DNA of 64,000 bases from the NCBI RefSeq assembly GCF_001971705.1, contig NZ_CP019327.1:2418001-2482000 (forward strand), in the 5' to 3' direction. This DNA is from Natronorubrum daqingense. GTDB taxonomy: Archaea; Halobacteriota; Halobacteria; Halobacteriales; Natrialbaceae. The translations under genes and the position numbers were made by a program. Of the stretch, positions 1 through 64,000 are shown piece after piece (positions within the stretch are counted from its first letter, which is position 1; every line of letters begins with the position of its first letter). The notes under the pieces were generated by a model, which saw nothing but the letters and a program-made list of their open reading frames with translations, ran no database searches and was not told the DNA's origin.

Positions 1-1
1 C

Positions 2-46
2 GTCGACGACTACATCGAGACGACTCACCCATCGTTCGCTCTTTAA
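2..46 (+). CDS. Possible C-terminal end of a gene entering from upstream
   Basis: From base 2 the second frame reads a short acidic-to-neutral tail (VDDYIETTHPSFAL) that ends at a TAA at 44-46. The composition is protein-like, and the next gene begins only at 278, so this may be the last 14 codons of a gene cut by the window edge. No family can be recognised from so few residues, and chance is possible. Confidence 0.3.
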   Translation, partial: VDDYIETTHPSFAL

Positions 47-277
47 GTGCTTCTGGTCACAAGGTGAAGCTACGAGGAGCTTTTCGCGGACGGTCTCTAC
101 TCGAGCAGTTGCGGGTATCGCTCGAGAGAATCCCGTATGGGACGGTTCGACACGGGCCGTAGACGGCCGTCCTCGAGTCAGTCATCAATCGACCGTCCTC
201 GTGAGTCGGGCGGACGGTGTCAGCGAGTCACACCGTCGAGCGAGCCTTTTTCTGTCTGCCTGTCCGAGCGGGAGGTA

Positions 278-1063
278 ATGAGAGACGACGGGACCGACCC
301 CGGTTCGGGCGTCGATCAGCCACGAGCCGTCGGTGACAACTCACGGCGCGAGTTCGCCCAAGAGCGCCGCCTCGAGACCCGCCCCGGGTCCGGCGCGCTG
401 TCTCGCGCGGACGTCCAACGCGATTCGACGGTCCGCCAGTGGGGCGTCGTCACGCCGAGTGCGACGGTTATCGGCCGTGCGGAAACCCCCGACTCGGACC
501 TCTCCGAACGCATCCGCCGCCTCCACGACGAACAACACGGAGCGACACCGGGCTACAGCGAGCGCGCCCACAGGCTCGATCGACTGCGAACCACGCAGGC
601 GCTGTGTAACGCCCTCGAGGTGACGCCGTGGCAACGCGACCTCGCGCTCGGCGTTATGGACGAGATCGATCTCACGGAGTTCGGGAGCCAGCGAGCGATT
701 CCGAAGGTCGCGCTCGTCGTGATCCGTCACGTCGTCGACGAGGATCGAAAACGGTACTTCGGGCTCGACGACATCGACGCGCAGTCGCTGTCGGCCGATC
801 GGATGGACGAGCTATTCGGCCAGTACCGAGCGCACGACATCACCGACGAAGAGACGTTCAAGCGCCTCGCCGCGGAGTACGGCCTCGAGACGACGAACCT
901 GAATCGGCTCCGGCGCGTCCTCAGGTCCCAACTCGACGAGGAGTTGCCAGCCTACGGTCGAAACCCCTACCGAGACCCCAATCTACCGGCCGTGACGGGG
1001 ACGAACGATGCGGGAAGCGATGGTGCGAGCGCGACTGCGGGCGGAGACGCGAATACGGAGTGA
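278..1063 (+). CDS. Haloarchaeal RNA polymerase subunit epsilon-like protein
   Basis: The product is 261 aa, acidic at the N terminus, with a conserved core from about residue 50 (WGVVTPSATVIGRAETPDSD) to residue 230. The core is helical and resembles a cyclin-like or winged-helix fold. I recognise the pattern as the protein that haloarchaeal annotations call DNA-directed RNA polymerase subunit epsilon, and its role in transcription rests on that family name alone. The ATG at 278 was chosen because the 47 residues encoded from the ATG at 137 are basic and low-complexity, unlike the rest. A GGAGGT lies just before 278 but is only 2 nt away, so it may not act as a ribosome site. The end (1063) faces a convergent membrane gene 6 bp away. 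Confidence 0.6.
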   Translation: MRDDGTDPGSGVDQPRAVGDNSRREFAQERRLETRPGSGALSRADVQRDSTVRQWGVVTPSATVIGRAETPDSDLSERIRRLHDEQHGATPGYSERAHRLDRLRTTQALCNALEVTPWQRDLALGVMDEIDLTEFGSQRAIPKVALVVIRHVVDEDRKRYFGLDDIDAQSLSADRMDELFGQYRAHDITDEETFKRLAAEYGLETTNLNRLRRVLRSQLDEELPAYGRNPYRDPNLPAVTGTNDAGSDGASATAGGDANTE

Positions 1064-1069
1064 GGCTTT

Positions 1070-1951
1070 TTATCGCTCACGCGGCCCTCGGGCGACGTTG
1101 CGACGTTTAGCGACCACGTACGCGACAGACGTTACCCAGAGCGCTCCGAAGTAGGCGTATATCCCCCAGCCAGCCGGGTAGCCGAACGACTGGATGGCCG
1201 TGATCGCGTACGCCAGGCCGTATACGGCGATCGGGACCCCGACGTACGTCCAGACGGCCGGCGTCCAGTCGGTGTCACCACCTCGAGGCGCGGTGACGTC
1301 GATAAACAACGCGACGAGCGTGAGGACGGACAGGGGGACGAAAAGGAACATCGCGACCCACGAGAGGACGAACGCAGCGCCGTGTTCGGATTGGACCACG
1401 AACCCGGAGCCCACGATCAGCGGTGCTGTGACGACGTAGAACGGGACGAGGTGCCACCAACGGAGGGTGCCGTCGGACGTGCCGTCAGTGGCCGACGCAT
1501 CCGTCGGGTGGTGTTCGCGCCAGACTCGAGTCGCGATCCACGCGCCGACGAGCGCACCGATCATCGCGGCCAGGACGGCGATTCCGACGCTGAGCGCGAC
1601 GACGAGCGGCAACGCGACGGCCGAAGCGACGACCATCCACTCGGGAGACCCGCCGATCGTCGTCGCCGTGTTGAGGAGGGTAACGAGAACCATGGCGAGC
1701 GAACCCGTCAGCCCGGTCCACAGGCCGGCGCGACGGGTCGGTGTCGTTCGGTTCCGATAGTAGACGCCGACGAGCAGGCTGGTCGCGAGCAGGGGTCCCG
1801 CCGAAACCGAGCCACCGACCGTGACGACCTCGGTCGGGACGGGACGCCAGGTGAGGGCGAACGTAACCGGAACCGACGCGAGTCCGGCGAGGATCGCCAC
1901 CCGCAGGGATTCCTCGGAGAGGTCTTCACGGAGGTCGCGACGGGAAACCAT
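1070..1951 (-). CDS. Multi-pass membrane protein (DUF5518-like)
   Basis: The product is 293 aa with about eight hydrophobic segments, roughly at residues 17-33, 47-62, 82-100, 108-140, 170-188, 196-220, 236-255 and 262-282. A short acidic Thr/Ser/Asp-rich loop near residues 148-162 separates two halves. The N-terminal half, with Gly/Ala/Val-rich helices, resembles haloarchaeal DUF5518 proteins. There are no catalytic motifs or cofactor sites to see. It is convergent with the epsilon-like gene. The function is unknown; a structural or transport role would be a guess. Confidence 0.6.
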   Translation of the reverse strand: MVSRRDLREDLSEESLRVAILAGLASVPVTFALTWRPVPTEVVTVGGSVSAGPLLATSLLVGVYYRNRTTPTRRAGLWTGLTGSLAMVLVTLLNTATTIGGSPEWMVVASAVALPLVVALSVGIAVLAAMIGALVGAWIATRVWREHHPTDASATDGTSDGTLRWWHLVPFYVVTAPLIVGSGFVVQSEHGAAFVLSWVAMFLFVPLSVLTLVALFIDVTAPRGGDTDWTPAVWTYVGVPIAVYGLAYAITAIQSFGYPAGWGIYAYFGALWVTSVAYVVAKRRNVARGPRER

Positions 1952-2037
1952 CGGTCGACCGAACCTAACGTGTCTGTTGTATTAACTGTATAGGTGATGA
2001 CGTGCGCACCGGGGCGAGGTTGCCTCGCTTCCCGTTC

Positions 2038-3102
2038 TCACTCGAGGGCTGCCTCGACGGCGTCCATCGCGCGATCGACCTTTTCTGTGTCGGCGTTGTA
2101 CCCCATGTGGCCGAGTCGAAGGATGTCGTCGGCCAACTCGCCCAGTCCCGTCGAGAGCACGATTCCGGCCTCGTCGGCGACGTGCTGTTGTACGCGCGTC
2201 GCCTCTCCGGGGAGGTGAAACGCCGTCACGGTGGGCGATGCGCGCTCGGGGTCGGGATACAACTCGAGGCCGAGTTCGTCGCCGCGCGCTCGACACCGGG
2301 CGGCGGCTTCCTCGTGGCGCTCGTAGACGGCCTCGAGTCCCTCCTCGAGGACCAGATCGAGGGCTGTATCGAGTGCGCTCACGTTCGCGGTGAGGTGCGT
2401 GTAGGGGAATCCGTCGGAGACGTCCCGCCAGAGCAAGAGGTTCGTGTAGCGCGAGGAGAGGTCGCGGGCTGCCATCTGCTCCCACGCCCGGTCGCTGACC
2501 GCTGCGGTCGTCAGCCCCGAGGGTGCGCTGAAACACTTCTGGGAGGCCCCGAGACAGACATCGATTCGATCGGTCGGCACCGGGGTTCCCCCGAGCGACG
2601 AGACGGCGTCGACGACGCTGAGCACGTCGTGTTCCTCGAGCAAATCCAGCACGGGGCTCATGTCGTTGAGCGTTCCCGTCGGCGTCTCGCAGTGAACCAT
2701 CGTCGCCACGGTGAACGGTTCCCCGGCAGCGTCGGCCTCCTCGAGCGTCGTTGCGATCGCCTCGAGGTCGTAGCCCTCGTCGTAGGGAGCAGAGACCAGT
2801 TCAGCCTGGCCATCGTAGGAGTCGACGAAGTCCGCGAAGCCGTCACCGTAGAGGCCGTTCGAAATGCACAACACTCGGTCGCCGGGTTCGATCAGCGAGG
2901 CGATTGCTGACTCGAGGCCGAGGATCCCCTCGCCGCCGGGAACGACCACGTCGTGAGAGGTGTCGTAGACGGTCTCGAGTTTCCGACAGACCGCGTCGTA
3001 TCGCTCGGCGAACGCGGGATCGACGTTCGGGTTCGGTTGTGGCTCGGCCATCGCCTCCCTGACCGCGGGCGGGATCGTCGTCGGCCCTGGCGTGAACTTC
3101 AT
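2038..3102 (-). CDS. Class V aminotransferase (alanine-glyoxylate / serine-pyruvate type)
   Basis: The 354 aa protein is a fold-type I PLP enzyme, of the length expected for serine-pyruvate/alanine-glyoxylate aminotransferases. The N terminus (FTPGPTTIPPAVREAM) is the family signature. The segment VVDAVSSLGG carries the Asp that holds the PLP ring nitrogen, and LGASQKCFSAPSG carries the Schiff-base Lys. It probably interconverts alanine or serine with glyoxylate or pyruvate in the cytoplasm. In archaea the exact donor is uncertain, and a phosphonate or aspartate substrate cannot be excluded. It is divergent from the DsbA-like gene, about 140 bp away. Confidence 0.85.
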   Translation of the reverse strand: MKFTPGPTTIPPAVREAMAEPQPNPNVDPAFAERYDAVCRKLETVYDTSHDVVVPGGEGILGLESAIASLIEPGDRVLCISNGLYGDGFADFVDSYDGQAELVSAPYDEGYDLEAIATTLEEADAAGEPFTVATMVHCETPTGTLNDMSPVLDLLEEHDVLSVVDAVSSLGGTPVPTDRIDVCLGASQKCFSAPSGLTTAAVSDRAWEQMAARDLSSRYTNLLLWRDVSDGFPYTHLTANVSALDTALDLVLEEGLEAVYERHEEAAARCRARGDELGLELYPDPERASPTVTAFHLPGEATRVQQHVADEAGIVLSTGLGELADDILRLGHMGYNADTEKVDRAMDAVEAALE

Positions 3103-3240
3103 GCATCGTCGTGGGACGCGGTGACATTAGCCCGTTGTGATTCGGACGCTGACGGCGTCGAATCGGGTTGGGGAACAGCCCGTAGCGAATCGCTCGCCGG
3201 TTGCCGTCGACTTTTCAGGCGCAGGTCCCTACGGTGTGGT

Positions 3241-3888
3241 ATGTCCGATTCAGCCGATCGGCTCGTCCTCTACGCCGATTACGTCTGCCCGTTCTGTTAT
3301 CTCGGTACGCGCTCGCTCGAGCGATACCGAGAGAGCCGCGAGAAGCCGCTGGAAGTCGACTGGCGGCCGTTCGACCTTCGCCGCGGGAAACGAACTCCCG
3401 ACGGGTCGATCGACCACGAAGTCGACGACGGCAAGGACGAGGAGTACTTCGAACAGGCGAAACAGAACGTGCGTCGCCTGCAGGAGGAGTACGGCGTCGA
3501 GATGGCTCAGGAACTCGCGATCGATGTCGATTCGCTGCCCGCCCAGCAGGCGTCGTGGTGCGTAAAACAAGAACACCGCGCGCAGTGGGCCGCCTTCGAC
3601 GAGGCCGTCTACGAGGCGCTCTGGCTCGAGGAACGCGACATCGGCGACCCGGACGTACTGATCGACATCGCCGAGGACGTCGACGTGTCGTCCGACGATA
3701 TTCGAGACGCGCTCGCAGACGACGAACGCCGAGCGGAACTCGAGGAGGAGTTCGACGCGTCGCGGCGGCGCGGAATCTCCGGCGTCCCGGCGTTCGTCGC
3801 CGACGGCCGACTCGCGCGCGGGGCGGTTCCGCCCGAACGCCTCGAGCAACTATTCGCTGGCGCGGGCGCGAGCAACGCGAGTCGGTGA
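3241..3888 (+). CDS. DsbA family / FrnE-like thioredoxin-fold oxidoreductase
   Basis: The product is 215 aa. Residues 16-19 are CPFC in the context LYADYVCPFCYLGTRSLER, the redox-active motif of DSBA-like proteins of the FrnE/2-hydroxychromene isomerase group. The helical insertion and the C-terminal segment GISGVPAFVADGR, with the cis-Pro loop (GVPAF), complete the fold. No signal peptide is seen, so it is cytoplasmic, as usual for FrnE. It likely handles disulfides or thiol-dependent isomerisation; the substrate is unknown. The start at 3241 gives the family N terminus; the reading frame stays open upstream to 2953, but that part is arginine-rich shadow of the aminotransferase. Confidence 0.8.
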   Translation: MSDSADRLVLYADYVCPFCYLGTRSLERYRESREKPLEVDWRPFDLRRGKRTPDGSIDHEVDDGKDEEYFEQAKQNVRRLQEEYGVEMAQELAIDVDSLPAQQASWCVKQEHRAQWAAFDEAVYEALWLEERDIGDPDVLIDIAEDVDVSSDDIRDALADDERRAELEEEFDASRRRGISGVPAFVADGRLARGAVPPERLEQLFAGAGASNASR

Positions 3889-3892
3889 GCGA

Positions 3893-4738
3893 TCACTCGA
3901 GTTTCTCGAGACCGTCGACGAACGATCCCTGCGGGCCGACGAGCGTGATCGGGTCGTTCGCGAGCGAGACGGTAACGGTCACCGGCGGCTCGAGTCGCTG
4001 ACGATTCCGTCCGTCGCTGATCACGTAGGCGGTTTCGGCCCCCGAAACGGTGACCTCGAGGGGCGTCTCGGGATCGACGACCAGTGGCGGCATCGCGTCC
4101 GCCGCGGCCATCTGCGTGACGACGAGCGCGTCCGTCGACGGCTGGACGATGGGGCCGCCCTCGCTCAAATTGTACGCGGTCGAGCCCGTCGGCGTCGCTA
4201 CGAGCACGCCGTCGGCGTGGCTCTCGACGTAGCGACGACCGTCGACGCGAACGTCGATCGTCGCCCCGCCGCCGTGTCCCCGACGGGGGCCGTGGATGAC
4301 GATTTCGTTGAGCGCCGGCTCGAGTTCCCAGTCGCCGTCGGCCTCGGTTGCAGTGAGGCGAGACAGCGTCCGCCCCTCGAGTGAGTCGGCTTCTGTGGCC
4401 GCTGTCACGAGGTCGGTGACGGCGTCGACGGCGTCCGCCGGTGAGACGGCGTTGAGGAAGCCGACTTCGCCGAGGTTGACGCCCAGAATCGGTGTCGGTC
4501 CGACTTCGCGGGCGACGAACAACAGCGTGCCGTCGCCGCCGATACTGACGACGAAGTCTCGGTCGTGCATCCGGTCGACGGAGACGCCGGCGTCGTCGAT
4601 CGCCTCACCAGTGAGCTCGTCGACGACGATGTCGACGGACGCGGATTGGACCTCCTCGAGCGTCGTTTTGATCTCCCTCGCGAGGGCTTGTGCACGTTCG
4701 TTGTCGCGTTGAGCGACGAGACCGACGGCGACCTCCAT
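3893..4738 (-). CDS. ppnK: NAD kinase
   Basis: The 281 aa protein phosphorylates NAD to NADP. The GGDGT motif (SIGGDGTLLFVAREV, near residue 75) carries the catalytic Asp, and ALNEIVIHG carries the NE motif. The segment SHADGVLVATPTGSTAYNLSEGGPI is the second diagnostic block. The ATG at 4738 was chosen because it begins directly at the Rossmann-like first strand (MEVAVGLVAQRDN); 23 further codons upstream to 4807 look non-coding and lie in the promoter region of the divergent gene at 4860. The end overlaps nothing; the DsbA-like gene ends 4 bp away, convergently. Confidence 0.9.
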   Translation of the reverse strand: MEVAVGLVAQRDNERAQALAREIKTTLEEVQSASVDIVVDELTGEAIDDAGVSVDRMHDRDFVVSIGGDGTLLFVAREVGPTPILGVNLGEVGFLNAVSPADAVDAVTDLVTAATEADSLEGRTLSRLTATEADGDWELEPALNEIVIHGPRRGHGGGATIDVRVDGRRYVESHADGVLVATPTGSTAYNLSEGGPIVQPSTDALVVTQMAAADAMPPLVVDPETPLEVTVSGAETAYVISDGRNRQRLEPPVTVTVSLANDPITLVGPQGSFVDGLEKLE

Positions 4739-4826
4739 TGCCCGCGAGTACCCGCTCCGTCGGCAAAAACCCACGCGATGGGAACAACTTGTTGGGCCAA
4801 GAACCACTCTCTCACCATCACCGTAA

Positions 4827-4836
4827 ATTGATATAC
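4827..4836 (+). promoter_or_regulatory. TATA-like element of the 4860 gene
   Basis: An AT-rich GATATA core at 4830-4835 lies about 28 nt before the ATG at 4860, the spacing expected for a leaderless archaeal transcript. Confidence 0.4.
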
Positions 4837-4859
4837 AGTCACTCGATATACTCTATAGA

Positions 4860-6224
4860 ATGCGTCGATCGCTGGTCATCGCCGCCGTGCTACTCGTCTT
4901 CGCCGTGCTCTTCGTCGGCGGCCCCTCGCTCTTGTTTTCGCCCTCCACCGACGACATCGATTCCGACGAGACGGAGGAGACCCCCGAACTGGTGACGATG
5001 GAAGACTCCCAGAGCGAGTTCTGGAAGTACCTCAGTCCGGAAGAGGAGTTTCAAGAGCGGAGTCCGCTCAACGTGATCGTCCGCGGTGAGACGGAAGAGA
5101 TCATCGCCGCGATGACAGAACAGGGCGACGGAGACTGGGAAGAGATCGAAGAGCTAGCAGAAGAGGACGAGGACAACGAGACGATTCTACAAGAGCAGTC
5201 GTACCTCGAGGACCACGACCGTCACGCGACGGGTGTTCAGTGGGGCGACGCCGACGGAACGACCCGGTACGCCTGGGTCGACCCAGGTCCCGACGAATCG
5301 GGCTACTGGACCGAGGAGTCCGGCCAGCTCGAGGAGGGCGACTACTACGGCCAGCGCTATCACATCCGACTCTACGAGAGTCCGAACCAGGACGACGAGT
5401 GGGTCACCATGCAAGCGCACACGGAGCACTTCGACTGGTTCACCCTCAGACACCGCGTCGACGGCGTCGAAGCAGCCCAGTCGAAGGTCGAGCGGGACTT
5501 CATGGACCTGCCACAGGTCAACACCGAAGAGGACGTCCAGCGAATCTACCTCGGTAACGACCAGTCCTCGGACTCGAACGGCTGGGCGACCGTCGTCGAC
5601 CTCGCGGGGATGGTCGTCGCCCCCGCGGGACTCGGCGTCGCAGCAGCCAAGCGTACCCGATCGACCGGGCTCGAACGCGAGAACGAGACGGCCGCAGAAC
5701 GCGTCTCCGAGCACACGCCAGAGCCCATCGACGATCGCCTAACCGACGTCGACCGGCGTCGCATCGCCGCCGCCTACGACCGTCTCGAGGGCGGACACCT
5801 CATCTTAGTGTTTACCATCCTCGCCCTGTTCCTCGGGGTTCGACTGGGTGGGATCGCACTCGAGCGCAACCTCGAGTTCCTGACGCCCCACATGATCGCG
5901 GCGATGTTGTACCCGCTCATCGCCGTCGGGATCCCGGTCGCGACCTACCTGATCGCAGGGACGCTGACGCGTCGGTTAGACGCTGCCATCGTCGCGTCGG
6001 GATCGCTCGTCGTCGCGATCTGGCTCGATTACGGCCTGCTCGGTATCGACTCGATTCCGATCGACGTCGTCTTCCAGCGGGTGCTCGTCGTGATCGCGCT
6101 CGGCTTGATCGCCGCCGGTGCGGCCAAACGCGCAACTCGAGAAACCAGGTTCAACGATCTGGTGGTCGCCGGCAGCGTGATGTGGGTCCTCGTCCTCGGC
6201 GGAACGCTATTTGGCTACATCTGA
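4860..6224 (+). CDS. Membrane protein of unknown function with extracytoplasmic acidic domain
   Basis: The 454 aa protein starts with a hydrophobic segment at residues 5-25 that could be a signal anchor. An acidic soluble domain follows (about 40-235, rich in Glu/Asp, with WGDADGTTRYAWVDPG-type aromatic stretches). The C-terminal part has five or six hydrophobic helices (about 238-256, 312-330, 345-368, 375-395, 403-422, 432-454). The soluble part is probably outside the cell. No enzyme motif is seen. It sits alone between NAD kinase and TFB, so context gives no function. Confidence 0.7.
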   Translation: MRRSLVIAAVLLVFAVLFVGGPSLLFSPSTDDIDSDETEETPELVTMEDSQSEFWKYLSPEEEFQERSPLNVIVRGETEEIIAAMTEQGDGDWEEIEELAEEDEDNETILQEQSYLEDHDRHATGVQWGDADGTTRYAWVDPGPDESGYWTEESGQLEEGDYYGQRYHIRLYESPNQDDEWVTMQAHTEHFDWFTLRHRVDGVEAAQSKVERDFMDLPQVNTEEDVQRIYLGNDQSSDSNGWATVVDLAGMVVAPAGLGVAAAKRTRSTGLERENETAAERVSEHTPEPIDDRLTDVDRRRIAAAYDRLEGGHLILVFTILALFLGVRLGGIALERNLEFLTPHMIAAMLYPLIAVGIPVATYLIAGTLTRRLDAAIVASGSLVVAIWLDYGLLGIDSIPIDVVFQRVLVVIALGLIAAGAAKRATRETRFNDLVVAGSVMWVLVLGGTLFGYI

Positions 6225-6328
6225 GTGAGTCGAATCGCGAATTGTGCATCAAGACGCGTCGAAATTGCGATTTTTGGTGGAGCGAGGGGGATCGGCCGGT
6301 GGTCCCTGACACAGTATCAGTATTTGTG

Positions 6329-6334
6329 TATAAA
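6329..6334 (+). promoter_or_regulatory. TATA box of the TFB gene
   Basis: TATAAA at 6329-6334 lies 50 nt before the TFB ATG at 6384. This predicts initiation near 6355-6360 and a short leader of roughly 25 nt. Confidence 0.5.
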
Positions 6335-6383
6335 CGCGATTTCGGCGAGGCCTTAAGGTCCTGCACCACGATACCTACAGTAA

Positions 6384-7349
6384 ATGGCACGTTCTACCCG
6401 CCAGCGCCAACGTGATTCTGAGACTAACGAACAGACCCAGGAAGCAGAGCAGCGGCGGGTATGTGATGAGTGTTCTGCGGGGACGCTCGTCAAAAGTGAG
6501 GATCAGGGCGAACTGGTGTGTGATCAATGTGGCCTCATCGTCGAGAGCGCAAACATCGACCGCGGGCCCGAGTGGCGCGCGTTCAATCACTCCGAGCGCC
6601 AGAACAAGTCCCGCGTCGGCGCACCGACGACGCAGACGATGCACGACAAGGGACTGACGACGTCCATCGACTGGAAGAACCAGGACGCCTACGGGCGCTC
6701 GCTCAGTTCGGATAAGCGCAGCCAGATGCGCCGCCTGCGAAAGTGGCAAGAACGCATCCGAACCAAAGACGCCGGCGAGCGAAACCTGCAGTTCGCTCTT
6801 TCGGAGACCGACCGAATGGCGTCCTCGCTGGCGATCCCACGATCCGTTCGCGAGGTCGCCTGCGTCATGTACCGACGCGCGCTCGACGAAGATCTCATCC
6901 GCGGGCGCTCGATCGAAGGCGTCGCGACCAGCACCCTCTACGCCGCCTGTCGCATGGAAGGCATTCCGCGCTCGCTCGAGGAAGTGTCCGCCGTCTCCCG
7001 AGTCGACCGAAAGGAGATCGGCCGAACCTATCGCTACGTCGCCCAGGAACTCGGCCTCGAGATGGAGCCGGTCAACCCCAAAAAGTACGTCCCGCGGTTT
7101 TGCTCCGAACTCGAGTTGTCCGAGGAGGTACAGGCGAAAGCCAACGAGATTATCGATACGACGACCGAGAAGGGACTGCTCTCGGGGAAGTCGCCGACGG
7201 GCTACGCCGCCGCGGCCATCTACGCGTCGTCGTTGCTCTGTAACGAGAAGAAGACCCAGCGCGAGGTCGCGGCCGTCTCGCAGGTGACCGAAGTGACAAT
7301 TCGCAACCGGTATCAAGAGCAGATCGAAGCGATGGGAATCCACGAGTAG
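6384..7349 (+). CDS. tfb: Transcription initiation factor IIB (TFB)
   Basis: The 321 aa protein has an N-terminal zinc ribbon with Cys27, Cys30, Cys46 and Cys49 (CDEC and CDQC). The B-finger/linker follows (about 60-110; [11 protein letters not shown], then [18 protein letters not shown]). Two cyclin-like repeats occupy about 125-215 and 222-315, and the C-terminal HTH sits near [14 protein letters not shown]. It bridges TBP-TATA and RNA polymerase. Haloarchaea carry several TFBs, so the paralogue number cannot be assigned. It has its own TATA element upstream and appears monocistronic. Confidence 0.95.
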
Positions 7350-7465
7350 CTGGCAGAGTCACATTTCTCTCGTTTTGGCCGACTCGAACGTGTTCCAATG
7401 TGACACGTGTCCACTTTTTGCCAGTGAAGCGAGGCTATTAGGACGAGCCACTCGTATCCGACCCT

Positions 7466-8260
7466 ATGATCGACCTTCGCTTTTCGGAGGCGGAACTGGC
7501 GCAACGACGCGACCACATTACGGCGTTCATTCGCGAGCAAGTCGACGCTGCCGGTGTCGAGGAAGTAGTTCTCGGATTATCGGGGGGAATCGATAGCACC
7601 ATCACGGCGTACCTCGCCGTCGATGCGCTCGGCGCAGAGAACGTCCACGGACTCGTCCTCCCGGCGACCGTCAGCAGCGGCGAGAACATGAGCGACGCCG
7701 AACGAGTCGCACAAGACCTCGAGATGAGTTACGACGTGATCGAAATCGAGCCGATCGTCGACTCGCTGCTCGCGGCCTACCCCGAAGCCGAGGGCGACCA
7801 CGAGGCCGTCGGCAACGCTCGAGCGCGCGTTCGCGCCGTGTTGAACTACCTCGTCGCGAATCACGATGGACGGCTGGTGTTGGGCACCGGAAACCGAAGC
7901 GAGGCTGCCGTGGGCTACTTCACGAAATACGGCGACGGTGCCGTCGACTGCCACCCGATCGCGAACCTCTATAAGGCACAGGTTCGCCAGCTCGCGCGCC
8001 ACGTCGGCGTTCCCGAGGATCTCGCCGAGAAGACGCCGACGGCCGAGTTGTGGGCCGATCAGACCGACGAGGACGAACTGGGAATCAGCTACGACACGCT
8101 CGATTCGATCCTCGCGACGCACGTCGACGGCCCCCTCTCGGTCGCCGCGACCAGCCGCGAACTCGAGGTCGAGGAAGCGACCGTCGAGGAGGTCCGCGAG
8201 ATGTACGAGCGAAGCGCGCACAAGCGACAGGTTCCACCCGGGCCGGAACCGCTGAACTAA
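7466..8260 (+). CDS. nadE: NAD synthetase (ammonia- or glutamine-dependent, single domain)
   Basis: The 264 aa protein is of the short NadE type without a glutaminase domain. The PP-loop SGGIDS is at residues 39-44. LGTGNRSEAAVGYFTKYGDGAVD is the NAD-synthetase block that binds deamido-NAD, and KTPTAELWADQTDEDELG is the C-terminal signature. It amidates nicotinate adenine dinucleotide to NAD with ATP. Together with NAD kinase 2.7 kb away it supplies NAD(P), but the two are not in an operon. Confidence 0.93.
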   Translation: MIDLRFSEAELAQRRDHITAFIREQVDAAGVEEVVLGLSGGIDSTITAYLAVDALGAENVHGLVLPATVSSGENMSDAERVAQDLEMSYDVIEIEPIVDSLLAAYPEAEGDHEAVGNARARVRAVLNYLVANHDGRLVLGTGNRSEAAVGYFTKYGDGAVDCHPIANLYKAQVRQLARHVGVPEDLAEKTPTAELWADQTDEDELGISYDTLDSILATHVDGPLSVAATSRELEVEEATVEEVREMYERSAHKRQVPPGPEPLN

Positions 8261-8287
8261 TCCTGCCGAAATCCGAATCGACCTCGC

Positions 8288-8824
8288 TCACTCGTCTCGC
8301 GAGCGCCACTCGTCCTCGAGCAGGCCGTACCAGTAGGTATCGTGGTACTCGCCGTCGACGAATATTTCGTCGCGGTGGACGCCCTCTTTCGTGAAGCCGA
8401 CCGACTCGAGGAGTCGCTGTGAGGCCTCGTTGAAGGCGAAGACGCGGGCGTCGACTTTGTGCAAGCCGAGTTGGTCGAACCCGTAGGAGACGAGACGCTC
8501 CGTCGCGGCGCTACCGTACCCCTGGTCGTGGTGGTCGGGTGCGATCCAGTATCCGATTTCCGCGCGTTGGGCCCCCCACTCGATCGAATTGAAGCTAATC
8601 GTTCCCACCGGCGTCGACTCGGCGACGATCAGGAGATTGACCGTGTCGTCACCACAGACGACGTTCTCGAAGAAGTCCTGTTCCTGTGTGCGGTTAACCG
8701 GTCTCGAGGCACCGATCGCCCGCCAGATTCGGGGATCGTTGATCTGGTGGAGGAACTCGAGGTCGTCCTCCTCGATCGGTCGGAGGTCGACGCGGTCGCC
8801 GGGCAGAAACGCTGCGTCTGGCAT
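8288..8824 (-). CDS. GNAT N-acetyltransferase (RimJ/RimL type)
   Basis: The 178 aa protein matches the RimJ/RimL-type acetyltransferase layout. It begins DRVDLRPIEEDDLEFLHQIND, and the acetyl-CoA pyrophosphate loop is HHDQGYGSAATERLV (about 98-112). The C-terminal motif B is ASQRLLESVGFTKEGVHRDE. It transfers acetyl from acetyl-CoA to an amine, probably a protein N terminus or a small amine; the substrate cannot be read from the sequence. It is convergent with nadE and upstream of a same-strand crotonase gene, 66 bp away. Confidence 0.85.
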   Translation of the reverse strand: MPDAAFLPGDRVDLRPIEEDDLEFLHQINDPRIWRAIGASRPVNRTQEQDFFENVVCGDDTVNLLIVAESTPVGTISFNSIEWGAQRAEIGYWIAPDHHDQGYGSAATERLVSYGFDQLGLHKVDARVFAFNEASQRLLESVGFTKEGVHRDEIFVDGEYHDTYWYGLLEDEWRSRDE

Positions 8825-8890
8825 GCCCTGTCGTTTCGTTGGGGTGACGAAAAAGGTGTGGACGCGACGGAAATGCGCTCCCGGCGGGCG

Positions 8891-9601
8891 TTACTCGAGG
8901 ACCGAATCGATATCGTCGGCGTGGGTCTCGACGAGCGTTCCGAACGCCTCGGCCTCGAGTCGCTCCTGCGTCGCGCGCTCGCGGTCGTCACGAATGCGAC
9001 GCTTCAACGCGGTGAGCGCGTCGTCCGCATTGGAAGCGATTTGCTCAACGACCGCACGGGGGTCGTCCTCGAGTCGCGAGATCAGACCCATCCGCAGGGC
9101 TTCCTCGGCGTCCACCGTGCGTCCGGAGAGCGCGAACTCGAGGGCGTGGCCCTCCCCGATTACGCGCGGAAGGCGGACCGTCCCGCCCCACGCGCCGAAG
9201 AGCCCGAACGTGACGCCGGGTTCGCCGTAGGTCGACTCGGGCGTTCCGACACGGACGTCACACGCGAGCGCGAGTTCGAGACCGCCACCGCGTGCGGGGC
9301 CGTCGATCTCAGCCACGACGACGGCCGGCGACTCTTCGATCGCTCTCGCCACGCGCTGGCCCAGGCGTGCGAACTCGGCTGCGCGTTCGGAATCTCCCTC
9401 GAGATCGCCGACCGTGGCGAGGTCTGCGCCGGCACAGAACGCCGGACCGGCACCGCGGAGGGAGACGACCGATTCGTCGGCGTTCTCGATGGCCGTCTCC
9501 AGCCCCTCGAGGGCCTCGATCGTCAGGGCGTTTCGGGCGGCGGGACGGTCGATCGTCACCGTTCGGATAGACGGGGTGGCGCCGTCCTCGACTTCGATCA
9601 T
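8891..9601 (-). CDS. Enoyl-CoA hydratase/isomerase (crotonase) family protein
   Basis: The 236 aa protein has crotonase motifs: RPAARNALTIEALEGLE near the N terminus, the first oxyanion block GPAFCAGADLATVGD, and the second block GGGLELALACDVRVG. In the motif that supplies the first catalytic Glu of hydratases (PEI in typical enzymes), this protein reads YGEPGVTFG, with Gly at that position. The second Glu (HALEFALSG) is kept. That favours an isomerase-like or divergent activity over classical hydration. The start region faces the divergent DUF7114-type gene 60 bp away. Confidence 0.8.
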   Translation of the reverse strand: MIEVEDGATPSIRTVTIDRPAARNALTIEALEGLETAIENADESVVSLRGAGPAFCAGADLATVGDLEGDSERAAEFARLGQRVARAIEESPAVVVAEIDGPARGGGLELALACDVRVGTPESTYGEPGVTFGLFGAWGGTVRLPRVIGEGHALEFALSGRTVDAEEALRMGLISRLEDDPRAVVEQIASNADDALTALKRRIRDDRERATQERLEAEAFGTLVETHADDIDSVLE

Positions 9602-9661
9602 GTCCCAAGTCTACCGGACGTTTCCAAAGGTCTTTGGCTCCGCCGTCGTTACCTTCTGCTG

Positions 9662-10435
9662 ATGGAAACGGCCGACAATTGTCGGCGTGGTGCCTTCGAA
9701 GCCGTCTCGGACGTGGAGCCACCCGCGTTACGCGAGTACATCGAGACCACGCTCGAGGAGGCGTCGATGGTCCCCGGCGTCCTCACGATCGAGAGCGCCG
9801 CTGCGACAGCACCCGACGGACACAGCCACCTCGACGCCACCAGCCAGCCGATGCCACCCACCGATCGCGACGTCGACTCCTCCCTCGAGTTCGCCGAGGA
9901 TATCGCAGACACCGACGGCATCAGAAATCGCGCCGCGGGGGTGCAACTCATCTACGAAGGGCTGCGCCTCACGCGCTCGCTCGCCCACGAAGAGCCTTGG
10001 AACGACCGCGAGGACGAGTCCGACGCGAGGACCGGCGACGCCCACCGCGGCGACCTCGAGATTCTCGCCGCGGACATCCTCGTCGCCCGCGGATTCTACC
10101 TGCTCGCACGGACGAACGCCGCCGAAACGGCCGTCCAAACGGTACAGGCGTTCGGTCGCGACCAAGCCCAGCGTCGCGAGCAGGCACCGAAAGCCGTCGA
10201 CGCGAGCACGGTCGACGCCAATCTCGAACGCGACATTCTCGAACTCGCCGTCCGCACCGGCAGCGGTGCCGTCGGGGAAACGCCCACCGCCCGACTGCGC
10301 TCGAGCGTCGAGTCGCTCGCAGACGGCATCGAGATTCCCTTCCCGCCAGCCGCGGTCTGTCTCGCCGACCTCGAGACGCCACCCTCAGAGCGCTCACCCG
10401 AGGACCACCGCGCGACCTCGGCGACCGATCCCTGA
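9662..10435 (+). CDS. Conserved haloarchaeal protein (DUF7114-type)
   Basis: The 257 aa protein is mostly helical and acidic. Two blocks stand out: GVQLIYEGLRLTRSLAHEEPW (about 100-120) and ILAADILVARGFYLLARTNAA (about 138-158). They look like helices of a trans-prenyl-synthase fold but lack the DDxxD motifs, so enzymatic prenyl transfer is not supported. I recall this pattern as a haloarchaeal family now called DUF7114. The ATG at 9662 is the natural start; the frame is open far upstream but overlaps the crotonase and acetyltransferase genes in antisense. tRNA-Thr follows 92 bp downstream. Confidence 0.6.
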   Translation: METADNCRRGAFEAVSDVEPPALREYIETTLEEASMVPGVLTIESAAATAPDGHSHLDATSQPMPPTDRDVDSSLEFAEDIADTDGIRNRAAGVQLIYEGLRLTRSLAHEEPWNDREDESDARTGDAHRGDLEILAADILVARGFYLLARTNAAETAVQTVQAFGRDQAQRREQAPKAVDASTVDANLERDILELAVRTGSGAVGETPTARLRSSVESLADGIEIPFPPAAVCLADLETPPSERSPEDHRATSATDP

Positions 10436-10527
10436 CGCGACTGCCCCTCCGCAGCGAGTCAGACCAACCCACGCCCTGCGGCGAATCGAAACCCATAAAG
10501 ACGACTCGAGACAACAACCGTATGCGT

Positions 10528-10599
10528 GCCTGGGTAGCTTAGCGGTAAAGCGCGTCCTTGGTAAGGACGAGAGCCCGGATTCAAATTCCGGCCTAGGCT
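10528..10599 (+). tRNA. tRNA-Thr (GGT)
   Basis: A full cloverleaf can be drawn. The acceptor stem GCCTGGG (10528-10534) pairs with CCTAGGC (10592-10598), with one G-U pair. The anticodon loop TTGGTAA carries GGT, and the T-arm is GGATTCAAATTCC. The discriminator is T. No intron is present. Unlike the other three tRNA genes of this window, it has no duplicated 3' end downstream. Confidence 0.95.
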
Positions 10600-10767
10600 T
10601 CGGCTGTTATCCTACTCATCGTGTCACTTTGCGGTTCCGAAGCCCGGCTATCGATGCTCCAGTCCACGTAATCCATATACCGTAGTGTATTCATTTGACG
10701 TTGAGGACACCATATTCTATGATGAGCTTCAGCGTTCAAATAGAAAGGAACAGCCGTTGGTCCTAAA

Positions 10768-11835
10768 TTACCAGCCCCCCGAAAACTCACACTCCAAATC
10801 TACCTTCGCTGGCAGTTCCGAGATGTACCGCTTCTTGTTATCTGCATTTAAGTTCGTAAGCAAATAGTAACCACCAGACACCTCCTGTTGCCCTCTCATT
10901 TCTGAACCGTTCGGATGTTCAGGCTTCTTGTTGAGAAGCGCACGAGTTCCCCGTCCGGTTCCCGGAATGTATGGGATTTCGATTTCCTCTAAAAGGCCCT
11001 CTTCCTTAATGAGGAAATCCACAAGCGAACCCGCCGCTTCCGATTGTACATCCTCGGCTACCCGATAGATTTCTCGTCCACTCCGAGTTACACGGATCAC
11101 GAATTTCCCATTCTCTATTTCCCCGTCGCCCTCGAGTGGATCTCGAATAACAGTCTTCCGGTGTGCCTGCTTCTCCAATGACTCGATCAAATTATCGACG
11201 AATTCTTTCGCTTCATCCTCAACTTGCTGTGATACTGCATTCCCGGAGACCTCCGTAACCACACCCGTCACATCCTCTGCAAGATCTTCTTTATTCTTCC
11301 GAAGGGATGTGACTGAGTTCTGGACCGCTTCGATCTTTTCTGCGATCTGACGAGACTCTCCGGAATCGATAGACTCACGCGAAAGGGCTTTCAACGGATG
11401 TTCGTTATCCGGTACGTCCCCGATAGAAAACTCTGCGAGAGATATTTCGTTTGGCCGATCGCTAGAAACGTCACGGCGAAAGATTTCGAACTGTCGTCCA
11501 TTCGAAAGGAGACCCCAATCAACTCCGACTTGCCGCATATAGCTTTTTAGCTGATTTTGGTGACTCTGTTCGAGTGATGTATCACAACCTTTCGCCTCCA
11601 CAAATACGATTGGCGTTCCCTCTTGCTTGAGCGCATAGTCTACTTTCTTGGTACCTGATCCCATCTGGATGGAGTACTCGAGCTCAACCTCCGAAGAAAG
11701 AATGTTCCACCCAAGCAGGTCAATCAGCGGTTCGATGATTTTTCGCTTGGTGTTTTCCTCGTCCATCTGTGGAGAATTCTCTATAAGATCAGCAGACCGT
11801 TCCGCATATTCAGCTATCCCCTCATGAAGCATCAT
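10768..11835 (-). CDS. Orphan HsdR N-terminal-type nuclease domain protein
   Basis: The 355 aa protein resembles the N-terminal nuclease domain of type I restriction enzyme R subunits. The PD-(D/E)xK core is visible as Asp66 in KKVDYAL and Glu80-x-Lys82 in FVEAKG, followed by NQLKSYMRQVGVDWGLLSNG and FEIFRRD. A coiled, Glu/Lys-rich middle (about 165-235) and a C-terminal domain follow. No helicase, specificity or methylase gene is adjacent, so it is a stand-alone protein. Codon use is clearly more AT-rich than its neighbours and it lies just after tRNA-Thr, which suggests transfer. It may act in DNA defence, but that is inference. Confidence 0.8.
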   Translation of the reverse strand: MMLHEGIAEYAERSADLIENSPQMDEENTKRKIIEPLIDLLGWNILSSEVELEYSIQMGSGTKKVDYALKQEGTPIVFVEAKGCDTSLEQSHQNQLKSYMRQVGVDWGLLSNGRQFEIFRRDVSSDRPNEISLAEFSIGDVPDNEHPLKALSRESIDSGESRQIAEKIEAVQNSVTSLRKNKEDLAEDVTGVVTEVSGNAVSQQVEDEAKEFVDNLIESLEKQAHRKTVIRDPLEGDGEIENGKFVIRVTRSGREIYRVAEDVQSEAAGSLVDFLIKEEGLLEEIEIPYIPGTGRGTRALLNKKPEHPNGSEMRGQQEVSGGYYLLTNLNADNKKRYISELPAKVDLECEFSGGW

Positions 11836-12016
11836 TTAAAGTGGCTTTTTCGGGGAGTCAAATAAAGATATGGAGAATCAGAGCATGCTAAGTGTCTCTT
11901 CGACGACCCTCTGGCCCCTATTAGTTCGGTGGAATAAGTCTACACGATTCTCCCTTTCTCAAGTGAATTCCACAGTGTATCTGAAACCGGTTCGAAGACG
12001 ATCAGAACCGAGGTAA

Positions 12017-12967
12017 CTACTCTACGGTCGGCACGGGAACGCCCTCGAGAATCGTCTCGATCACGTCCGCCTTGTCGACGGCGTCGATGGACGCCTCGGG
12101 GGTCAACACGAGGCGGTGAGCCAACACCGGTCGAGCCATTCGCTTGACGTCGTCGGGCGTCACGTACTCCCGGCCGGAGAGGGCCGCGTAGGCTCGAGTC
12201 GCCTCGTAGAGGCGCTGGGTGCCACGCGGGGAGACCCCCACCTCGACGTCGCGTCGAGTTCGCGTCTCTCGAGTGACGGCCACGATGTACTCGAGGAGGT
12301 CGTCGTCGACGCGAACTGATTCGGCGACCTGCCGGAGCGCGTCCACGTCCTCGGCGTCGACGATGGATTCGACGTCGGGGGTCGACGCCAGACGATCACC
12401 GCGTCGGCGAAGCAGTTCGACCTCGCCCTCGGCGTCCGGATAGCCGATCGACGTTTTGACGAGGAACCGGTCGAGTTGGGCCTCCGGAAGCGGGAACGTC
12501 CCGTCTTGTTCGACCGGGTTTTGCGTCGCGATGACGAAAAACGGCGACGGGAGCTGACGCGTCTCGCCGTCGACGGTGACCTGTCCCTCCTCCATGGCCT
12601 CGAGTAGCGCCGACTGGGTCTTCGGTGGGGCGCGGTTGATCTCGTCCGCGAGGACGATGTTCGCGAAGATCGGACCCTCGCGGAACTCGAACGTCTGCTC
12701 GCGCTCGTCGTAGACGTGCGTGCCAGTGACGTCCGATGGCAGCAAATCGGGGGTGAACTGAATTCGCGAAAACGAGAGGCCGAGTGCGGTCGCAAGACTC
12801 TGGGCGGTGAGCGTCTTCCCGGTTCCCGGCACGTCCTCTAAGAGGACGTGACCGCGTCCGAGGACGCCGACGAGGATAGTCTCGAGGACCGACCGGTCAC
12901 AGATGATCGCATCCTCGATCGTCTCGAAAACGGCCGCACACTCCTCGTTCGCTCGCGTAACGTCCAT
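12017..12967 (-). CDS. MoxR-family AAA+ ATPase (cluster 1)
   Basis: The 316 aa protein has Walker A EDVPGTGKTLTA (about 44-55), Walker B VLADEINRAPPK (about 106-117), sensor 1 FFVIATQNPVEQ and sensor 2 GVSPRGTQRL, all typical of MoxR. MoxR ATPases act as chaperones for insertion of metal cofactors or for assembly of complexes with VWA/DUF58 partners. Here it is the last gene of a same-strand run DUF4129, DUF58, small membrane protein, MoxR, with 63 bp before it. Confidence 0.92.
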   Translation of the reverse strand: MDVTRANEECAAVFETIEDAIICDRSVLETILVGVLGRGHVLLEDVPGTGKTLTAQSLATALGLSFSRIQFTPDLLPSDVTGTHVYDEREQTFEFREGPIFANIVLADEINRAPPKTQSALLEAMEEGQVTVDGETRQLPSPFFVIATQNPVEQDGTFPLPEAQLDRFLVKTSIGYPDAEGEVELLRRRGDRLASTPDVESIVDAEDVDALRQVAESVRVDDDLLEYIVAVTRETRTRRDVEVGVSPRGTQRLYEATRAYAALSGREYVTPDDVKRMARPVLAHRLVLTPEASIDAVDKADVIETILEGVPVPTVE

Positions 12968-13030
12968 ACGTAGTTGGGACAGTCCGGGTAAAAATCAGTT
13001 GTGTTCGGTTCCACCCGTAGCCGACGCCAC

Positions 13031-13567
13031 TCACTCGGGAATCTCGATCGACAGGAGGTCCCGCGGCCCGAATGCGATCGCCAGCAGTCCTGCAGCGAGC
13101 AGGAGGAACACGATCGAAATGAGGGGCTGTGGCTGCGTCGGCAGCGTCGAAGCGACGGACGCGACGGCGACGATACCCGAACCGACGAGGGCGCTCGAGG
13201 CGATGTGAGTCAACTCCGCCCGCGTCGTTTCCGCCTCGGAACCGAGTTGGTTTCCGAGACTAATGGCGTGCTGGCCGATGTCCCACGCGAGTATCGTCGC
13301 AGTGGTTCCGACGAGCACGAGGAGCGGCGGGGCCCCGTCGCCGGCGGCGAGGAGAATGGCCAGGAGGAGGCCGCTCGAGCCGGGCGAGAGCAGCAGACGC
13401 TCGCCCTGCCAGAGCGAGATCGCCACGAAGATGACGCCGAGTACGCCGATGACGGACCCCTGAATCGTGTAGGGGACGGTTACGCTCCAGGCGAAGACGC
13501 CACACCAGACGGCGATCCACGCGCTCAGCGTCGCCGGTGACCGGTCCAGTTCGGTCGCGTCGGTCAT
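13031..13567 (-). CDS. Small membrane protein of the MoxR/DUF58 operon (DUF7519-like)
   Basis: The 178 aa protein has about five hydrophobic segments (roughly 14-34, 38-58, 66-92, 98-116 and 145-166). Its start overlaps the end of the DUF58 gene by 4 bp (ATGA), which implies translational coupling. No motif beyond the membrane helices is seen. It takes the place of the small membrane partner often found in haloarchaeal MoxR-DUF58 operons. Function is unknown. Confidence 0.65.
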   Translation of the reverse strand: MTDATELDRSPATLSAWIAVWCGVFAWSVTVPYTIQGSVIGVLGVIFVAISLWQGERLLLSPGSSGLLLAILLAAGDGAPPLLVLVGTTATILAWDIGQHAISLGNQLGSEAETTRAELTHIASSALVGSGIVAVASVASTLPTQPQPLISIVFLLLAAGLLAIAFGPRDLLSIEIPE

Positions 13568-15519
13568 CGCTCTCCCACCACCGTGCGTTCGAACGAGTCG
13601 TCCCAGGCCCAGTCGACGACCCGAACGCCGATCGAACGGAGGGTGCGAATTCGCTCGAGTCGCTCCAGACGAGCGACCGAGCCCGCCGGATCGTCGGCGA
13701 CGGCAGGGTCGATCGCGAGAACCGTGACCGAAACGCCCCGCGAGCGAAGCGTTCGGAGCGCCGCGACGATCTCGTCGTCACAGAGCGGCGTGAACAGCGT
13801 CACGTGCGTTCGTTCCGGCGAGAGTCGTTCGAACTGCTCGAGCGAGTGGGCGTCAGATTCCGGCGGCGTCGGCGAGAGGGAATCGTGCGTTCCGAGCAAG
13901 AGACGCGCACGCTCGAGGTGGTCGCCCCCGGTCCCGGGCGCGAGCCAGCCCGGGTCGGGTGCGATCGCCGTGAGACCGACGTCGTGGCCCGCGTCCTCGA
14001 GGGTGGCGAAGAGCGTCGCAGCCGCCTCGACGGATCGATCGACGGCTGAATCTGCTGTCGAAGCGTCTGGCGAAACGTACGCATCCCGCCTGGCGTCGAT
14101 GGCGATCACGTCGGTCCGCGAGCGCTCGGCTCGATAGGAGACCGTCGAGAGCGACTGCGTCCGAGCGTATCGGTTCCAGTCGACGCGCGAGGGCGGGTCG
14201 CCGCTTCGATACTCCCTGACGGAGTGGAACTCGAGGCCGGGGCCCGGATCGGCGGTGGCCACGGAGCCCGCGCGGTGTGCGCCGCGTCTGTGACCGAGCG
14301 GCGAGCCGTTGAGCGGCGTCATCGACGGCAGACTGATTAGCGTCGTCTCCGCGGCCACGGCGATCTCGGATTCGACGGAGCCGTTGACGTTCCGGACGAG
14401 TACCTGCGTCGGTTCGAACTCGTGGGAGCCCCGACGAGCCGTGACGTCGTAGGTCCACGACACCGACTCGCCCGGCGAGAGCGACGTCGCCCGGCGAGGC
14501 GTGCCGGAGTCGACGGCGAGCGCGGGCGGAACACCGTCGACGATCCGCACGTCTCGAAGCGAGTCGGCTCCGTCGTTTCGAACGGATATCGTCACCTCGA
14601 CGGCGTCGCCGGGTTCCGGTCGGTGCTCGCTCACGATTCGCTCGACGCTCACCTCGAGATCCGGTACCGTCTCGAGGTGGGCGTACGCCGCGAAGCCGAG
14701 CCCAACAGCCGCCAGCAACAACACCGACGGCTGCTCGTAGGCGAAACCGACGACGATCCCGAGCAAGGCGACGGCGCTCACGCCGTGCCAGTGACGCGTT
14801 TCGCGTCGAATCACGCTCGAGACGGGCGACGAGGCGGAATCGCCGTCCGCGGCGTCGAGCGAGGGACGAGCGGGTTCACCACCGGTCGAGTCGACGCGTC
14901 GTCCGCTCCGGTCGACGGACCGGGAGCCGCCCGCCGACTCGACGCGTGCGATCGCACCCATCGTCCGGCGGAGTTCGGATTGCACGACGACGTCAGACAT
15001 CCCGAAGAGACCGAGGAAACGCGTTCGGATCGAGTGGCCGGGTCGGTCGGTCCCGGGTCGGAGGACGTCCGCTGCGACCTCGTCGTCGGTCCACGATCCG
15101 TCGTCGATCGCTCGAGTCGCCCGCTCCTCGGTCTCGTACTCCTCGGCGCTGAGGAGGGTAACGGCTCGGCGTCGCAAGCGCGTTCGTAGCGCGTCGTAAG
15201 CCGGATCCGAGCGGCTGGTGATCGAGTCGACCCACCGGGAGAGGTCGTCTCCCGGAACGGCGTGCTCGAGCGAGCGTTCTCGGTCGGGCGTGGGCGTGTC
15301 GGTGACTGGAGTGTCGATACGAGCGTACGCGATCCGGCAGAGTTGGATCACGAACGCGAAGAGCGCGATCCCCAACACGAGCTGAAACGCTTCCAATACG
15401 ACGATCGCCTCGAACGGAAGCAACGCGACAATGGGACCTGACGCGACGAACACGACGCCGCCGACCGCGAGCGTGACGAACGCGGCTGCCAACACGATGA
15501 GGCGAACGACCCTACTCAT
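13564..15519 (-). CDS. DUF58 domain protein with N-terminal membrane region
   Basis: The 651 aa protein has two N-terminal hydrophobic helices (about 5-30 and 38-62) and another pair near 245-285. A conserved-repeat (CARDB/DUF11-like) Ig-type domain follows (about 295-385: VEVTISVRNDGADSL). The DUF58 motif is EFHSVREYRSGDPPSRVDWNRYARTQ-like (about 425-450), with a VWA-like C-terminal domain (VIAIDARRD). DUF58 proteins are partners of MoxR ATPases. It is coupled to both neighbours by short overlaps. Confidence 0.85.
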   Translation of the reverse strand: MSRVVRLIVLAAAFVTLAVGGVVFVASGPIVALLPFEAIVVLEAFQLVLGIALFAFVIQLCRIAYARIDTPVTDTPTPDRERSLEHAVPGDDLSRWVDSITSRSDPAYDALRTRLRRRAVTLLSAEEYETEERATRAIDDGSWTDDEVAADVLRPGTDRPGHSIRTRFLGLFGMSDVVVQSELRRTMGAIARVESAGGSRSVDRSGRRVDSTGGEPARPSLDAADGDSASSPVSSVIRRETRHWHGVSAVALLGIVVGFAYEQPSVLLLAAVGLGFAAYAHLETVPDLEVSVERIVSEHRPEPGDAVEVTISVRNDGADSLRDVRIVDGVPPALAVDSGTPRRATSLSPGESVSWTYDVTARRGSHEFEPTQVLVRNVNGSVESEIAVAAETTLISLPSMTPLNGSPLGHRRGAHRAGSVATADPGPGLEFHSVREYRSGDPPSRVDWNRYARTQSLSTVSYRAERSRTDVIAIDARRDAYVSPDASTADSAVDRSVEAAATLFATLEDAGHDVGLTAIAPDPGWLAPGTGGDHLERARLLLGTHDSLSPTPPESDAHSLEQFERLSPERTHVTLFTPLCDDEIVAALRTLRSRGVSVTVLAIDPAVADDPAGSVARLERLERIRTLRSIGVRVVDWAWDDSFERTVVGER

Positions 15520-16450
15520 CGGCGTTCACCGCCGTCGTGTCGTCGCTCGTCGATTGGGTCGTGCTATCCTCGTCGACCGTGCTACCGTCCTCGCCATCGG
15601 CCTCGATGTCGCCCTCGAGTGAGAGTCGCCGTGCAAGGGTTCTCGCCGTCTGTTCTCGCTCCGCCGTCGGCCCCCGAGCACCGTAGCGGGTATCCTCGAA
15701 CAGGCGAGTGAGTTCGTCGACGGTTTCGGGGTCGTAGCCGCACTCGAGGGCGGCGTCTCGGATCTCGCCGGGCGTCATCGTATCCGTATCCGTACCCGTA
15801 TTCGTGCCTTCGTTCGCCTCGAGCGAGTCGACCACCGACAGCCACGCCCGGTAGATTTCGTTCTCGGACGCCGTGACCGTGTTGGGGAGGGTCGGCCTCG
15901 AATCGGTGGGTGACGCGTCAACTGACGGGAGTTCGTCCGACTCGGCTGGCGACGTGACGGGATCTGCCGGATCCCCGCCGTCGCCGGATCGATCGGTGAG
16001 GAAGAACGCACCGAGGAGTCCGGAAACGATCGAAACCGCCGCAACGAGGACCGGGAACGATGCCGGGATATCGATGTGGTCCGACTCGAGCCCACCGCTC
16101 TGGGCCGTGAGCCAGAGGAGGCCGCCGAGGACCCCGAGGATCGCGATAGCGCCGACGACTATCGCGCCCGTCTGTCCGGGGTACTGTATGCCCAGACGAG
16201 CGAGCGCGAGCAGGCTCACGAGGGCCGCACCGACGACGAACCACTCGACTGGGAACACGCTCTCACCCTGTGGGGGCTCGTCGCCACCGTGTTCCTCGAG
16301 CAGCTCTTCCTCGTCCTCGTCCAAATCGGGCGGTTCGATTTCCTCGTCTTCGATGACCGATTCCGCGGTCGGAAGCGTCGGGGCTGCGAGAGAAAGGGCG
16401 GTAATTCCACAGAGCGCGAGCGCAGTTACCAACAGAACTCGTCTATCCAC
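15512..16450 (-). CDS. DUF4129 domain protein, first gene of MoxR cluster 1
   Basis: The 312 aa protein has a signal or anchor helix at the N terminus (LLVTALALCGITALSLAAP) and an acidic stretch rich in Glu at about 35-60. Three membrane helices lie near 68-88, 93-116 and 130-152. The C-terminal DUF4129 domain (about 198-265) contains IYRAWLSVVDSLE and MTPGEIRDAALECGYD. DUF4129 domains usually accompany transglutaminase or DUF58 proteins. It overlaps the DUF58 gene by 8 bp. A (TCCGTA)-rich stretch at 15779-15800 encodes a short GTDTD repeat. Confidence 0.8.
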   Translation of the reverse strand: MDRRVLLVTALALCGITALSLAAPTLPTAESVIEDEEIEPPDLDEDEEELLEEHGGDEPPQGESVFPVEWFVVGAALVSLLALARLGIQYPGQTGAIVVGAIAILGVLGGLLWLTAQSGGLESDHIDIPASFPVLVAAVSIVSGLLGAFFLTDRSGDGGDPADPVTSPAESDELPSVDASPTDSRPTLPNTVTASENEIYRAWLSVVDSLEANEGTNTGTDTDTMTPGEIRDAALECGYDPETVDELTRLFEDTRYGARGPTAEREQTARTLARRLSLEGDIEADGEDGSTVDEDSTTQSTSDDTTAVNADE

Positions 16451-16604
16451 GCGTATTCATACCATTCGGCAAGGTGTGGAAATACGTTACTCTCTCGACC
16501 TGCCGTAACGCCCTCAACAAGCGCGTTTCTGGCAAATTTCCGATTACTCACCGGGCGAACGGGGATCACGTGGCGTCCGAAGCGAACTCGTTCGACCACC
16601 CGGC

Positions 16605-17240
16605 TCACCGGTTCTGGCCCGCTCTCGCCGACGGTCGACGTCGGGGCGCGTCCGTCTCGTTTCGCGCGACCAACGTCACCCGGGGTTGCCCGTCCGCTCG
16701 ATACTCGGCGTAGTACATAATCGATAGCGACGAACACGCCGCCAGCAGTTCGTTCGAGTCGAACCGATACTGCGCACCCGGTCCGGACTCGACGTCGGGT
16801 GCCGTCAGGTAGTGTTCGTACCAGAGGACGCCGCCGGGGGCGAGCGCCTCGAGCACCGCTGGAAGTCGATCTCGAGCGTCGAAAAACCGTATCGTGATCA
16901 GATCGTACGTACGCGGCCGGAAACAGTAGCTGTCCACGTCGGCTACAATCCAGTGGACGGTACCCGACATCGACCGCTCAGCCGCGTTAGTGCGCGCTCG
17001 ATCCAGTTGCGCTCGCGAGATGTCGAGCGCGTCGACGGTCCAGCCGGTGGCTGCGAGTGCCAGCGCGTTCCGTCCAGTTCCGGTCGCAACGTCGAGTGCG
17101 CGTCCCGGTGGCTCGTCCTCGAGGATCTCCCGTCGAATGGAAAACCGACCGTCGCCGGATCGAAGGTGGTCGGGTTCGCTAGCTCTCCTCGTCCGCGACT
17201 GTTCGTCGTCGCTCACAACCGACAACTCGCGTGCGCGCAC
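16605..17240 (-). CDS. Class I SAM-dependent methyltransferase
   Basis: The 211 aa protein has motif I ALDVATGTGRNALALA (about 48-63), the adenine-binding acid in TVDALDISRAQL, motif II-like YDLITIRFFD, and motif III EALAPGGVLWYEHYL. This is a complete small-molecule type methyltransferase fold resembling TehB/UbiE-like enzymes. The substrate cannot be told. It sits alone between the DUF4129 gene and a small membrane gene. Confidence 0.82.
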   Translation of the reverse strand: MRARELSVVSDDEQSRTRRASEPDHLRSGDGRFSIRREILEDEPPGRALDVATGTGRNALALAATGWTVDALDISRAQLDRARTNAAERSMSGTVHWIVADVDSYCFRPRTYDLITIRFFDARDRLPAVLEALAPGGVLWYEHYLTAPDVESGPGAQYRFDSNELLAACSSLSIMYYAEYRADGQPRVTLVARNETDAPRRRPSARAGQNR

Positions 17241-17264
17241 CTTAGTTCTCTCAGTTCGAGCCAG

Positions 17265-17558
17265 CTACGACGCGTACAGCGAGTACGCGATAACCAGAAA
17301 GCCCACGAGCATGAGCGTGCTCTCGAGGAGGATCCCCGTGGTCAACGAGACGCCGAGAATCTCGTAGAGCAATCCGGCGAGGACGAGACCCAGCGTGACG
17401 AGACCGAAGCCGGCGGCGAGTAACCCGAGCGCGCGCTGGTGGGTCCGCTTGTAGGCTTTGTACGCGAAGAAGGTGATGACACCACCCACGAGCAGGATGA
17501 GCGTCTTGACGATAGTGAGCGCGATCGCGATCGACAGTCCTGCATCGTGGAAACTCAT
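17265..17558 (-). CDS. Small three-helix membrane protein (DUF7521-like)
   Basis: The 97 aa protein consists almost entirely of three hydrophobic helices (about 8-34, 42-66 and 72-95) with a basic loop KAYKRTHQR between the first two. The pattern matches a haloarchaeal family often found beside ArsR-type regulators. No such regulator is adjacent here, and no function is known. Confidence 0.65.
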   Translation of the reverse strand: MSFHDAGLSIAIALTIVKTLILLVGGVITFFAYKAYKRTHQRALGLLAAGFGLVTLGLVLAGLLYEILGVSLTTGILLESTLMLVGFLVIAYSLYAS

Positions 17559-17691
17559 ATCGATCCGTACGTGGAAAATTACAAACCGGAACCAAGTAGC
17601 TTGCGTTCACGTCGATTTCAGCCACCGGCGGAACGTCCGGAGTACGAACGGTCAGCGGTCGAAAACGGGTCCCGAGCGACGTGAGAGCCGA

Positions 17692-18003
17692 TCACCAGGT
17701 CTCGATCCGCCCGTCGTAGACGTCTTCGACACAGCCCTCGCAGTCGGGGTGCGTGGCTTCGTAACACGCCGGTCGGTACTCGTCGTCGAGTTTCGCCGCT
17801 CGTTGTTCGGCGTAACGTCGGCAGACGATCTTCACCCGACCCGCATCGTCCGAGGGCAAACTGCTGGCGTTCTTCGCCGCCTGATAGGCCTCGCGGGCGT
17901 CTGAGAGTTGCTCGTTCGTCGAGCCGCGAGCCTGCTCGTAGCGTTCACCCGCGCCTCGAACCGTCGAGCGCAAGAACTGCTCGAGTCGGTTACGATCCGC
18001 CAT
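17692..18003 (-). CDS. Small Cys-containing protein (DUF7091-like)
   Basis: The 103 aa protein is helical and charged in its first half. The C terminus has a Cys/His cluster (CRRYAEQ, ACYEATHPDCEGCVEDVYDG) that could bind a metal. The start at 18003 was chosen because it gives MADRNRLEQFLRSTVRGAG, the expected start of this haloarchaeal family, and leaves room for a promoter opposite the Rpa3 gene. Function unknown. Confidence 0.65.
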   Translation of the reverse strand: MADRNRLEQFLRSTVRGAGERYEQARGSTNEQLSDAREAYQAAKNASSLPSDDAGRVKIVCRRYAEQRAAKLDDEYRPACYEATHPDCEGCVEDVYDGRIETW

Positions 18004-18184
18004 TGACCCATCTTTGGCCCCCAGAACACATAGGTTCGTCGCCAGTTGCGAGCGCCCACACATACGATTTTTCAAGCAAGCGGTAGTCGCCTTTCCGATG
18101 CGAGACCGGCCCTCCGAGAGACGGTTCGTACCGCAGGCGTGCGCTTTGCGTCCGTAGCGTTCACTTTCACTCCGGCGCCGGCAC

Positions 18185-18192
18185 TTTAAATA
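18185..18192 (+). promoter_or_regulatory. TATA box of the rpa3 operon
   Basis: TTTAAATA lies 59 nt before the rpa3 ATG, predicting a leader of about 35 nt. A GAGGAGG stretch (18235-18241) in that leader is a good Shine-Dalgarno site, about 10 nt before the ATG at 18251. Confidence 0.55.
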
Positions 18193-18250
18193 CTATCGGG
18201 CACGAAGTGGCGTATGCCTCCCAGTGAAACGAAAGAGGAGGCGTGACACA

Positions 18251-19180
18251 ATGAGCGACGTACGACAGCACGCGGACGACATACACGAGCAGTTTTCGGA
18301 CCACATCGACGTAAGCGTCGACGACGTCGAAGAGCGACTCGCAACGCTCGTCGATGAATACAAAGTACCGATCGACGAGGCACGCCGGAGCGTGACCAAC
18401 CACTACCTCGAGGAAGCCGGACTCGAGCGCGAAGACATCTCTCGCGGCGGCAGTGAGGCCGTCAACGTCGAGGACGTCGACGAACCCGAGGAGTGGATCG
18501 ATCTCACCGCAAAAGTCATCGAACTCTGGGACCCACGAAGCGACTCGGTCGCACAGGTCGGCTTGCTCGGCGATCCGACAGGCACGATCAAGTTCACCAA
18601 GTGGGCCAAATCGGACCTCCCCGCACTCGAGGAAGGTGGCGTCTACGACCTTCGAAACGTCGTCACCGACGAGTACCAGGGCCGGTACTCGGTCAAACTC
18701 AACTCGACGACGGTGATCGAAGAACGCGACGAAGAGATCGAAGTCGGCGACGACACGAGCGAGATCGAAGGCGCGCTCGTCGACATGCAAAGTGGCAGCG
18801 GTCTCATCAAGCGCTGTCCGAAGGAGGACTGTACGCGCGTCCTCCAGAATGGACGCTGTAACGAACACGGCGAGGTCGAAGGCGAGTTCGACCTCCGCAT
18901 CAAGGCCGTCGTCGACGACGGACTGGACGCCCACGAGGTCATCTTCGACAAGGAAGCCACCGAGGACCTGACGGGACTCTCCCTCGAGGAGGCCAAAGAG
19001 ATGGCGATGGACGCCCTCGATACGACCATCGTCGCCGACGAAATCTTGGACGATATCGTCGGGACCTACTACCGAATTGAGGGGCCGACGTTCGGCCGAT
19101 ACGTCCTCGCGGACGACGTCTCCGAACTCGACGGGCCGACAGATGCCGAGGAACTGCTGATCAAAGCGAGGTCGATGTAA
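18251..19180 (+). CDS. rpa3: Replication protein A, Rpa3-type single-stranded DNA-binding protein
   Basis: The 309 aa protein binds single-stranded DNA in replication and repair. The N-terminal helical domain (about 1-60) precedes an OB fold (about 75-165: WIDLTAKVIELWDPRSDSVAQVG). A zinc finger follows (CPKEDC then CNEH, about 195-220) and a C-terminal OB-like segment. The length near 310 aa and the partner gene directly downstream match haloarchaeal Rpa3 rather than the longer Rpa1. The next gene begins 2 bp after the stop. A TATA box and a clear ribosome site precede it. Confidence 0.85.
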   Translation: MSDVRQHADDIHEQFSDHIDVSVDDVEERLATLVDEYKVPIDEARRSVTNHYLEEAGLEREDISRGGSEAVNVEDVDEPEEWIDLTAKVIELWDPRSDSVAQVGLLGDPTGTIKFTKWAKSDLPALEEGGVYDLRNVVTDEYQGRYSVKLNSTTVIEERDEEIEVGDDTSEIEGALVDMQSGSGLIKRCPKEDCTRVLQNGRCNEHGEVEGEFDLRIKAVVDDGLDAHEVIFDKEATEDLTGLSLEEAKEMAMDALDTTIVADEILDDIVGTYYRIEGPTFGRYVLADDVSELDGPTDAEELLIKARSM

Positions 19181-19181
19181 C

Positions 19182-19823
19182 ATGAGCCAGTCAGAACTCA
19201 CCCGCGAAGTCGCACGTCGCGTCTTCGCCTCCGAATTCAACGATTCGACGTACACCTTCAAAGAGAGCGACGACGAGCGCGCGCCCAACTACGCGCTCTT
19301 GCCGACCGGTGACCGCGCGAACCGCGTGTTCATCGTCGGCACGCTCACCGAGACCGAAGACGTCGGCGACGAAAGCGAGTACTGGCGCGGCCGCGTCGTC
19401 GACCCGACCGGCACGTTCTTCGTCTACGCTGGCCAGTATCAGCCCGAAGCGGCCGCCGTGCTTCGCGACACGGAGCCGCCGGCGTACGTCGCAATCGTCG
19501 GAAAGCCACGCACCTACGAGACCGACGACGGCAGCGTCAACGTCTCCGTCCGACCCGAATCGATCGCAGTCGTCGACGACGCGACGCGCGACCGCTGGGT
19601 CGTCGAATGCGCCGAACGGACGATCGATCGAATCGAATCGTTCGAGGCGTGGGAAGCCGAGCAAGAGGCTCCCGAGAGCGGGTCGACGGCACCCACCAAC
19701 GAGTACGCCCAGATGGCACGCGAACGTTACGACTCGCCGGTCGTCAACTACCGCAACGACGTGATTCAGGCACTCGAGCAACTCGAGGACGCCGACACAG
19801 AAGACGCCGAAGCACCGGCCTAA
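19182..19823 (+). CDS. rpap3: Rpa-associated protein (Rpap3-type, COG3390)
   Basis: The 213 aa protein begins TREVARRVFASEFNDSTYTFKES and contains an OB-like core (RVFIVGTLTETEDVG, YWRGRVVDPTGTFFVYAGQYQPEA). In haloarchaea such proteins are encoded directly downstream of, and bind to, the matching Rpa. Its start codon lies 2 bp after the rpa3 stop, so the two are surely one transcript. The C-terminal third is acidic and probably flexible. Confidence 0.85.
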   Translation: MSQSELTREVARRVFASEFNDSTYTFKESDDERAPNYALLPTGDRANRVFIVGTLTETEDVGDESEYWRGRVVDPTGTFFVYAGQYQPEAAAVLRDTEPPAYVAIVGKPRTYETDDGSVNVSVRPESIAVVDDATRDRWVVECAERTIDRIESFEAWEAEQEAPESGSTAPTNEYAQMARERYDSPVVNYRNDVIQALEQLEDADTEDAEAPA

Positions 19824-19915
19824 TCGGCCGGCCACGGAACCATTTTCCCGACGTATTTCGCCGTCTGCAAGCCGCCAGCACAGCCATTACCCTTCTCGAG
19901 CGACTAGACGGGTGT

Positions 19916-20404
19916 ATGACGGAGACAGACGATTCCACCGACGACGGCGACGACCGCGCACGACTCGTCGGAACGAACCACGTCGCACTCGAGGTCGGCG
20001 ACATCGACGCAGCCCTCGAGTTCTACGAGTCGGTGTTCGCGTTCGACCTCAGAAGCCGCGGCGAGACGAAGGCGTTCATCGACATGGGAGATCAGTTCAT
20101 CGCGCTGGCCGAGACCGATGGTGCAAGCGAGACGAGCGATGACGCCCGTCACTTCGGCCTCGTCGTCGACGATGCGGACCGAGTCGCTGCTCGGGTCGAC
20201 GCGCTCGATATCGAGTTGCTGGACGTACCGGGTCTCGAGTTCCACGATCCGTGGGGGAATCGGATACAGATCGTCGACTACGAGGAGATCCAGTTCACGA
20301 AAGCAGACCACGTCCTCGAGGGGATGGACCTCGACGACCTCGAGAAGACCGACGGTGCGATCGACGAGCTCGCGGAGAAAGGACTCAGTCCCGACGACGG
20401 GTGA
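19916..20404 (+). CDS. VOC (glyoxalase/bleomycin resistance) superfamily protein
   Basis: The 162 aa protein has one pair of VOC motifs. These are GTNHVALEVGDIDAALEFYESVF with a metal-ligand His, DDARHFGLVVDD with the second His, and FHDPWGNRIQIVDY with the closing Glu-equivalent region. A C-terminal helical tail (about 125-162) follows. It is likely a metal-dependent dimeric enzyme or binding protein; the substrate is unknown. The ATG at 19916 gives the acidic N terminus typical of secondary haloarchaeal starts. Confidence 0.8.
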   Translation: MTETDDSTDDGDDRARLVGTNHVALEVGDIDAALEFYESVFAFDLRSRGETKAFIDMGDQFIALAETDGASETSDDARHFGLVVDDADRVAARVDALDIELLDVPGLEFHDPWGNRIQIVDYEEIQFTKADHVLEGMDLDDLEKTDGAIDELAEKGLSPDDG

Positions 20405-20510
20405 GTGACAGGGTCGGGTTTCGAGCGCCCGTTATCGAGTCAGCCCTCGAGTTAGCACTACGACACCGTCTGACGAAGCGTTAAGTGTCATGAGCGACGA
20501 ATAGGTGACA

Positions 20511-20930
20511 ATGGGCAACAAGAACAAGACCATCTCGTTTCGGGTGAACGAGGACGCGTTCGCAGCGCTCCAGGATATCGCCGAGGAGCGCGACATCTCG
20601 TTGTCCGCGGTCTTCCGGGATTACGTCGACTTGCTCGTCGAGCACGACGGTCAGGTCGTCGTCGTCCCCGAGGACGAACTCAAGGCGAGGGCCGCGACCG
20701 AAACCGACGGCGAGGACGGCGACCGAACGTTCCCGCCGAGCGTCGAGGTTCCAAAGAGTTTCATCCGCGAACACGAGCGCCTCGAACTCGAGGCCGACCA
20801 CCTCCGCGAACAACTCGACGAGTACAAATCCTACGTCACGGAGCTTCAGGACCGACTCGAGGAGGAAGAAGACGAAGTGCTCTTGCTCGACGAGTTAGAC
20901 GACGAAGACGAGTCTTACCAGTTGCGCTAA
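20511..20930 (+). CDS. Ribbon-helix-helix (CopG-like) DNA-binding protein with coiled coil
   Basis: The 139 aa protein has an N-terminal RHH motif (KTISFRVNEDAFAALQDIAEERDISLSAVFRDYVDLL-like, residues 5-42). An acidic linker and a predicted coiled coil at about 85-125 (LELEADHLREQLDEYKSYV) follow. It probably dimerises and binds DNA as a regulator or nucleoid-type protein. A GTG two codons upstream (20505) is an alternative start. Confidence 0.75.
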   Translation: MGNKNKTISFRVNEDAFAALQDIAEERDISLSAVFRDYVDLLVEHDGQVVVVPEDELKARAATETDGEDGDRTFPPSVEVPKSFIREHERLELEADHLREQLDEYKSYVTELQDRLEEEEDEVLLLDELDDEDESYQLR

Positions 20931-20963
20931 CATCGACTTACACTCACGCTAACGTCGATTTAC
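20925..20963. repeat. Imperfect 17-bp direct repeat after the RHH gene
   Basis: CGCTAACATCGACTTAC (20925-20941) and CGCTAACGTCGATTTAC (20947-20963) are tandem copies with a 22-bp period. They overlap the RHH stop codon. They could be a short duplication; no function is evident. Confidence 0.6.
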
Positions 20964-21002
20964 TGCACGTATTGTCACCGGAAAGCCGGATCGGAGCCGA
21001 AG

Positions 21003-21458
21003 TTAGCGGGTGAGATTCCGTTTCTCGCGTCGAATGTCGTCGTGTGCCTCGTCTGCACCTTCGACCCGGGCGAGTCCCTCCGCGGCCTCGAGCGTCCGGA
21101 CGCCATTGTCGAGAAACGAGAGGACGTCGCCGGGATAGGCGTAAACCATGTAGTCGTCGGTCATCACGTCGACGATGGCGTCGGGACCTAATCCTTGCGC
21201 GCGTAACTCGAGGAGGTACTGGATGAACTTTCGCTCCGGGCACCCACAGTAGGGATTGTTGTCACAGCCACAGTCGAGGAAGTCCTCGGTGAAATCGAGT
21301 ACGCGATCACGGGTCGCGTCGTCGAGTTTCTCGAGGCCCTGGCCCTGGAAGAGCATATCCAGCGTCGCTCCTTTGAACGCCCCCTTCGGAATGTTCGTCT
21401 CGAGCTGAGAGCTCAGCTGTCGGTGGTTCTTGACGTAGATTTTGTCGGTGATGGCCAC
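21003..21458 (-). CDS. DUF5814-like Cys-rich protein
   Basis: The 151 aa protein begins AITDKIYVKNHRQLSSQLETN and contains a Cys cluster LDCGCDNNPYCGCPERKF (about 72-89). The cluster has five Cys and probably holds zinc or a cluster. The rest is helical (LLELRAQGLGPDAIVDVMTDDYM). This pattern is the module I know as DUF5814, which is found next to or fused with archaeal Ski2-like helicases. Here it stands alone. A nucleic-acid role is inferred from that association only. Confidence 0.65.
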   Translation of the reverse strand: MAITDKIYVKNHRQLSSQLETNIPKGAFKGATLDMLFQGQGLEKLDDATRDRVLDFTEDFLDCGCDNNPYCGCPERKFIQYLLELRAQGLGPDAIVDVMTDDYMVYAYPGDVLSFLDNGVRTLEAAEGLARVEGADEAHDDIRREKRNLTR

Positions 21459-21578
21459 GCGTTGGCGTTGCTATGACCTGTGTGCCGAAAAACGTCCCGA
21501 TCAGAAGCGGTTGAATCGGAGAACTACGGGTGAAATCGCGGTACGGACTCGCACGAATGTCCCCTCGAGTCGTAACGT

Positions 21579-21586
21579 ATTTTAGT
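21579..21586 (+). promoter_or_regulatory. Possible TATA element of tRNA-His
   Basis: TATTTTAG lies about 31-38 nt upstream of the tRNA-His 5' end, in the usual place for an archaeal tRNA promoter. Confidence 0.4.
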
Positions 21587-21616
21587 CTAACCGCTCCTAA
21601 ATCAGTCTGCACACGT

Positions 21617-21689
21617 GTCCGGGTTGGGGTAGTGGTTATCCTTCAGCCTTGTGGAGGCTGAGACGCGGGTTCGATTCTCGCACCCGGAC
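21617..21689 (+). tRNA. tRNA-His (GTG)
   Basis: The anticodon loop TTGTGGA in the stem CAGCC/GGCTG gives GTG. The acceptor stem TCCGGGT (21618-21624) pairs with ACCCGGA (21682-21688). The extra G at 21617 faces C73 at 21689, the G-1:C73 pair that marks tRNA-His. A T-rich run follows. Two further copies of its T-arm plus acceptor end lie downstream. Confidence 0.95.
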
Positions 21690-21723
21690 TTTTTCGCGAC
21701 GAACGAAGTGAAGAGCGGAAAAG
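21689..21723 (+). other. Hairpin 1 of the His array, first unit (degenerate)
   Basis: CTTTTTCGC (21689-21697) pairs with GCGGAAAAG (21715-21723) with one G-U. The 17-nt loop contains GACGAACGAAGTGAA, a diverged form of the loop seen in the other hairpins. Confidence 0.5.
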
Positions 21724-21915
21724 CCGGACGGCGAGATCGAACCAGAGAGTAAAGCGAACGAAGTGAGCGGAACGACCGCGGTTCGATTCTCGCACCCGGA
21801 CTTTCTGCGGCGAACAAATACGTGAGCCACAGGAATCCGCAGAGAATCGAACGAGACGAGTCGTGCGCAGCGCCAGCGAGGACGTCTCGGCATTGTTCGA
21901 TTCTCGCACCCGGAC
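21690..21915 (+). repeat. tRNA-His tail repeat array (two extra 3'-end copies)
   Basis: The last 22 bp of tRNA-His (21668-21689) recur exactly at 21780-21801, and 21 bp of them at 21895-21915, giving units of 112 and 114 bp. Each unit holds a hairpin just after the tRNA end, then a segment complementary to the T-arm (ATCGAACC at 21736-21743; AGAATCGAAC at 21843-21852), then the new T-arm copy. AGAATCGAAC is a perfect inverse of GTTCGATTCT at 21895-21904. The second spacer also has the core GCGCAGCG (21865-21872) seen in the Val array. No complete second tRNA is present. Confidence 0.85.
21802..21835 (+). other. Hairpin 1 of the His array, second unit
   Basis: TTTCTGCGGC (21802-21811) pairs with GCCACAGGAA (21826-21835), allowing two non-Watson-Crick positions. 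The loop is GAACAAATACGTGA. A competing perfect pairing CTGCGG/CCGCAG (21805-21810 with 21837-21842) is also possible. Confidence 0.65.
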
Positions 21916-22021
21916 AGTAAGTGCGACATATACTCGAGTTAACGAACCGATCAGCGTCAGCGACCAACCCCACCCAGCCGAGACCGAGAAGCCAATATCA
22001 CTACCGTCGTCCGAGCGAGTA

Positions 22022-22189
22022 ATGACACAAACGGAGGGACCGTTCACCTGCGAGATGTGCGACGCGACGGTGACGATGCGGGACGCCCGTCGGAGCAAAC
22101 CGATGGGCGACCTCGATCCGATGGCGTGGCAGACGCTGTGTTGTCCTCACTGCGGCTCGAGGCTGCGAACGGTCTACGTCGGCGGGTAA
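22022..22189 (+). CDS. Small zinc-finger protein
   Basis: The 55 aa protein has two CxxC pairs: CEMC at residues 10-13 and CPHC near 42-45. These suggest one zinc ribbon. Small haloarchaeal zinc-finger proteins of this sort are common and several affect motility or biofilm, but nothing here assigns a role. The ATG at 22022 was chosen because upstream codons run into the His repeat array. It ends at the aldo/keto reductase stop, convergently. Confidence 0.7.
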   Translation: MTQTEGPFTCEMCDATVTMRDARRSKPMGDLDPMAWQTLCCPHCGSRLRTVYVGG

Positions 22190-23050
22190 TCACTCGCCGG
22201 CCTCGGTCAGTCGCTGTACGTCTTCGTCCGCGAGCGAGAGTTGTGAGGCTTCGACGTTCGACTCGAGGTGCTCCGGATCCGACGTTCCCGGAATCGGGAG
22301 GATAACGTCGGAGCGCTCGAGGAGCCACGCCAGTCCGATCTGGCGTCGGGTCGCGTCGTAGTCGTCGGCGATCTCGTCCACGAGGTCGCCGTGTTCGTCC
22401 AAATCCTCGGCGTCGATCGGTGCCCACGGAATGAACCCGATGTCGTTGTCTTCGCAGACCTCGAGTACGTCCGCGTTCGATCGGTCGTCCAGGTTGAACC
22501 GGTTCTGAACGGTGGCAACGTCGACGTGCTCGCGGGCCGTCTCGAGTTGGTCGACAGAGACGTTGCTGACGCCGACCTGATCGACGAGGCCCTCGTCCTG
22601 GAGTTCGGCGAACGTCTGGATCGAGTCCTCGAACGACGTGTCGGGGTCGGGTCGGTGGAACTGATAGAGATCGATGGTGTCCGTTCGGAGTCGATCGAGG
22701 GACGCGAGCACCTGATTACGAATGTAGTCTGGCTCGCCGTGGGGGATCCAGTCGCTCTCGCGATTTCGGAGGAGGCCGGCTTTCGTCGCCACCAGCACGT
22801 CGTCTGGATCACCGATCGTCTCCCCGATGAGGCGTTCGCTGACCCCCGGCCCGTAGGAATCTGCGGTGTCGATGAAGTCGATTCCGCACTCGAGTGCCCG
22901 CTCGAGGACCGTGCGAGCAGTGGCTTCGTCCTCGGGCGGGCCGATGATCTCTTCGCCACAGAGGCGCATCGCGCCGAATCCCAGTCGGTGGATCGTGGTG
23001 TCGCCGATGTCGAAGGTGTCGCTCTCGTTCGTAATCGACTCGCTACTCAT
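22190..23050 (-). CDS. Aldo/keto reductase
   Basis: The 286 aa protein is an NAD(P)H-dependent oxidoreductase with a TIM barrel. The catalytic tetrad is visible: Asp and Tyr in DTADSYGPG, Lys in VATKAGL, and His in DLYQFHRPDP. The C-terminal GTSDPEHLESNVEAS binds the cofactor. The substrate is unknown. The start at 23050 gives MSSESITNESDTFDIGDTTIHRLGFG, the family N terminus. Confidence 0.88.
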   Translation of the reverse strand: MSSESITNESDTFDIGDTTIHRLGFGAMRLCGEEIIGPPEDEATARTVLERALECGIDFIDTADSYGPGVSERLIGETIGDPDDVLVATKAGLLRNRESDWIPHGEPDYIRNQVLASLDRLRTDTIDLYQFHRPDPDTSFEDSIQTFAELQDEGLVDQVGVSNVSVDQLETAREHVDVATVQNRFNLDDRSNADVLEVCEDNDIGFIPWAPIDAEDLDEHGDLVDEIADDYDATRRQIGLAWLLERSDVILPIPGTSDPEHLESNVEASQLSLADEDVQRLTEAGE

Positions 23051-23190
23051 GGACGATACGACTGGGAGGGAACGCATAACCGTTGGGCGTTCAGCTGCAG
23101 CCACGGTCGTCACAGCGGGCTCTCGAGCAGAAACTTAGATGGATGTGAAGGCGAATTCACCGAAGTGAGAAACGGTCGATACGGACGGAA

Positions 23191-23502
23191 TCACGTGACG
23201 AAGGGGCTGGCTCGCTGCAATCCAGTCCAGATCACAGCCGTCAAACCACCCGTAATGAGGAGCGAGTATCCGGCGTAGAGCCCGAACAGACCGGTAATGG
23301 CACAGGTCGTACCTGTACACGTCCGGTCGAACGCAGGCCATATCCACCCGATGGGAGCGACGAATAACTCGAGTGACGAGAGCGGATACACCAGAAACGA
23401 GAGAATGGGGCCGAGGAACACCACACCGAAGATCGCCGCGAATAACACCGGCTTCCCGATCGATGGTGCTCCCTTCGATTCAGTCCCACCGAAATCGCTC
23501 AT
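23191..23502 (-). CDS. Small membrane protein of unknown function
   Basis: The 103 aa protein has three hydrophobic segments (about 18-40, 42-55 and 66-92). Two Cys residues lie in the loop between them (RTCTGTTCAITG). An N-terminal Ser/Gly-rich tail of about 15 residues is cytoplasmic or exposed. No family is recognised. Confidence 0.55.
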   Translation of the reverse strand: MSDFGGTESKGAPSIGKPVLFAAIFGVVFLGPILSFLVYPLSSLELFVAPIGWIWPAFDRTCTGTTCAITGLFGLYAGYSLLITGGLTAVIWTGLQRASPFVT

Positions 23503-23659
23503 AGACAGTTCTAGTTATTCTTCTCACAAGTGCTTTCTGTAATTGCCGACGTGTCTCAGTTCGAAGCCGTCGGTGGCTAGAGAACAGTACCGACGATAAT
23601 CGGGTGGGTCGTGTTTCGCTCGAGTGTTTTCGCCGGATGGAAGTCGCGTGAAAAAGCCA

Positions 23660-23784
23660 TACCGCCTCCCGGATTTGAACCGAAGGAAGACAGTCCTGCT
23701 CGCTTCGCTGTGCGGGCTGTGACTTCCAGGGTTCAAATCCGATCAGATGGATTTCTCTCGCTCACGGGTTGTTCGCGAGAGAAA
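23660..23784 (-). repeat. tRNA-Phe tail repeat unit
   Basis: On the minus strand the 22-bp T-arm plus acceptor end of tRNA-Phe (23785-23806) recurs at 23660-23681 with a single change, giving a unit of 125 bp. Between them lie a hairpin next to the tRNA end and a second, larger inverted repeat: GGTTCAAATCC at 23730-23740 against GGATTTGAACC at 23671-23681. The core CGCTGTGC (23706-23713, GCACAGCG on the sense strand) matches the cores of the His and Val units. The change converts C72 of the acceptor end to T. Confidence 0.85.
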
Positions 23785-23785
23785 T
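23751..23785 (-). other. Hairpin 1 of the Phe array
   Basis: An 11-bp perfect inverted repeat, ATTTCTCTCGC (23751-23761) and GCGAGAGAAAT (23775-23785), encloses 13 nt. On the tRNA-sense strand the loop is GAACAACCCGTGA. The hairpin begins at the discriminator base of tRNA-Phe. Confidence 0.8.
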
Positions 23786-23858
23786 GCCGCCTCCCGGATT
23801 TGAACCGGGGACAGCTCGATCTTCAGTCGAGTGCTCTCCCAGTCTGAGCTAAGGCGGC
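23785..23858 (-). tRNA. tRNA-Phe (GAA)
   Basis: On the minus strand the acceptor stem GCCGCCT (23852-23858) pairs with AGGCGGC (23786-23792), and the discriminator is A at 23785. The anticodon loop CTGAAGA in the stem CTCGA/TCGAG gives GAA. The T-arm is GGTTCAAATCC. No intron is present. An incomplete copy of its 3' end follows downstream. Confidence 0.95.
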
Positions 23859-24081
23859 TCACTCTCACATCCGTCGATCGTATAAAAAAGGATTTCGAAT
23901 CGGAGATCCAAATCGTGTGAGGAAGTACCATCCAAAAAGTGTGGAGGAACTTCGCGAGTAAGCGTTTGTATCGGACAGAAACGTAGACCATACTATCACA
24001 TTCATCAGCTATTCACCGTAGTCTGTTGGATTTCAGGATATTCAAGACACCCTTTTCAGGTCTGGTGGGTAATACTATGTT

Positions 24082-24528
24082 ATGGATGCACTTACCTCGA
24101 GTCAGGGGGAGCAAGAACTCTCTGCAGACACCATCCTCGAGTTGCTGGCTAACCGCCGGCGACGGTACCTCCTCTACGCGCTGCGGGGCCAGGAACATCC
24201 GATCGAGTTGTCGACGTTAGCCGAGCAGGTCGCTGGGTGGGAACACGACGTGCCGCCGGAGGAGGTCGCAAAAAACGAGTACAAGAGCGTCTACGTCTCG
24301 TCGGTACAGTGTCACGTCCCGAAACTGGCCGACGCAGGCGTCGTCGACCACGACGAAGAGAATCACACCGTGGTGCTCGCAAGCAATTTCACGCAACTCG
24401 AGCCCTACCTCCGCGTCGTCATCAAGGACGAACCAGAAAATTCGATGTTACACGCCGCACTCGAGCAAGAATCCGGTGAGGGCTTGCTGGGCCAGATTCG
24501 AGAGAACGTGGCTCGATTGAAGCATTAA
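24082..24528 (+). CDS. Winged-helix DUF7344 protein
   Basis: The 148 aa protein has a predicted winged helix. It includes SADTILELLANRRRRYLLYALRG (about 14-36), the recognition region LAEQVAGWE, a long insertion EVAKNEYKSVYVSSVQCHVPKLADAGVVDHD, and the wing (HTVVLASN). This is the DUF7344 pattern common in haloarchaeal regulators. It likely binds DNA as a dimer; the target is unknown. No partner gene is adjacent. Confidence 0.75.
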   Translation: MDALTSSQGEQELSADTILELLANRRRRYLLYALRGQEHPIELSTLAEQVAGWEHDVPPEEVAKNEYKSVYVSSVQCHVPKLADAGVVDHDEENHTVVLASNFTQLEPYLRVVIKDEPENSMLHAALEQESGEGLLGQIRENVARLKH

Positions 24529-24889
24529 CGACCGAATGAGCAGATCGGAGACGGAATCGACACCGGATGACTCGAGGGGTAGTGGGGGGCTGGTTTTCGG
24601 AAGCGTTCGCGGTTGAGTTCCTCACACATCGGATACGTATCGAACGCTAAAGGACGTGTCTGCGAGTCGAAGAACCGCCGTTCGTAGTCTCGAGTTACTT
24701 CGAGTGAATAGTATCACGACTGGACGAACTGATCTACACTGACGTGGACGTGATTGAACTCGTCGCTCAGCCATCAATACTCGGACTAGCCAGTTGCACT
24801 TTCGGACACTATCACTGGTTACCCCGGAGAGCGAATCGTTCGGGTGTGCGTAACTAACCACGCCCGCCATCACAGAATCGACGAGAACG
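24529..24889. other. Gene-free stretch of about 360 bp
   Basis: No convincing gene, hairpin or repeat was found here. Base composition is a little more AT-rich than in the coding neighbours. It lies between the DUF7344 gene and a decayed gene, within the accessory segment that holds the three tRNA arrays. Confidence 0.5.
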
Positions 24890-25251
24890 ATGCTGGAGTC
24901 TCGAGACGACGATCGGTTTCGTCCGACGCCCGTCCAGGAGGAGTGGAACCCACAGTCGATGGACGGAGTCGTCGGCGTGCGAATCGAGGCAGATCCGAAT
25001 GGCGAATCGTCGTCCACAGAGTGGCTCTGGTCTTCGCGGTGGCTCGACGCCGTCGCAAAACGATAGCGGACGTGGTCTACGTTGCGTGGACGGCGATTGT
25101 GATCCTCGAGTGACTATTCGCCGTGATCTTCGGTGTGCTTGTCTCACGGTACGGGCAGGTCGAACGGTTTCTGAAGCCTCTCGAGTTCGGTGCAGATTCT
25201 CGAGAATCGGTTCCTCAAGAGCGCGAGCGAGGTTGTTCGCCATCAAAATAG
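24890..25251 (+). pseudogene. Decayed small membrane-protein gene
   Basis: From ATG 24890 one frame reads 58 acidic, protein-like residues (MLESRDDDRFRPTPVQEEWN to WSSRWLDAVAKR) and stops at 25066. Shifting frame at the AAAA run near 25058 gives TIADVVYVAWTAIVILE, then a TGA at 25111, then LFAVIFGVLVSRYGQVERFL and onward to a TAG at 25251. The hydrophobic segments join well across both breaks. One frameshift plus one in-frame stop therefore explain the region as a broken gene of about 120 codons. Its end overlaps the last Val repeat copy. Family not recognised. Confidence 0.4.
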
Positions 25252-25471
25252 GCTCGGGCGGGTTCGCACCGAAATCAGACGTGCTCGCGACGCTGCGCGC
25301 GACTGATAGGGTTCGAACCGCCCTTACGACAGATTTCTGCCGCTCACGAATTGTTCGCGGCAGAAATATGGGCTCGGGCGGGTTCGAACCACGGTCGGAG
25401 CAAGCTCCTCCCTGATTTGAACCCGGCACTCGCATACATTTCTCTGGTTCACTGGTTGTTCGCCGGAGAAA
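25249..25471 (-). repeat. tRNA-Val tail repeat array (two extra 3'-end copies)
   Basis: The 24-bp 3' end of tRNA-Val (25472-25495) recurs exactly at 25369-25392. A 22-bp form with two changes lies at 25249-25270. The units are 103 and 120 bp. Each has the hairpin next to the preceding tRNA end and a T-arm-like inverse segment (GATTTGAACCCG at 25414-25425; GGGTTCGAACCG at 25309-25320). The second unit carries the shared core CGCTGCGC at 25291-25298. The terminal copy has the same C72-to-T change as the Phe copy. A further loop-like piece follows at about 25231-25240. Confidence 0.85.
25333..25367 (-). other. Hairpin 1 of the Val array, second unit
   Basis: A perfect 11-bp inverted repeat, ATTTCTGCCGC (25333-25343) and GCGGCAGAAAT (25357-25367), encloses 13 nt. 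On the tRNA-sense strand the loop is GAACAATTCGTGA. Confidence 0.8.
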
Positions 25472-25472
25472 T
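25438..25472 (-). other. Hairpin 1 of the Val array, first unit
   Basis: ATTTCTCTGG (25438-25447) and CCGGAGAAAT (25463-25472) pair with one mismatch or wobble. The sense-strand loop includes GAACAACCAGTGA. It starts at the discriminator base of tRNA-Val. Confidence 0.75.
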
Positions 25473-25545
25473 GGGCTCGGGCGGGTTCGAACCACCGACC
25501 TCGGCCTTGTAAAGGCCGCGTCATGACCAGCTAGACCACGAGCCC
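25472..25545 (-). tRNA. tRNA-Val (TAC)
   Basis: On the minus strand the acceptor stem GGGCTCG (25539-25545) pairs with CGAGCCC (25473-25479), and the discriminator is A at 25472. The anticodon loop TTTACAA in the stem GGCC/GGCC gives TAC. The T-arm is GGTTCGAACC. No intron is present. Two partial copies of the 3' end follow downstream. Confidence 0.95.
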
Positions 25546-25605
25546 GTACTCGAAGGGTATTCCCCCGGGCGAATAACCTTTACTTTCTCGCGTGAAGCTA
25601 CCGGT

Positions 25606-26100
25606 ATGGTCCTCGAGTCCGTCTGGAAGGCGCTACTGGTCGTCGTGGCCGTCTCGCTGCTCGGGTTTGTCTCCCTCCAGCTCGGATTTCTCGACGCCCC
25701 GTGGCACGAAGATCGAGCCGACGTGCAACTCATCGACGGCGACGACGGCGACGAACTGGCGACCGTCGACGCCGAAGTCGCGGACACCGCCTCGGAGCGC
25801 TACACGGGGCTGAGCGATCACGACTCGCTCGAGGACGATTCGGGAATGCTCTTCGTTCACTCCGACGAGGGCGAGCGGACGTACGTCATGCGAGACATGG
25901 ACTTCGGCATCGACATCATCTTCGTCGATGCCGACGGCGAGATCACGTCGATCGAAACGGCACCCGAACCCGAAGCCGATGAAGCCGGCGAGGATCACGA
26001 GTACACCGGCCACGCCCAGTGGGTCCTCGAGGTACCGGAGGGGTACGCCGACGAACACGGCATCGAGGCCGGTGACGAAATCGAAATCGAGTACGAGTAA
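25606..26100 (+). CDS. DUF192 (COG1430) membrane-anchored protein
   Basis: The 164 aa protein has one N-terminal membrane helix (about 7-28) and an extracellular DUF192 domain. Characteristic blocks are ERYTGLSDHDSLEDDSGMLF, then YVMRDMDFGIDIIFVDADG and GHAQWVLEVPEGYADEHGIEAGDEI. DUF192 proteins are small secreted beta proteins of unknown role. It precedes the ABC exporter by 76 bp on the same strand, so co-transcription is possible. Confidence 0.85.
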   Translation: MVLESVWKALLVVVAVSLLGFVSLQLGFLDAPWHEDRADVQLIDGDDGDELATVDAEVADTASERYTGLSDHDSLEDDSGMLFVHSDEGERTYVMRDMDFGIDIIFVDADGEITSIETAPEPEADEAGEDHEYTGHAQWVLEVPEGYADEHGIEAGDEIEIEYE

Positions 26101-26176
26101 GCCGTCCGTCTGCCTCGAAATTCGGACGGTGGGCCGTCGAAAACCCTTATTGGCGGCGGTCCCGGAGTCGAATGCA

Positions 26177-28120
26177 ATGGCGGATGTCGACTGGGAGGAA
26201 GACGACCCCTTCGAGGAACAACGAGAACACGTCGAGAGCCCGATGCGCCGGTTGCTCTTCGAGTACGGCCGCCCCTACTGGTTCTCCGTAAGCGTCGGCC
26301 TCCTCTCGAGCGTCTTCGCCCGCGCGCTGGACCTGTTGCCGGCGCTCTTGCTCGCAGTTGCCATTGACGCGATATTCGGTGATGCCGTCTTTGCGGAGCA
26401 AGTCCCACTCGTCGTCCTGCCCGACGCGTGGTTGCCGACGACGCCGGAGGGGCAGTTCGCGTTCGTCACCATCGCAATCGCGGGCTCGTTCGCCCTCGGA
26501 GCGATCTTCCACTGGCTGCGAAACTGGGGGTTCAACGCCTTCTCGCAGGACATTCAACACGACGTCCGGACCGCGACCTACGACAAGATGCAGCGACTGG
26601 ACATGGAGTTCTTCGCCTCGAAGCAAACCGGTGAGATGATGTCCGTCCTGAGCAACGACGTCAACCAACTCGAACGCTTTCTCAACGAGGGGATGAACTC
26701 GGCGACGCGGCTGATCGTGATGGTCTTCGGGATCGGGTTCTTGCTGTTCTGGCTCAACCCGCAACTCGCGCTGGTTTCGCTCGCACCGGTTCCGCTGATC
26801 GCGATATTTACCTACATCTTCGTCAAGAAGATCCAGCCCAAATACGCCGCGGTCCGCTCGTCGGTCGGCAAGGTCAACTCGAGACTCGAGAACAACCTCG
26901 GCGGCATCGGCGTCATCAAGTCCTCGAACACCGAGGGCTACGAATCCGATCGCGTCGAAGGTGTTTCGAAGAAGTACTACAACACGAACTGGGAGGCGAT
27001 TTGGCTTCGGATCCGCTTCTTCCCGGGTCTCCAACTCATCTCGGGAATCGGCTTCGTGCTCACGTTCGTCGTCGGCGGTTACTGGGTCCTCATGGGTACG
27101 GCTCCGGGACCGTTCACTGGCACGCTCCAGACCGGGACGTTCGTCGCGTTCATCCTCTACACCCAGCAACTCGTTTGGCCGATGGCCCAATTCGGGCAGG
27201 TCATCAACATGTACCAGCGCGCTGAGGCCTCGAGCGAGCGTATCTTCGGGTTGATGGACGAAGAGGGACGAATCGAGCGCGATCTGGACGCACCCGATCT
27301 CGAGGTGAGCGACGGTCGCGTCGAGTACGAGGACGTTACGTTCAGCTACGAACAAAACGAGCGGATCATCGACGACGTCTCCTTCGAGGTCGAGGGCGGC
27401 GAGACGGTCGCACTCGTCGGGCCGACCGGCGCGGGGAAGTCGACCGTTCTCAAACTCCTCTTGCGGCTGTACGACGTCGACGACGGGGCGATCAGCGTCG
27501 ACGAGCAGGACATCCGTGACGTCTCGCTGGCGAGTCTGCGCCAGTCGATGGGCTACGTCGGCCAGGAGTCGTTCCTGTTCTACGGCACCGTCGAGGAGAA
27601 CATCACGTACGGTACGTTCGATGCGAGTCGAGAGGAGATCGTCGAGGCGGCGAAGGCCGCTGAGGCCCACGACTTCATCCAGAACCTCCCCGACGGCTAC
27701 GACACGATGGTCGGCGAACGCGGAGTCAAACTTTCAGGCGGCCAACGTCAGCGCGTCGCCATCGCTCGCGCGGTGCTCAAAGATCCCGACGTCTTGGTGT
27801 TAGACGAAGCCACGAGCGACGTCGACACCGAGACCGAGATGCTCATCCAGCGATCGATCGACGACCTGACCGTGGACAGAACGACGTTCGCCATCGCACA
27901 CCGACTCTCGACGATCAAGGACGCCGATCAGATCCTCGTCCTCGAGGACGGCGCAATCGTCGAGCGCGGCACGCACGGCGAGTTGCTGGAAAACGGAGGG
28001 CTCTACTCACACCTCTGGGGCGTCCAGGCCGGTGAGATCGAAGAGTTGCCACAGGAGTTCATCGAACGCGCACAGCGCCGACAGGCGCGGACGGAAGCCA
28101 GTACCGATGACGACGACTGA
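26177..28120 (+). CDS. ABC exporter, fused permease and ATP-binding protein
   Basis: The 647 aa half-transporter has six membrane helices in an ABC-membrane domain (about 35-345). It continues with a nucleotide-binding domain: Walker A GPTGAGKSTV (near 415), Q-loop YVGQESFLF, signature LSGGQRQRVAIARA, Walker B VLVLDEATSDVD and H-loop IAHRLSTI. It should work as a homodimer exporting lipids, peptides or drugs; the substrate cannot be told. The ATG at 26177 (ADVDWEEDDPFEEQREH) gives an acidic N terminus typical of haloarchaeal members. Confidence 0.92.
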   Translation: MADVDWEEDDPFEEQREHVESPMRRLLFEYGRPYWFSVSVGLLSSVFARALDLLPALLLAVAIDAIFGDAVFAEQVPLVVLPDAWLPTTPEGQFAFVTIAIAGSFALGAIFHWLRNWGFNAFSQDIQHDVRTATYDKMQRLDMEFFASKQTGEMMSVLSNDVNQLERFLNEGMNSATRLIVMVFGIGFLLFWLNPQLALVSLAPVPLIAIFTYIFVKKIQPKYAAVRSSVGKVNSRLENNLGGIGVIKSSNTEGYESDRVEGVSKKYYNTNWEAIWLRIRFFPGLQLISGIGFVLTFVVGGYWVLMGTAPGPFTGTLQTGTFVAFILYTQQLVWPMAQFGQVINMYQRAEASSERIFGLMDEEGRIERDLDAPDLEVSDGRVEYEDVTFSYEQNERIIDDVSFEVEGGETVALVGPTGAGKSTVLKLLLRLYDVDDGAISVDEQDIRDVSLASLRQSMGYVGQESFLFYGTVEENITYGTFDASREEIVEAAKAAEAHDFIQNLPDGYDTMVGERGVKLSGGQRQRVAIARAVLKDPDVLVLDEATSDVDTETEMLIQRSIDDLTVDRTTFAIAHRLSTIKDADQILVLEDGAIVERGTHGELLENGGLYSHLWGVQAGEIEELPQEFIERAQRRQARTEASTDDDD

Positions 28121-28184
28121 GCGTTGACTCGGGTTGGGAGCGTCGTGCAAACATCGTGAGCCGGGACCGTGAGCCACCGACACC

Positions 28185-28529
28185 TTAGAACGACTCTTGG
28201 CCTTCCTGATCGTCCTGATCCGGCGCACCCTCGTCCTGGCGCTGCTCGCCCGCGGCAGGGGGCGTTCGGTCGCTGTAGTTCTTCCGCCCGATCGCCTCGT
28301 CGCCGACCATGTTCATGATCGCCTGCTCGACTTCGCCGTAGTCTCGGTACTCGTCTTCGTTGAGCGGCCCGATCAGTTCCTCGAGCGTCGCCGTCTCGCC
28401 TTCCATGTCGATTTCCTCGTCGCCGTACTCCTCGAGCAGTTCGTCCTCGCTCAGGGGGTAGTCCGCGGACTCGAGTTCGTCGCCGAGTTCCCCGAGTTCG
28501 ACGCCGAGTTGGCGATTGTCGTCGGTCAT
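28185..28529 (-). CDS. DUF5789-like acidic protein
   Basis: The 114 aa protein is strongly acidic: LGVELGELGDELESADYPLSED at the start, then LLEEYGDEEIDMEGETATLEEL and YGEVEQAIMNMVGDEAIGRKNYSDRTPP. This matches a small haloarchaeal DUF5789 family. The C-terminal tail is Gln/Asp-rich and probably disordered. No function is known. It is convergent with the ABC exporter gene. Confidence 0.7.
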   Translation of the reverse strand: MTDDNRQLGVELGELGDELESADYPLSEDELLEEYGDEEIDMEGETATLEELIGPLNEDEYRDYGEVEQAIMNMVGDEAIGRKNYSDRTPPAAGEQRQDEGAPDQDDQEGQESF

Positions 28530-28588
28530 AGTCGAAGTGAACGGATCGTGGCGGAAACCAGTTGGCCCTGCGCTAGCCACAGCGGGGC

Positions 28589-29596
28589 TCAGACGGTCCG
28601 TCGACGCGGAAGGACGACCGCCGGAGCAACGACGATCGCACCGAGCGCGCCGGCCCACGCAACCGTGAGCGCGTCACTGACGACGGTGAGACCGACGAGA
28701 ATTGCGAGCACGAGCGTCCCAGAGCCGACGTGATACGCGCGTCGAGGTGTCGATTCACGCTTGCCGAGCGCGTCTGGACGACCGATCGACCAGCCCACGA
28801 GCGCACCGCCCGCGAGCGCCGCGTACGTCACCGACCGGCCCGCACCACCGCTGACGGCGATTGCGACGAGTGCGAGTCCGAGCGCGGTGGCGAACGCCGT
28901 CGTCGGCCGATCGACCGGCGAGCGCTCGAGGAGCCACCAGACGGCCGCGAGATAGCTCACGCCGACGACCATCCCGGCGACGATGTCGCCCGGGTAGTGA
29001 ACGACGAGTACGACTCGCGAGAGGCTGATCGCGACGATGGCGACACCGGCGACGGCGAATCTGGTTCGGCGAGCCCCCCACGGAATCGCCATCGCGAGTG
29101 CCCCGTAAGCCACGGTGGCCCCGAAGGCGTGCCCGCTCGGAAAGGCGTAGCCGCCGACGGTCACCGTCGAGATGTACGTCGACTCGAGCGCAGCGGGTAA
29201 GAGAGCGGGAGTCGGCGCGAGCAGATCGGGGCGTGGCAACAGGAAGGTGTACTTGAGCGCAGTCATCGCGGCCAATCCGCCGACGACGACGCCAACGAGC
29301 CAGACGGCAGACGGGACAACTCCGCCCTCCGCCGACGTCGTGTCGTTGCCTGTCGACGCCGTATCGCTATTCGTCGACGCCGTGTCGCTATTCGTCGACG
29401 ACGTGCCGGCAGTTCTGTCTCTCGCTCGAGCAGGGCCGACCGAGACGTTCTTCCACGTCAGGAGCCACGACGCGAGAATCGTCATCGAGACGAGAACCCA
29501 GACATCGCCGAATCGAGTCACGAACGCGGCGAGAATCAATAGCCACTCCGGGAGCGAGCCGTGGAACGCCTCGAGGAGATCGCCACCGCGATACAT
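28589..29596 (-). CDS. PAP2-type membrane phosphatase
   Basis: The 335 aa membrane protein has the three-part phosphatase signature. The parts are KYTFLLPRPDLL (KxxxxxxRP), YAFPSGHAFGATVAYG (PSGH) and SRVVLVVHYPGDIVAG (SRxxxxxHxxxD). About nine helices are seen, so it probably removes phosphate from a lipid on the outer face. A low-complexity insert of Ser/Thr/Asp repeats (about 73-92) comes from a 24-bp tandem DNA repeat at about 29352-29400. The start at 29596 gives MYRGGDLLEAFHGSLPEWL. Confidence 0.85.
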   Translation of the reverse strand: MYRGGDLLEAFHGSLPEWLLILAAFVTRFGDVWVLVSMTILASWLLTWKNVSVGPARARDRTAGTSSTNSDTASTNSDTASTGNDTTSAEGGVVPSAVWLVGVVVGGLAAMTALKYTFLLPRPDLLAPTPALLPAALESTYISTVTVGGYAFPSGHAFGATVAYGALAMAIPWGARRTRFAVAGVAIVAISLSRVVLVVHYPGDIVAGMVVGVSYLAAVWWLLERSPVDRPTTAFATALGLALVAIAVSGGAGRSVTYAALAGGALVGWSIGRPDALGKRESTPRRAYHVGSGTLVLAILVGLTVVSDALTVAWAGALGAIVVAPAVVLPRRRTV

Positions 29597-29712
29597 AGCA
29601 ACCGATACGACCGACGGATAAAGGACAGTGACCACACGCACCTGCAAGTGATTTACCAACGAGCGCGCGAAAGCGCCGGTGAGTCGACGGCGCAGGCAGA
29701 CGAGTGCGTCAA

Positions 29713-30053
29713 TCAGGTCGCTTCGAGAAAGTCGATTCCGGTGATTTCGACGCGAGTTCCACCCTCTCGGCCCTCCTCGAGCGAGAACGACCAGTCGTGT
29801 GCGGTGACGATTGCACGGACGATTGCAAGGCCAATCCCGTCTATGCTCGCCTCTGCTCCCGCCTCGTTCGCCTGTAATTTCTCGCGCTGGGACGCAGGAA
29901 TTCCGGGTCCGTCGTCTTCGACGTATACACCATCGTCCGTCGTCCCAACCCAAATTGTAACTCCTTGACCGCCGTGTTCGACGGCGTTTCGAAACAGGTT
30001 TTCGAACACTTGGTGGAGGAGAGATTCGTCGGCGAGGAACGGACGCGACGAGT
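29713..30053 (-). pseudogene. C-terminal remnant of a sensor histidine kinase cut by an IS element
   Basis: The frame reads HSSRPFLADESLLHQVFENL, then FRNAVEHGGQ (N-box), EDDGPGIPASQREKL (G1-box) and GIGLAIVRAIVTAHDW (G2-box) to a stop at 29713. It is the ATP-binding half of a histidine kinase. It runs without a start into the IS6-family element at 30054. The dimerisation and sensor parts are not on the other side, where only about 75 bp separate the IS from the next gene. A GTG at 30009 could start a short peptide, but the gene is clearly broken. Confidence 0.8.
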
Positions 30054-30795
30054 GGCACTGTCTAGTTTAGCACCTCCGCTGGCGTCTGTCCGTTGAGTGA
30101 TTGATGTGGTCGTTGTGTGTTGTAGTAGTGTACAAACTGTTCAAGCCATTCTCTGACGCTCGCCCGACTGCCCACCCACGAGTTATGGAAGCGGTCAACT
30201 CTCATCTTCAAGGTGTGAAACCACTTTTCGATCAGGTTTCGATCAACGTAGTCGAGCTGACCGCTCAATCCTAATCGAGAGAGGGCAGTCAGATATCCAT
30301 AGCCATCAGCGAGAAACACGGTATTGGATAGATCGTGTTTCTCGGTCAACCGATGCAGAAACGCAGCAGCTGGATCGGTGCCTCGACGTCCGAACACTGC
30401 GACATCGAGAATTAGTTTTGAGTCCAAGTCTATTGCAGCGTATACCCAAGACCAGTCTCCGTTAATCCTGACAGCGGTTTCATCAATGGCGACCCGCGAC
30501 GGCTTCGCCGTCGGCGGGTCTGGAACGCTGTCAGCCAGCCGATGTACCCAGTTCCAGATCGCTTGATGAGAGCGTTCCACACCGATCAAGCGAAGAATTG
30601 CTTGTGTCTCTCGAAGAGAACAACCGGTCGCGTGGAGACGGACTGCGAACACCCTGACGGGCGTCGCCGTCCGCTCACGCTCCCAACATTCATCAAATTC
30701 CGCCGCGTAGCTCTCGCTGAGCAGGTCTACGAGCATTGTTCCAAACTAACTCTACGACCTGCTCACTTCTCAAACTGGCCTAACTAGACACTGCC
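30054..30795 (-). mobile_element. IS6-family insertion sequence (742 bp)
   Basis: The ends form imperfect inverted repeats: GGCACTGTCTAGTTTAGC at the left and GGCAGTGTCTAGTTAGGC (read inward) at the right, 15 of 18 matching. They enclose a single transposase gene on the minus strand. The 8 bp outside each end (CGACGAGT and CAAACTCG) do not match, so no target duplication is left. IS6-type elements usually make one, so a later deletion or recombination is likely. Confidence 0.9.
30062..30736 (-). CDS. IS6-family DDE transposase
   Basis: The 224 aa protein has the DDE triad of IS6/IS240-type enzymes: Asp in RVAIDETAVRI, Asp in FLADGYGY, and Glu in RNLIEKWFHTLKMRVDRF. The N-terminal HTH region is CSLRETQAILRLIGVERSHQAIWNWVH, and the C terminus ends YYNTQRPHQSLNGQTPAEVL. 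The gene appears complete, so the element could still be active. Confidence 0.92.
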   Translation of the reverse strand: MLVDLLSESYAAEFDECWERERTATPVRVFAVRLHATGCSLRETQAILRLIGVERSHQAIWNWVHRLADSVPDPPTAKPSRVAIDETAVRINGDWSWVYAAIDLDSKLILDVAVFGRRGTDPAAAFLHRLTEKHDLSNTVFLADGYGYLTALSRLGLSGQLDYVDRNLIEKWFHTLKMRVDRFHNSWVGSRASVREWLEQFVHYYNTQRPHQSLNGQTPAEVLN

Positions 30796-30891
30796 CAAAC
30801 TCGGAAACGGTCGCTGAATCGGTGACTTCGATCCGTTTCGCCGCGGCGGTTGGACGTGGACGTTTTACCGACGGCGTTCGTACGGAGCGCT

Positions 30892-31341
30892 ATGGGATAT
30901 GCGTGTCCGGTTTGTGAAGCGGAACAAGCAGACGCCGTCCACCTCGCGAATCATCTCGCGATTACGGCTTCACTCGGTCGGGAGGGTCATGGCGAGTGGC
31001 TCGAGGAGTACGCACCGGAGTGGAGCGAGTGTTCTCCCGAGGAGTTAGGCGAACGCGTCGCGCCTCACGCCGAGGAGATCGAGACGCCGGAGTTCGAGGG
31101 GACGAGCCACGGCCACGACCACGGTCGTCCGGGTGGTCTCGAGCAAGGTCTCGCTCAGCAGAGTCGCCAGCCCGGGCGCGGATCGCTGTCGACTGCGGCC
31201 GAAAGTGCATTGCAGGAAGCACAGGAGATGACGCGACGGATGCACGACGACTCTGCGGAGAGCGACTCTGAGGAGGTCGCCGACGAGGAGACGGCCGAGA
31301 CGGACGACGGGTCGACCGAGCGCGAAAACGAAAACGCGTAA
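30892..31341 (+). CDS. DUF5810 zinc-finger protein
   Basis: The 149 aa protein starts MGYACPVCEAEQADAVHLANHL. Cys4, Cys7, His17 and His21 could form a C2H2-type zinc site. The conserved part ends near residue 75 (SPEELGERVAPHAEEIETPE); the rest is a His/Gly stretch and an acidic tail, probably disordered. It is followed 25 bp later by the DUF5809 gene, a pairing I recall from other haloarchaea. Its promoter region is shortened by the IS element 96 bp upstream. Confidence 0.75.
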   Translation: MGYACPVCEAEQADAVHLANHLAITASLGREGHGEWLEEYAPEWSECSPEELGERVAPHAEEIETPEFEGTSHGHDHGRPGGLEQGLAQQSRQPGRGSLSTAAESALQEAQEMTRRMHDDSAESDSEEVADEETAETDDGSTERENENA

Positions 31342-31366
31342 CTGTCTCTCTCTCGTTCGCTCCGGT

Positions 31367-31777
31367 ATGCACACGGTGGGAACGTTCACCTTCGAGACGG
31401 CTGTAGACGCCCGCGAACGCTACGACGAGGTCGGTCCGGCAGCCCAGACCGTCGTTCGGGAGGTCGCAAAGTCGATGTCGTTCGACCGCGAGGAGTACGA
31501 CGAGCGGGTCACGGGCGACGTCGTCGAGACGACTCGAGATGCGCTGTTCGCGAGTTTGCTCACGGTTCGCGTCGGAACGAAAGCTGAGTTCGAAGAGTGG
31601 CGTGCATCCTACGAGGGTGAGGTGACCGTCGCCGGCCACGAGGCGGTCGACAACGTCGTCTGGCACGTTGGGCCCGAGGACGAGGCCGTCGCCGCGACCT
31701 TCCAGAACGAGGAAGATGCGGCGATCGCGACGCTTCGCCGACAGGCGTTCGGTCGATTGTATCGGGAACTCGTCTGA
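31367..31777 (+). CDS. DUF5809 protein
   Basis: The 136 aa protein starts MHTVGTFTFETAVDARERYDEVG and is a mixed alpha/beta protein with blocks AAQTVVREVAKSMSFDREEY and NVVWHVGPEDEAVAATFQNE. It matches the haloarchaeal DUF5809 family. It is likely in one transcript with DUF5810. No catalytic residues stand out. Confidence 0.75.
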   Translation: MHTVGTFTFETAVDARERYDEVGPAAQTVVREVAKSMSFDREEYDERVTGDVVETTRDALFASLLTVRVGTKAEFEEWRASYEGEVTVAGHEAVDNVVWHVGPEDEAVAATFQNEEDAAIATLRRQAFGRLYRELV

Positions 31778-31889
31778 ATAGCGAGTCATTTTATTTTCCA
31801 CACCGAAGCGCGTCGGGACGGAACGCCGGATTCTGCCCGTGACCTGGAAACGGCACCTATTACCAACTCGAGGTCGAGACGTTCGCCCG

Positions 31890-32489
31890 ATGACGACACC
31901 CGACGAGTGGGAGCGCCTCGAGACGGTGACGGAGTACGAAACCGGCTGGTACGACGGCGGCTACGATCGCCTCGAGCAACCGGACGGCACCGAGAAACGA
32001 TACTACTGGGCGGATCTGCCGGCGGCGGTCGTCGTCGTGGCTCGCGTCGACGGCGACCTCGTCGCGTCCGTCGAGGGGAGCGACGCGCCAGACGGCGATC
32101 ACCTGCTGTTCGTCGAGCAGTATCGGCCGGCGATTCGCGAAACGCACCTCGAGTTACCCGCCGGAATCGTCGAAGATGGCGAGTCCTACACGCGTGCCGC
32201 CGAGCGAGAACTCGAGGAGGAGACGGGATTCGTCCCCTCGAGTACGGCCCTCGTTCAGGAGTTCGCCGTCGCGACGGGCGTGCTTCGCCACGATCGGGGG
32301 ATCGTCTTCGCGGAGGGGCTCGAGCCGGGCGAGCGAGCGCTCGATACGAACGAGTTCCTCGAGGTGCGGACGGTTCCGGTCGAGGATGCGCTCGAGCGTG
32401 CACGCGAGCACCCGGCGAACGATTCGACGATCACGGCGTTGTTGTTGGCGTTCGAAGACGGATTGCTCTCGAGCTCCAATACAATTTGA
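31890..32489 (+). CDS. NUDIX hydrolase, ADP-ribose pyrophosphatase-like
   Basis: The 199 aa protein has a complete Nudix box, LPAGIVEDGESYTRAAEREL followed by EEETGF (about 93-118), with the Mg-binding Glu residues. The N-terminal strand pattern and a C-terminal helix resemble ADP-ribose pyrophosphatases. It probably cleaves a nucleoside diphosphate linked to another group. The ATG at 31890 gives MTTPDEWERLETVTEYETGW. Confidence 0.85.
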   Translation: MTTPDEWERLETVTEYETGWYDGGYDRLEQPDGTEKRYYWADLPAAVVVVARVDGDLVASVEGSDAPDGDHLLFVEQYRPAIRETHLELPAGIVEDGESYTRAAERELEEETGFVPSSTALVQEFAVATGVLRHDRGIVFAEGLEPGERALDTNEFLEVRTVPVEDALERAREHPANDSTITALLLAFEDGLLSSSNTI

Positions 32490-32717
32490 TTGACATGTAG
32501 CTGTGGAGAGTATACGTGTTGTGTGGTGAAGAATGAGACGCCTCTTCTCGAAGTGAGTTGGTAGTATCTGGTCAAAATTGGTGCAGGGGTTGGTGATCAC
32601 TTCGTTCTCCCTTAGACGGCCTTTCGCTCAGCGAGTCCGGTCCGCATGCATAAATAAACATGACTAATCATTCGGCCGAAACAATAATCGTCTGCCAACG
32701 GCTAAGGTGTCGTAGGA

Positions 32718-33440
32718 ATGGACGTCTTTCAGGCGATTCCGTGGATATTAGCTTTCGGAGGGGTTCTTGCAACACTTCTCGTTTATCCATACGTTGGAAC
32801 TGCAATCTCGTATCGCCGGAGCGATAATGGACTCGCATTTATTCTCCTCGTCATCGGCATCGGTGTCTGGAATGGAATGTTCGCAGCGCAGTTGTTGGAC
32901 CCGGACCCGGTCGTGAAGAACTTCTTCTTCTCGTTGAGTGCAGTCGGTGCGACGCTAGCCGCCCTGGGGTGGTTCCTGTTTGCGGCTACTGCGAGTAGTA
33001 CCAGAAGGGTTCCCCGTGGAAAGTCGGTCTACGGCGGCGCTGCACTTCTCGTCGGAGTCGATATTGCGATGATCATCACGGCACCCGCCCATAACTTCTA
33101 CTGGTCGGTCCTGGCCGGACCCGGGACGTTTTCGGAGTTCACGGCGGTCGCGCCGTCGTTCGGATACTGGTTGCACACGCAGTTACACGTCGTATTGTTC
33201 GGTGCCGGTACAGTCTTGTTCGCGTTGGCGTGGGAAGACGGGGTCACGGTCCGATTCACGCGGCGGTACACGGTCGCCGGCGTCGTCACGATCGCCGCCG
33301 TGATCGTGAGCAATGCGGTTTTCGTCGGTGGCGTATCCTTCGCTCCACTCGCCGCCGTCGGTCTCATGACCATCGGGTGGGTGCAAGCAGACGACGGACG
33401 CACGATCAATCGGGTGCAACCGTATCTCCCATCGACCTGA
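32718..33440 (+). CDS. Orphan 7TM sensor-type membrane protein (HisK N-terminal 7TM-like)
   Basis: The 240 aa protein has seven hydrophobic segments, about 7-28, 40-60, 70-92, 106-125, 140-168, 178-196 and 200-218. The pattern resembles the seven-helix N-terminal sensor domain found in many haloarchaeal histidine kinases. It stops about 20 residues after the last helix, with no PAS or kinase domain. It may be a stand-alone receptor or a truncated gene. A possible TATA element (ATAAATAA, 32650-32657) lies 60 nt upstream. Confidence 0.6.
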   Translation: MDVFQAIPWILAFGGVLATLLVYPYVGTAISYRRSDNGLAFILLVIGIGVWNGMFAAQLLDPDPVVKNFFFSLSAVGATLAALGWFLFAATASSTRRVPRGKSVYGGAALLVGVDIAMIITAPAHNFYWSVLAGPGTFSEFTAVAPSFGYWLHTQLHVVLFGAGTVLFALAWEDGVTVRFTRRYTVAGVVTIAAVIVSNAVFVGGVSFAPLAAVGLMTIGWVQADDGRTINRVQPYLPST

Positions 33441-33544
33441 ACGCTCGTTCTCACGCGGTGGTGGCTCGAACGTCTCTCCTCGAGTGACTCGATCGTCGAC
33501 GCGAACCATGGGCTTATTCCGTCTGACTCCCAACTCGTGAGCAA

Positions 33545-33910
33545 ATGGACGGTGAAATCACCACCGACGAGGTCAACGAACTCCTCGAGGACGACGAAGA
33601 CATCTGTATCGTCGACATTCGAAGTCCACAGGAGTTCACGCACAGTCACATTCCGGACAGCGAGAACGTCCCGTTTCACGAACTCTCGAGTCGCGTCGAG
33701 GAATTAGAGGACGAAGACCACATCGTGACCGTCTGTCCACACGGCAAAGCCAGCGTGCAGGCGGCGAAACTCATCGGCACCTACGAGGGGACGGCCGACG
33801 CGCGTATCGAGAGTATGGAAGGCGGACTCGAGAAGTACGGGATGAAGTTCGGACTCGTTCGCGACCGGGACGACGAAGACGAGGCGGAACAGCCCGAATC
33901 GCCGTTCTAA
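33545..33910 (+). CDS. Rhodanese-like domain protein
   Basis: The 121 aa single-domain protein has the rhodanese pattern: EDICIVDIRSPQEFTHSHIPDSENVPF, and the active-site loop IVTVCPHGKASVQAAKLI with the persulfide Cys. It could act as a sulfurtransferase in the cytoplasm. The last 15 residues are acidic and probably flexible. It stands alone on the plus strand. Confidence 0.88.
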   Translation: MDGEITTDEVNELLEDDEDICIVDIRSPQEFTHSHIPDSENVPFHELSSRVEELEDEDHIVTVCPHGKASVQAAKLIGTYEGTADARIESMEGGLEKYGMKFGLVRDRDDEDEAEQPESPF

Positions 33911-34059
33911 CGCCTCCGTATCGGCCAGACGACGCTCAGAACCTGTGTGGCGTGTCGAAGTGCTAGCGGCGTCGCTCGCGGGTGTGGAAAATCGAAAATT
34001 GTTTGGAAGCGATACGGAGACGGCCGTGGTTCGGAAGTCGTCTCAGATCATCGCGGGTA

Positions 34060-34353
34060 TCAAGCGACGTTAAAGCCGCGGTCCCGAAGGAACTCCTCGA
34101 TGCGGCCGGTGTGATTACCCTGGAGTTCGATCTGGCCGTCCTCGACAGTCCCACCACAAGCGAATTTGGACTTGAGGTCCGACGAGAGACTGTCTAAGTC
34201 GACGTCCTTCGGATCGAATCCTTCGACGATCGTTACCTCTTTACCGTATCTGCGCTCGTCAATGCGGATGTTGAGTTGCTGTTGTCCCTTGGCTACGTCC
34301 TCACAGACGCAGAGTTCCTCGGGCAGCCCGCACGTCGAGCAGACTTCCGACAT
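34060..34353 (-). CDS. Translation initiation factor eIF-1/SUI1
   Basis: The 97 aa protein has an N-terminal Cys motif [15 protein letters not shown], then the SUI1 fold ([50 protein letters not shown]). Archaeal aIF1 aids start-codon choice on the 30S subunit. A TATA-like element (TTTAATA, 34379-34385) lies about 29 nt before the ATG, so the transcript is probably leaderless. Confidence 0.92.
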
Positions 34354-34378
34354 TACGTTCCATGATACGAAACGGCCA

Positions 34379-34385
34379 TATTAAA
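34379..34385 (-). promoter_or_regulatory. TATA element of SUI1
   Basis: TTTAATA on the minus strand, centred about 29 nt from the start codon, fits a leaderless archaeal promoter. Confidence 0.5.
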
Positions 34386-34449
34386 CACTATCGGGACCCA
34401 CATGCCCTCGCGTGGTTCTTTTTGAGCGTCCACCCCGTTTTCCCGGGCG

Positions 34450-36792
34450 TTATCTGCCCGGAAGGCGTTCGCGAGCCAGTTCGTCGACGGTTTCGATCGC
34501 CTCGTCGGCTTCGGTCCGACTGACTCCGCCGCCGTACACTGCCCGTTCGTATCGCTCGAGGACGATCTCACATCGCGAATCGAGCGTCTGATTGGAAGTC
34601 GTGCCGGGGGACTCGAGGGATCGGATGTACGTTCGGGCAGACTCCGACGGCTTCCGTGGGCGGTATTCGCGTGCGAGGAGTTCTTCGAGGCGGCGGAACG
34701 CTCGTTCGGCATCTCGGTCGGGGTCGCCTCGCCGTCGCTGCCAGTAGAGGCCGAGCGTCCGGCCGAGACGCGCCCTCGCGTCGACTCGGTACGCACTCGC
34801 GAGCACGCCGACGAGCGCGACGAGTGCAACTGCGGCCGTCTCTCGAGAGACGGCGAGCAGCGAGACGACGGTCTGAAGAATGCTCTCGTCATCGCCGTCG
34901 CTCGAGTCGCCCTCCTCGCTCGGTTCGGAGATGGTGTCGTCGTCGGTCTGATCCGAGTCGGACCCGTTCTCGTCGGGGTCGGTTTCGTTGGCCGCTGGAT
35001 CGTCGTCGGATCCGGGATCGGTCTCGTTCCAATCGTCTCCGTCGTCGCTGCCGTCGTCGTCACCGTGATCTGGCTCGCTCGAGTCGTCGCCCGACTCCTC
35101 GTCATCGTCGGTGATCGGTTCGTCCTCGCTCGAGTCGGTGTCGACGCCGCTGGCGCCGTCGGAGCGGGCCTGTTCGACGCTGTCAGTGTGTTCGTCCGCA
35201 CGGTCTGCCGGCGGCGTCGGCTCGAAGGCGACCCAGCCGTGATCCGGGAAGTAGACCTCGACCCAGGCGTGTGCGTCCGTGCCGCGGACGACGTGTTCGT
35301 CGTCGTCGACTTCCTGCCCGCTCGTGTAGCCGGTGACGTAGCGCGTCGGCACGTCTTCGGCGCGCAGCAGTTGGGTCATCGTCGTGGCGAAGTAGACGCA
35401 GTAGCCTTCGTTCATCTCGAAGAGGAACGCTTCGGCGACGTTACCGCTGGGCTGGTCGACGTCGAGGGAGTACTCCTTCGAGGTTCGCAGGTACTCCTCG
35501 ATGGCGACCGCCTTCTCGTAGGGAGTATCGGCGTCTTCGGTGAGTTCGGCTGCCCGATCTTCAAATTCGCTCGAGGTGCCTTCGGGCGTCTGGACGTAGT
35601 CGCTTTCGGCGATTTCGTCGGGGTAGTCGGTTCCCGCGTTCTCGAGTTCACTCGAGTCCGGATCGACGATGGCGCTCTCGACGGCGTAGCTATCGCCCTC
35701 GAGGACGCCCGAGGTCGGTTGCACGTGCCCGTGTGAACTGACTTCCGCGTGATCTGTGAGGTCGCCGTCGAGGGAGAGCGGTTGGCCTGCGGCCGGCATG
35801 ACGCCGAGGTCCGTCTCGGCGGTGACGACCTGCTCGACCTCGTCGTACTCGCCGGGTGGGTCCTCGAGCACGTCGTCGTTGTACTCGCTGCTCTCGCCGG
35901 TTCTGACCCACTCGTCGCCCGTGAAGCGATCGTAGACGCCGGTTCGCCAGTAGGCTGATTCCTCGGATTCGACGGTGAAGCGGACCTCCGGCGAGAGGTC
36001 GACTGCGCCGCTGATTCCGGAGCGATCGGAGGAGTAGTCGATCGTTCCCTCGAGCGAGCCGTCCTCGCCGCTTCCGGGGTGAGCCGGGCCGCTCGGGCCG
36101 CCGGGGACGAACGAAACCGACAGCGAGAGGACCATGATGAGCGCAAAACTGATCGCCAGCAGGTCGGCCTGGGCGATCGAACCATCGCGGCGCTCGAGTT
36201 CGCCGAAGGCGAGTGCGCCGAGTGCGCCGCTCGTGCCGAGAGCGGTGACGACCGTTCCCGCGTCGCCGGTGAGCACGAGGAAGAAGAGCGCGAAGCCCCC
36301 GGGGAGCACGGCGAGTCCATAGCGCCCGCGCACGGCGAGATACCACGAGAGGAAGATCGGAGCGGGGGCGAACGCGAGCGTCCAGACGCCCGCCTCGACC
36401 ATTCGGAGCAACGGCAATCCGGTGGCGAGTGCGATCGTATCCGCGACGATCGCATCCTGTGCCGAGAACACGACGGCGACGCCGACACCGCTGACCTCGA
36501 GGTAGTACGCGAAGCCGAGCGCGCCGGCGACGAGCGCGCCGACGACGGCCGTTCGCGGGCGGATCGTCCACGCGAGTACCGTCGCGCCGACGAGGACGGC
36601 TCCGACGAGGAGGTCGAGCGATCGCGTGCCGCCGACGACCAGTGTCACGTCCCGGAGGACGCTCACGTACGACGCCGTCAACACCAGCACGCATCCCAGC
36701 GCGAGCAGCCGGAACGTCCCGGGCCCGAACGCGCCGGTCGCGTCGAATCCGAGCGTCCGGTTGCCCGCGTGCGAGCGCGAATCCGTGCTCAT
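34450..36792 (-). CDS. TgpA-like transglutaminase membrane protein with C-terminal DUF4129
   Basis: The 780 aa protein has about seven N-terminal membrane helices (residues 28-235) and an outer domain. The transglutaminase core has Cys in NEGYCVYFATTMTQLL, His in TDAHAWVEVYFPDHGW, and the Asp that follows. An acidic Asp/Glu/Ser/Asn-rich linker spans about 535-640. One helix (about 655-680) and a DUF4129-type C terminus (AFRRLEELLAREYRPRKPSE) complete it. It overlaps the DUF58 gene by 4 bp and is the last gene of MoxR cluster 2. It probably processes or cross-links surface proteins; the substrate is unknown. Confidence 0.88.
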   Translation of the reverse strand: MSTDSRSHAGNRTLGFDATGAFGPGTFRLLALGCVLVLTASYVSVLRDVTLVVGGTRSLDLLVGAVLVGATVLAWTIRPRTAVVGALVAGALGFAYYLEVSGVGVAVVFSAQDAIVADTIALATGLPLLRMVEAGVWTLAFAPAPIFLSWYLAVRGRYGLAVLPGGFALFFLVLTGDAGTVVTALGTSGALGALAFGELERRDGSIAQADLLAISFALIMVLSLSVSFVPGGPSGPAHPGSGEDGSLEGTIDYSSDRSGISGAVDLSPEVRFTVESEESAYWRTGVYDRFTGDEWVRTGESSEYNDDVLEDPPGEYDEVEQVVTAETDLGVMPAAGQPLSLDGDLTDHAEVSSHGHVQPTSGVLEGDSYAVESAIVDPDSSELENAGTDYPDEIAESDYVQTPEGTSSEFEDRAAELTEDADTPYEKAVAIEEYLRTSKEYSLDVDQPSGNVAEAFLFEMNEGYCVYFATTMTQLLRAEDVPTRYVTGYTSGQEVDDDEHVVRGTDAHAWVEVYFPDHGWVAFEPTPPADRADEHTDSVEQARSDGASGVDTDSSEDEPITDDDEESGDDSSEPDHGDDDGSDDGDDWNETDPGSDDDPAANETDPDENGSDSDQTDDDTISEPSEEGDSSDGDDESILQTVVSLLAVSRETAAVALVALVGVLASAYRVDARARLGRTLGLYWQRRRGDPDRDAERAFRRLEELLAREYRPRKPSESARTYIRSLESPGTTSNQTLDSRCEIVLERYERAVYGGGVSRTEADEAIETVDELARERLPGR

Positions 36793-37907
36793 GACGTCCC
36801 CTCCGAACGACCGTCGTCGGTGCCGACGCCGATGTCGACTCGCTCGTTCACTGGGTGGTCTCCGGTGTCGCCTCCGCGGTTACCACCGATGAGGTCCACG
36901 AACTGGATCGTTCGGTCGTCGGTGGCGACGACCGTGCCGTCGCTGCCCGAGCGAATCCGGACGTCGGCTTCACGTCGATGGTCGTCGTCGATCGATCCCG
37001 GCTCGAGGAGGGCGAACGCCGTCAGCAACTCGCGTTGATGAGACGCGCTCGACCCCGGTTCGTACGAGCCGTCTGGAACCGTAACCCCGACGCGACTGTC
37101 CTCCTCGATGACGTGCATCGCGAGGCTCGCGAGCGCCGTCGCGAGCGTGTCGTCGGAACCGGGCTCACACTCCGCGGCGATGGTGATCGCCCCGTTCGCC
37201 TCACCCGTAGCGTACTCCGTGACGACGAGGTCGTCGCCGGGACGTTTCGCGGCGGATTTCCAGTGGACGTCCCGGAGCGAATCGCCGCGTTGGTACTCTC
37301 GGAGGTGGTCGAACTCCGTTCGGTCGGTGTACTCGCGCTCGACGACCCCCGCGAGCGCGTCGCCGGTTCCACGGCGAAGGTCGTGGACGCGGGGATAGAC
37401 GAGCGTCTTCCCCGTCTCGCCGACCGTGAACCGCTGTCTGAACAGGCCGAAGACGTCGGTGACGACCACCTCGAGCGGGCCGAGCGTGGCTTCCCCTCGA
37501 TCCGTGAATCGGACCTCGTAGCAAAATCGGTCGGTGCCTTCGAGCGTCGTCGTCGCCGCAACGGGGGTGTCGTCCTCGAGGTCGACCTCGAGCGAACCGG
37601 TCTCGACACCGTCGGTGGCGACGACTCGTTCGCCGAGTACGTCGCGGACGGTCGCCGAGACGGCCCGCTCGGTCTCGAGTTCGATCTCGACGGTCCGCTC
37701 GTCGTCAACGAATCCGTTGGAAATCGGTGCGCGGGTGACTTCGGGCGGCGAGGTCCGCACGACGGTCACTGCGGCGATCGCGAAAACGACGAGTAGCGGT
37801 GTGACGATCGCGTTCAGGGCTCGCGGGCCGTAGCGCCAGGACAGACCGAACGCGACGACGAGGACGGCGAGTGCGCTCCAGGCGCGGATCGTCGGTCGCA
37901 TTGTCAC
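36789..37907 (-). CDS. DUF58 domain protein (cluster 2)
   Basis: The 372 aa protein has two N-terminal membrane helices (about 8-48), a middle beta region with VVVTDVFGLFRQRFTVGE, and the DUF58 motif FDHLREYQRGDSLRDVHWKSAAKR-like stretch at about 213-236. It is coupled by ATGA overlaps to the MoxR gene before it and the transglutaminase gene after it. Unlike the cluster 1 protein it lacks the long middle domain. Confidence 0.88.
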   Translation of the reverse strand: MTMRPTIRAWSALAVLVVAFGLSWRYGPRALNAIVTPLLVVFAIAAVTVVRTSPPEVTRAPISNGFVDDERTVEIELETERAVSATVRDVLGERVVATDGVETGSLEVDLEDDTPVAATTTLEGTDRFCYEVRFTDRGEATLGPLEVVVTDVFGLFRQRFTVGETGKTLVYPRVHDLRRGTGDALAGVVEREYTDRTEFDHLREYQRGDSLRDVHWKSAAKRPGDDLVVTEYATGEANGAITIAAECEPGSDDTLATALASLAMHVIEEDSRVGVTVPDGSYEPGSSASHQRELLTAFALLEPGSIDDDHRREADVRIRSGSDGTVVATDDRTIQFVDLIGGNRGGDTGDHPVNERVDIGVGTDDGRSEGTS

Positions 37908-38878
37908 TCGACCGGAACGTCCTCGAGTGCCGCGTCGACGACAGACTCGCCGTCGCGGTCACGCCCGTTCGTTTTGATTCGATGCGGGAGGACGACCGGC
38001 GCTTCGTACTGGAGGTCGTCCGGAACGACGTAATCCCGGCCGTTCACGGCGGCTCGAGCCTGTCCGGCGCGGAGGAGTGAGATCGTGGCGCGCGGACTGA
38101 CGCCGATGTGTGCGTGTTCGCGGGTGTAGTTCGCCAGTCGCGTCGCGTACGCTCGAACGGGCTCCTCGACGCGCGTCCGCGCGACGGTCGCGCGAGCGGC
38201 GACGAGCGTCTCGAGGTCGGTCACCGCCTCGAGGTCGTCGATGGGGTGGTTGCCGACCGTGCGGCCGAGCAGTTCGGTTTCCGCCTCGGGGTCGGGGTAG
38301 CCCAATCGGAGTTTCTTCGTGAACCGATCGACTTCGGCGAACGGCAGGTCGTACGTGCGATTCGGCTCGACGGCGTTCTGGGTCGCGATGACGGTGAACG
38401 GATCGGGCAGGTCGCGCGTCTCGCCGTCGACGGTGACCTGAACCTCTTCCATGGCCTCGAGCAGCGCGGATTGGGTCTTCGGCGGGGCGCGGTTGATCTC
38501 GTCGCCGAGGACGATATTTCCGAAGACGGGACCGGGCTGGAACTCGAACTCTCGGGTCTTCTGATTGAAGACGTTGACGCCGGTCACGTCGGCGGGAAGG
38601 AGGTCGGGCGTGAACTGAACCCGGCGGAACGTACAGTCGACGGAGGTCGCGATCGAACGGGCGAGCATCGTTTTGCCGACGCCGGGCACGTCGTCCAGCA
38701 GGACGTGTCCGCGTGCGAGCATCGTCGTCACGACGTGTTCGATTGCCGCTTCGTGGCCGACGATCACGTCGCCGACGTTCGACTCGATGTCCGCACAGAG
38801 CTCGGCGACTGCCTCGACCTCGAGCGTCTCGGTACTCGTCGATTGTTCGATCTGTGGTGGCGGGCTGGCGTCAGTCAT
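37904..38878 (-). CDS. MoxR-family AAA+ ATPase (cluster 2)
   Basis: The 324 aa protein has Walker A DDVPGVGKTMLARS, Walker B VLGDEINRAPPK, sensor 1 FTVIATQNAVEPNRTYDLP and sensor 2 GVSPRATISLL. It is first in the order MoxR-DUF58-transglutaminase, the classical arrangement. It is a paralogue of the ATPase at 12017-12967, with a different N-terminal stretch. Confidence 0.92.
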   Translation of the reverse strand: MTDASPPPQIEQSTSTETLEVEAVAELCADIESNVGDVIVGHEAAIEHVVTTMLARGHVLLDDVPGVGKTMLARSIATSVDCTFRRVQFTPDLLPADVTGVNVFNQKTREFEFQPGPVFGNIVLGDEINRAPPKTQSALLEAMEEVQVTVDGETRDLPDPFTVIATQNAVEPNRTYDLPFAEVDRFTKKLRLGYPDPEAETELLGRTVGNHPIDDLEAVTDLETLVAARATVARTRVEEPVRAYATRLANYTREHAHIGVSPRATISLLRAGQARAAVNGRDYVVPDDLQYEAPVVLPHRIKTNGRDRDGESVVDAALEDVPVE

Positions 38879-39070
38879 CGGTGGCGCAGACAGAAACGGG
38901 GGCCCTCTCTCCTCTCATCAATACGTCATTTGGGGTTCCGGGACATATGCTTTGCGTCGGGTTACTCGTCTCTCGGCGGAGACGGGTCTACCGTTCGTGA
39001 GCGCGTGAAAATGTGGTTGCGGTGCTAGGCACCTGACACTCAGAGAACGATACCACTACCGAGTCTCGTC

Positions 39071-39265
39071 TTACAGACGTTCGACGTTCGTCGCTCGCGG
39101 GCCTTTCTCGGCCTCGACGATTTCGAACTCGAGTTCCTGGCCCTCTTCGAGGTCAGGACCGCCGATGTCTTCCATGTGGAAGAACACGTCCTCGTCTGCG
39201 TCGTCAGTTTCGATGAATCCGTAGCCGCCGGTGTCGTTGAAGAAGTCGACCGTACCTTGCGCCAT
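39071..39265 (-). CDS. cspA: Cold-shock domain protein
   Basis: The 64 aa protein is a single cold-shock OB domain. The RNA-binding motifs are visible as GYGFIETDD (RNP1 position) and DVFFHMEDI (RNP2 position), though RNP1 has Tyr/Phe-Ile in place of the bacterial KGFGFI. It binds single-stranded RNA or DNA and probably acts as an RNA chaperone. The start at 39265 gives MAQGTVDFFNDTGGYGF. Confidence 0.93.
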   Translation of the reverse strand: MAQGTVDFFNDTGGYGFIETDDADEDVFFHMEDIGGPDLEEGQELEFEIVEAEKGPRATNVERL

Positions 39266-39290
39266 TGCACGTGGATGTACTCGCGAAGGA

Positions 39291-39300
39291 AATATAAGTT
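39291..39300 (-). promoter_or_regulatory. TATA element of cspA
   Basis: AACTTATATT on the minus strand is centred about 30 nt before the start codon at 39265, so a leaderless transcript is likely. Confidence 0.5.
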
Positions 39301-39361
39301 TTCGGGGGTAGCCACCGTCCACGTCCGAGATGAGCCGGGAGAACGTCTTTCCGTCCGACGA

Positions 39362-39670
39362 TTACCAGGGCTTACAAGCCGGACAGACGAACTCGCCGTC
39401 GACGCGCCAGGCCCGTTCCGTCGCCGCCTCACAGTGGCCACAGGTGTACGACCCCCAGGCGAACGTCGTCCGTGGCGCTTCGACGGTATGCTGTGGTTCT
39501 TCGATGGTATCGCGCTCGAGTTCGTCGTCGGTTTGCTCATCTGCTCGAGTAGGTGCCTTGCTGGATTCGCTGGATTCGTCGGACTCGCCGCTCGTGTCAG
39601 ACTCGTCGGCCTCGGTGCCGGCGTCGGAACCGGGCGAACTGAAATCCGAAAGCGTCGCGTCGTCGGTCAC
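39362..39670 (-). CDS. Small zinc-ribbon protein with acidic N terminus (DUF7573-like)
   Basis: The 102 aa protein starts at a GTG (VTDDATLSDFSSPGSDAG) and has a long Ser/Asp/Glu-rich stretch. The C-terminal zinc ribbon has two CxxC pairs (TCGHCEAAT and FVCPACKPW). The GTG was chosen over upstream ATG codons because the encoded upstream residues are arginine-rich and overlap the promoter of the gene at 39793. Function unknown. Confidence 0.65.
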   Translation of the reverse strand: MTDDATLSDFSSPGSDAGTEADESDTSGESDESSESSKAPTRADEQTDDELERDTIEEPQHTVEAPRTTFAWGSYTCGHCEAATERAWRVDGEFVCPACKPW

Positions 39671-39792
39671 GGCCTGACGTACGGAGACGACAGGCTTAGG
39701 TTCTGTGCCCGATAGCTCGCCCGCCCCGCCGATTCGTCGAAACCCGACTACGGACCGGCACCGCCAAGTATGATCGGTGACAACCCCTCCGT

Positions 39793-39993
39793 ATGGATAC
39801 TGTGACACCGATGAACGTGATCGTCGACAACATCGTCGAGATGAACGAATACTTCGCCGACGTCGCGATGGGCGAGGGAATCGCTCCGCTGCTCGTCCTG
39901 GTTGGGACGCTCATGATCGTCTTCTCGCTCGGTGTCTTCGGCATCCTCACGCTCGGCGCGATCGGCAGCCTCTTCTCGTCGTCCTCGAGTTAA
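39793..39993 (+). CDS. Small single-helix membrane protein
   Basis: The 66 aa protein has an acidic N-terminal part and one or two hydrophobic helices (about 31-60: LVLVGTLMIVFSLGVFGIL), ending in a Ser run. Small proteins of this form are common in haloarchaea. No function can be given. Confidence 0.55.
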   Translation: MDTVTPMNVIVDNIVEMNEYFADVAMGEGIAPLLVLVGTLMIVFSLGVFGILTLGAIGSLFSSSSS

Positions 39994-40023
39994 TCGGGTT
40001 TCGGCTTCGACGCCCGTTCAGCG

Positions 40024-41139
40024 TTATCTGTCCGCCGTCGCGATGGACAGCGCCTCGCTCGCACGCTCGATTGCGTCCTCGAGGTCCGGCCCCAGCGGCG
40101 AGCCGACGACGATGCCGTCGACGTGCTCGAGGGCGGCCTCGAATCTGTCTGCGACGGTGTCGGTCGTCCCGGCGATGCAGAACGCGTCGATCATCGCGGG
40201 CGTGACGCGACCGAACGCTTCGGTCAGTTCGCCCCGCTCTAAGGCGTCGCTCACTGCTCCTGCCGCCTCGCGATCGATGCCGTGGCGCTCGAGAACTGGT
40301 TCGGCCGCCCCGCCGACGATGAACGCGACTGGCGGCCGTGCGGCCTCCCGCGCCGCGTCTTCGTCGCCGGCGACGCTGACGCTGGCGAACGCGAGCGACT
40401 CGAAGGGGCCGTACTCGTCCGGTCGCTCGTCCAGACCCTGCTCGAGTTGGCCCGCTGCCCACTCGAGATCTCGCGGATGGGCGGCGTTGATCAACACGCC
40501 GTCCGCGTGTTTCGCGCTCATCCGAAGCATGTGCGGGCCCTGCGCGCCGACGTAGGTCGGAATCTTCTCAGAGGGGGGATCGAGGTTTAACGAGGCGTCT
40601 CTGGCCGTTACGACGCCCTCGCGCGTCACCGTCTCGCCGTCCCAGAGGTCCGCTGCGAGTGTGAACGTCTCGAGGACCCGCCGAAGCGGCTTTTCCCGCT
40701 CGATGCCGAGATTCGCCAGCGTGGAGCGGTCGCCGGCCCCGACGCCGAAGACGGCCCGTCCGTCGCTGATCTCGTCGATCGTTGCCGTCTGGGCGGCGAG
40801 TTTCACCGGATGCGTTTCGTAGGGGTTGACGACGCCCGGCCCGAGTCGAATGTCGTCGGTCGCCGCGGCCATCTGCGAGAGCGTCACGAACGGGTCGCGA
40901 TTGAAGTAGTGACTGCTCGCCAGGGCCACGTCGAAGCCCTCGTCCTCGGCGAGAGAAGCCAGCGAGGCGACCTTTTCTGGCGGATGCTCCGGCGTAAGTT
41001 CGATCCCCCACGTCACATCGTTTGCGTCGTTCGCGTCCGTTGCGTCCGTCGTGTCGTCGGTATCGTTCGTGTCGTTCACGTTGTTGGTGTCGTTCGCGTC
41101 GTCCGTCGCCCGCGTTTCAGTCGGTGTCTCAGCTGTCAT
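40024..41139 (-). CDS. mer: F420-dependent methylene-H4MPT reductase-like protein (LLM family)
   Basis: The 371 aa protein belongs to the F420-dependent luciferase-like family. Blocks include WGIELTPEHPPEKVASLASLAEDEGFD, ALASSHYFNRDPFVTLSQMAAATDDIRLGPGV, and FGVGAGDRSTLANLGIE. This fits the Mer-type enzymes that reduce methylene-tetrahydro(methano/)pterin with F420H2. Residues 12-42 are a run of Asp/Asn/Thr repeats not usual in the family. It overlaps the cofE gene by 4 bp, directly linking cofactor synthesis and use. Confidence 0.85.
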   Translation of the reverse strand: MTAETPTETRATDDANDTNNVNDTNDTDDTTDATDANDANDVTWGIELTPEHPPEKVASLASLAEDEGFDVALASSHYFNRDPFVTLSQMAAATDDIRLGPGVVNPYETHPVKLAAQTATIDEISDGRAVFGVGAGDRSTLANLGIEREKPLRRVLETFTLAADLWDGETVTREGVVTARDASLNLDPPSEKIPTYVGAQGPHMLRMSAKHADGVLINAAHPRDLEWAAGQLEQGLDERPDEYGPFESLAFASVSVAGDEDAAREAARPPVAFIVGGAAEPVLERHGIDREAAGAVSDALERGELTEAFGRVTPAMIDAFCIAGTTDTVADRFEAALEHVDGIVVGSPLGPDLEDAIERASEALSIATADR

Positions 41140-41906
41140 TCGTCGAACCTCCAGTTTCGGAGCGCGTCCCGAACGAGGTCGTCTTCGACCGCTCTGAACA
41201 GTTCGTCGCTGCCCTCGAGGTCGCCGAACTCCCAGTCGCGGACGACGACGACGGGCGTGCCGTCGGCTCCCTCGCCGGTCACGAGATTCGCGGCCGAGGC
41301 GAGTTCGTCGACGACGGACTGGACCGTCACGCCGAGTTCGTGGCCGTCGCGGTCGAGTTCGCCGCGCCAGTCTCGACTCGCGGGCATGCCGGCCCACCCG
41401 ATCGCGACGCCGCGCTGGCCGTGTCGGAACGGGCGACCGCACGTGTCGGTGACGATCACGGCGACGTCCTCGAGTCCGCGTTTCTCGAGGCCCGATCGAA
41501 TTCGCTCGGCGCTCTCGCTCGGTTTCTTCGGTAACAAGAGGAGGTCGTGATCCGGCACGTTCGACTGGTCGATCCCTGCGTTCGGGCAGATGTGTCCGAA
41601 TCGGGTCTCAGTCAACAAGAACGGTGCCTCGATCAGCACCTCCGAACTCTCGTCGAGGATCGCCTGTGCGAATCGTGGGTCTTTCTCTTCGCCCGTCACC
41701 GCCTCGAGTCGCTTGGCGATCTCGCGCGCCCGGCCGCTGACGGGGTAGTCCGCGAAGTCCGCCGTTCGCCCCTCGGCTTTCGAGACGATCGTGCTCGCGA
41801 CGGTGAGCACGTCGCCGGGCTCGAGGCTCGCCCGATCCGCGACGAGTTCGGCGATATCGTCACCGGGACGGACCTCGGGCAGATCCATCACTGGGGTACA
41901 TTCCAT
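41136..41906 (-). CDS. cofE: Coenzyme F420-0:L-glutamate ligase
   Basis: The 256 aa protein adds gamma-linked glutamates to F420-0 with GTP. Family blocks are present: LPEVRPGDDIAELVADR, VLTVASTIVSKAEG, GHICPNAGIDQSNVPDH, IVTDTCGRPFRHGQRGVAIGWAGM, and DELASAANLVTGEG. Asp and Glu ligands for two metals are conserved in these. The stop overlaps the mer start by 4 bp, so the two are translationally coupled. Confidence 0.92.
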   Translation of the reverse strand: MECTPVMDLPEVRPGDDIAELVADRASLEPGDVLTVASTIVSKAEGRTADFADYPVSGRAREIAKRLEAVTGEEKDPRFAQAILDESSEVLIEAPFLLTETRFGHICPNAGIDQSNVPDHDLLLLPKKPSESAERIRSGLEKRGLEDVAVIVTDTCGRPFRHGQRGVAIGWAGMPASRDWRGELDRDGHELGVTVQSVVDELASAANLVTGEGADGTPVVVVRDWEFGDLEGSDELFRAVEDDLVRDALRNWRFDE

Positions 41907-42038
41907 ACCGGTGAGAGGGCTAGCGTCGCCAAAAACGCACCGTCACCGGATAATCGAGCCAGTGTCGGCAGTGTCTGGGACTATCGAACGAGCGGTGTGG
42001 CTGTCGACCGGCAGTCGAGACCCCGAAACAGCCGCCAC

Positions 42039-42296
42039 TCAGGAAGCTGATTCGACCTCGAGTCCGGCCGCTCTCCCCTCGAGATAGGCCTCGATTCCAC
42101 GAAACAGCACCTGATACGAGAACCACAGTCCGAGGATTCCGACGACACTGACAGCGACGGTACCGAGCGGCGCAAACAAGTCGACAGCGTATATCGCTCC
42201 GAAGAAGGTGAAAACGAGAATCAGCAGCGACCGAGTGAAGACCCAGTTTGCAATCTCCGCAGGTGAATGAGTTGGTTCCGGTTCGAACGCTTTCAT
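42039..42296 (-). CDS. Small two-helix membrane protein
   Basis: The 85 aa protein starts MKAFEPEPTHSPAEIANWVF and has two hydrophobic helices (about 17-38 and 41-62), then an Ala/Glu-rich tail. It stands alone and no family is recognised. The start at 42296 was preferred because the ATG further upstream adds only residues encoded in the apparent promoter. Confidence 0.5.
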   Translation of the reverse strand: MKAFEPEPTHSPAEIANWVFTRSLLILVFTFFGAIYAVDLFAPLGTVAVSVVGILGLWFSYQVLFRGIEAYLEGRAAGLEVESAS

Positions 42297-42612
42297 ACAA
42301 TCAATTGATGGTTCTGGTATAACTGAGCTGGGAATTATGAATTCCACTCGAGAGACGATACTCCGCCCGAGCAGGATACTCCGCCCTAACGGACGGAACG
42401 CTGCTCGAGGATCCCGCCGTCTGGCGCGGGAAACGAGCGAGACGGCGAGACGTAAAATCGGTATTTACCACCGCGTTAGCCGAGGATGGGGAATTTCGGC
42501 ACGTTTCGACCGGCCGTTCGCTGTCGACTCGCAGGTCCTCGAGTTCGACGTCGAACCCGGGTCAGTGAAGCAGGCTGTCGGTGGTGCAGGCGGAGGAGTC
42601 GGTGTTCATCGA
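42297..42612. other. Gene-free stretch of about 316 bp
   Basis: No convincing gene is seen. A 12-bp direct repeat, GATACTCCGCCC, occurs at 42356-42367 and again about 20 bp later. The rest is GC-rich and may hold the end of the hyuB transcript. Confidence 0.5.
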
Positions 42613-44304
42613 TCAGCCACTCCTCTCCGCGTTCTCGTTCGAGTCGGTTCGTTTGCCGGCCGAGCGGTCGGCCTCGAGCGCTGCTTCATCACGTTCGTCC
42701 GGCTCGCCGTGTCCGCCCCCGCCGGGCGTCCTGACGGACACCCTCGTCCCGGCGGCGACGTCGACGGTCGTCTTCGCGGGCACCGACTCGCCGTCGATCA
42801 GGTTCTCGCCGGTGTCGCCGTTCCGCCCGCCGGCGACGCCCTTCGGCGCGTGGCGACGGCGTTCGGTCAGCAGCGACACCGTCGCGTCCGCCTCGACGGT
42901 GACGGTGCGCTCGAGTCCCAGTCCGCCCCGGAATCGCCCCTCCCCGCCGCTATCCGGACGCAACGCGTAGCGTTCGACCCGGAGCGGGTACTCGGTCTCG
43001 AGGGATTCGATGGGCGTGTTCAACGTGTTCGTCATCCCCACTTGCACGCCGTCCATCCCGTCGCGGCCCGCTCGAGCGCCGAAGCCGCCGCCGATGGTCT
43101 CGTAGTAGGTGAACGAGCCGTCGCGCGCACCGATGGTCAGGTTGTTCATCGTCCCCTGTCCCTGGGCGGGCACGCGCTCGGGTGCGGCCCCAGCGAGCGC
43201 GGTGAAGACGACGTCCGTGACGCGCTGGCTGGTCTCGACGTTGCCGCCGACCACGGCAGCGGGAGAGTTCGGATTCAACAGCGAGCCCTCGGGTGCGTGG
43301 ACGCTCACGGGCTCGTAGCAGCCGTGATTCGGCGGGATCTCGGGATCGGTGAGACAGCGCACGACGAAGTAAACCGCGCTCTTCGCGACCGCGATGGGGG
43401 CGTTGAGGTTGCCCTCGAGTTGCCCCGCGGTTCCCGAAAAGTCAACGTCGATCACGTCGCCGTCGACCGTCACGGAGACGCGGATTTCGATATCTTCGTC
43501 GGTGATGCCGTCACCCTCGAGGAGGTCGGTCGCCTCGTAGGTGCCGTCGGGGAGGGCCCTGATTTCCTCGGCGATCCGCTCGCGCGAGTAGTCGATGACG
43601 GCGTCGAACCCCGACACAACCGTATCCCGTCCGTGCTCGTCGAAGAGCGCCGCGAGCCGCGTTTCGGCGCGTTCGTTCGCCGCCAGTTGCGCCCGGAGGT
43701 CGGCCCGTCGCTCGGTCGGATTGCGGACGTTCGCGAGGATCAGCGACTGCACCTCCTCGCGGCGCTCGCCGCCCTCGACGAGCCGGGTCGGCGGGAGCCG
43801 CAGGCCTTCCTGGTAGATCTCCTGTGCCCCGGCGGGCATGCTGCCGGGGGTCATCCCGCCGACGTCGGCGTGGTGGGCGCGTGAGACGGCGAAGCCGACG
43901 ATTTCGGGTTCCTCGATGGCCTCCTCTCGGTCCCCGTTCCCCTCGGGGGCGATCGGCGACACCATCGTCACGTCCGGCAGGTGCGTCCCGCCCGTGAACG
44001 GATCGTTGAGCACGAAGACGTCGCCCGGTTTCGGGTCGTACTCGAGCACCGCGTCGACGGCCGCGGGCATCGCGCCCAGGTGGACCGGAATGTGTTCGGC
44101 CTGGGCGATCATCCGCCCCTCGGCGTCGAACAGGGCCGTCGAGCAGTCCCGGCGCTCCTTGATGTTCGGCGAGTAGGCCCCGCGGATCAGCGTCTGGCCC
44201 ATCTCCTCGGCGACGCTCTCGAGTTGGTTGCGCAGCACCTCGAGGGTCACCGGATCGATACCGTCGTCGGAATCGCTTTCGGCGTCGGTCGTGTCTCTCG
44301 TCAT
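42613..44304 (-). CDS. hyuB: Hydantoinase B / oxoprolinase family subunit
   Basis: The 563 aa protein has the HyuB signature: [39 protein letters not shown], then [38 protein letters not shown], and [15 protein letters not shown]. With HyuA it forms an ATP-dependent enzyme that opens hydantoin- or 5-oxoproline-like rings. The substrate is not set by the sequence. The start overlaps the hyuA stop by 4 bp. The C-terminal tail is acidic. Confidence 0.9.
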
Positions 44305-46361
44305 CGCTCGCTCACCTCCGTTTCGTCCGCCGCTCGAGTCATCACCAGCGTGCCGTCCGCGAGGATCTCGCCGCCCCAGTTCGGCGGGACGACGGTCGTG
44401 CTCTCGGCCTGCTCGAGGATCGCCGGGCCCGAAATCGATGCGCCGGACGCGAGCCGATCTCGGTCGTAGACAGTCGTCTCTCGGGGTTCGACGCCGGTTC
44501 CGGGGAAGTGTGCGTCCCGCGAGCCGAGACGGGCGTCTCCCGTCCCCTCGTGGCGGACGGTCGGTTCCGTTCCCGGAACCGTCGCGGTCGCGCGGAGGGT
44601 GACGACCTCGAGCGATTCGTCCATCGCGTAGCCGTAGGCTTGCTCGTGGGCTTCGTGGAAGCGCTCCGCGACCGTCGCCGCCTCGAACGACTCGTCGACG
44701 GGAACGGTCAACTCGAAGCTCTGTCCCGCGTAGCGACAGTCGGCGGCGCGTTCGACCTCCGCGGCGTCCCGATCGGACGCATCCGCAAGCACGTCCGCGA
44801 CGAGGTCGTCGTAGACGGACTCGAGGTCGGCCGGCTCCGCCCGATTTAGGCCGACGCCCACCGTCCGAACGGCGTCGTAGCTCTCGTCGGCCGCGAGGAG
44901 GCCGAACGCGGAGAGGACGCCACTCGGTCGCGGGACGACGACCCGATCGACCTCGAGCGAGTCGGCCAGCGCGACGGCGTGCATCGGTCCCGCGCCGCCG
45001 AAGGCGACGACGGCGAACTCGCGGGGGTCGTGGCCTCGTTCGACCGTCACCGCGCGGATCGTCCGCGTCATCGTCGCGTTCGCGACGCGGTAGACGCCCC
45101 GTGCGGCCTCGAGCGCGCTCTCGAGACCCGCTTCGTCTGCGAGTCGCTCGAGAGCGTCGTGAGCGGCCTCGACGTCGAGGGTCATCTCGCCGCCGAGTGC
45201 AGTCTCGGGGCCGATGTAGCCGAGGACGACGGTGGCGTCAGTGACCGTCGGCTCGGTCCCGCCGCGGCCGTAGCAGGCGGGGCCGGGTTCTGCGCCCGCC
45301 GAGCGCGGGCCGACGCGCAGCGCGCCGCCGGAATCGACCCATGCGATCGAGCCACCACCTGCACCGACGGTGTTCACGTCGACCATCGGCGTTCGGATCG
45401 GGAGCCCGGCGATCTCGGCGTCGGTCGTCCGCTCGGCTTGTCCGTCCCGAACGAGGCTCACGTCGCTCGAGGTGCCGCCCATGTCGAAGGTGACCAGTCC
45501 CTCGACGTCGTTGTCGTCGACGGTCGCCGCGGCACCGACGACACCTGCGGCGGGACCCGAAAGCGTCGTCGTCACCGCGTGCTCTCGAACGGTTTCGGGA
45601 TCGGCGATGCCGCCGTTGGCCTGCATGATCCGTGGTGCCGGGATTCCGGCGTTCTCGCTCTCCTCGACCAGCCGACCGACGTAGCGGTCGATCGCCGGCC
45701 GAACGTAGGCGTCGACGGTCGTCGTCGACGTCCGTTCGAACTCGCGGAACTCCGCGAGTACCTCGTGGGAGGCCGAGACCGGGATCGCGAGTTCCTCGCG
45801 CAGGACCTCGGTGACGAGTCGCTCGTTCTCCGAGTCGGCGTAGGCGTGGAGCAGACAGACGGCGACGGCTTCGACGTCCGACTCCCGCAGGATCGCCGCG
45901 AGATCTTGAATTTCGTCGGGATCGACCGGTTGCTCGACGCCCTCGGTCGTCGTCCGCTCCGCGACCTCGTACCGCCGCTGACGCGGAACGAGGGGGTCCG
46001 GCTTCTCAGCCTCGAGATCGTACAAATCCGGACGGTTCTGACGGCCGATCTCGAGGATGTCCCGAAACCCCTCGGTCGTGACGAGCGCGGTCGCCGCGCC
46101 GCCGCGCTCGAGGAGGGCGTTGACCGAGACGGTCATCGCGTGGGCGAACGCGTCGATCTCGCTGGGATCGACGCTCGCTCGCTCGCAGGCCTTTCGGATC
46201 CCCTCGAGCACGCCGAGTTGTTGGGGATCGGTCGTCGGCACCTTCGCGGTGACGAGGCGGTCGTCGACGGTGAGTGCGACATCGGTGAAGGTGCCGCCGA
46301 CGTCGACGCCGATCCGAGCGTCCGTTCCGGACTCAGTAGCCGTTCGTTCGGGAGTTCCCAT
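44301..46361 (-). CDS. hyuA: Hydantoinase A / oxoprolinase family subunit
   Basis: The 686 aa protein has an actin-like ATPase fold: RIGVDVGGTFTDVALTVDD near the N terminus, HAMTVSVNALLERGGAATAL, FDMGGTSSDVSLVRDG and GAGGGSIAWVDSGGALRVGP. These match HyuA/N-methylhydantoinase A. It is the first gene of the hyuA-hyuB operon. The starting region (46361) has a basic intergenic stretch of about 170 bp upstream. Confidence 0.92.
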   Translation of the reverse strand: MGTPERTATESGTDARIGVDVGGTFTDVALTVDDRLVTAKVPTTDPQQLGVLEGIRKACERASVDPSEIDAFAHAMTVSVNALLERGGAATALVTTEGFRDILEIGRQNRPDLYDLEAEKPDPLVPRQRRYEVAERTTTEGVEQPVDPDEIQDLAAILRESDVEAVAVCLLHAYADSENERLVTEVLREELAIPVSASHEVLAEFREFERTSTTTVDAYVRPAIDRYVGRLVEESENAGIPAPRIMQANGGIADPETVREHAVTTTLSGPAAGVVGAAATVDDNDVEGLVTFDMGGTSSDVSLVRDGQAERTTDAEIAGLPIRTPMVDVNTVGAGGGSIAWVDSGGALRVGPRSAGAEPGPACYGRGGTEPTVTDATVVLGYIGPETALGGEMTLDVEAAHDALERLADEAGLESALEAARGVYRVANATMTRTIRAVTVERGHDPREFAVVAFGGAGPMHAVALADSLEVDRVVVPRPSGVLSAFGLLAADESYDAVRTVGVGLNRAEPADLESVYDDLVADVLADASDRDAAEVERAADCRYAGQSFELTVPVDESFEAATVAERFHEAHEQAYGYAMDESLEVVTLRATATVPGTEPTVRHEGTGDARLGSRDAHFPGTGVEPRETTVYDRDRLASGASISGPAILEQAESTTVVPPNWGGEILADGTLVMTRAADETEVSER

Positions 46362-46534
46362 CGATATTCTCGGATTGTGTTGTCGACGATTTATAGTTCG
46401 TCCACTGCTCGCGACCGAGAGTTCCAGTCACGTTCGCTGAGACGGATTGCTGTACCGATGCACCGGCGCGACCGCAGGACGACTCGCGGTCGGGCCGGAA
46501 GTGGCTTACAGTAAACCGTCTGAGACGGCCCACC

Positions 46535-47089
46535 CTATCCAGTTCGATGCTCGACCGAGAGGGTTCCGTCGTCGACGGTGGCGACGAACATCGTCTCGAA
46601 CGTCGTGGGTGCAGCGCCGGTAGCGCTCCCCGGGTTGAGCAGCCGGATGCGACTGACGGGTCGGTCCTCGCCGTCGGCTCGGTGGGGGTCGTCGAACGTG
46701 ACGGTCGTATCGACCACCTGGTGGGTGTGGCCGGCGACGGCGACGAGCGTCGTCTCGGCGTCCGCGCCCGATTCCTCGCGGGCCGTCTCGAGGACGCGTT
46801 CGCGCCAGCTTCCCGACGAGCCGTCGCCGTGAGTGACGACGAACGTCACGCCGTCGATCTCGAGGGTGGCCGTCCGCGCCACGTCGAGCGTCGCCGGGTC
46901 CACGTTGCCGAGAACGGCGGTCAGTTCGCCGTCCGTCAGGTCGACGATCTGGTCGTACGCCCCGATCGACTCGAAATCGCCGGCGTGGATGGTGTGATCG
47001 GCCCGCTCGATCTCGGCGACGACCCACTCGGGAATGTCGGGTTCTCGAGTGGGCACGTGCGTGTCGGAAATGATCGCGATGCGGGTCAT
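46535..47089 (-). CDS. Calcineurin-like phosphoesterase (YfcE/MJ0936 type)
   Basis: The 184 aa protein has all metal-binding motifs: SDTH (near residue 8), HAGDFE, GNVD, THGD and GHTH. The size and motif spacing fit the small archaeal phosphodiesterases of the YfcE/MJ0936 group, which hydrolyse phosphodiesters with Mn or Ni. The natural substrate is unknown. It is divergent from the NUDIX-eIF2B-like gene, 233 bp apart. Confidence 0.9.
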   Translation of the reverse strand: MTRIAIISDTHVPTREPDIPEWVVAEIERADHTIHAGDFESIGAYDQIVDLTDGELTAVLGNVDPATLDVARTATLEIDGVTFVVTHGDGSSGSWRERVLETAREESGADAETTLVAVAGHTHQVVDTTVTFDDPHRADGEDRPVSRIRLLNPGSATGAAPTTFETMFVATVDDGTLSVEHRTG

Positions 47090-47322
47090 AGTGTTCGTTT
47101 GCCGGCCAGTCTCGAAAACTGTTCGTCTCTCCCCACACCGTTCGTCGTCGACGCCGAAACGCGTTCGTCAGCGGACGATCCCCGGTCGCCGGTCTCGTTC
47201 ACTCGAGGTCGTGCCAAGGGCAGCTGCCGTCCTCGAGAGACGCGTTCGGCCGCGAGGACGACCGACCGGGACGGCGAGTCGCTGTCGAAAGCGACACCAC
47301 TCCGGCCCCCGTCGGGACGAGT

Positions 47323-48672
47323 ATGTGCGCCGACGCTTCCGATGGAACGCACGTCGTCACCGCCTTTCTCAGACACCGGGGCGACATCCTCGTCTTGCGC
47401 CGCAGTGACGCCGTCGGCACCTACGCGGGCCAGTGGGGCGGCGTCTCCGGCTTCGCGGAGGGCGACCCCGACGAGCAGGTTCGGACGGAGATTCGCGAGG
47501 AGACCGGACTCGATCCCGGTAATTCCGTCACGTTCGTTCGCGACGGGCGACCGGTCACGGTCGACGATCCGGATCTCGGACGCGAGTGGATCGTCCACCC
47601 ATACTTGTTCGACGCCGACCACCGCGAGGTCGACCTGAGCGAGGAACACGACGCCCTCGAGTGGGTGTCGCCGACCGAACTGCTCGGTGGGTTCGGGGAA
47701 ACCGAATCGGACGAAGACGCCTTCGAGACGGTCCCGGAACTCTGGAGCGCCTACGAGCGCGTCGCACCAACCGTTCGATCGATCGCGGCCGACGACGAAC
47801 ACGGCGCGGCGGCCCTCTCCGTTCGCGCGCTCGAGGTGGTGCGCGACCGAGCGGGCCTGCTCGTCGCGGAACGAGCCGATTACGGGGACGATCCCGAGGA
47901 AGAGCGGGACGAACTCGCCGAACTCGCCGGGCGGCTGCTCGAGGCCCGCCCCTCGATGGCCGTCCTCAGAAATCGGGTGAACCGGGCGATGACCGACGCT
48001 GACGAACACGCGGTCGACGGCGCGGTCGGCGCACCGCACGTGCTCGAGGCCGCACTCGCCGGAATCGATCGCGCGCTCGAGGCCGACGACGCCGCGGCGG
48101 CGACCGCGGCCGAGCGCATCGACGGGACCGTCATGACGCTCTCGCGCTCGGGAACCGTCCTCGAGGCGATCCGCGAGGGGGAGCCGTCGCGACTCTTCGT
48201 CGCCGAATCCAGGCCCGCGCGAGAGGGCGTCGCCGTCGCCGAGGAGTTGGCCGCCGACGAGGCTCTCGAGTGTCCGATCACGGTTCACACCGACGCGGCC
48301 GCGGCCCACCTGCTCTCGAGGGAGGCCGTCGATCGGGTGGTCGTGGGCGCGGACACGATTCTCCACGACGGCTCCGTGGTGAACAAGGCGGGAACGCGAG
48401 GGATCGCGCTCGCAGCCGAGCGCGAGGGCGTCCCCGTTTCGGTCGTCGCCGCGACGGACAAGGTGTCGACCCGCGAGGAGATCAACCTCGAGTCAGGCGA
48501 TCGCTCGGCCGTCTACGACGGCGACGCGTCACTCGACGTGGCGAATCCGACGTTCGACGTGACGCCCGCCGACTGCATCGAGGAGTACGTAACCGAACGC
48601 GGTGCACTCGAGGACGAGGACGTCGGCGACATCGTGGCGGAACTGCGCGACCTCGAAGCGTGGCGCGAGTGA
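47323..48672 (+). CDS. NUDIX domain fused to eIF-2B alpha-like / ribose-1,5-bisphosphate isomerase-like domain
   Basis: The 449 aa protein has a NUDIX domain (about 10-125) with the box GFAEGDPDEQVRTEIREETG; the usual Arg of the REUxEE core is Thr, though the Glu residues remain. The C-terminal domain (about 150-445) belongs to the eIF2B/MtnA superfamily: TVMTLSRSGTVLEAI, RLFVAESRPAREGVAVA, and VVVGADTILHDGSVVNKAGT. At the position where ribose-1,5-bisphosphate isomerases have a catalytic Cys (TLSRSG here), there is none, so the domain is closer to eIF2B-alpha. The role may be sensing or hydrolysing a nucleotide, but this is inference. Confidence 0.8.
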   Translation: MCADASDGTHVVTAFLRHRGDILVLRRSDAVGTYAGQWGGVSGFAEGDPDEQVRTEIREETGLDPGNSVTFVRDGRPVTVDDPDLGREWIVHPYLFDADHREVDLSEEHDALEWVSPTELLGGFGETESDEDAFETVPELWSAYERVAPTVRSIAADDEHGAAALSVRALEVVRDRAGLLVAERADYGDDPEEERDELAELAGRLLEARPSMAVLRNRVNRAMTDADEHAVDGAVGAPHVLEAALAGIDRALEADDAAAATAAERIDGTVMTLSRSGTVLEAIREGEPSRLFVAESRPAREGVAVAEELAADEALECPITVHTDAAAAHLLSREAVDRVVVGADTILHDGSVVNKAGTRGIALAAEREGVPVSVVAATDKVSTREEINLESGDRSAVYDGDASLDVANPTFDVTPADCIEEYVTERGALEDEDVGDIVAELRDLEAWRE

Positions 48673-48927
48673 GTCGAGAAGCGATAGACGGAAACGACTC
48701 GAGTGCGGAGTGAGAGTGGCGGCAGTGACGAAGTGTTACCCCCACCGAGCCCCGTGTGACGAGGGTTTTTCCTGAGCCGCCACTTCCAGTTCTCGGAGTG
48801 ACAACACCCGTCAGTAGTTCCCGTCCGTCAGTCGATCCAGTCCGTCAATCGGTGACGATTCGCCGAGTGCACTCACGATGACGGGTTTTGCTCGGCTTGA
48901 TCTACAGGCGGAGCAGGCCGAGGCAGT

Positions 48928-49170
48928 TCACTGGTCTAAATCCGTTTCTCCGCCGTCGTTCGTTTCGGCGTCTTCGGTGTCCTCCGCGTCCTCCATTACG
49001 ACCGCGTCGGTGCTCATAATCTGGAGCGTCTCGTTCCCGCACGTACACTTGGGACCGTGTCCAGTTCCTATCGGCTGTATCTCTCCGTCAGGACCGAGAC
49101 GAACCGCGTGTGCCGTTCCACAACTCTCACACACCGCTGCTGCCCGTTGAGCCTCGTCGCGCTCGGTCAT
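48928..49170 (-). CDS. Small zinc-ribbon protein (DUF7130-like)
   Basis: The 80 aa protein has CESC near residue 14, and KCTCGNETLQI near 41, which may form a zinc ribbon. The C-terminal third is acidic and disordered. It resembles a haloarchaeal small-protein family. No role is known. Confidence 0.6.
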   Translation of the reverse strand: MTERDEAQRAAAVCESCGTAHAVRLGPDGEIQPIGTGHGPKCTCGNETLQIMSTDAVVMEDAEDTEDAETNDGGETDLDQ

Positions 49171-49340
49171 TTTGTCAACTATGGTTTGGTATAGGTTAAC
49201 ACTTCCCTCATGGGGCTGCGATGGTCGCGAAACGATTGGTTGGCGCGTCTGCCACGTTTCGACGACGGATACTGCCGGAGCAAGTCGTCGAATACCGGGG
49301 TCGGGAAAGGTTCATCTCTGATTCGTCCAAACACCGACCC

Positions 49341-50270
49341 ATGCACTTCGATCTCGAGCGACTCGGCGTTCACGACTCGGTCGCGTCGGTGTTCCCGCCG
49401 GCGGAACTGACCGATTTTCTGGCTGACCTTTCCGTCCCGGTCGACGTGATCGGCGACGACGAGATACCCGACTGCGACGCCGTCATCACCATCGAGCACC
49501 GCGACGCCTTCCTCGAGTGCGACTGGATCCACTCCATTCAGGCCGGTGTGGACCGGTTCCCCTTCGACGAGTTCGAGGAACACGACGTGATCCTCACCAA
49601 CAGCACCGGAATTCACGACCGCACGGTCGGCGAGACCGTCGCGGGCTACCTGCTCTCGTTCTCGAGGCGACTCCACGGCTACGCGGCTAATCAGCAAGAT
49701 CGGCGCTGGGTTCGCCCCGAGTGGGACGAGGCGTTCACGCTCCCCGGAACGACGGCCTGCGTCGTCGGAACGGGCACGCTCGGACGCGGCGTCGCGGAGA
49801 CGCTCGGCTCGCTGGGCGTTCAGGTTACTGGCGTGCGCCGTTCCGAGGAATCGGTTCCCGGCTTCGACGAAATCCACCCGAACGAGGACCTTCACACCGC
49901 TATCGCCGACGCCGAGTTCGTGATCGTGACGGTGCCCTTGACCGACGAGACCCACCACCTCTTCGACGCCGACGCGTTCGAAACCATGCGCGAGGACGCC
50001 TACTTCGTCAACGTCGCCCGCGGCTCTGTCGTCAACCAGCCCGCGCTGATCGACGCCCTCGAGTCGGGGGCCATCCGGGGAGCAGCGCTCGACGTCTTCG
50101 AAGAAGAACCGCTTCCCGAGGAGTCGCCGCTGTGGGAGATGGACGAGGTCATCGTCACGCCCCACAGTGCGGCCCTGACGCGAGACTACTTCCGCGACGT
50201 CGGCGAACTCGTCGAGACGAACGTCGGGAGGCTCGAGGCTGACGAGGCGTTCACGAACCGAGTCGTCTGA
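49341..50270 (+). CDS. D-2-hydroxyacid dehydrogenase
   Basis: The 309 aa protein has a Rossmann loop VVGTGTLGRGVAETL and the catalytic residues of the family. These are Arg in NVARGSVV, Glu in LDVFEEEPLP and His in TPHSAALT. It should reduce a 2-keto acid or oxidise a D-2-hydroxy acid with NAD(P). Haloarchaeal members accept several 2-ketoacids, so the substrate is open. The ATG at 49341 gives MHFDLERLGVHDSVASVF; the 40 codons before it look non-coding. Confidence 0.9.
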   Translation: MHFDLERLGVHDSVASVFPPAELTDFLADLSVPVDVIGDDEIPDCDAVITIEHRDAFLECDWIHSIQAGVDRFPFDEFEEHDVILTNSTGIHDRTVGETVAGYLLSFSRRLHGYAANQQDRRWVRPEWDEAFTLPGTTACVVGTGTLGRGVAETLGSLGVQVTGVRRSEESVPGFDEIHPNEDLHTAIADAEFVIVTVPLTDETHHLFDADAFETMREDAYFVNVARGSVVNQPALIDALESGAIRGAALDVFEEEPLPEESPLWEMDEVIVTPHSAALTRDYFRDVGELVETNVGRLEADEAFTNRVV

Positions 50271-50300
50271 GCCGATATCGAGTCGTGGCTCGTGCTCGCG

Positions 50301-51536
50301 TTACAGTCGCCCGTCGTCGCCTGACTGCGTGAATCGTCGGTAGGCGGCGGTACCGGCGAGGCCGAGGGCCGCGAGCGCGCCCGTTCCGGCCAGCAGTGGC
50401 GTCCGATTCTCTCGGACCGTCGCCCCGAACGCGTCGTCCGTTTCTGCGGACGTTTCGTCGTCGCTTTCGTCCTCGGGACCGGTTCCGTTTTCGTCGTCAC
50501 CAGCTTCGCCCTCGCTGTCAGCGCCGCCGGTTTCGCCCTCCCACACGTCGAGGTCGATCAGTGCCTCGCGAAGCGTCACGATCTCGAGATCGCGATCTTT
50601 CGCGGCCTGAATCGCGAAGCGGACGCGTTCGGGCGTCGTCTCGTCGAACTGGCTGTGGCCGACGACGATTCCGAGGTACTCACCGTCTGCGACATCGTCG
50701 TAGTAGGCTTCGATATCCAACTCACTCGCCGACTCCCCGTCGATACTCGAGCGCCCGAGTTCGTACGGATCGAGGTCCTCGAGGGCGTTCAGAGCGCTGT
50801 CGTCGCCGTTTGGAAACGCGCCGTAGTGGTCCCGAACGAGGTCGTCAGCGAGCCCCTCGCTGCGACCGAAGGGGGCGACGAACGCGTCGACCTCGACGCC
50901 GTACTCCTCGAGCGCTTCCTTCGAGCCGACGACCTCGTCGTGGATTCGGTCGTCGTCGAATCTGGCGAACGCCGTCTCGGCCTCGAACGACTCGCCGACG
51001 GGTTCTGCGAGCTCGAGGTAGATTCCGTCCTCGTCCTCTCCGCCGCCAGCGACGGCGTTCTCGACGGTTCGGTCGCCGTCGCTGACGACGATTTCATCCC
51101 CTTCGTAGTCGCCGAGAAAGCTGCCGTCGAGGGAGAGCCGTTCGTCCCCGGGTTCGGCGGGTTCGGTCAGAGAGAGGTTTCCGACGGCGACGTGGCTCGT
51201 AGAGTGGGACATGATTTCCCAGCCTTCGTCTTCCATCTCGCGCAGGTGCTCCGGAAGCAGTCCCCAGGAGGTGTCGATATAGTCTGGAACGGCTGCACAG
51301 CAGGCCGGGACGCCTTCGTCCTGATGAACTGGGTACGTGTCGGCCCAGTCTTCCCGCCAGCTATCGTCGTAGATGAACACGACTCGGCCGTTCGTTCCCG
51401 ATTCCACAGACCCGACGACTGCACCGGCTCCGACACCACTCCCCACGCCAGCGAGCGCGAGCGCCCCGGCCGTCCCGATCCGACAAACATCTCGCCGCCC
51501 CATGCCATCGATCGATTTCGACGAACTGTCGTCCAT
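50301..51536 (-). CDS. Secreted polysaccharide deacetylase-like protein with C-terminal anchor
   Basis: The 411 aa protein has a Tat-like signal (GRRDVCRIGTAGALALAG) and a deacetylase-type domain starting RVVFIYDDSWREDW. The second motif SHSTSHVAVG supplies two His metal ligands, and a later block is GIVVGHSQFDETTPERV. An acidic stalk (about 330-375) and a C-terminal helix LLAGTGALAALGLAGTAAYR with a basic end follow. It is probably exported folded and held at the membrane. The substrate is probably a surface glycan. Confidence 0.8.
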   Translation of the reverse strand: MDDSSSKSIDGMGRRDVCRIGTAGALALAGVGSGVGAGAVVGSVESGTNGRVVFIYDDSWREDWADTYPVHQDEGVPACCAAVPDYIDTSWGLLPEHLREMEDEGWEIMSHSTSHVAVGNLSLTEPAEPGDERLSLDGSFLGDYEGDEIVVSDGDRTVENAVAGGGEDEDGIYLELAEPVGESFEAETAFARFDDDRIHDEVVGSKEALEEYGVEVDAFVAPFGRSEGLADDLVRDHYGAFPNGDDSALNALEDLDPYELGRSSIDGESASELDIEAYYDDVADGEYLGIVVGHSQFDETTPERVRFAIQAAKDRDLEIVTLREALIDLDVWEGETGGADSEGEAGDDENGTGPEDESDDETSAETDDAFGATVRENRTPLLAGTGALAALGLAGTAAYRRFTQSGDDGRL

Positions 51537-51908
51537 ACTCTCGCCACCGTGTTATCTCCCCCTTATTATCTCGCGAGTAAGCGAATTTGTGCTACAGCGT
51601 ACTGTTCAGTGCGCGGACTCGAGGCTGAAATCGACAGCAGCGACGGGTAACCTGACGGCCGAAGCGGTGGCCGGGAACGCGGCTCGAGCAACGCGAGAGT
51701 CGCGTTCCCCGGGGAAGGGCAGGCTGAAACACAAACCCCGACCGCGAGCGAACGCAGTGAGCGAGCGGGCCGACGACTGATGCGGCGGGTCACGACGTGA
51801 CCCGGAGCGGAAGGAGGAGTGCTTTTGATCGAAATTTTACCGAGAGCCGACGCGCTGTGCGGCAGCGTAGCTGCCGTCAGCGCGAAACAAACGCAGCGTA
51901 AAATTTCG
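51537..51908. repeat. Gene-free stretch with several inverted repeats
   Basis: The 372 bp between the deacetylase and engB genes hold structure rather than a gene. There is a palindrome GGGTCAC/GTGACCC at about 51787-51803 and a GAGCGAACGCAGTGAGCGAG-type motif at about 51745. The strongest item is the long nested hairpin right after engB, listed separately. Confidence 0.6.
51830..51908 (-). terminator. Large nested hairpin directly after engB
   Basis: CGAAATTTTAC (51830-51840) and GTAAAATTTCG (51898-51908) are an 11-bp perfect inverted repeat that ends 1 bp after the engB stop. Inside it, CGCGCTG and CAGCGCG pair, and inside that GGCAGC and GCTGCC pair around GTA. Such a nested structure could end or stabilise the engB transcript. 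It could also be a dispersed haloarchaeal repeat. Confidence 0.55.
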
Positions 51909-52526
51909 TTAGAAGAATTTGAACAAATCGTCGCGCTGTTGTTCGTGGAGGTGCCCGCGGACGGCCTCGTTCAGGGCGTCGATCTGGCCCCGTTTGGCGG
52001 TGATGGGGGCGATAGTTTCTTGCCATTGTTTCCACGGCGGGAGGAGGCCGAGGCGATCACAGAGGTCGTTCAGGCGCTCGTCGCGGTCGTCGACCTTGTC
52101 CATCTTGTTGACGGCGACGACGGTGGGGACGTCCAGTTCGCGCAGGAAGTGGAACATCTCGACGTCGTAGGGAATCTCGTCCGGGCCCGAGTGACGGTCG
52201 ATGATGTCGATAACGCTCTTGCCGTCGACCACTAACACGGCGACGAGGATGTTGTCGGCGTTCTCCTCGAGATAGTGGACGATGTCGGTCTTGATCTGCT
52301 CGCGGTGGTCCTCGTGGACGCCGCTCATGAAGCCGAAGCCGGGCAGGTCGGTGATGACGAAGTCCTCGGCGTTCCAGTCGTAGTGGTTGGGCTCGCGGGT
52401 GACGCCGGGTTTGCCGCCGGTGTCGAAGCTGTGACCGGTCAGTTCTCGCATCAGCGTCGACTTGCCCACGTTGGAGCGACCGACGAGGGCTACTTCGGCC
52501 TCGCGGTCGGGTCGCGTCTCGAACAT
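51909..52526 (-). CDS. engB: Ribosome-biogenesis GTPase EngB-like
   Basis: The 205 aa protein has the TRAFAC GTPase motifs: G1 [12 protein letters not shown]2 GVTREP, G3 DLPGFGF and G4 NKMD. Length and order match the EngB/YihA family, which assists large-subunit assembly. The C-terminal end DDLFKFF is common to haloarchaeal members. The gene is single. Confidence 0.92.
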
Positions 52527-52706
52527 ACACCGCCGTAGGGTCGTGATGGGTTTATACGTGGTGCGTTCGCCTCGCTCGAGGCATGGCTCCGATGAGGGGC
52601 GCTATTGACCACCGACCCGACCAAGTAGCGCGCTCGAGGCGAGTATCCCATCTCAGCCTGCAGTAATACACTGGAGTTAACCCACACGAGGTGGTTACAC
52701 GGACCT

Positions 52707-53999
52707 GTGCGGTTGGTACAGTTGACGGTTCCGACGGGGAAGCGCCAGACGGCCCTCGAGACGCTCGATGATCGGGAAATCGACTACGTCGTGACGGACG
52801 AAGATAGCGACCGAGAGTACACGGCGGTCGTCTACTTTCCGCTGCCGTCGCCGGCGGTCGAACCCGTCCTCGACGATCTCAACGAGGCGGGGATCGACGA
52901 CGACGCCTACACGGTCGTCGTCGACGCCGAGACGGTCGTCTCCCGTCGGTTCGAGGAGTTACGCGAGGAGTACGAGAAGGGTGATGTCGGTTCGGATCGG
53001 ATCTCGAGACAGGAGCTACAGGCCGAGGCTAACTCGCTGACGCCGACGTTCGGCATCTACGCGACGATGACGATCGTGAGCGCGGTCGTCGCGACGGCCG
53101 GACTGTTGCTCGACTCGCCCGCCGTGGTCGTCGGTTCGATGGTGATCGCGCCGCTGATCGGGCCGGCGCTGGGTGCGAGCGTCGGGTCGGTGATCGACGA
53201 CGAAGATCTCTTTCTCGAGAGCATTCTCTACCAGATACTGGGTGTCATCCTCGCGATCGCGGCCGCGGCGATCTTCGCGTGGATGGTTCGCGTGACGAAC
53301 ATCGTTCCGCCGGGGCTCGAGATCGCGAACGTCGACGAGATTTCGGAGCGACTCGCGCCGGATCTGCTATCGCTCGCGGTTGCCCTCGGAGCCGGCGTGG
53401 CGGGGATCGTAAGCATCGCGACAGGGATCTCGGTCGCGTTGGTCGGCGTCATGATCGCGGCGGCGTTGATCCCGCCCGCGGCAGCCGCGGGAATCGCGAT
53501 GGCGTGGGGAGATCCGGCGGCGGCCATCGGCTCGACGGTGCTCGTGTTGGTCAACGTCCTCTCGGTGAATCTCGCGGGGCTTCTCACGCTGTGGTACGTC
53601 GGCTACCGGCCGGAAAACCTGTTCTCGCTCGATAAGACCGAACAGCGCGTGCGCAGGCGAATCGTCGGGCTGGTCGTCATCGTGCTCGTCTTCGCGCTCT
53701 TTCTCGGGGCGATCACGTACTCCTCGTACACCGCCTCGACGTTCGAGGAGAACGCCCAGACGGAAGCCGAAGTAGTGCTCAGCGACGAGGCATTCGAGGA
53801 GTATCAACTGCTCGAGTCCGAGGTCGTGATGGACGACGACTATCCGTTCATCGGCCCCGAACGGGTGGTCGTCACCGTGGGCGGCCCGCCGGGTGAGTTG
53901 CCGCCGGAACTCGCCGACGAGTTACACGAACGGATCGAAGAACACACTGACGAAGACGTCGGCGTCGAGGTTCGGGCCGTCGGCATCGACGAGCGGTGA
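52707..53999 (+). CDS. DUF389 (TIGR00341) membrane protein
   Basis: The 430 aa protein begins at a GTG (MRLVQLTVPTGKRQTALETL) and has an ACT-like N-terminal domain (about 1-80). The DUF389 membrane core (about 110-330) has PTFGIYATMTIVSAVVATAG and VVVGSMVIAPLIGPALGASVG, and a C-terminal soluble domain follows (about 350-430). Six to seven helices are seen. Function is unknown; a transport or channel role has been suggested from the membrane core only. Confidence 0.88.
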   Translation: MRLVQLTVPTGKRQTALETLDDREIDYVVTDEDSDREYTAVVYFPLPSPAVEPVLDDLNEAGIDDDAYTVVVDAETVVSRRFEELREEYEKGDVGSDRISRQELQAEANSLTPTFGIYATMTIVSAVVATAGLLLDSPAVVVGSMVIAPLIGPALGASVGSVIDDEDLFLESILYQILGVILAIAAAAIFAWMVRVTNIVPPGLEIANVDEISERLAPDLLSLAVALGAGVAGIVSIATGISVALVGVMIAAALIPPAAAAGIAMAWGDPAAAIGSTVLVLVNVLSVNLAGLLTLWYVGYRPENLFSLDKTEQRVRRRIVGLVVIVLVFALFLGAITYSSYTASTFEENAQTEAEVVLSDEAFEEYQLLESEVVMDDDYPFIGPERVVVTVGGPPGELPPELADELHERIEEHTDEDVGVEVRAVGIDER

Positions 54000-54040
54000 G
54001 TCTGTCCTCGTATCGACGAGCGCTAAGTCTGCCTCCGATC

Positions 54041-54337
54041 TCACTGTCGAAATCGGTCGAAGAACGTCCCGTTGCTATCGCTTTCATCCGCTGTCGGCTC
54101 GTCGCTCTCGCTCGAGTCGCCGCGTCCGAGTCGGCGACGGATCCACGTTCGCGGGCCGCCGATCCGGTTGAGGAAGTACGTCGGGAAGTACAGCGCGACC
54201 GCTCCGAGTGCGAAAAAGCCGACGCCGGATAGTGTCCGGCCGGTTCGGAAAAACTCGAAGCCGACGACGAACATGGGTGCTGCCATCGAGAGTCCGGCGG
54301 CAGTCTGGAGCATCCAGAAGAGACCCGGTCCTTTCAT
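54041..54337 (-). CDS. Small two-helix membrane protein with acidic tail
   Basis: The 98 aa protein has two hydrophobic segments (about 5-28 and 35-58), then a basic stretch RTWIRRRLGRG and a Ser/Asp/Glu-rich tail. It looks like a small membrane component. It lies between DUF389 and NOG1 genes and no partner is apparent. Confidence 0.6.
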   Translation of the reverse strand: MKGPGLFWMLQTAAGLSMAAPMFVVGFEFFRTGRTLSGVGFFALGAVALYFPTYFLNRIGGPRTWIRRRLGRGDSSESDEPTADESDSNGTFFDRFRQ

Positions 54338-54419
54338 CAGTACGGACGTTCGCGGTGATCGCCGGTAGGGTTGTCGGTTCGCTGCTCGCGGTTCTCGAGT
54401 CGACGGTTCGTCGCTCGCC

Positions 54420-55415
54420 TTACTCCTCGAACGGCAGTTTCGGTTCGTGATCGATGGCCTCGACGGCCGCCTCGAGCACGGTTTCGACGTCCTCGCCGGT
54501 TTCGACGCTCATGGAGTAGTCGGCGTTCAGCTCGTCCGCGTGGCGGTCGTCCCAGACCTCCTTTCGGTCGACCTTGTTCGCGATCGTGAGGACGGGAACG
54601 TCCTCGAATTGGGCCGCGATTGCGTCGCGAAGCTCGAGTTGGGAGTTGAGCGGGTAGCCACACTCGGCGCTCGGATCGATCATCACGAGCATGCAGTCGG
54701 CGAGGTGCTCGATGGCGCTGACGGCCTGCGATTCGATCTCGTTTCGCTCCGCAGGCGGCCGGTCGAGCAGGCCGGGAGTGTCGACGATCTGGTAGCGAAC
54801 GTGTTCGCGTTCGAAGTGACCGAGGCCGATCCCTCTCGTCGTGAAGGGATACGATGCCGTCTCGCCGCGAGCGTTCGTGATGTCGTTGACGAACGAGGAT
54901 TTGCCGACGTTTGGGTAGCCGGCGACGACGATGGTGGGCTCGTCGGGGTTGATCTCGGGGAGGTCGCGTAGGTCGTTTCGAGACTTGTTGATGTACAGCA
55001 GTTCGTCGTCGACTTGCTCGACGATGTCGGCGAGGCGGGCGAAGGCCTGCTTACGATGTTTGCGGGCCGTGTCGACGTCCGTCTTGCGCAGGCGCGGTTG
55101 GTACTCCTCGTGGATCTCTCGAGCCTTTCGACTCGCCCACATCACCTCAGAGAGGCTCTGTCGGAGTTTGTCCACGTCGACGATGGCGTCGGCGAGTTCG
55201 TAGTAAAACGGGTGGACGTCGTCCTCGTAGGCGAAATCCGGCCACGCCGTGACGACGTTCTCTAAGTTGTCCGAGATGATGTTCGCCGCCACCTGGAGCA
55301 TCGACTGCTGGGCCTCGAGGCCCTGTTTGGCGTTCCCCGACCGCGCCGCCCGCGAAAATGCTTTGTCGATCAGCTCTTCCGACGTGGGCGTCGTCGGAAG
55401 GTCTTCGAAAATCAT
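54420..55415 (-). CDS. NOG1-family GTPase
   Basis: The 331 aa protein has a long helical N-terminal domain (FSRAARSGNAKQGLEAQQSMLQ, LRQSLSEVMWASRKAREIHEEY) and a GTPase domain with G1 GYPNVGKSSFVN, G3 DTPGLLDRP and G4 NKVD. This is the archaeal NOG1 type that helps ribosome assembly. The start at 55415 gives MIFEDLPTTPTSEELIDKAF; the 36 codons before it are basic and not family-like. Confidence 0.9.
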   Translation of the reverse strand: MIFEDLPTTPTSEELIDKAFSRAARSGNAKQGLEAQQSMLQVAANIISDNLENVVTAWPDFAYEDDVHPFYYELADAIVDVDKLRQSLSEVMWASRKAREIHEEYQPRLRKTDVDTARKHRKQAFARLADIVEQVDDELLYINKSRNDLRDLPEINPDEPTIVVAGYPNVGKSSFVNDITNARGETASYPFTTRGIGLGHFEREHVRYQIVDTPGLLDRPPAERNEIESQAVSAIEHLADCMLVMIDPSAECGYPLNSQLELRDAIAAQFEDVPVLTIANKVDRKEVWDDRHADELNADYSMSVETGEDVETVLEAAVEAIDHEPKLPFEE

Positions 55416-55497
55416 AGCGGTACGTAGGATTCGCGGTCTTAAAAGGTCGTTCGTTACGAGCGGCGATCTTTTCCTCGCGGAGCGCCTCCCTTCTGGC

Positions 55498-55908
55498 ATG
55501 ACGAACTGGCGTGCAGTCATCATCGGCTTCCTCGTCGCGACCGTCCTCGGAATCCTCGGGCTGGCGATCCCCGGAGTGGGCCAGCTCGCGGCAGGACTGA
55601 TCGGCGGCTTCGTCGCGGGCTACGTCGCCGGCGGCGGTCTCCTCAGGGGCTTCTGGCACGGCCTGCTCGCGGGTGCACTCGGCGGACTCGTCGGCGGCCT
55701 CCTGATCGCGGTGTTCGTCGGCCTCGCCGGCTGGACGCTCGGCCCGGCCGGCGCAATGATCTCCGGCGCGGCGGGACTCGGAATCCTGGCCCTCGCGATT
55801 TTCGTCTCGTTCGTGATGGCCCTCGAGAGCGCGATCGCCGGGGCGCTCGGCGGCCTCCTCAACCCGGATCGGCCCGACTACCGGGGGTACGACGCTCCGC
55901 GCTACTGA
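55498..55908 (+). CDS. Gly/Ala-rich membrane protein (DUF5518-like)
   Basis: The 136 aa protein has four hydrophobic segments, Gly-rich (about 4-24, 28-60, 62-80 and 88-120), and a short hydrophilic C terminus RPDYRGYDAPRY. It matches the small haloarchaeal DUF5518 type. Function unknown. It starts 83 bp from the divergent NOG1 gene. Confidence 0.65.
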   Translation: MTNWRAVIIGFLVATVLGILGLAIPGVGQLAAGLIGGFVAGYVAGGGLLRGFWHGLLAGALGGLVGGLLIAVFVGLAGWTLGPAGAMISGAAGLGILALAIFVSFVMALESAIAGALGGLLNPDRPDYRGYDAPRY

Positions 55909-55966
55909 CGTCCGGCGGAGAACGCGTGGAACCGGTAGAAATGCATCGTCCGTTACTGGCTCGTCC

Positions 55967-57328
55967 TTATTCGAGTCCGAGCACGTCCTCGAGGAACGGC
56001 GTGACGGCCGTCGCGTCGACGGTCTCGTCCTCGAGGCCGCTCGCGGCCGGGCCGCCGAGGCCGAAACAGCCGTAGGTGGAGTCGTCGACGCGGCCGTGGG
56101 AGCCGCCCACCTTCGTCGGATCCAGCGAGACCAGCCCGTCCTCGCCGAAGAACAGCTCGCAGGGATCGAAGCCGGGCTTCTTGTGGATGTCCATGTCGGT
56201 CGCGTACGGCGGGGCGTCGGCGCGGTCGTCCCACCAGTAGTACTGGAACCACGCGGTTTCCTCCGCGACGAGGACGAGGTCGCCTGCGTTCGGGTGGTCG
56301 ATCCCGTAGTCGGACTTTTCCCCCTCGTCGAGGATTTCGTCGACACCCTCGAGTCCCGAAACGGCGTCTCGAGCCTCCGCCTGGACGTCCTCGTCGGCGT
56401 AGACGTGGGCGATCTGGTGGTCGACCATGGCGAAGGCGTCCGACGTCGGGATGTCGACGTCGCCGTCGTCGGCCGTCTCGAGCAGCCCCGCCTCGCGAAG
56501 CGCGCGGTTCGGGAACACCGGCTGATCGACGCCGTGGAAGCCGTACTCGCTGACGAGCGTGAGGAGGGTGTCATCCCAGCGGTCGGTCTCGGCGAGGAAG
56601 TCGAGGAACGAGGAGAGGAGGCCGTCGACGGTCTCGAGTTCGGCCTCGAAGGCGTCGTATTCCGGTCCGTCGCTCTGGCCGACGTAGTCGAGGTGGGGGA
56701 CGTACACCCAGAGCAGGTCGGGATCGAAGCGCTCGACGGCCTCGCGTGCGGCGGTGAGGATCCACTCGCTGCTCTCGGCGCTGGCTCCGGGGCCCCAGTA
56801 GCTGTGAAGCGGGAAGTGGCCGTACGCCTCGCGGAGGTCGTCGTAGAAGCCGTCGGGGTTCGTCCAGCAGTTCATCTCGAGGATGTTGTTGTCCTCGTCC
56901 TCGATGGGCGAGGGGGTGAGCGCGACGTCGGCGCTCGTCCCGATCAGGTGCTGGAAGTTCAGGACGCCGGTCGTCAGCCCCGCCTCGTCGCTGGCGTACT
57001 CCCAGATTCGGTTTCGATCCGCCCGGTCGCGCTCCCACAACTCGGCGACGTCCCGCTCGCGGTCGTACTCGCCGCTCGAGACGTCCCCGTGGTCTCGAGG
57101 GAGCGTCCCGGTTGCGAGCGTCGTCTGGGCCGGGACCGTGAGGGCCGGAAACGGCGGGCGGAGATCCGTCATCTGATCTGTTGGAAATTGTTCGGCGAGC
57201 GCCGGCGTACGGTCGTCGTCGACGTGATGGGGCTGAAGCCCGACGACGTCGAGGACGACGATACGGTCTGCGTCGATCGATTCGTGTGGAACGGGTGGCG
57301 TCGGTGAGGTGGGGGTGTGTTCGGTCAT
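55967..57328 (-). CDS. Type I phosphodiesterase / nucleotide pyrophosphatase-like phosphatase (EboF-like)
   Basis: The 453 aa protein is in the alkaline-phosphatase superfamily. RIVVLDVVGL carries the first metal Asp, FPALTVPAQTTLATG the nucleophilic Thr, VYVPHLDYVGQ further ligands, and SEYGFHGV and HKKPGFDPCELFF the later ones. It likely hydrolyses a phosphate ester or phosphodiester. It shares the minus strand with the inositol-phosphate synthase, 106 bp away, and together with genes at 58926-61520 forms an Ebo-like set. The ATG at 57328 is preceded by duplicated intergenic sequence. Confidence 0.85.
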   Translation of the reverse strand: MTEHTPTSPTPPVPHESIDADRIVVLDVVGLQPHHVDDDRTPALAEQFPTDQMTDLRPPFPALTVPAQTTLATGTLPRDHGDVSSGEYDRERDVAELWERDRADRNRIWEYASDEAGLTTGVLNFQHLIGTSADVALTPSPIEDEDNNILEMNCWTNPDGFYDDLREAYGHFPLHSYWGPGASAESSEWILTAAREAVERFDPDLLWVYVPHLDYVGQSDGPEYDAFEAELETVDGLLSSFLDFLAETDRWDDTLLTLVSEYGFHGVDQPVFPNRALREAGLLETADDGDVDIPTSDAFAMVDHQIAHVYADEDVQAEARDAVSGLEGVDEILDEGEKSDYGIDHPNAGDLVLVAEETAWFQYYWWDDRADAPPYATDMDIHKKPGFDPCELFFGEDGLVSLDPTKVGGSHGRVDDSTYGCFGLGGPAASGLEDETVDATAVTPFLEDVLGLE

Positions 57329-57361
57329 GGTCGCGTCGGAATGACGGTTCGAATGTATGGA

Positions 57362-57425
57362 GTGACGGGGTAGGTCGGGTCGAAAGACGTGTTTGGTCGC
57401 GTGAAAGACGTGCTTGACCGCATGG
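57362..57425. repeat. Tandem direct repeat upstream of the phosphatase gene
   Basis: GAAAGACGTG followed by TTTGGTCGCGT is repeated once as GAAAGACGTG and CTTGACCGCAT, with a partial third copy GGAATGACGG. The period is about 21-22 bp. It lies between the inositol-phosphate synthase stop and the phosphatase start and could affect a promoter. Confidence 0.55.
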
Positions 57426-57434
57426 AATGACGGG

Positions 57435-58658
57435 TTACCTGTGGCGCTCGGCGTACTCTGCGAGCCCCTCGAGTTGCCTCGAGAAGTCGTGTTCGTCGAC
57501 GCCAAGTGGGGCCTTGAAGAACGACGAGAGCTGGGGCTGGAGGCCGCCTTCGTCGTGCTCGTCCGCGTGGGCGATCAGCCGAACGAGGTCGAGCACGAGG
57601 GGCGCGGCCAGCGCGGAGTCCGAGCCCTCCCAGGTGAACTGCATCTTCATCTCGGTGTCGAGAAAGCCCTCGAAGTGGATGTAGTCCCAGGCAGTCTTCC
57701 AGTCTGCGAGCGAGGGCGTGTAGTCGATCCGGACCCGATTGTGGCCGATGTCGGGCAGGATCGACTCGAGCAGTTCGCCCTTGCTCGAGAGCTTGCCCGC
57801 GGCGTTGGCCTCGTCCTCGAGCACCAGCCCGTCCTTGTTGCCGAGGATGTTGTGGCCCTCCCAGGCGAGCACCTGCAGGTTCCGGCCGGCGAACATCGGC
57901 GCGAGCGCGGACTTCACCAGCGTTTCGCCCGTTTTCGCGTCGCGGCCCATGTGCGGGACGTTCTCCTCGACGGCGAGTTCCTGAACTCCACCCAGCGCGT
58001 TGCCCGTACTCGGCGTGAAGTTGACGAAGGGGTGGCCGTCGACGACGGCGGCGTAGGCGTAGAGCACGCTGGCCGGCAGGTCGGCGTCGTCCTCGTCGAT
58101 CGCTCGCTCGAGGGCCTCACGATCGTTGTAGCCGTCGGCATCGTCGAGTTCCGGCTCCGTCGAGGCGACGTTGACGACGACGAGTCGCTCGAGGCCGTGT
58201 TCCTCGCGAAAGGCTCGGTAGTCGGATCGAATCTGCTCGACGACGGAGCCAACCGTCAGCTCCGGGTCGAGGTGCTGGCTCTCCGCGGAGACCGCAGCCC
58301 CGCAGTTGCGGGCCGTTCCGACCTCGATTCGCTCGTCGATTCGGTCGAGGTCGTCTTCGACCGCCGAGAGCATCTCACCGTCCGGAACGCCGTTTCGCTC
58401 GGACTGGCGGGCGGCCTGTTCGCGGAGCGATTCGCGCTCGATGTCGTGGCCGCCGAAGACGAATCCCGAGACGGGGGGAAGCTCGAGTCTCGAGACAGGG
58501 TCTCGTTCCGTGACCATGCCGGTGGTTCCGGTCAGCCCGCGGGCGATCGCTCTCGCCCCGACGATGGCCGTCGTCGCGACGTTCCCGCGAGCACCGACGA
58601 GCCAGACGCCGAGTCGCTCGTCAGTCTCGGGAGGTTCGGGGGGTGTGCTCGCACTCAT
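57435..58658 (-). CDS. ino1: Myo-inositol-1-phosphate synthase
   Basis: The 407 aa protein has the NAD-binding segment VWLVGARGNVATTAIVG and the family blocks VNVASTEPEL, NFTPSTGNALGGVQELA, GRDAKTGETLVKSALAPMF and GHNILGNKDG. It converts glucose-6-phosphate to inositol-1-phosphate for archaeal lipids and other products. Its place beside the phosphatase and opposite the TatD/TIM/UbiA operon is odd for a pure lipid gene and suggests a linked pathway. The start lies 267 bp from the divergent operon. Confidence 0.9.
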   Translation of the reverse strand: MSASTPPEPPETDERLGVWLVGARGNVATTAIVGARAIARGLTGTTGMVTERDPVSRLELPPVSGFVFGGHDIERESLREQAARQSERNGVPDGEMLSAVEDDLDRIDERIEVGTARNCGAAVSAESQHLDPELTVGSVVEQIRSDYRAFREEHGLERLVVVNVASTEPELDDADGYNDREALERAIDEDDADLPASVLYAYAAVVDGHPFVNFTPSTGNALGGVQELAVEENVPHMGRDAKTGETLVKSALAPMFAGRNLQVLAWEGHNILGNKDGLVLEDEANAAGKLSSKGELLESILPDIGHNRVRIDYTPSLADWKTAWDYIHFEGFLDTEMKMQFTWEGSDSALAAPLVLDLVRLIAHADEHDEGGLQPQLSSFFKAPLGVDEHDFSRQLEGLAEYAERHR

Positions 58659-58925
58659 CGTAGATCACGTCGGTCCGTTCGGACCGGTCCCGTGGCCGTC
58701 GCGTGGTGCAGCCGCGATTCCCTCTTCGTGCGTTCGGTGCGCAGCATCCTCCGAAAGTCGGGGACGAGCGGTGTTTGTTATGGCGCGCGTAGAGTGCGTA
58801 ATCGACCGTTGGCCGCTCGGTGCCTCGACTCGAGCGTCGCGACCGGTCGTTTCAGCGGCCGTAATCTGAGCTTTGTGGCCTGAACAGTCCGTTCATCCAA
58901 AACGGCCACCCGACGGAGACGGCGT

Positions 58926-59726
58926 ATGCGGATTATCGACCCTCACATGCACATGATTTCGCGCTCCGCGGACGATTACGAGCGAGCGCGGCGGGCCGGC
59001 ATCGAGTGTTGTATCGAACCGGCGTTCTGGAGCGGACAGGACAAACACAACGCGGGTTCGTTCTTCGATTACTTCGAACAGATCATCGAACACGAGACCG
59101 ACCGGGCCGAGCGGACGGCCAACGTGGACCACTACGTCACGATCGGGCTCGAGCCCAAGGAGGCCAACTACCGCGAGATGGCCGAGGAGGTCGTAGAGCG
59201 CGTTCCGGAGTACCTCGATCGCGACCCCGTCGTCGGCGTCGGCGAGATCGGCTTCGACCAGGTCACCGACGACGAGGAGTGGGCCTTCCGCGAGCAACTC
59301 GAGTTGGCAGAGGAGCGCGAACTCCCCGTCATGATCCACACGCCCCACACCGACAAGCCGGCCGGCACGGAGCGGATCGTCGAGATCATCGAGGAGATGG
59401 GACTCACGGAGGAGCGAATCGTCATCGATCACAATACGGAGAACACGATCGACATCTCCACGCGAACCGACTGTTGGATCGGCTTCACGCTCTACCCCGG
59501 CAAGATCGAAGCCGGCGCGGCGATCGACCTGCTCGAAGAGTACGGCACCGACCGGATGCTGTTCAACAGCGCGGCCGACTGGGACCCCTCGGACCCGCTC
59601 GCGGTGCCGAAGGCGCGAGACGAGATGCTCGATCGGGGCTGGGAGCGCGAGGAGGTCAGGAAGGTCGTCTTCGACAACCCCTACGAGTTTTTCGATCAGT
59701 CGCCGAACTTCGACTACGAGCCCTGA
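58926..59726 (+). CDS. TatD-like metal-dependent hydrolase (EboB-like)
   Basis: The 266 aa amidohydrolase-fold protein begins MRIIDPHMHMISRSADDY, where HMH are first metal ligands. VVGVGEIGFDQV carries the metal Glu, and MIHTPHTDK supplies the next His residues. The usual TatD His motif is altered to IVIDHNTENTIDI. Those features fit the TatD relatives called EboB. It is first in a plus-strand run with spacings of 3 bp and zero, so it is an operon. Confidence 0.82.
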   Translation: MRIIDPHMHMISRSADDYERARRAGIECCIEPAFWSGQDKHNAGSFFDYFEQIIEHETDRAERTANVDHYVTIGLEPKEANYREMAEEVVERVPEYLDRDPVVGVGEIGFDQVTDDEEWAFREQLELAEERELPVMIHTPHTDKPAGTERIVEIIEEMGLTEERIVIDHNTENTIDISTRTDCWIGFTLYPGKIEAGAAIDLLEEYGTDRMLFNSAADWDPSDPLAVPKARDEMLDRGWEREEVRKVVFDNPYEFFDQSPNFDYEP

Positions 59727-59729
59727 ACC

Positions 59730-60560
59730 ATGCAGTTTGGCTTCTCCACCAACGCGTTTCGCGAGTACGATCTCGCGGAGTCGATCGAAGCCATCGCCGA
59801 CGCGGGCTACGACGGCGTGGAACTGCTCTTCGACGAGCCACACCTCTATCCCCCCGACGCGAGCGAGGACGACTACGACGCTGTCCGGCGGGCGCTCGAG
59901 GAAAGCGATATCGCGATCAGCAACGGTAACGCGTTCATGCTGACGGCCATCGAGGACTTCCACCACCCATCCTACGTCGAACCCGATCCCGAGTACCGCC
60001 GCGAACGGATCGACTACACCCTCGCGGCCCTCGAGACGGCGGCCGAACTCGAGATTCCCTACATCTCGATCGAACCCGGCGGGCCGATCCCCGAGGGCAA
60101 GTCCCGCGAGTGGGCGATGGACCGCTTCGTCGACGCCCTCGAGGAGGTGGCTGATCGGGCCGAAGACGTGGGTGTCGACCTCCTCGTCGAACCCGAACCC
60201 GACCTGCTGATCGAAACCTCCGGGGAGTTCCTCGACCTGCTCGAGCGCGTCGACTCCGGGCGAGTGAAGTGTAACTTCGACGCGGGCCACTTCTACTGCG
60301 TCGGCGAGGACCCGGCCGAACTGGTCGACCCGCTCTGGGAGTACACCGATCACTACCACCTCGAGGACATCCCCGCCGACCGAACTCACGAACACACCCA
60401 ACTCGGCGACGGCGCGATGGACATCGACGCCTTCCTCGGCGAACTCGAGGGCCGAGGGTACGAGGGCTACGTCACCGTCGAACTCTACCCCTACGAGGAG
60501 ACGGCGATCCAGACGGCGAACGAGGCGATGGACTACCTCGAAGAACGCGGGTGGACGTAG
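59730..60560 (+). CDS. TIM-barrel sugar-phosphate isomerase/epimerase (EboE-like)
   Basis: The 276 aa protein is in the xylose-isomerase-like/AP endonuclease 2 superfamily. Likely metal ligands are in YISIEPGGP, LLVEPEPD, NFDAGHFYCVG, DHYHLEDI and VTVELYPYEE. It may act on a sugar or cyclitol phosphate. It starts 3 bp after the TatD-like gene and ends directly before the UbiA gene. Confidence 0.85.
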   Translation: MQFGFSTNAFREYDLAESIEAIADAGYDGVELLFDEPHLYPPDASEDDYDAVRRALEESDIAISNGNAFMLTAIEDFHHPSYVEPDPEYRRERIDYTLAALETAAELEIPYISIEPGGPIPEGKSREWAMDRFVDALEEVADRAEDVGVDLLVEPEPDLLIETSGEFLDLLERVDSGRVKCNFDAGHFYCVGEDPAELVDPLWEYTDHYHLEDIPADRTHEHTQLGDGAMDIDAFLGELEGRGYEGYVTVELYPYEETAIQTANEAMDYLEERGWT

Positions 60561-61520
60561 GTGGTCGGGGGTGGGGAGGGATCCGTCGTGATCGCCGCCG
60601 AGCGAAGGGGGGTTCGGGCGACGCTCGGAACGTACGCCGAACTCGTTCGCGTGCCGAACCTCTTCACCGCGCCGCCGGACGTGATCCTCGGCGCAGCACT
60701 CGTTTCTGCTGCTGGCGCAGGCGTCGATGTCGTCCCGATGAGAATTGTGGGCCTCGCAATCGCCTCGACGTTCCTCTACGCCGGCGGAACGACGCTCAAC
60801 GACGCGTTCGACGCGCCGGAGGACGAACACGAGCGTCCCGATCGCCCGATCCCCTCGGGTCGGGTTTCCCGTCGAACGGCGTTCGCACTCGGCACCTCGC
60901 TGCTCGCACTCGGGTTCGTCGTCGCGTTCGTCGCGACGGGCGTCTCAGGCGGCCTCGTCGCGGGGCTTCTCGCCGCCGCCATCGTGGTCTACGACGGATG
61001 GGCGAAAGGAACCGCCGCCGGCTTCCTGACGATGGGCGCGACTCGCGGACTGAACGTCGTCCTGGGAACGACTGCGGGGGCCGTCTCCCTGCTCTCGCTC
61101 CCCGCGTCCGCGCTTCTCGTTCCGCTCGTCGTCGCGGGCTACATCGCCGCCGTGACCGGGATGGCTGCCAGCGAAACCGTCGGCGGGAATCGCGGCGCAG
61201 TACTCCTCGCGATCGGCGCCGTCCTCGGAAGCGTCCTCGCCGTCGGCGGTTTTCACGTCTCCGCTGGGTCGGGGACGCTCGAGACGGCGACTGGCCTCGC
61301 CTTCGCCGTCGCCTTCCTGTGGTGGGTCGGCCGGCCGTTACGCGCGGCCGTCTCGGATCCGACTCCCGCGACCGTCGGCCCGGCGGTGGGTGCCTGCGTC
61401 CTCGGTCTCGTCCTGCTCAACGCCGCGTTCGCGGCTGCGGGTGGCGTCTCGTGGGCGCTCGCAGCTGGCGTGTTTTTGGTCCCGGCTCGAGGACTCTCGC
61501 GGGTGTTCGACGTGACCTGA
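60561..61520 (+). CDS. UbiA-family prenyltransferase (EboC-like)
   Basis: The 319 aa protein has about nine helices and the UbiA Asp motif TLNDAFDAPEDEHERPDRPIPS, which is NDxxDxxxD. The second motif is YDGWAKGTAAGFLTMGATRG, where the usual DxxxD is reduced to one Asp. It would transfer a prenyl group in the membrane. It begins with GTG right after the previous stop; a second GTG lies at about 60588. The substrate may be an inositol-derived or other precursor, but this is only inferred from the neighbours. Confidence 0.85.
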   Translation: MVGGGEGSVVIAAERRGVRATLGTYAELVRVPNLFTAPPDVILGAALVSAAGAGVDVVPMRIVGLAIASTFLYAGGTTLNDAFDAPEDEHERPDRPIPSGRVSRRTAFALGTSLLALGFVVAFVATGVSGGLVAGLLAAAIVVYDGWAKGTAAGFLTMGATRGLNVVLGTTAGAVSLLSLPASALLVPLVVAGYIAAVTGMAASETVGGNRGAVLLAIGAVLGSVLAVGGFHVSAGSGTLETATGLAFAVAFLWWVGRPLRAAVSDPTPATVGPAVGACVLGLVLLNAAFAAAGGVSWALAAGVFLVPARGLSRVFDVT

Positions 61521-61613
61521 GCCGACAGCGTAGATAGATCAGACGGACGGACCCGAACGGATCCGCAAAGACGTCCCGGCGCGGACTGGGTGCCAGCTTC
61601 GAGACCTCCTGAG

Positions 61614-63185
61614 CTACCGACCGGGGTAGTCGTCGTGCCACGGGTTCACCCGCTCGTAGGCGGCGCTCGCCGCGACGACGGATCGATCGTCGTGAACCGG
61701 ACCGACGAGTTGGAGGCCCACCGGCTTACCGTTCTCGGTGAGCCCTGCGGGGATCGACGCCGCCGGGTGGCCGGTCATGTTGTTGACCGTCGTGATCAGC
61801 CAGCCGACGATCGGGTGCGTCTCGACGCCGTCGACCTCGGTCGGGCCGAGTTCGTCGTTCGGAAACGGCGGCACCGACAGCGTCGGCGTCGCGATGAGGT
61901 CGTACTGCTCGAGCGCCGACTGGAGTCCCGAATACGCCCGCGAACGCGCGTCGATCGTCGTCTCGAGCGCGTCCTCGAGCAGTTCGCCATCCTCGTTGAG
62001 ATACTCGTATCCGGTCTCGACGATCTCCACGAACTCGTCGGGGAAGCGTTCGCGGTCGTCGCCGAGCACGTCGACGCCGTCTTCCTCCTCGAATTCCGCC
62101 GCCAGCGTCGCGTAGGAGGTCGTCCAGACGATCCAGACCGCGTCGATGAACTCCTCGTAGCACTGGTCGAGGTCGACCGTCGTCTCCTCGACGGTCGCAC
62201 CCTCCTCGGTGATCGCCTCGACGTTCTCGGAAACGACGTTCCGGACGCGCTCGTCCACCGGGTAGGTGTCCAGCCCCGGGCTGTACCCGATCGAGAGCCC
62301 TTCGACGTCGTCGTCGAGCGCGGCCAGATAATCGGTCGTCCCCTCGTCGTCTCGGTCCATCACCGAGAGCGTAAAGGCCGTCTCCTCGACGGTTCGCGTC
62401 TGGACGCCCGGCTGGAAGTACGTCTCGCCGGTTCCGAACTCGCCGGGATCGTCGACGCTCGGGAACAGGCCGTACGTCCCGGTGAACGAGGCGGGTATGC
62501 GGATCGAACCTGCTCCGTCGGTCCCCGTCGTGAACGGGAGCATTCCCTCGGCGACCGCGGCCGCGCTGCCGCCCGAGGAGCCGCCCGCGTTCTTCTCGAG
62601 GGCGAACGGCGTCGGTGTCGGGCCGACGATCAGGTTGTCCGTCTTACCCATGTACCCTCCCTCGGGCGTGTTCGTCTTTCCGACCGGAATCGCCCCCGCG
62701 TCGAGAAACGCCTGCACCTCGGGATCGGTCTCCTCGGCGATCTGGTCCTCGAACGCGAGAAAGCCGTCCGTGAACCGCTCCCCCTCGAGGCGCTGGCGAT
62801 CCTTGATCGCGAAGGGAATTCCGTGGAGTGAGCCGAGATCGTCACCGTTTTCGACGGCGCGCTCGGCCTCGCGTGCCTCCTCGCGCGCCCGTTCCGGAAA
62901 GAGCGTGAGAAACGCGTTGATCTCCGGTTCGCGCTCCTCGATTCGGCCGAGAAACGTTTCGACTACCTCGACCGGCGAGAGTTCACCGTCCCGAATCCTC
63001 TCAGCGAGCACCGTCGTCGACGTGAAACAGATTCCATCGTCGGGTTCGCCATCCTCAGCATCGGCGTGAGCGGTTCCGACGCCGCCGAGACCGAGTGCCA
63101 TCGCCCCACCCGTGAACAGTCTCTGCAGGTGATCGCGGCGGGTCTGTGAGAACTGCGCCTCTGATTGAGTGGTATTGTCTACCAT
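61614..63185 (-). CDS. Secreted amidase with Tat-like signal
   Basis: The 523 aa protein has a Tat-type N terminus (TRRDHLQRLFTGGAMALGLG) and then the amidase-signature domain. The catalytic Lys lies in IPFAIKD, and the Gly/Ser stretch is NAGGSSGGSAAAVAEGML with the cis-Ser. The nucleophilic Ser is in GTDGAGSIRIPAS. It probably hydrolyses an amide outside the cell or at the membrane. The substrate is unknown. It is convergent with the UbiA gene, 93 bp away. Confidence 0.9.
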   Translation of the reverse strand: MVDNTTQSEAQFSQTRRDHLQRLFTGGAMALGLGGVGTAHADAEDGEPDDGICFTSTTVLAERIRDGELSPVEVVETFLGRIEEREPEINAFLTLFPERAREEAREAERAVENGDDLGSLHGIPFAIKDRQRLEGERFTDGFLAFEDQIAEETDPEVQAFLDAGAIPVGKTNTPEGGYMGKTDNLIVGPTPTPFALEKNAGGSSGGSAAAVAEGMLPFTTGTDGAGSIRIPASFTGTYGLFPSVDDPGEFGTGETYFQPGVQTRTVEETAFTLSVMDRDDEGTTDYLAALDDDVEGLSIGYSPGLDTYPVDERVRNVVSENVEAITEEGATVEETTVDLDQCYEEFIDAVWIVWTTSYATLAAEFEEEDGVDVLGDDRERFPDEFVEIVETGYEYLNEDGELLEDALETTIDARSRAYSGLQSALEQYDLIATPTLSVPPFPNDELGPTEVDGVETHPIVGWLITTVNNMTGHPAASIPAGLTENGKPVGLQLVGPVHDDRSVVAASAAYERVNPWHDDYPGR

Positions 63186-63374
63186 CTAATGTAATATCGC
63201 CGACTCCGGTGGTAAATATAATCCACGACCATTGAAACGATCATCTCTATCAGTTATCGGCAAAAAACACTTCGCCACAGAGGGAAACTGAAACGCGACA
63301 TATAACGCCTACACGAAGCCGCTCTCGAGTGAGTTGACTCGAGAACGGCTTCGGCGATCCGCTTCGCTTCGGTC

Positions 63375-64000
63375 TCAGTAGTCGTCGTTGTCGTCTTCGT
63401 CCATCATTCCGTCATCGTGCATCCCATCGCCGTTCATGCCGTCGCCGTTCATTCCGTTTCCGTCCATCCCATCGCCATCCATGCCGTTACCGTTCATCCC
63501 GTCTCCGTTCATGCCCTCGTCGTCATCGTCGTCGGGAAACGCCTCGTCTTCCTCGTCGTCGTCAGGCGCTTCCTCCTCCGGATCTTCTTCCTCTTCCATC
63601 TCCTCTTCGTCGACGACGAAGGGGTCCTCCGGCTCAGGGACGTCCTCGCCTTCGTCGGCGGGGACGATCTTGTAGATTTCACCCGTCTCCTCCTGCGGTC
63701 GGAAGTCGGTGTTCGCGAGGACGTAGAGTTCGCCTTCTTCGTCGCGCTCGACGCCGTAGACGTAGCGGTTGATCGACTCGTCGTCCGCGCCCTCGAACTG
63801 AAGTTCCTCGAGTTCCCAGCGCTCGTCGACCTCGACAAGATCAGTCTCGCCGTCGTCGTTCACGTCGTTGTCGTCTTCGTCCGCGTCGAGATCGTTTTCG
63901 TCCTCGAGTTCGTCGTCATCGAGCTCCTCGTCGTCTTCGTCCTCGACATCGCCGTTGGTGGCAGGGTCGATCGCCGCGATGATCTCTCCATTCGCTTCGG
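63375..64000 (-). CDS. PQQ/sorbosone-type sugar dehydrogenase, C-terminal part (cut by window edge)
   Basis: The frame stays open to the edge of the window. It reads NGEIIAAIDPATNGDV, then a long Asp/Glu-rich insert, then VYGVERDEEGELYVLANTDF and IYKIVPADEGED, typical of the C terminus of secreted glucose/sorbosone dehydrogenases. An acidic linker (EEEMEEEEDPEE) leads to a tail of five-residue repeats such as GMNGD, GMNGN and GMDGD (about eight copies) and ends NDDY. The 5' part is missing. The repeat tail is probably exposed and flexible. Confidence 0.75.
   Translation of the reverse strand, partial: EANGEIIAAIDPATNGDVEDEDDEELDDDELEDENDLDADEDDNDVNDDGETDLVEVDERWELEELQFEGADDESINRYVYGVERDEEGELYVLANTDFRPQEETGEIYKIVPADEGEDVPEPEDPFVVDEEEMEEEEDPEEEAPDDDEEDEAFPDDDDDEGMNGDGMNGNGMDGDGMDGNGMNGDGMNGDGMHDDGMMDEDDNDDY
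63406..63515 (-). repeat. 15-bp tandem repeat coding the GM(N/D)G(D/N) tail
   Basis: About seven or eight copies of a 15-bp unit encode a GM(N/D)G(D/N) pentapeptide. On the plus strand this appears as a run of near-identical CATGCCGTC/CATCCCGTC-type units. It lies at the end of the dehydrogenase gene. Confidence 0.8.

Follow-up and report, generated by a model that had tools for sequence, protein, structure and literature searches.

Short gene-free units ending in tRNA tail copies behind haloarchaeal tRNA genes are probable mobile cassettes

Known systems and their likeness to the haloarchaeal units

The haloarchaeal units that we describe follow tRNA genes in a fixed order: tRNA tail, a hairpin (H1), a segment antisense to the T-loop and the T-stem 3' strand, a second hairpin (H2), and the next tail. 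Their nearest known counterpart is the RtT repeat behind Escherichia coli tyrT (RF00391; tyrT/tyrV). Like the haloarchaeal units, RtT units lie in tandem after a tRNA gene, and the tRNA 3' end, from within the T-loop onward, is repeated at the end of each. They also share an anti-tail segment that pairs with the new tail, and tandem GA and GNNA loops in their internal hairpins (GCCA, GTCA and GAAA in RtT). The annotated number of RtT units ranges from 0 to 6 between E. coli strains, and the haloarchaeal number varies too. RtT differs, however, in being tied to one tRNA family at one locus, in having units of 178 nt that differ little from each other, and in an anti-tail that spans ~A59-C68, with no clear H1. 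The RtT covariance model had no match in the region at E values up to 5 and none genome-wide, and the haloarchaeal H2 models gave only background scores on RtT.

Three other systems share some of these features. Integron cassettes are small and arranged in tandem, and their folded attC site has unpaired bases near the exchange point and a core GTT at the junction. The haloarchaeal units would likewise be small tandem cassettes with a folded site and a GTT core at the junction; they differ in being gene-free, in having a tRNA T-loop as their site and in their haloarchaeal hosts. H2 has a one-stranded, covarying fold that may be comparable to that of attC. IS200/IS605-derived PATEs and REP/BIME sequences, which involve single-strand recognition and guide-like pairing, are short, gene-free and hairpin-bearing like the haloarchaeal units, but they have neither tail copies nor a tie to tRNA genes, and the corresponding Y1 transposase is missing from two unit-rich genomes. 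Lastly, archaeal tyrosine integrases of the SNJ2, SSV and pT26-2 types use the 3' part of a tRNA gene as attB, which is rebuilt upon insertion (PMC8371274; PMC9897764). The haloarchaeal units share this use and restoration of the tRNA 3' part; however, those elements span kilobases and carry an integrase gene, whereas the units are 100-150 bp long and gene-free.

Anatomy and occurrence of the units

We analyzed a 64-kb stretch of the Natronorubrum daqingense chromosome (the window), in which three of the tRNA genes carry arrays (Table 1). A sequence-only reading of this DNA had reported two tail copies behind tRNA-His, one behind tRNA-Phe and two behind tRNA-Val, spaced 103-125 bp apart. We recovered all five, downstream and in tRNA orientation, with start-to-start distances of 112 and 114 nt (His), 125 nt (Phe), and 103 and 120 nt (Val). 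The tRNA-end hairpin and the inverse T-arm segment that it had described as common parts were found in every unit of the window. As it had also stated, tRNA-Thr(ggt) lacks such copies; we found no adjoining unit and no copy of its tail within 19 kb. The tip of H2 in the first His unit reads GCGAACGAAGTGAGCG, and an H2 downstream of tRNA-Ile differs from that of the Phe unit by one base. Protein genes near the window arrays encode an aldo/keto reductase, DUF7344, DUF192 and DUF5814, and none is of a mobile kind.

Table 1. Positions of tRNA genes, units and unit parts in the 64-kb window
Feature	Position	Strand	H1	Antisense-T	H2	Tail copy	Support and remarks
tRNA-Thr(ggt)	10528-10599	+					ARAGORN + Rfam; unit-free contrast
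tRNA-His(gtg)	21617-21690	+					ARAGORN + Rfam; two-unit array
His unit 1 (~112 nt)	21690-21801	+	21690-21723	21731-21743	21744-21781	21782-21801 (T54-N73)	Structure model R1, 42.8 bits for H2
His unit 2 (114 nt)	21802-21915	+	21802-21835	21842-21852	21853-21895	21896-21915	Model R2, 57.7 bits
Phe unit (125 nt)	23660-23784	-	23752-23784	23730-23741	23680-23729	~23660-23679	Model R2, 80.2 bits; ssDNA fold z = -5.25
tRNA-Phe(gaa)	23785-23858	-					ARAGORN + Rfam; one-unit array
Val unit 2 (120 nt)	25249-25368	-	25333-25367	25310-25323	25269-25309	25249-25268 (2 changes)	Model R2, 57.9 bits
Val unit 1 (103 nt)	25369-25471	-	25439-25471	25414-25426	25389-25413	25369-25388	Model R1, 55.8 bits
tRNA-Val(tac)	25472-25545	-					ARAGORN + Rfam; two-unit array

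The borders of the units are sharp. Across 154 units, identity to the tRNA stays under 0.46 as far as 3 nt before T54, rises to 0.79-0.99 from 2 nt before T54 through N73, and falls to 0.56 or less beyond N73. The copied stretch thus comprises the T-loop, the T-stem 3' strand and the acceptor-stem 3' strand (G52/G53 to N73). The earlier description of a copied T-arm and acceptor end therefore holds for this stretch and fails for the T-stem 5' strand, which the units replace with bases of their own (CGTGG, CGTAG, TTCGG and others). As in tRNA-targeting integrative elements, a direct repeat of the tRNA 3' end is present at both ends of a unit. Units measure ~100-150 bases (median, 122 nt), contain no genes and encode no integrase; most open with a T-rich stretch, at which transcription may stop. 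They are also tRNA-specific, and the antisense segment matches its own tRNA at positions 62-65 (0 of 2000 permutations reached this match), and the same permutation test gave no own-tRNA match at positions 66-67.

Of the 41 tRNA genes scored in this genome, 28 carry between one and five units, which without exception lie downstream and share the orientation of the tRNA. A scan of ~19 kb downstream of each of ~40 tRNA genes found 44 direct recurrences of the tail 20-mer, nearly all within 1 kb, and a single inverted one. The control, each tRNA's own 5' 20-mer, recurred once, in a second tRNA-Asp gene; upstream tail copies were absent from the scored loci, save those of a second tRNA-Asp gene that lies upstream. 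When the same scan was applied to six non-haloarchaeal Halobacteriota, none of 37 tRNA genes had copies. Together, the 5' control and the non-haloarchaeal scan rule out a chance origin of the tail copies.

Units of this kind are not unique to the strain. Our H2 structure models match 37 of 39 haloarchaeal genomes and none of 53 other Halobacteriota, with shared, covarying parts; among the matches listed, 49 of the 50 checked lie directly downstream of a tRNA. One haloarchaeal genome, G103, is unit-free in its scored tRNA loci, although a congener has nine model matches; such all-or-none presence per genome counts in favor of mobility. Searches of Rfam gave no match at the gathering score and none of note at E values up to 5, and we found no description of such units among open-licence papers. 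The possibility that the spacers are phage or plasmid scars had also been raised: the Phe unit had no match among phages or plasmids, and the single match in a search of viral contigs was a chromosomal tRNA-Glu flank. With nothing found beyond this one flank, we discarded a viral, plasmid or phage origin.

Fold, gain and exchange of units

Paired positions of the hairpins covary strongly (0.335 and 0.398; neither value was reached in 500 shuffles), and the fold is better on the tRNA-sense strand in 116 of 143 cases. Tandem GA/GA pairs occur in 191 of 310 sense hairpins and in 5 of 228 antisense ones. GNA makes up 83 of 146 triloops, and GNRA and UNCG together account for just 5 of 58 tetraloops. 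GNA and GNNA loops form extraordinarily stable DNA mini-hairpins (PMC4686876). Note that the strand bias in itself fits RNA and single-stranded DNA equally; taken with the GNA loops and the near absence of GNRA and UNCG, it leads us to infer that the recognized folded form is single-stranded DNA of the tRNA-sense strand.

Arrays of close species can differ by a single whole unit: Haloferax gibbonsii differs from Q22 and others by exactly one unit, at the same tRNA and with the same outer flank. One ectopic insertion was also found. In H. sulfurifontis, a 114-nt insert is equivalent to precisely one tRNA-Val unit opened within the T-loop; it sits inverted in a tRNA-Phe unit, at the GGTTC of that unit's antisense segment, and related species have the empty site. 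This was the only clear ectopic insertion among 372 tail-like places. Loss of units could also proceed by short-repeat deletion between identical tails or antisense segments.

Furthermore, H1 and H2 are exchanged between units, with the antisense segment as the point of re-assortment. At tRNA-Val of Haloferax, two H1 types (a and b) and two H2 types (x and y) occur in all four combinations. At ≥85% identity, H2 modules form 87 same-tRNA and 57 different-tRNA pairs, whereas tail-linked H1 modules form 105 same-tRNA pairs and only 1 different-tRNA pair. Sharing of H2, and not of H1, across tRNAs is expected if exchange occurs at T-loop sites, although the likeness of H2 across tRNAs may in part reflect constraint. 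Of 51 pairs of adjacent units, just 3 are near-identical, such neighbors occurring in a few arrays (Lys, Asn and Asp); most arrays are therefore not simple tandem duplications, which we rejected as their source.

A proposed mechanism and its alternatives

We consider it probable that the units are non-autonomous, gene-free mobile cassettes ('tRNA-tail cassettes') that move through site-specific recombination at the T-loop of the tRNA. The sequence-only reading had offered two possibilities, one of them the successive insertion of very small non-autonomous elements, and the one-unit differences, the inverted ectopic insertion and the module exchange all support that one. A cassette would consist of the tRNA tail (T-loop to N73), H1, the antisense copy of the T-loop and T-stem 3' strand, and H2, which would end in a T-loop-like junction. 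As a putative circle, it would recombine within the T-loop of its own tRNA gene, such that the tRNA is completed by the tail brought in and its former tail comes to lie downstream, behind H2; successive insertions would then build tandem arrays. The enzyme would act in trans and may be a tRNA-targeting tyrosine recombinase. On folded single-stranded DNA, the antisense segment might base-pair with the T-loop where exchange takes place, in a manner similar to integron attC. No single integrase family could be tied to the units by presence and absence, because tyrosine recombinases (PF00589) are found everywhere, unit-poor genomes included, and unit-free genomes are too few. A Y1/IS200 transposase was rejected as the mover, since PF01797 is absent from the unit-rich genomes G115 and G117 (9 and 27 model matches, respectively).

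The other possibility offered earlier, structured RNA, is now the main rival, though we regard it as rather unlikely. The units would be RtT-like structures in tRNA primary transcripts, with an H1/H2 trailer removed during 3' processing, and would either serve as regulatory RNAs or slow down tRNA maturation by way of their antisense T-arm. In favor of this proposal, selection for structure acts on the tRNA-sense strand, and the same ground plan is seen in E. coli RtT, which is a known small RNA; the antisense segment could also pair with the T-arm of its own tRNA. However, the caps are GNA triloops, with GNRA and UNCG nearly absent, transcription may stop at the T-rich start of most units, and Rfam holds no match. 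An RNA role also leaves unexplained the full tail to N73, the exact one-unit changes, the ectopic insertion and the unit-free scored loci of G103.

Explanations without a dedicated cassette fare worse. Spread of a structural repeat by replication slippage and gene conversion alone, without a dedicated recombinase, is very improbable: a few arrays do have near-identical neighbors, E. coli strains differ in their number of RtT copies and repeat-mediated deletion has been reported in Haloquadratum (PMC3119063), but the other 48 of the 51 neighboring pairs are not near-identical, and the inverted ectopic Val unit cannot arise in this way. Att-like copies of variable number, kept beside tRNAs in most haloarchaea, could instead be a buffer maintained by the host, in which spare T-loop sites take up or divert integrases and so shield the tRNA gene. 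We think this very improbable too, given that an island at tRNA-Thr(cgt) entered the tRNA itself, upstream of the units, and that decoys need neither H1, H2 nor an antisense segment. That same 27.9-kb island, which carries BREX-type genes and separates tRNA-Thr(cgt) from its units, would suit serial integration and decay of ordinary tRNA-targeting islands, leaving random spacers between tail repeats, as would a 1.35-kb element at tRNA-Arg(gcg) that contains an integrase fragment. Random spacers would lack shared covarying parts; in the actual ones, two hairpins that covary and an antisense segment matched to the tRNA recur in many genera and behind many tRNAs, and nearly all checked model matches adjoin a tRNA. 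Covariation and the matched antisense segments refute such scars as a general explanation, and we give them the least credence.

Beyond the mobile cassette itself, we tentatively raise the possibility of a new type of mobile DNA: gene-free, single-stranded hairpin cassettes whose antisense segment would be a built-in guide, pairing with a specific tRNA T-loop and thereby steering insertion to that gene, whose modules re-assort between tRNAs, and of which RtT might be a bacterial branch.

If mobile, the units would rank with the smallest known site-specific mobile elements; they lie behind most tRNA genes here and occur in nearly all haloarchaea sampled, and they would account for much of the variable DNA that follows haloarchaeal tRNA genes. 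They would also illustrate how a cassette that lacks genes keeps its match to dozens of different tRNAs and would place the E. coli RtT repeats, an old puzzle, in a new context. If they are RNAs, the family, linked to tRNA transcripts, would be both large and undescribed. Both the mobile and the RNA reading are open to testing in genetically tractable haloarchaea, and under either one the units are relevant to the annotation of tRNA fragments and att sites.

Anatomy and extent of the units

All four tRNA genes of the window (tRNA-His, tRNA-Phe, tRNA-Val, and tRNA-Thr) were confirmed. Every extra copy that the sequence-only reading had claimed behind the first three was found, in the same numbers, and its statement that tRNA-Thr lacks copies agrees with our search, which detected none nearby or within 19 kb of tRNA-Thr(ggt). 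It had taken the copied stretch to be the T-arm plus the acceptor end; the copy in fact covers G52/G53 to N73 and leaves out the T-stem's 5' strand. Among 154 units, which come from 101 tRNA genes of this and other haloarchaeal genomes, identity to the tRNA is below 0.46, rises sharply to 0.79 two bases before T54, is 0.8 to 0.99 as far as N73, and is at most 0.56 beyond it. Mismatches in this tail copy grow away from the tRNA (1.37, 1.78, and 2.33 at ranks 1 to 3).

The order of parts proposed earlier (hairpin, inverse T-arm segment, new tail copy) was recovered in full. Each unit (median length, 122 nt) comprises a hairpin (H1), a linker, the antisense of the T-loop and of the T-stem 3' strand, a second hairpin (H2), and the tail copy. 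The antisense segment matches 2.05 of the four T-stem bases 62 to 65 of its own tRNA, against 1.44 with permuted tRNA labels (0 of 2000 permutations reached the observed value), and does not match bases 66 and 67; it is therefore tRNA-specific and ends with the T-stem.

In this genome, 41 tRNA genes were scored, and 28 of them are followed by units (one unit in 17 genes, two in 7, three in 3, and five in 1). Upstream copies were absent from the scored loci, except those of a second tRNA-Asp gene situated upstream, and inverted copies were almost absent. Within 19 kb downstream of each of about 40 genes, the tail recurred 44 times directly and once inverted, compared with a single recurrence of the tRNA 5' end, used as a control. 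In six other Halobacteriota genomes, likewise taken as controls, tail copies were found behind 0 of 37 tRNA genes.

Locations and copy numbers of the features discussed
Feature	Location	Extra tail copies	Start-to-start distances (nt)
tRNA-His		2	112, 114
tRNA-Phe		1	125
tRNA-Val		2	103, 120
27.9-kb island, same chromosome, outside the window	G000:C1:1918900-1946927 (L132, L133)
tRNA-Arg(gcg) element	L129:1-1700
tRNA-Gly(tcc) arrangement	L095:55-2700
Natrialba chahannaoensis tRNA-Val	L091
Halorientalis regularis tRNA-Val	L089
E. coli RtT repeats	L135:1200-2130

Probable mobility, and structure

Small mobile elements and structured RNAs had both been raised earlier. We consider a mobile mini-cassette the best reading of the units, and a probable one; its main rival, a structured RNA, is less likely, and both could hold. 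H2 was aligned as two classes (28 and 31 sequences). In a structure that joins the antisense segment to the tail copy, 90 and 84% of cells are paired. Covariation scores were 0.398 and 0.335, with slid controls far below and 0 of 500 shuffles as high, although these shuffle counts are not probabilities, because both alignments are class-chosen and partly related by descent. For 116 of 143 units, RNA energies give the tRNA-sense strand a better fold than its complement; with DNA energies, this holds for 112 of 143. Tandem GA/GA pairs are present in 191 of the 310 hairpins on the sense strand, versus 5 of the 228 antisense ones. The inner loop pair of H1 is A-T (22 times) or G-C (8 times), never mixed. 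GNA accounts for 83 of 146 triloops, and GNRA or UNCG for only 5 of 58 tetraloops. DNA mini-hairpins with GNA and GNNA loops are extraordinarily stable [d(GCGAAGC) has a Tm of 78 C; PMC4686876], so the loop types favor, by inference, single-stranded DNA as the folded form.

Several observations speak for movement. The sequence-only reading had proposed comparing close strains; at the species level, close Haloferax species differ by exactly one whole unit behind an upstream tRNA-Phe, where they share the outer flank. Within the antisense segment of that tRNA-Phe unit, H. sulfurifontis carries an inverted 114-nt insert, which corresponds exactly to a single tRNA-Val unit opened in its T-loop; both junctions are GGTTC, and related species have the empty site. 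At Haloferax tRNA-Val, H1 types a and b occur with H2 types x and y in all four combinations, and thus exchange occurred at the antisense segment. Different tRNAs share H2 modules but not the tail-carrying H1 modules: at 85% identity, H2 forms 57 different-tRNA and 87 same-tRNA pairs, and H1 forms 1 and 105, respectively. In this genome, the H2 of tRNA-Ile and tRNA-Phe are one base apart. Lastly, neighbors are near-identical in only 3 of 51 unit pairs. Halorientalis regularis tRNA-Val has five units, the last four alternating A-B-A-B, which is block duplication of a unit pair.

In the simplest model of a mobile mini-cassette, the tail, H1, antisense segment, and H2 would circularize and recombine at a T-loop, rebuilding the tRNA with the cassette's own tail. 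Because the cassette needs a matching tail, tail and H1 would stay with one tRNA, leaving H2 free to travel. The single-strand structure and antisense segment suggest a folded site like integron attC, or guide-like target pairing. Tyrosine recombinases were found, but are uninformative as to the enzyme that would move units; Y1 transposases are not required for units.

Other insertions at tRNA ends

Ordinary islands insert at the same tRNA ends (PMC8371274, PMC9897764). The 27.9-kb island lies at tRNA-Thr(cgt), upstream of that gene's units, with att core CCCTCCACCGGCT; it encodes a tyrosine recombinase and PglZ- and BrxL-like proteins (BREX-type, named from reading of the proteins). The element at tRNA-Arg(gcg) is 1.35 kb long and carries an exact tail copy as well as a decayed integrase-like fragment; after it come tandem repeats of about 66 bp, part of each being antisense to the tRNA tail. 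This arrangement is unlike the units. Beyond the first unit of tRNA-Gly(tcc), an H1-like hairpin, broken by another sequence, lies 2.4 kb from an H2 and tail copy. One histidine-kinase-like and one regulator-like gene separate the two, and the locus looks as though a unit had acquired cargo or been split. The Natrialba chahannaoensis locus has a 4.8-kb insertion between tRNA and H2 plus tail copy, bordered by GGTTCGAA and carrying an IS1595-like transposase and a nitroreductase-like gene.

Relatives and distribution

No Rfam family matches the units, and in the papers searched we found none that describes archaeal units of this kind. Their closest counterpart is RtT (RF00391), behind E. coli tyrT, annotated in 0 to 6 units per genome. 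RtT tail copies likewise begin in the T-loop, and RtT has an anti-tail segment and tandem GA hairpins with GNNA loops. The ground plan is common to both, a likeness short of family membership: neither the RtT model nor the haloarchaeal models find the other's units.

The units are a real family, haloarchaea-wide. Of two H2 structure models, R1 matched all 7 haloarchaea searched and none of 53 other Halobacteriota; R2 matched 37 haloarchaeal genomes out of 39, with 1 to 29 matches in each, so the copies, whose search across haloarchaea had also been proposed, are not peculiar to one strain. Among the matches listed for four genomes, 49 of 50 follow a tRNA gene in the same orientation at a distance of under 700 nt (chance expectation, about 0.5% per match), an association not fully independent, as the models include T-loop pairing. 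The remaining match is 28 kb away from tRNA-Thr(cgt), on its downstream side, with the 27.9-kb island in between. H2 tips alone are likewise tRNA-associated (24 of 35, in 738 kb). One of the two genomes without an R2 match, G103, has no tail copy at any tRNA locus scored, whereas its congener G115 has nine model matches, a helpful contrast for identifying the responsible enzyme.

Follow-up and report, generated by a model that had tools for sequence, protein, structure and literature searches.

Short non-coding DNA units with a host-matched inverse arm behind tRNA genes of Halobacteria

Results

Within the window, i.e., the whole 64,000-nucleotide stretch of the Natronorubrum daqingense genome analysed here, the genes for tRNA-His, tRNA-Phe and tRNA-Val are followed by short non-coding units of a common build. 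Directly after position 73 of the tRNA tail (positions 54-73) come a first hairpin (hairpin 1), an antitail, a hairpin core (core B) and a copy of about positions 53/54-73, which ends the unit; some 80-135 bp lie between the tails, and hairpin 1 and core B provide palindromes near both ends. The antitail is a reversed version of the tRNA tail, strongest over tRNA positions 54-63 and running imperfectly into the acceptor part.

The tRNA-His(GTG) gene (21617-21690, forward strand; ARAGORN, Rfam and repeats) hosts two tandem units on the same strand, and the repeated piece at this locus is its tail, at about 21668-21689. From sequence and fold, hairpin 1 of the first unit occupies 21690-21722; the following antitail (21723-21743; fold, repeats) is an imperfect, nearly full-length inverse of the tRNA tail, paired in the predicted fold; the inverse that the earlier note had called weaker has a core of 8 nt (21736-21743). 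Core B (21744-21779, from sequence) and a tail copy (21780-21801, direct repeat D1) complete the unit. In the second unit, hairpin 1 (21802-21836; sequence, fold) is followed by an antitail core at 21842-21852 that is the exact inverse of 21895-21905 (inverted repeat I3, 11 nt), so that the inverse pair claimed here is real; core B, with GCGCAGCG, lies at 21853-21893 (from sequence) and the tail copy at 21894-21915 (D1).

On the reverse strand, tRNA-Phe(GAA) (23785-23858, ARAGORN) hosts a single unit with hairpin 1 at 23751-23784 (sequence, fold), core B at 23682-23729 and a tail copy at 23660-23681 (D1). Its antitail core (23730-23741) is likewise an exact inverse, of 23670-23681 (inverted repeat I2, 12 nt), bearing out the pair reported for this spacer. 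tRNA-Val(TAC) (25472-25545, reverse strand, ARAGORN) hosts two tandem units, also on the reverse strand. The first comprises hairpin 1 (25438-25471; direct repeat D4, fold), the antitail core CGGGTTCAAA (25416-25425), of which, in keeping with the weaker form described for it, 7 nt match the tRNA tail, a core B belonging to the TCAGGGAG...GACCGT family (25391-25415, by sequence comparison) and a tail copy (25369-25390, from repeats). The second has hairpin 1 at 25333-25368 (D4, fold), the antitail core GGTTCGAACC at 25310-25319 (from repeats), which is palindromic by itself as had been pointed out, core B with GCGCAGCG at 25271-25309 (from sequence) and a tail copy at 25249-25270 (D1). The motif GCGCAGCG or GCACAGCG indeed stands between the arms in three units (His 2, Phe and Val 2), and all five units, when folded, gave z-scores from -2.6 to -6.3.

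Such units are not peculiar to this window. They stand behind 27 of the 43 tRNA genes of the N. daqingense genome, 16 being without them, and the strict unit pattern is present in 272 of 292 Halobacteria genomes and in none of 241 genomes from elsewhere in the phylum. Excluded from the analysis were a false intron-bearing tRNA-Asp call (L016), spacers shorter than 35-50 nt or longer than 170-175 nt, spacers with N, and units lacking an antitail-like octamer. We read the units as one family of non-coding DNA cassettes that spans the class and sits behind its tRNA genes.

From viral contigs the motif is practically absent, the exact pattern occurring in just 7 of them across the full collection. 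No phage matched, and the two plasmid matches, both arthrobacter, lie where the query holds the tRNA end; we rejected viruses and plasmids as carriers. Among the genome contigs listed, seven matches lie outside halophiles; tRNAs are present in 4 of these 7, and the seven look like neighbouring tRNA genes or chance. Nor did any gene-bearing, unit-like insert turn up behind 322 parsed tRNA genes, many of these loci offering only 1-3 kb downstream, and within the same limits there was no example of units as the fused ends of larger elements.

In this family the antitail follows the host tRNA gene. Across the whole genome, 81% of 43 distinct units (a twice-counted Asp array and a spurious 26-nt Gly unit being left out) reach an inverse score of 8 or more when compared with the tail of their own tRNA, as against 3.4% of shuffled spacers. 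The inverses noted earlier thus stand above chance; the observation is not wrong but incomplete, the structure being found behind 27 genes and not behind His, Phe and Val alone. In 5000 within-genome permutations the observed antitail-host match was never attained, and the tracking exceeds what the T-loop consensus provides. Behind tRNAs with the T-loop TTCAACTC, the antitail GAGTTGAA was found in 9 of 136 genomes and the common GATTTGAA in 0 of 136. The inverse hence changes with the host tRNA within a genome, beyond the consensus and, for the variant T-loop, across genera, as the earlier note had proposed to look for.

It is the tRNA, and not the adjacent copy, that the antitail resembles. 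Of 45 cells in which tRNA and copy no longer agree, the antitail equals the tRNA in 41 and the copy in 2, which means that a hairpin with the copy is not maintained. Among 800 cells, omitting loci found via the exact pattern, mismatches are nearly additive (76 antitail/tRNA plus 45 copy/tRNA vs 115 antitail/copy), and no compensatory change between antitail and copy was seen in the drifted cells; at positions 52-53, agreement with the tRNA holds in only 33-38 of 80 units. The antitail matches the tRNA rather than the copies in second and later units too, as expected if the match were fixed at joining and decayed afterwards. One count seemed to favour a package of preceding tail plus antitail (30 vs 2 in second and later units). 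The idea was dropped on account of 9 cells in which the preceding copy differs from the tRNA: in 8 of them the antitail has the letter of the tRNA, and in 1 that of neither.

Unit stems contain 31 G.T and 36 A.C mismatches, whereas the tRNA stems of the same loci contain 94 and 1, so that selection for RNA pairing is not visible in the unit stems. Over the wider span of positions 52-64 G.T is commoner than A.C (74:46 when the antitail is compared with the copy, 71:31 when it is compared with the tRNA), the excess falling outside 54-63. Between sister species, the antitail changes by 5.7% and the remaining unit parts by 6-8.5%; no part of the unit thus stands out in its rate, which is roughly tenfold that of the tRNA. 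The drifted cells, the stems and this even divergence speak against the supposed second hairpin, which would have trapped the tail copy as RNA; the RNA-trap reading is not supported, and we gave it up as the leading idea.

The units are gained or lost exactly, duplicated in tandem and reordered. At Tyr, Lys(TTT) and Arg(TCG), units are exactly present or absent among three Natrialba species, the flanks being identical; in the sister-species comparison, Val(CAC) has an additional unit on the tRNA-proximal side and Val(TAC) a different unit order. In one genome (G534) the unit at Tyr was apparently gained, the direction being read by parsimony for Tyr only, since exact loss via recombination between tails would give the same empty sites. 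Core B, moreover, has been swapped between different tRNA genes while the antitail still fits the local gene: over the aligned stretch, the cores behind tRNA-Ile(GAT) and tRNA-Phe in the N. daqingense genome are alike at 49 of 50 nt, and yet hairpin 1 and the antitails differ. Core B keeps a single orientation; inversion was looked for and found in 0 of 235.

As for candidate enzymes, tyrosine recombinases are present in 16 of 16 genomes tested. In none of the 16 does an IntI-type integrase (TIGR02249) exceed the cut-off, and the weak matches below it are probably other tyrosine recombinases. A Y1 transposase (PF01797) was found in 32 of 40 genomes and is absent from the unit-bearing G033, G077, G285, G533 and G534; some of these are drafts that could hide one, while the unit-rich G033 is a single contig and 99% complete. 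G077 and G285 are unit-rich as well. No integrase gene lies next to the tail site, and the units are too short to hold one. Two larger elements, at Arg (L035, with a fragment) and at Phe (L254, with an ORF), both lack an antitail.

Discussion

Taken together, the comparisons describe a pattern of mobility, from which we infer a moving enzyme. Our preferred reading, to which we tentatively assign a probability of about 0.4, is that these are non-coding DNA cassettes moved by a putative recombinase, with the tRNA tail as recombination site. At the G53/T54 edge of the T-loop, a recombinase of the host or of a mobile element would recognise the cassette and join it; this would most likely be a tyrosine recombinase, because these favour tRNA 3' ends, as reviewed for archaeal ones (PMC8371274). 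Its substrate may be the folded single-stranded cassette, much like an integron attC site, in which the antitail arm would let the folded site offer the same double-stranded core as the target tail; an antitail that presents the target core would match the tRNA when joined and drift later. In favour of such cassettes speak the confinement to one class, host tracking, exact gain and loss, core B exchange, single orientation, DNA-level stems and even rates, together with the nearly additive mismatches, the agreement of the antitail with the tRNA also in later units and the tyrosine recombinases in all 16 genomes tested. Against them, simple attC-type exchange does not predict that core B travels apart from hairpin 1, the scheme offers no route to the antitail of a new tRNA, and there are the missing IntI match in 16 genomes, the missing gene-bearing insert and the rarity of the motif in viral contigs. 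More doubtful is the wider proposal of a class-wide system in which gene-less cassettes travel as folded single strands with a targeting arm complementary to the tail of the tRNA gene entered, nearly every tRNA gene being the first site of its own array and the arm being rewritten when a core changes tRNA.

Could the units have arisen by mutation, with no enzyme of their own? When tRNA tails are replicated or repaired, fold-back synthesis and template switching would make tail/antitail palindromes, short homologies (TTCRAATC) would let hairpin tips swap, and repeat-mediated deletion, known from Haloquadratum (PMC3119063), would remove units. The alternation of tail and antitail, the near-perfect stems without G.T preference, the imperfect extension of the antitail into the acceptor part and the T-loop sequence that bounds core B swaps all suit such an origin. 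We nevertheless consider it rather unlikely, as the same core B families are met in several genera, always in one orientation, both edges are exact (position 73 and 53/54) and look enzymatic, confinement to one class is unexpected for general replication errors, and quasi-palindrome correction should make the antitail agree with the copy next to it, which is not seen. An RNA function, with the unit inside the tRNA precursor and the antitail switching between tRNA tail and copy, would fit the strong predicted folds, the host tracking and the class-wide presence; we grant it only a slim chance, given that no unit stem shows the G.U preference of tRNA stems, that antitail and copy do not compensate for one another, that units come and go rapidly, and that 16 of 43 tRNA genes of the N. 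daqingense genome are without any.

Two further explanations invoke known mobile elements. Under single-strand transposition of the IS200/IS605 type, the units would be non-autonomous and PATE-like, with a hairpin at either end, and the antitail would guide them by pairing with the target tail. The lack of coding capacity, the hairpins close to both ends and the guide-like complement to the target agree with this, and PATEs and IS605-type elements are plentiful in haloarchaea (PMC3119063). It is quite improbable all the same, for PF01797 was not found in the unit-rich G033, G077 and G285, nor in G534 (drafts could hide one), and the target reported for PATEs is 4-5 bp, not a 20-nt tail copy. 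Nor do we see much likelihood that the units are remnants of ordinary tRNA-targeting integrative elements, shrunk to fused end arms. Tail copies are what such elements leave, and the two conventional elements that we met (L035, L254) include one, L254, in which a partial tRNA has B-like hairpins at its 53/54 point; yet none of the 322 parsed tRNA genes is followed by a full-length element ending in antitail and core B, and a fixed anatomy of 80-135 bp at most tRNAs is unlike random decay.

If the mobile reading is true, the units are a non-coding element whose recognition sequence is fitted to the target; they would account for the quick variation of DNA behind tRNA genes and would offer, in Haloferax and Natrialba, an easily cultured model for archaeal folded-strand recombination. 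For annotators there is also a warning, namely that partial tRNA copies in haloarchaeal genomes are not all integration scars. In the open-access literature searched we found no repeat family behind most tRNA genes of an archaeal class with a target-following arm.

Several known systems share single traits with the units. Integrons build cassette arrays with folded attC sites, their cassettes carrying genes. The units resemble these arrays in being tandem and parted by copies of one site, in sites that can form hairpins, their inverted arms flanking a variable centre (the fold is seen here, and the role as recombination site is putative), and in changes of unit order with an extra unit at the gene-proximal end. 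Unlike integron cassettes, they are gene-less and 80-135 bp long, have no IntI above the cut-off in 16 genomes, use the tRNA tail itself as a site that differs for each tRNA, and let core B move alone. In Escherichia coli, the tail repeats of tyrT (rtT) likewise follow a tRNA gene in tandem and each include its 3' end; rtT, however, is a single bacterial locus, whereas the units are class-wide in Halobacteria. To our knowledge neither class-wide spread nor a host-matched antitail is known for rtT, and rtT or tyrT repeats gave no match in the literature searched. REP/BIME sequences, again small palindromic DNA repeats downstream of genes and moved in trans, are neither tRNA-bound nor provided with a target copy; the units are both. 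The members of a MITE family share terminal inverted repeats; in the units, hairpin 1 and core B make up the ends, core B in a single orientation. Casposons are marked by a Cas1-type integrase and terminal inverted repeats. The target duplication reported for them is 14 nt long (PMC10359463). With the PATEs and IS605-type elements of Haloquadratum (PMC3119063), the units have in common that they are short, non-coding, mobile haloarchaeal repeats with hairpins near both ends; they differ from PATEs in the 20-nt tail copy (about 53/54-73), the strict tRNA location and the host-matched antitail, and from both in that no Y1 transposase was found in some unit-rich genomes, drafts among them. Attachment sites of tyrosine integrases, finally (PMC8371274), run from the T-loop to the 3' end, with the tail duplicated and the tRNA left intact, and in this the units are alike; unlike such sites, they are gene-less stretches of about 100 bp at most tRNAs at once, with an antitail and with hairpin families common to several tRNAs. 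The units have the look of a very small mobile DNA of a kind not described before, one that would find its target by sequence match.

Organization of the units

Each unit follows tRNA position 73 in the order hairpin 1, antitail (a reversed copy of the tRNA tail, positions 54-73), core B and a tRNA copy (about 53/54 to 73), after which the next unit may begin. The inverse pairs that the earlier note had read in the spacers were borne out: they are exact over 11 nt in His unit 2 and over 12 nt in Phe, with weaker forms in His unit 1 and Val. Upon folding, all five units of the window beat shuffled sequences. When the DNA around tRNA genes beyond the window was also taken in, 27 of the 43 tRNA genes of this 3.84-Mb haloarchaeal genome were found with tail copies downstream, at a spacing of about 80-210 nt. 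The tRNA-Asp pair (L014) comprises two genes and six unit positions, with one array between and behind the genes and one unit nearly identical in both tRNA-Asp arrays; tRNA-Asn(GTT) (L006) is followed by two tandem units of ~190 nt, far longer than the others and of another internal layout.

In most units the antitail match spans positions 54-62 and ends sharply between 53 and 54, which is also the start point of the tail copy, while a weaker match extends into 62-65 and then the acceptor part. At 62-65 the antitail is specific to its own tRNA beyond the shared T-loop (0.81, 0.63, 0.48 and 0.44, versus 0.59, 0.38, 0.25 and 0.29 for other tRNAs with the same T-loop; 203 of 213 units, 0/1000 permutations as good). 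In the acceptor part the antitail likewise fits its own tail better (3.47 vs 3.09; 234 units, 0/1000 permutations; 4/1000 in 101 unselected units), and a control region within core B has no such excess (3.23 own vs 3.25). Core B falls into recurring families, e.g., TCAGGG...GACCGT and CCCTGG...CTTC, always in a single orientation (0/235 inverted). In most units, hairpin 1 and core B both contain a recurring motif, GCGAAC...GTGAGC (e.g., 21700-21711 and 21755-21766), a small stem in which G.A pairs stand in tandem. In one recurring subtype the copied T-loop is a base longer (GTTCAYAATC); it occurs at Arg, Lys, Phe and Thr genes (L001, L008, L010, L067, L075 and other loci), as if GTTCAY had been brought by the element and AATC onward supplied by the target.

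The antitail follows the host tRNA

The earlier note had proposed that the inverse traps the tail copy as an RNA hairpin, with tracking of the host tRNA as the check, and such tracking was indeed found. In this genome (43 units, 24 tails), the fit of the inverse to its own tail was 9.53 against 7.34 for permuted tails (standard deviation 0.30), a value reached in none of 5000 permutations. The own tail was the strict best fit in 16 of 43 units; in the remainder it tied with or fell below other tails, many of which have the T-loop consensus in common. In an independent test, variant tails TTCAACTC went with their own inverse GAGTTGAA in 10 units (9/136 genomes, 7 genera) and with the common inverse GATTTGAA in 0/136 genomes; core B beside the GAGTTGAA antitails starts like the usual families.

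Among 800 cells (positions 54-63 in 80 of 85 units picked without the pattern), mismatches numbered 76 for antitail against tRNA, 45 for copy against tRNA and 115 for antitail against copy, near-additive sums of the kind expected if both copies arose at one time and diverged afterwards. Where the copy had departed from the tRNA (45 cells, some stemming from the subtype with the extra base), the antitail equalled the tRNA in 41 and the copy in 2. Even in second and later units it sides with the tRNA, not with the drifted copies on either side.

The stems themselves are not RNA-like. With G.T and A.C mismatches weighted alike in stem scoring, we counted 31 G.T vs 36 A.C in hairpin 1 (a stem scored in 139/284 units), 34 vs 46 in core B outer stems (153/235 units), and, at 54-63, 27 vs 39 in antitail-copy and 27 vs 20 in antitail-tRNA pairing; over the wider range 52-64 G.T exceeded A.C in these two pairings (74:46 and 71:31), the surplus falling outside 54-63. 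At the same loci, stems from 184 distinct tRNAs gave 94 G.T vs 1 A.C.

Turnover and distribution

Of three sister Natrialba species, only N. taiwanensis has the Tyr unit; the Lys(TTT) unit is absent only from N. asiatica and the Arg(TCG) unit only from N. taiwanensis, and at these empty sites the sequence runs through with unchanged flanks. N. taiwanensis carries one further unit at Val(CAC), placed toward the tRNA. Unit order differs at Val(TAC), where one N. asiatica unit keeps hairpin 1 with a core B other than that of the N. aegyptia unit. In N. taiwanensis, and again in N. aegyptia, the units at Lys(TTT) and Lys(CTT), which have a tail in common, agree with each other at 92-93%, with differing downstream flanks. 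In the window genome, the Ile and Phe core B are identical at 49/50 nt, hairpin 1 and antitail being locus-specific. Homologous pairs (n=16) changed at similar rates in hairpin 1 (8.5%), antitail (5.7%), core B (6.1%) and copy (6.8%), so no part is specially protected; the tRNA genes changed by 0.55%.

An exact search pattern, two T-loops with an inverse T-loop between them, was present in 272/292 Halobacteria genomes (73/77 genera), the reversed control being absent among the matches listed. A draw from the phylum gave 51/53 Halobacteria genomes and 0/241 outside the class. Of the 80 loci among the matches listed from a named collection, 7 fell in scattered other genomes; the remaining 73 were haloarchaeal, except for three in euryarchaeal assemblies with no class given.

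Possible mechanism

The shortest account, to which we give a tentative probability of about 0.4, is that the units are non-coding cassettes using the tRNA tail as a recombination site. Precise edges, a single orientation, the way units are gained, lost and reordered, and the antitail's fit to its target at joining all suggest an enzyme. The DNA-level stems and the hairpin of antitail, core B and tail resemble folded attC sites. A candidate enzyme would join cassettes at the tail, handling them perhaps in single-stranded form, the antitail fitting the target at joining, and a new antitail would presumably arise for each new target. Our confidence is limited because three points are inferred: the enzyme, a single-stranded state of the cassettes, and how a new antitail comes about.

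Larger elements also occupy tRNA genes. An insert of 1.35 kb behind tRNA-Arg(GCG) (L035; G000:C1:3203500-3205700, 240-1620) closes with a perfect copy of the tail that includes part of the anticodon arm; it is a conventional integration scar without antitail, and a fragment of it reads like what we take to be a tyrosine integrase. At tRNA-Phe of Natrialba asiatica (L254), a 3.3 kb integrated element (1357-4650) has a presumably integrase-like ORF, and its right-hand partial tRNA copy is interrupted precisely at the G53/T54 edge by two hairpins, which come with neither an antitail nor a further tail; a similar hairpin insert lies in a partial tRNA-Phe of another genome (G165, L087).

Tyrosine recombinases were found in 16/16 genomes searched, IntI above the cut-off in 0/16, and no Y1 transposase in several unit-bearing genomes. 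Weak PF00589 (tyrosine-recombinase) matches lie within ~760-800-codon open frames of several genomes (G000:C1:723320-723802; similar places in G212, G077 and G533-G535), possibly a conserved candidate protein.

Units like these were not found described in the open-access papers searched. Published work reports, for Haloquadratum, repeat-mediated deletion, PATEs as small mobile repeats, and partial tRNA copies tied to prophages (PMC3119063); it also reports a preference of archaeal tyrosine recombinases for tRNA 3' ends (PMC8371274, a review) and a 14-nt casposon target duplication (PMC10359463).
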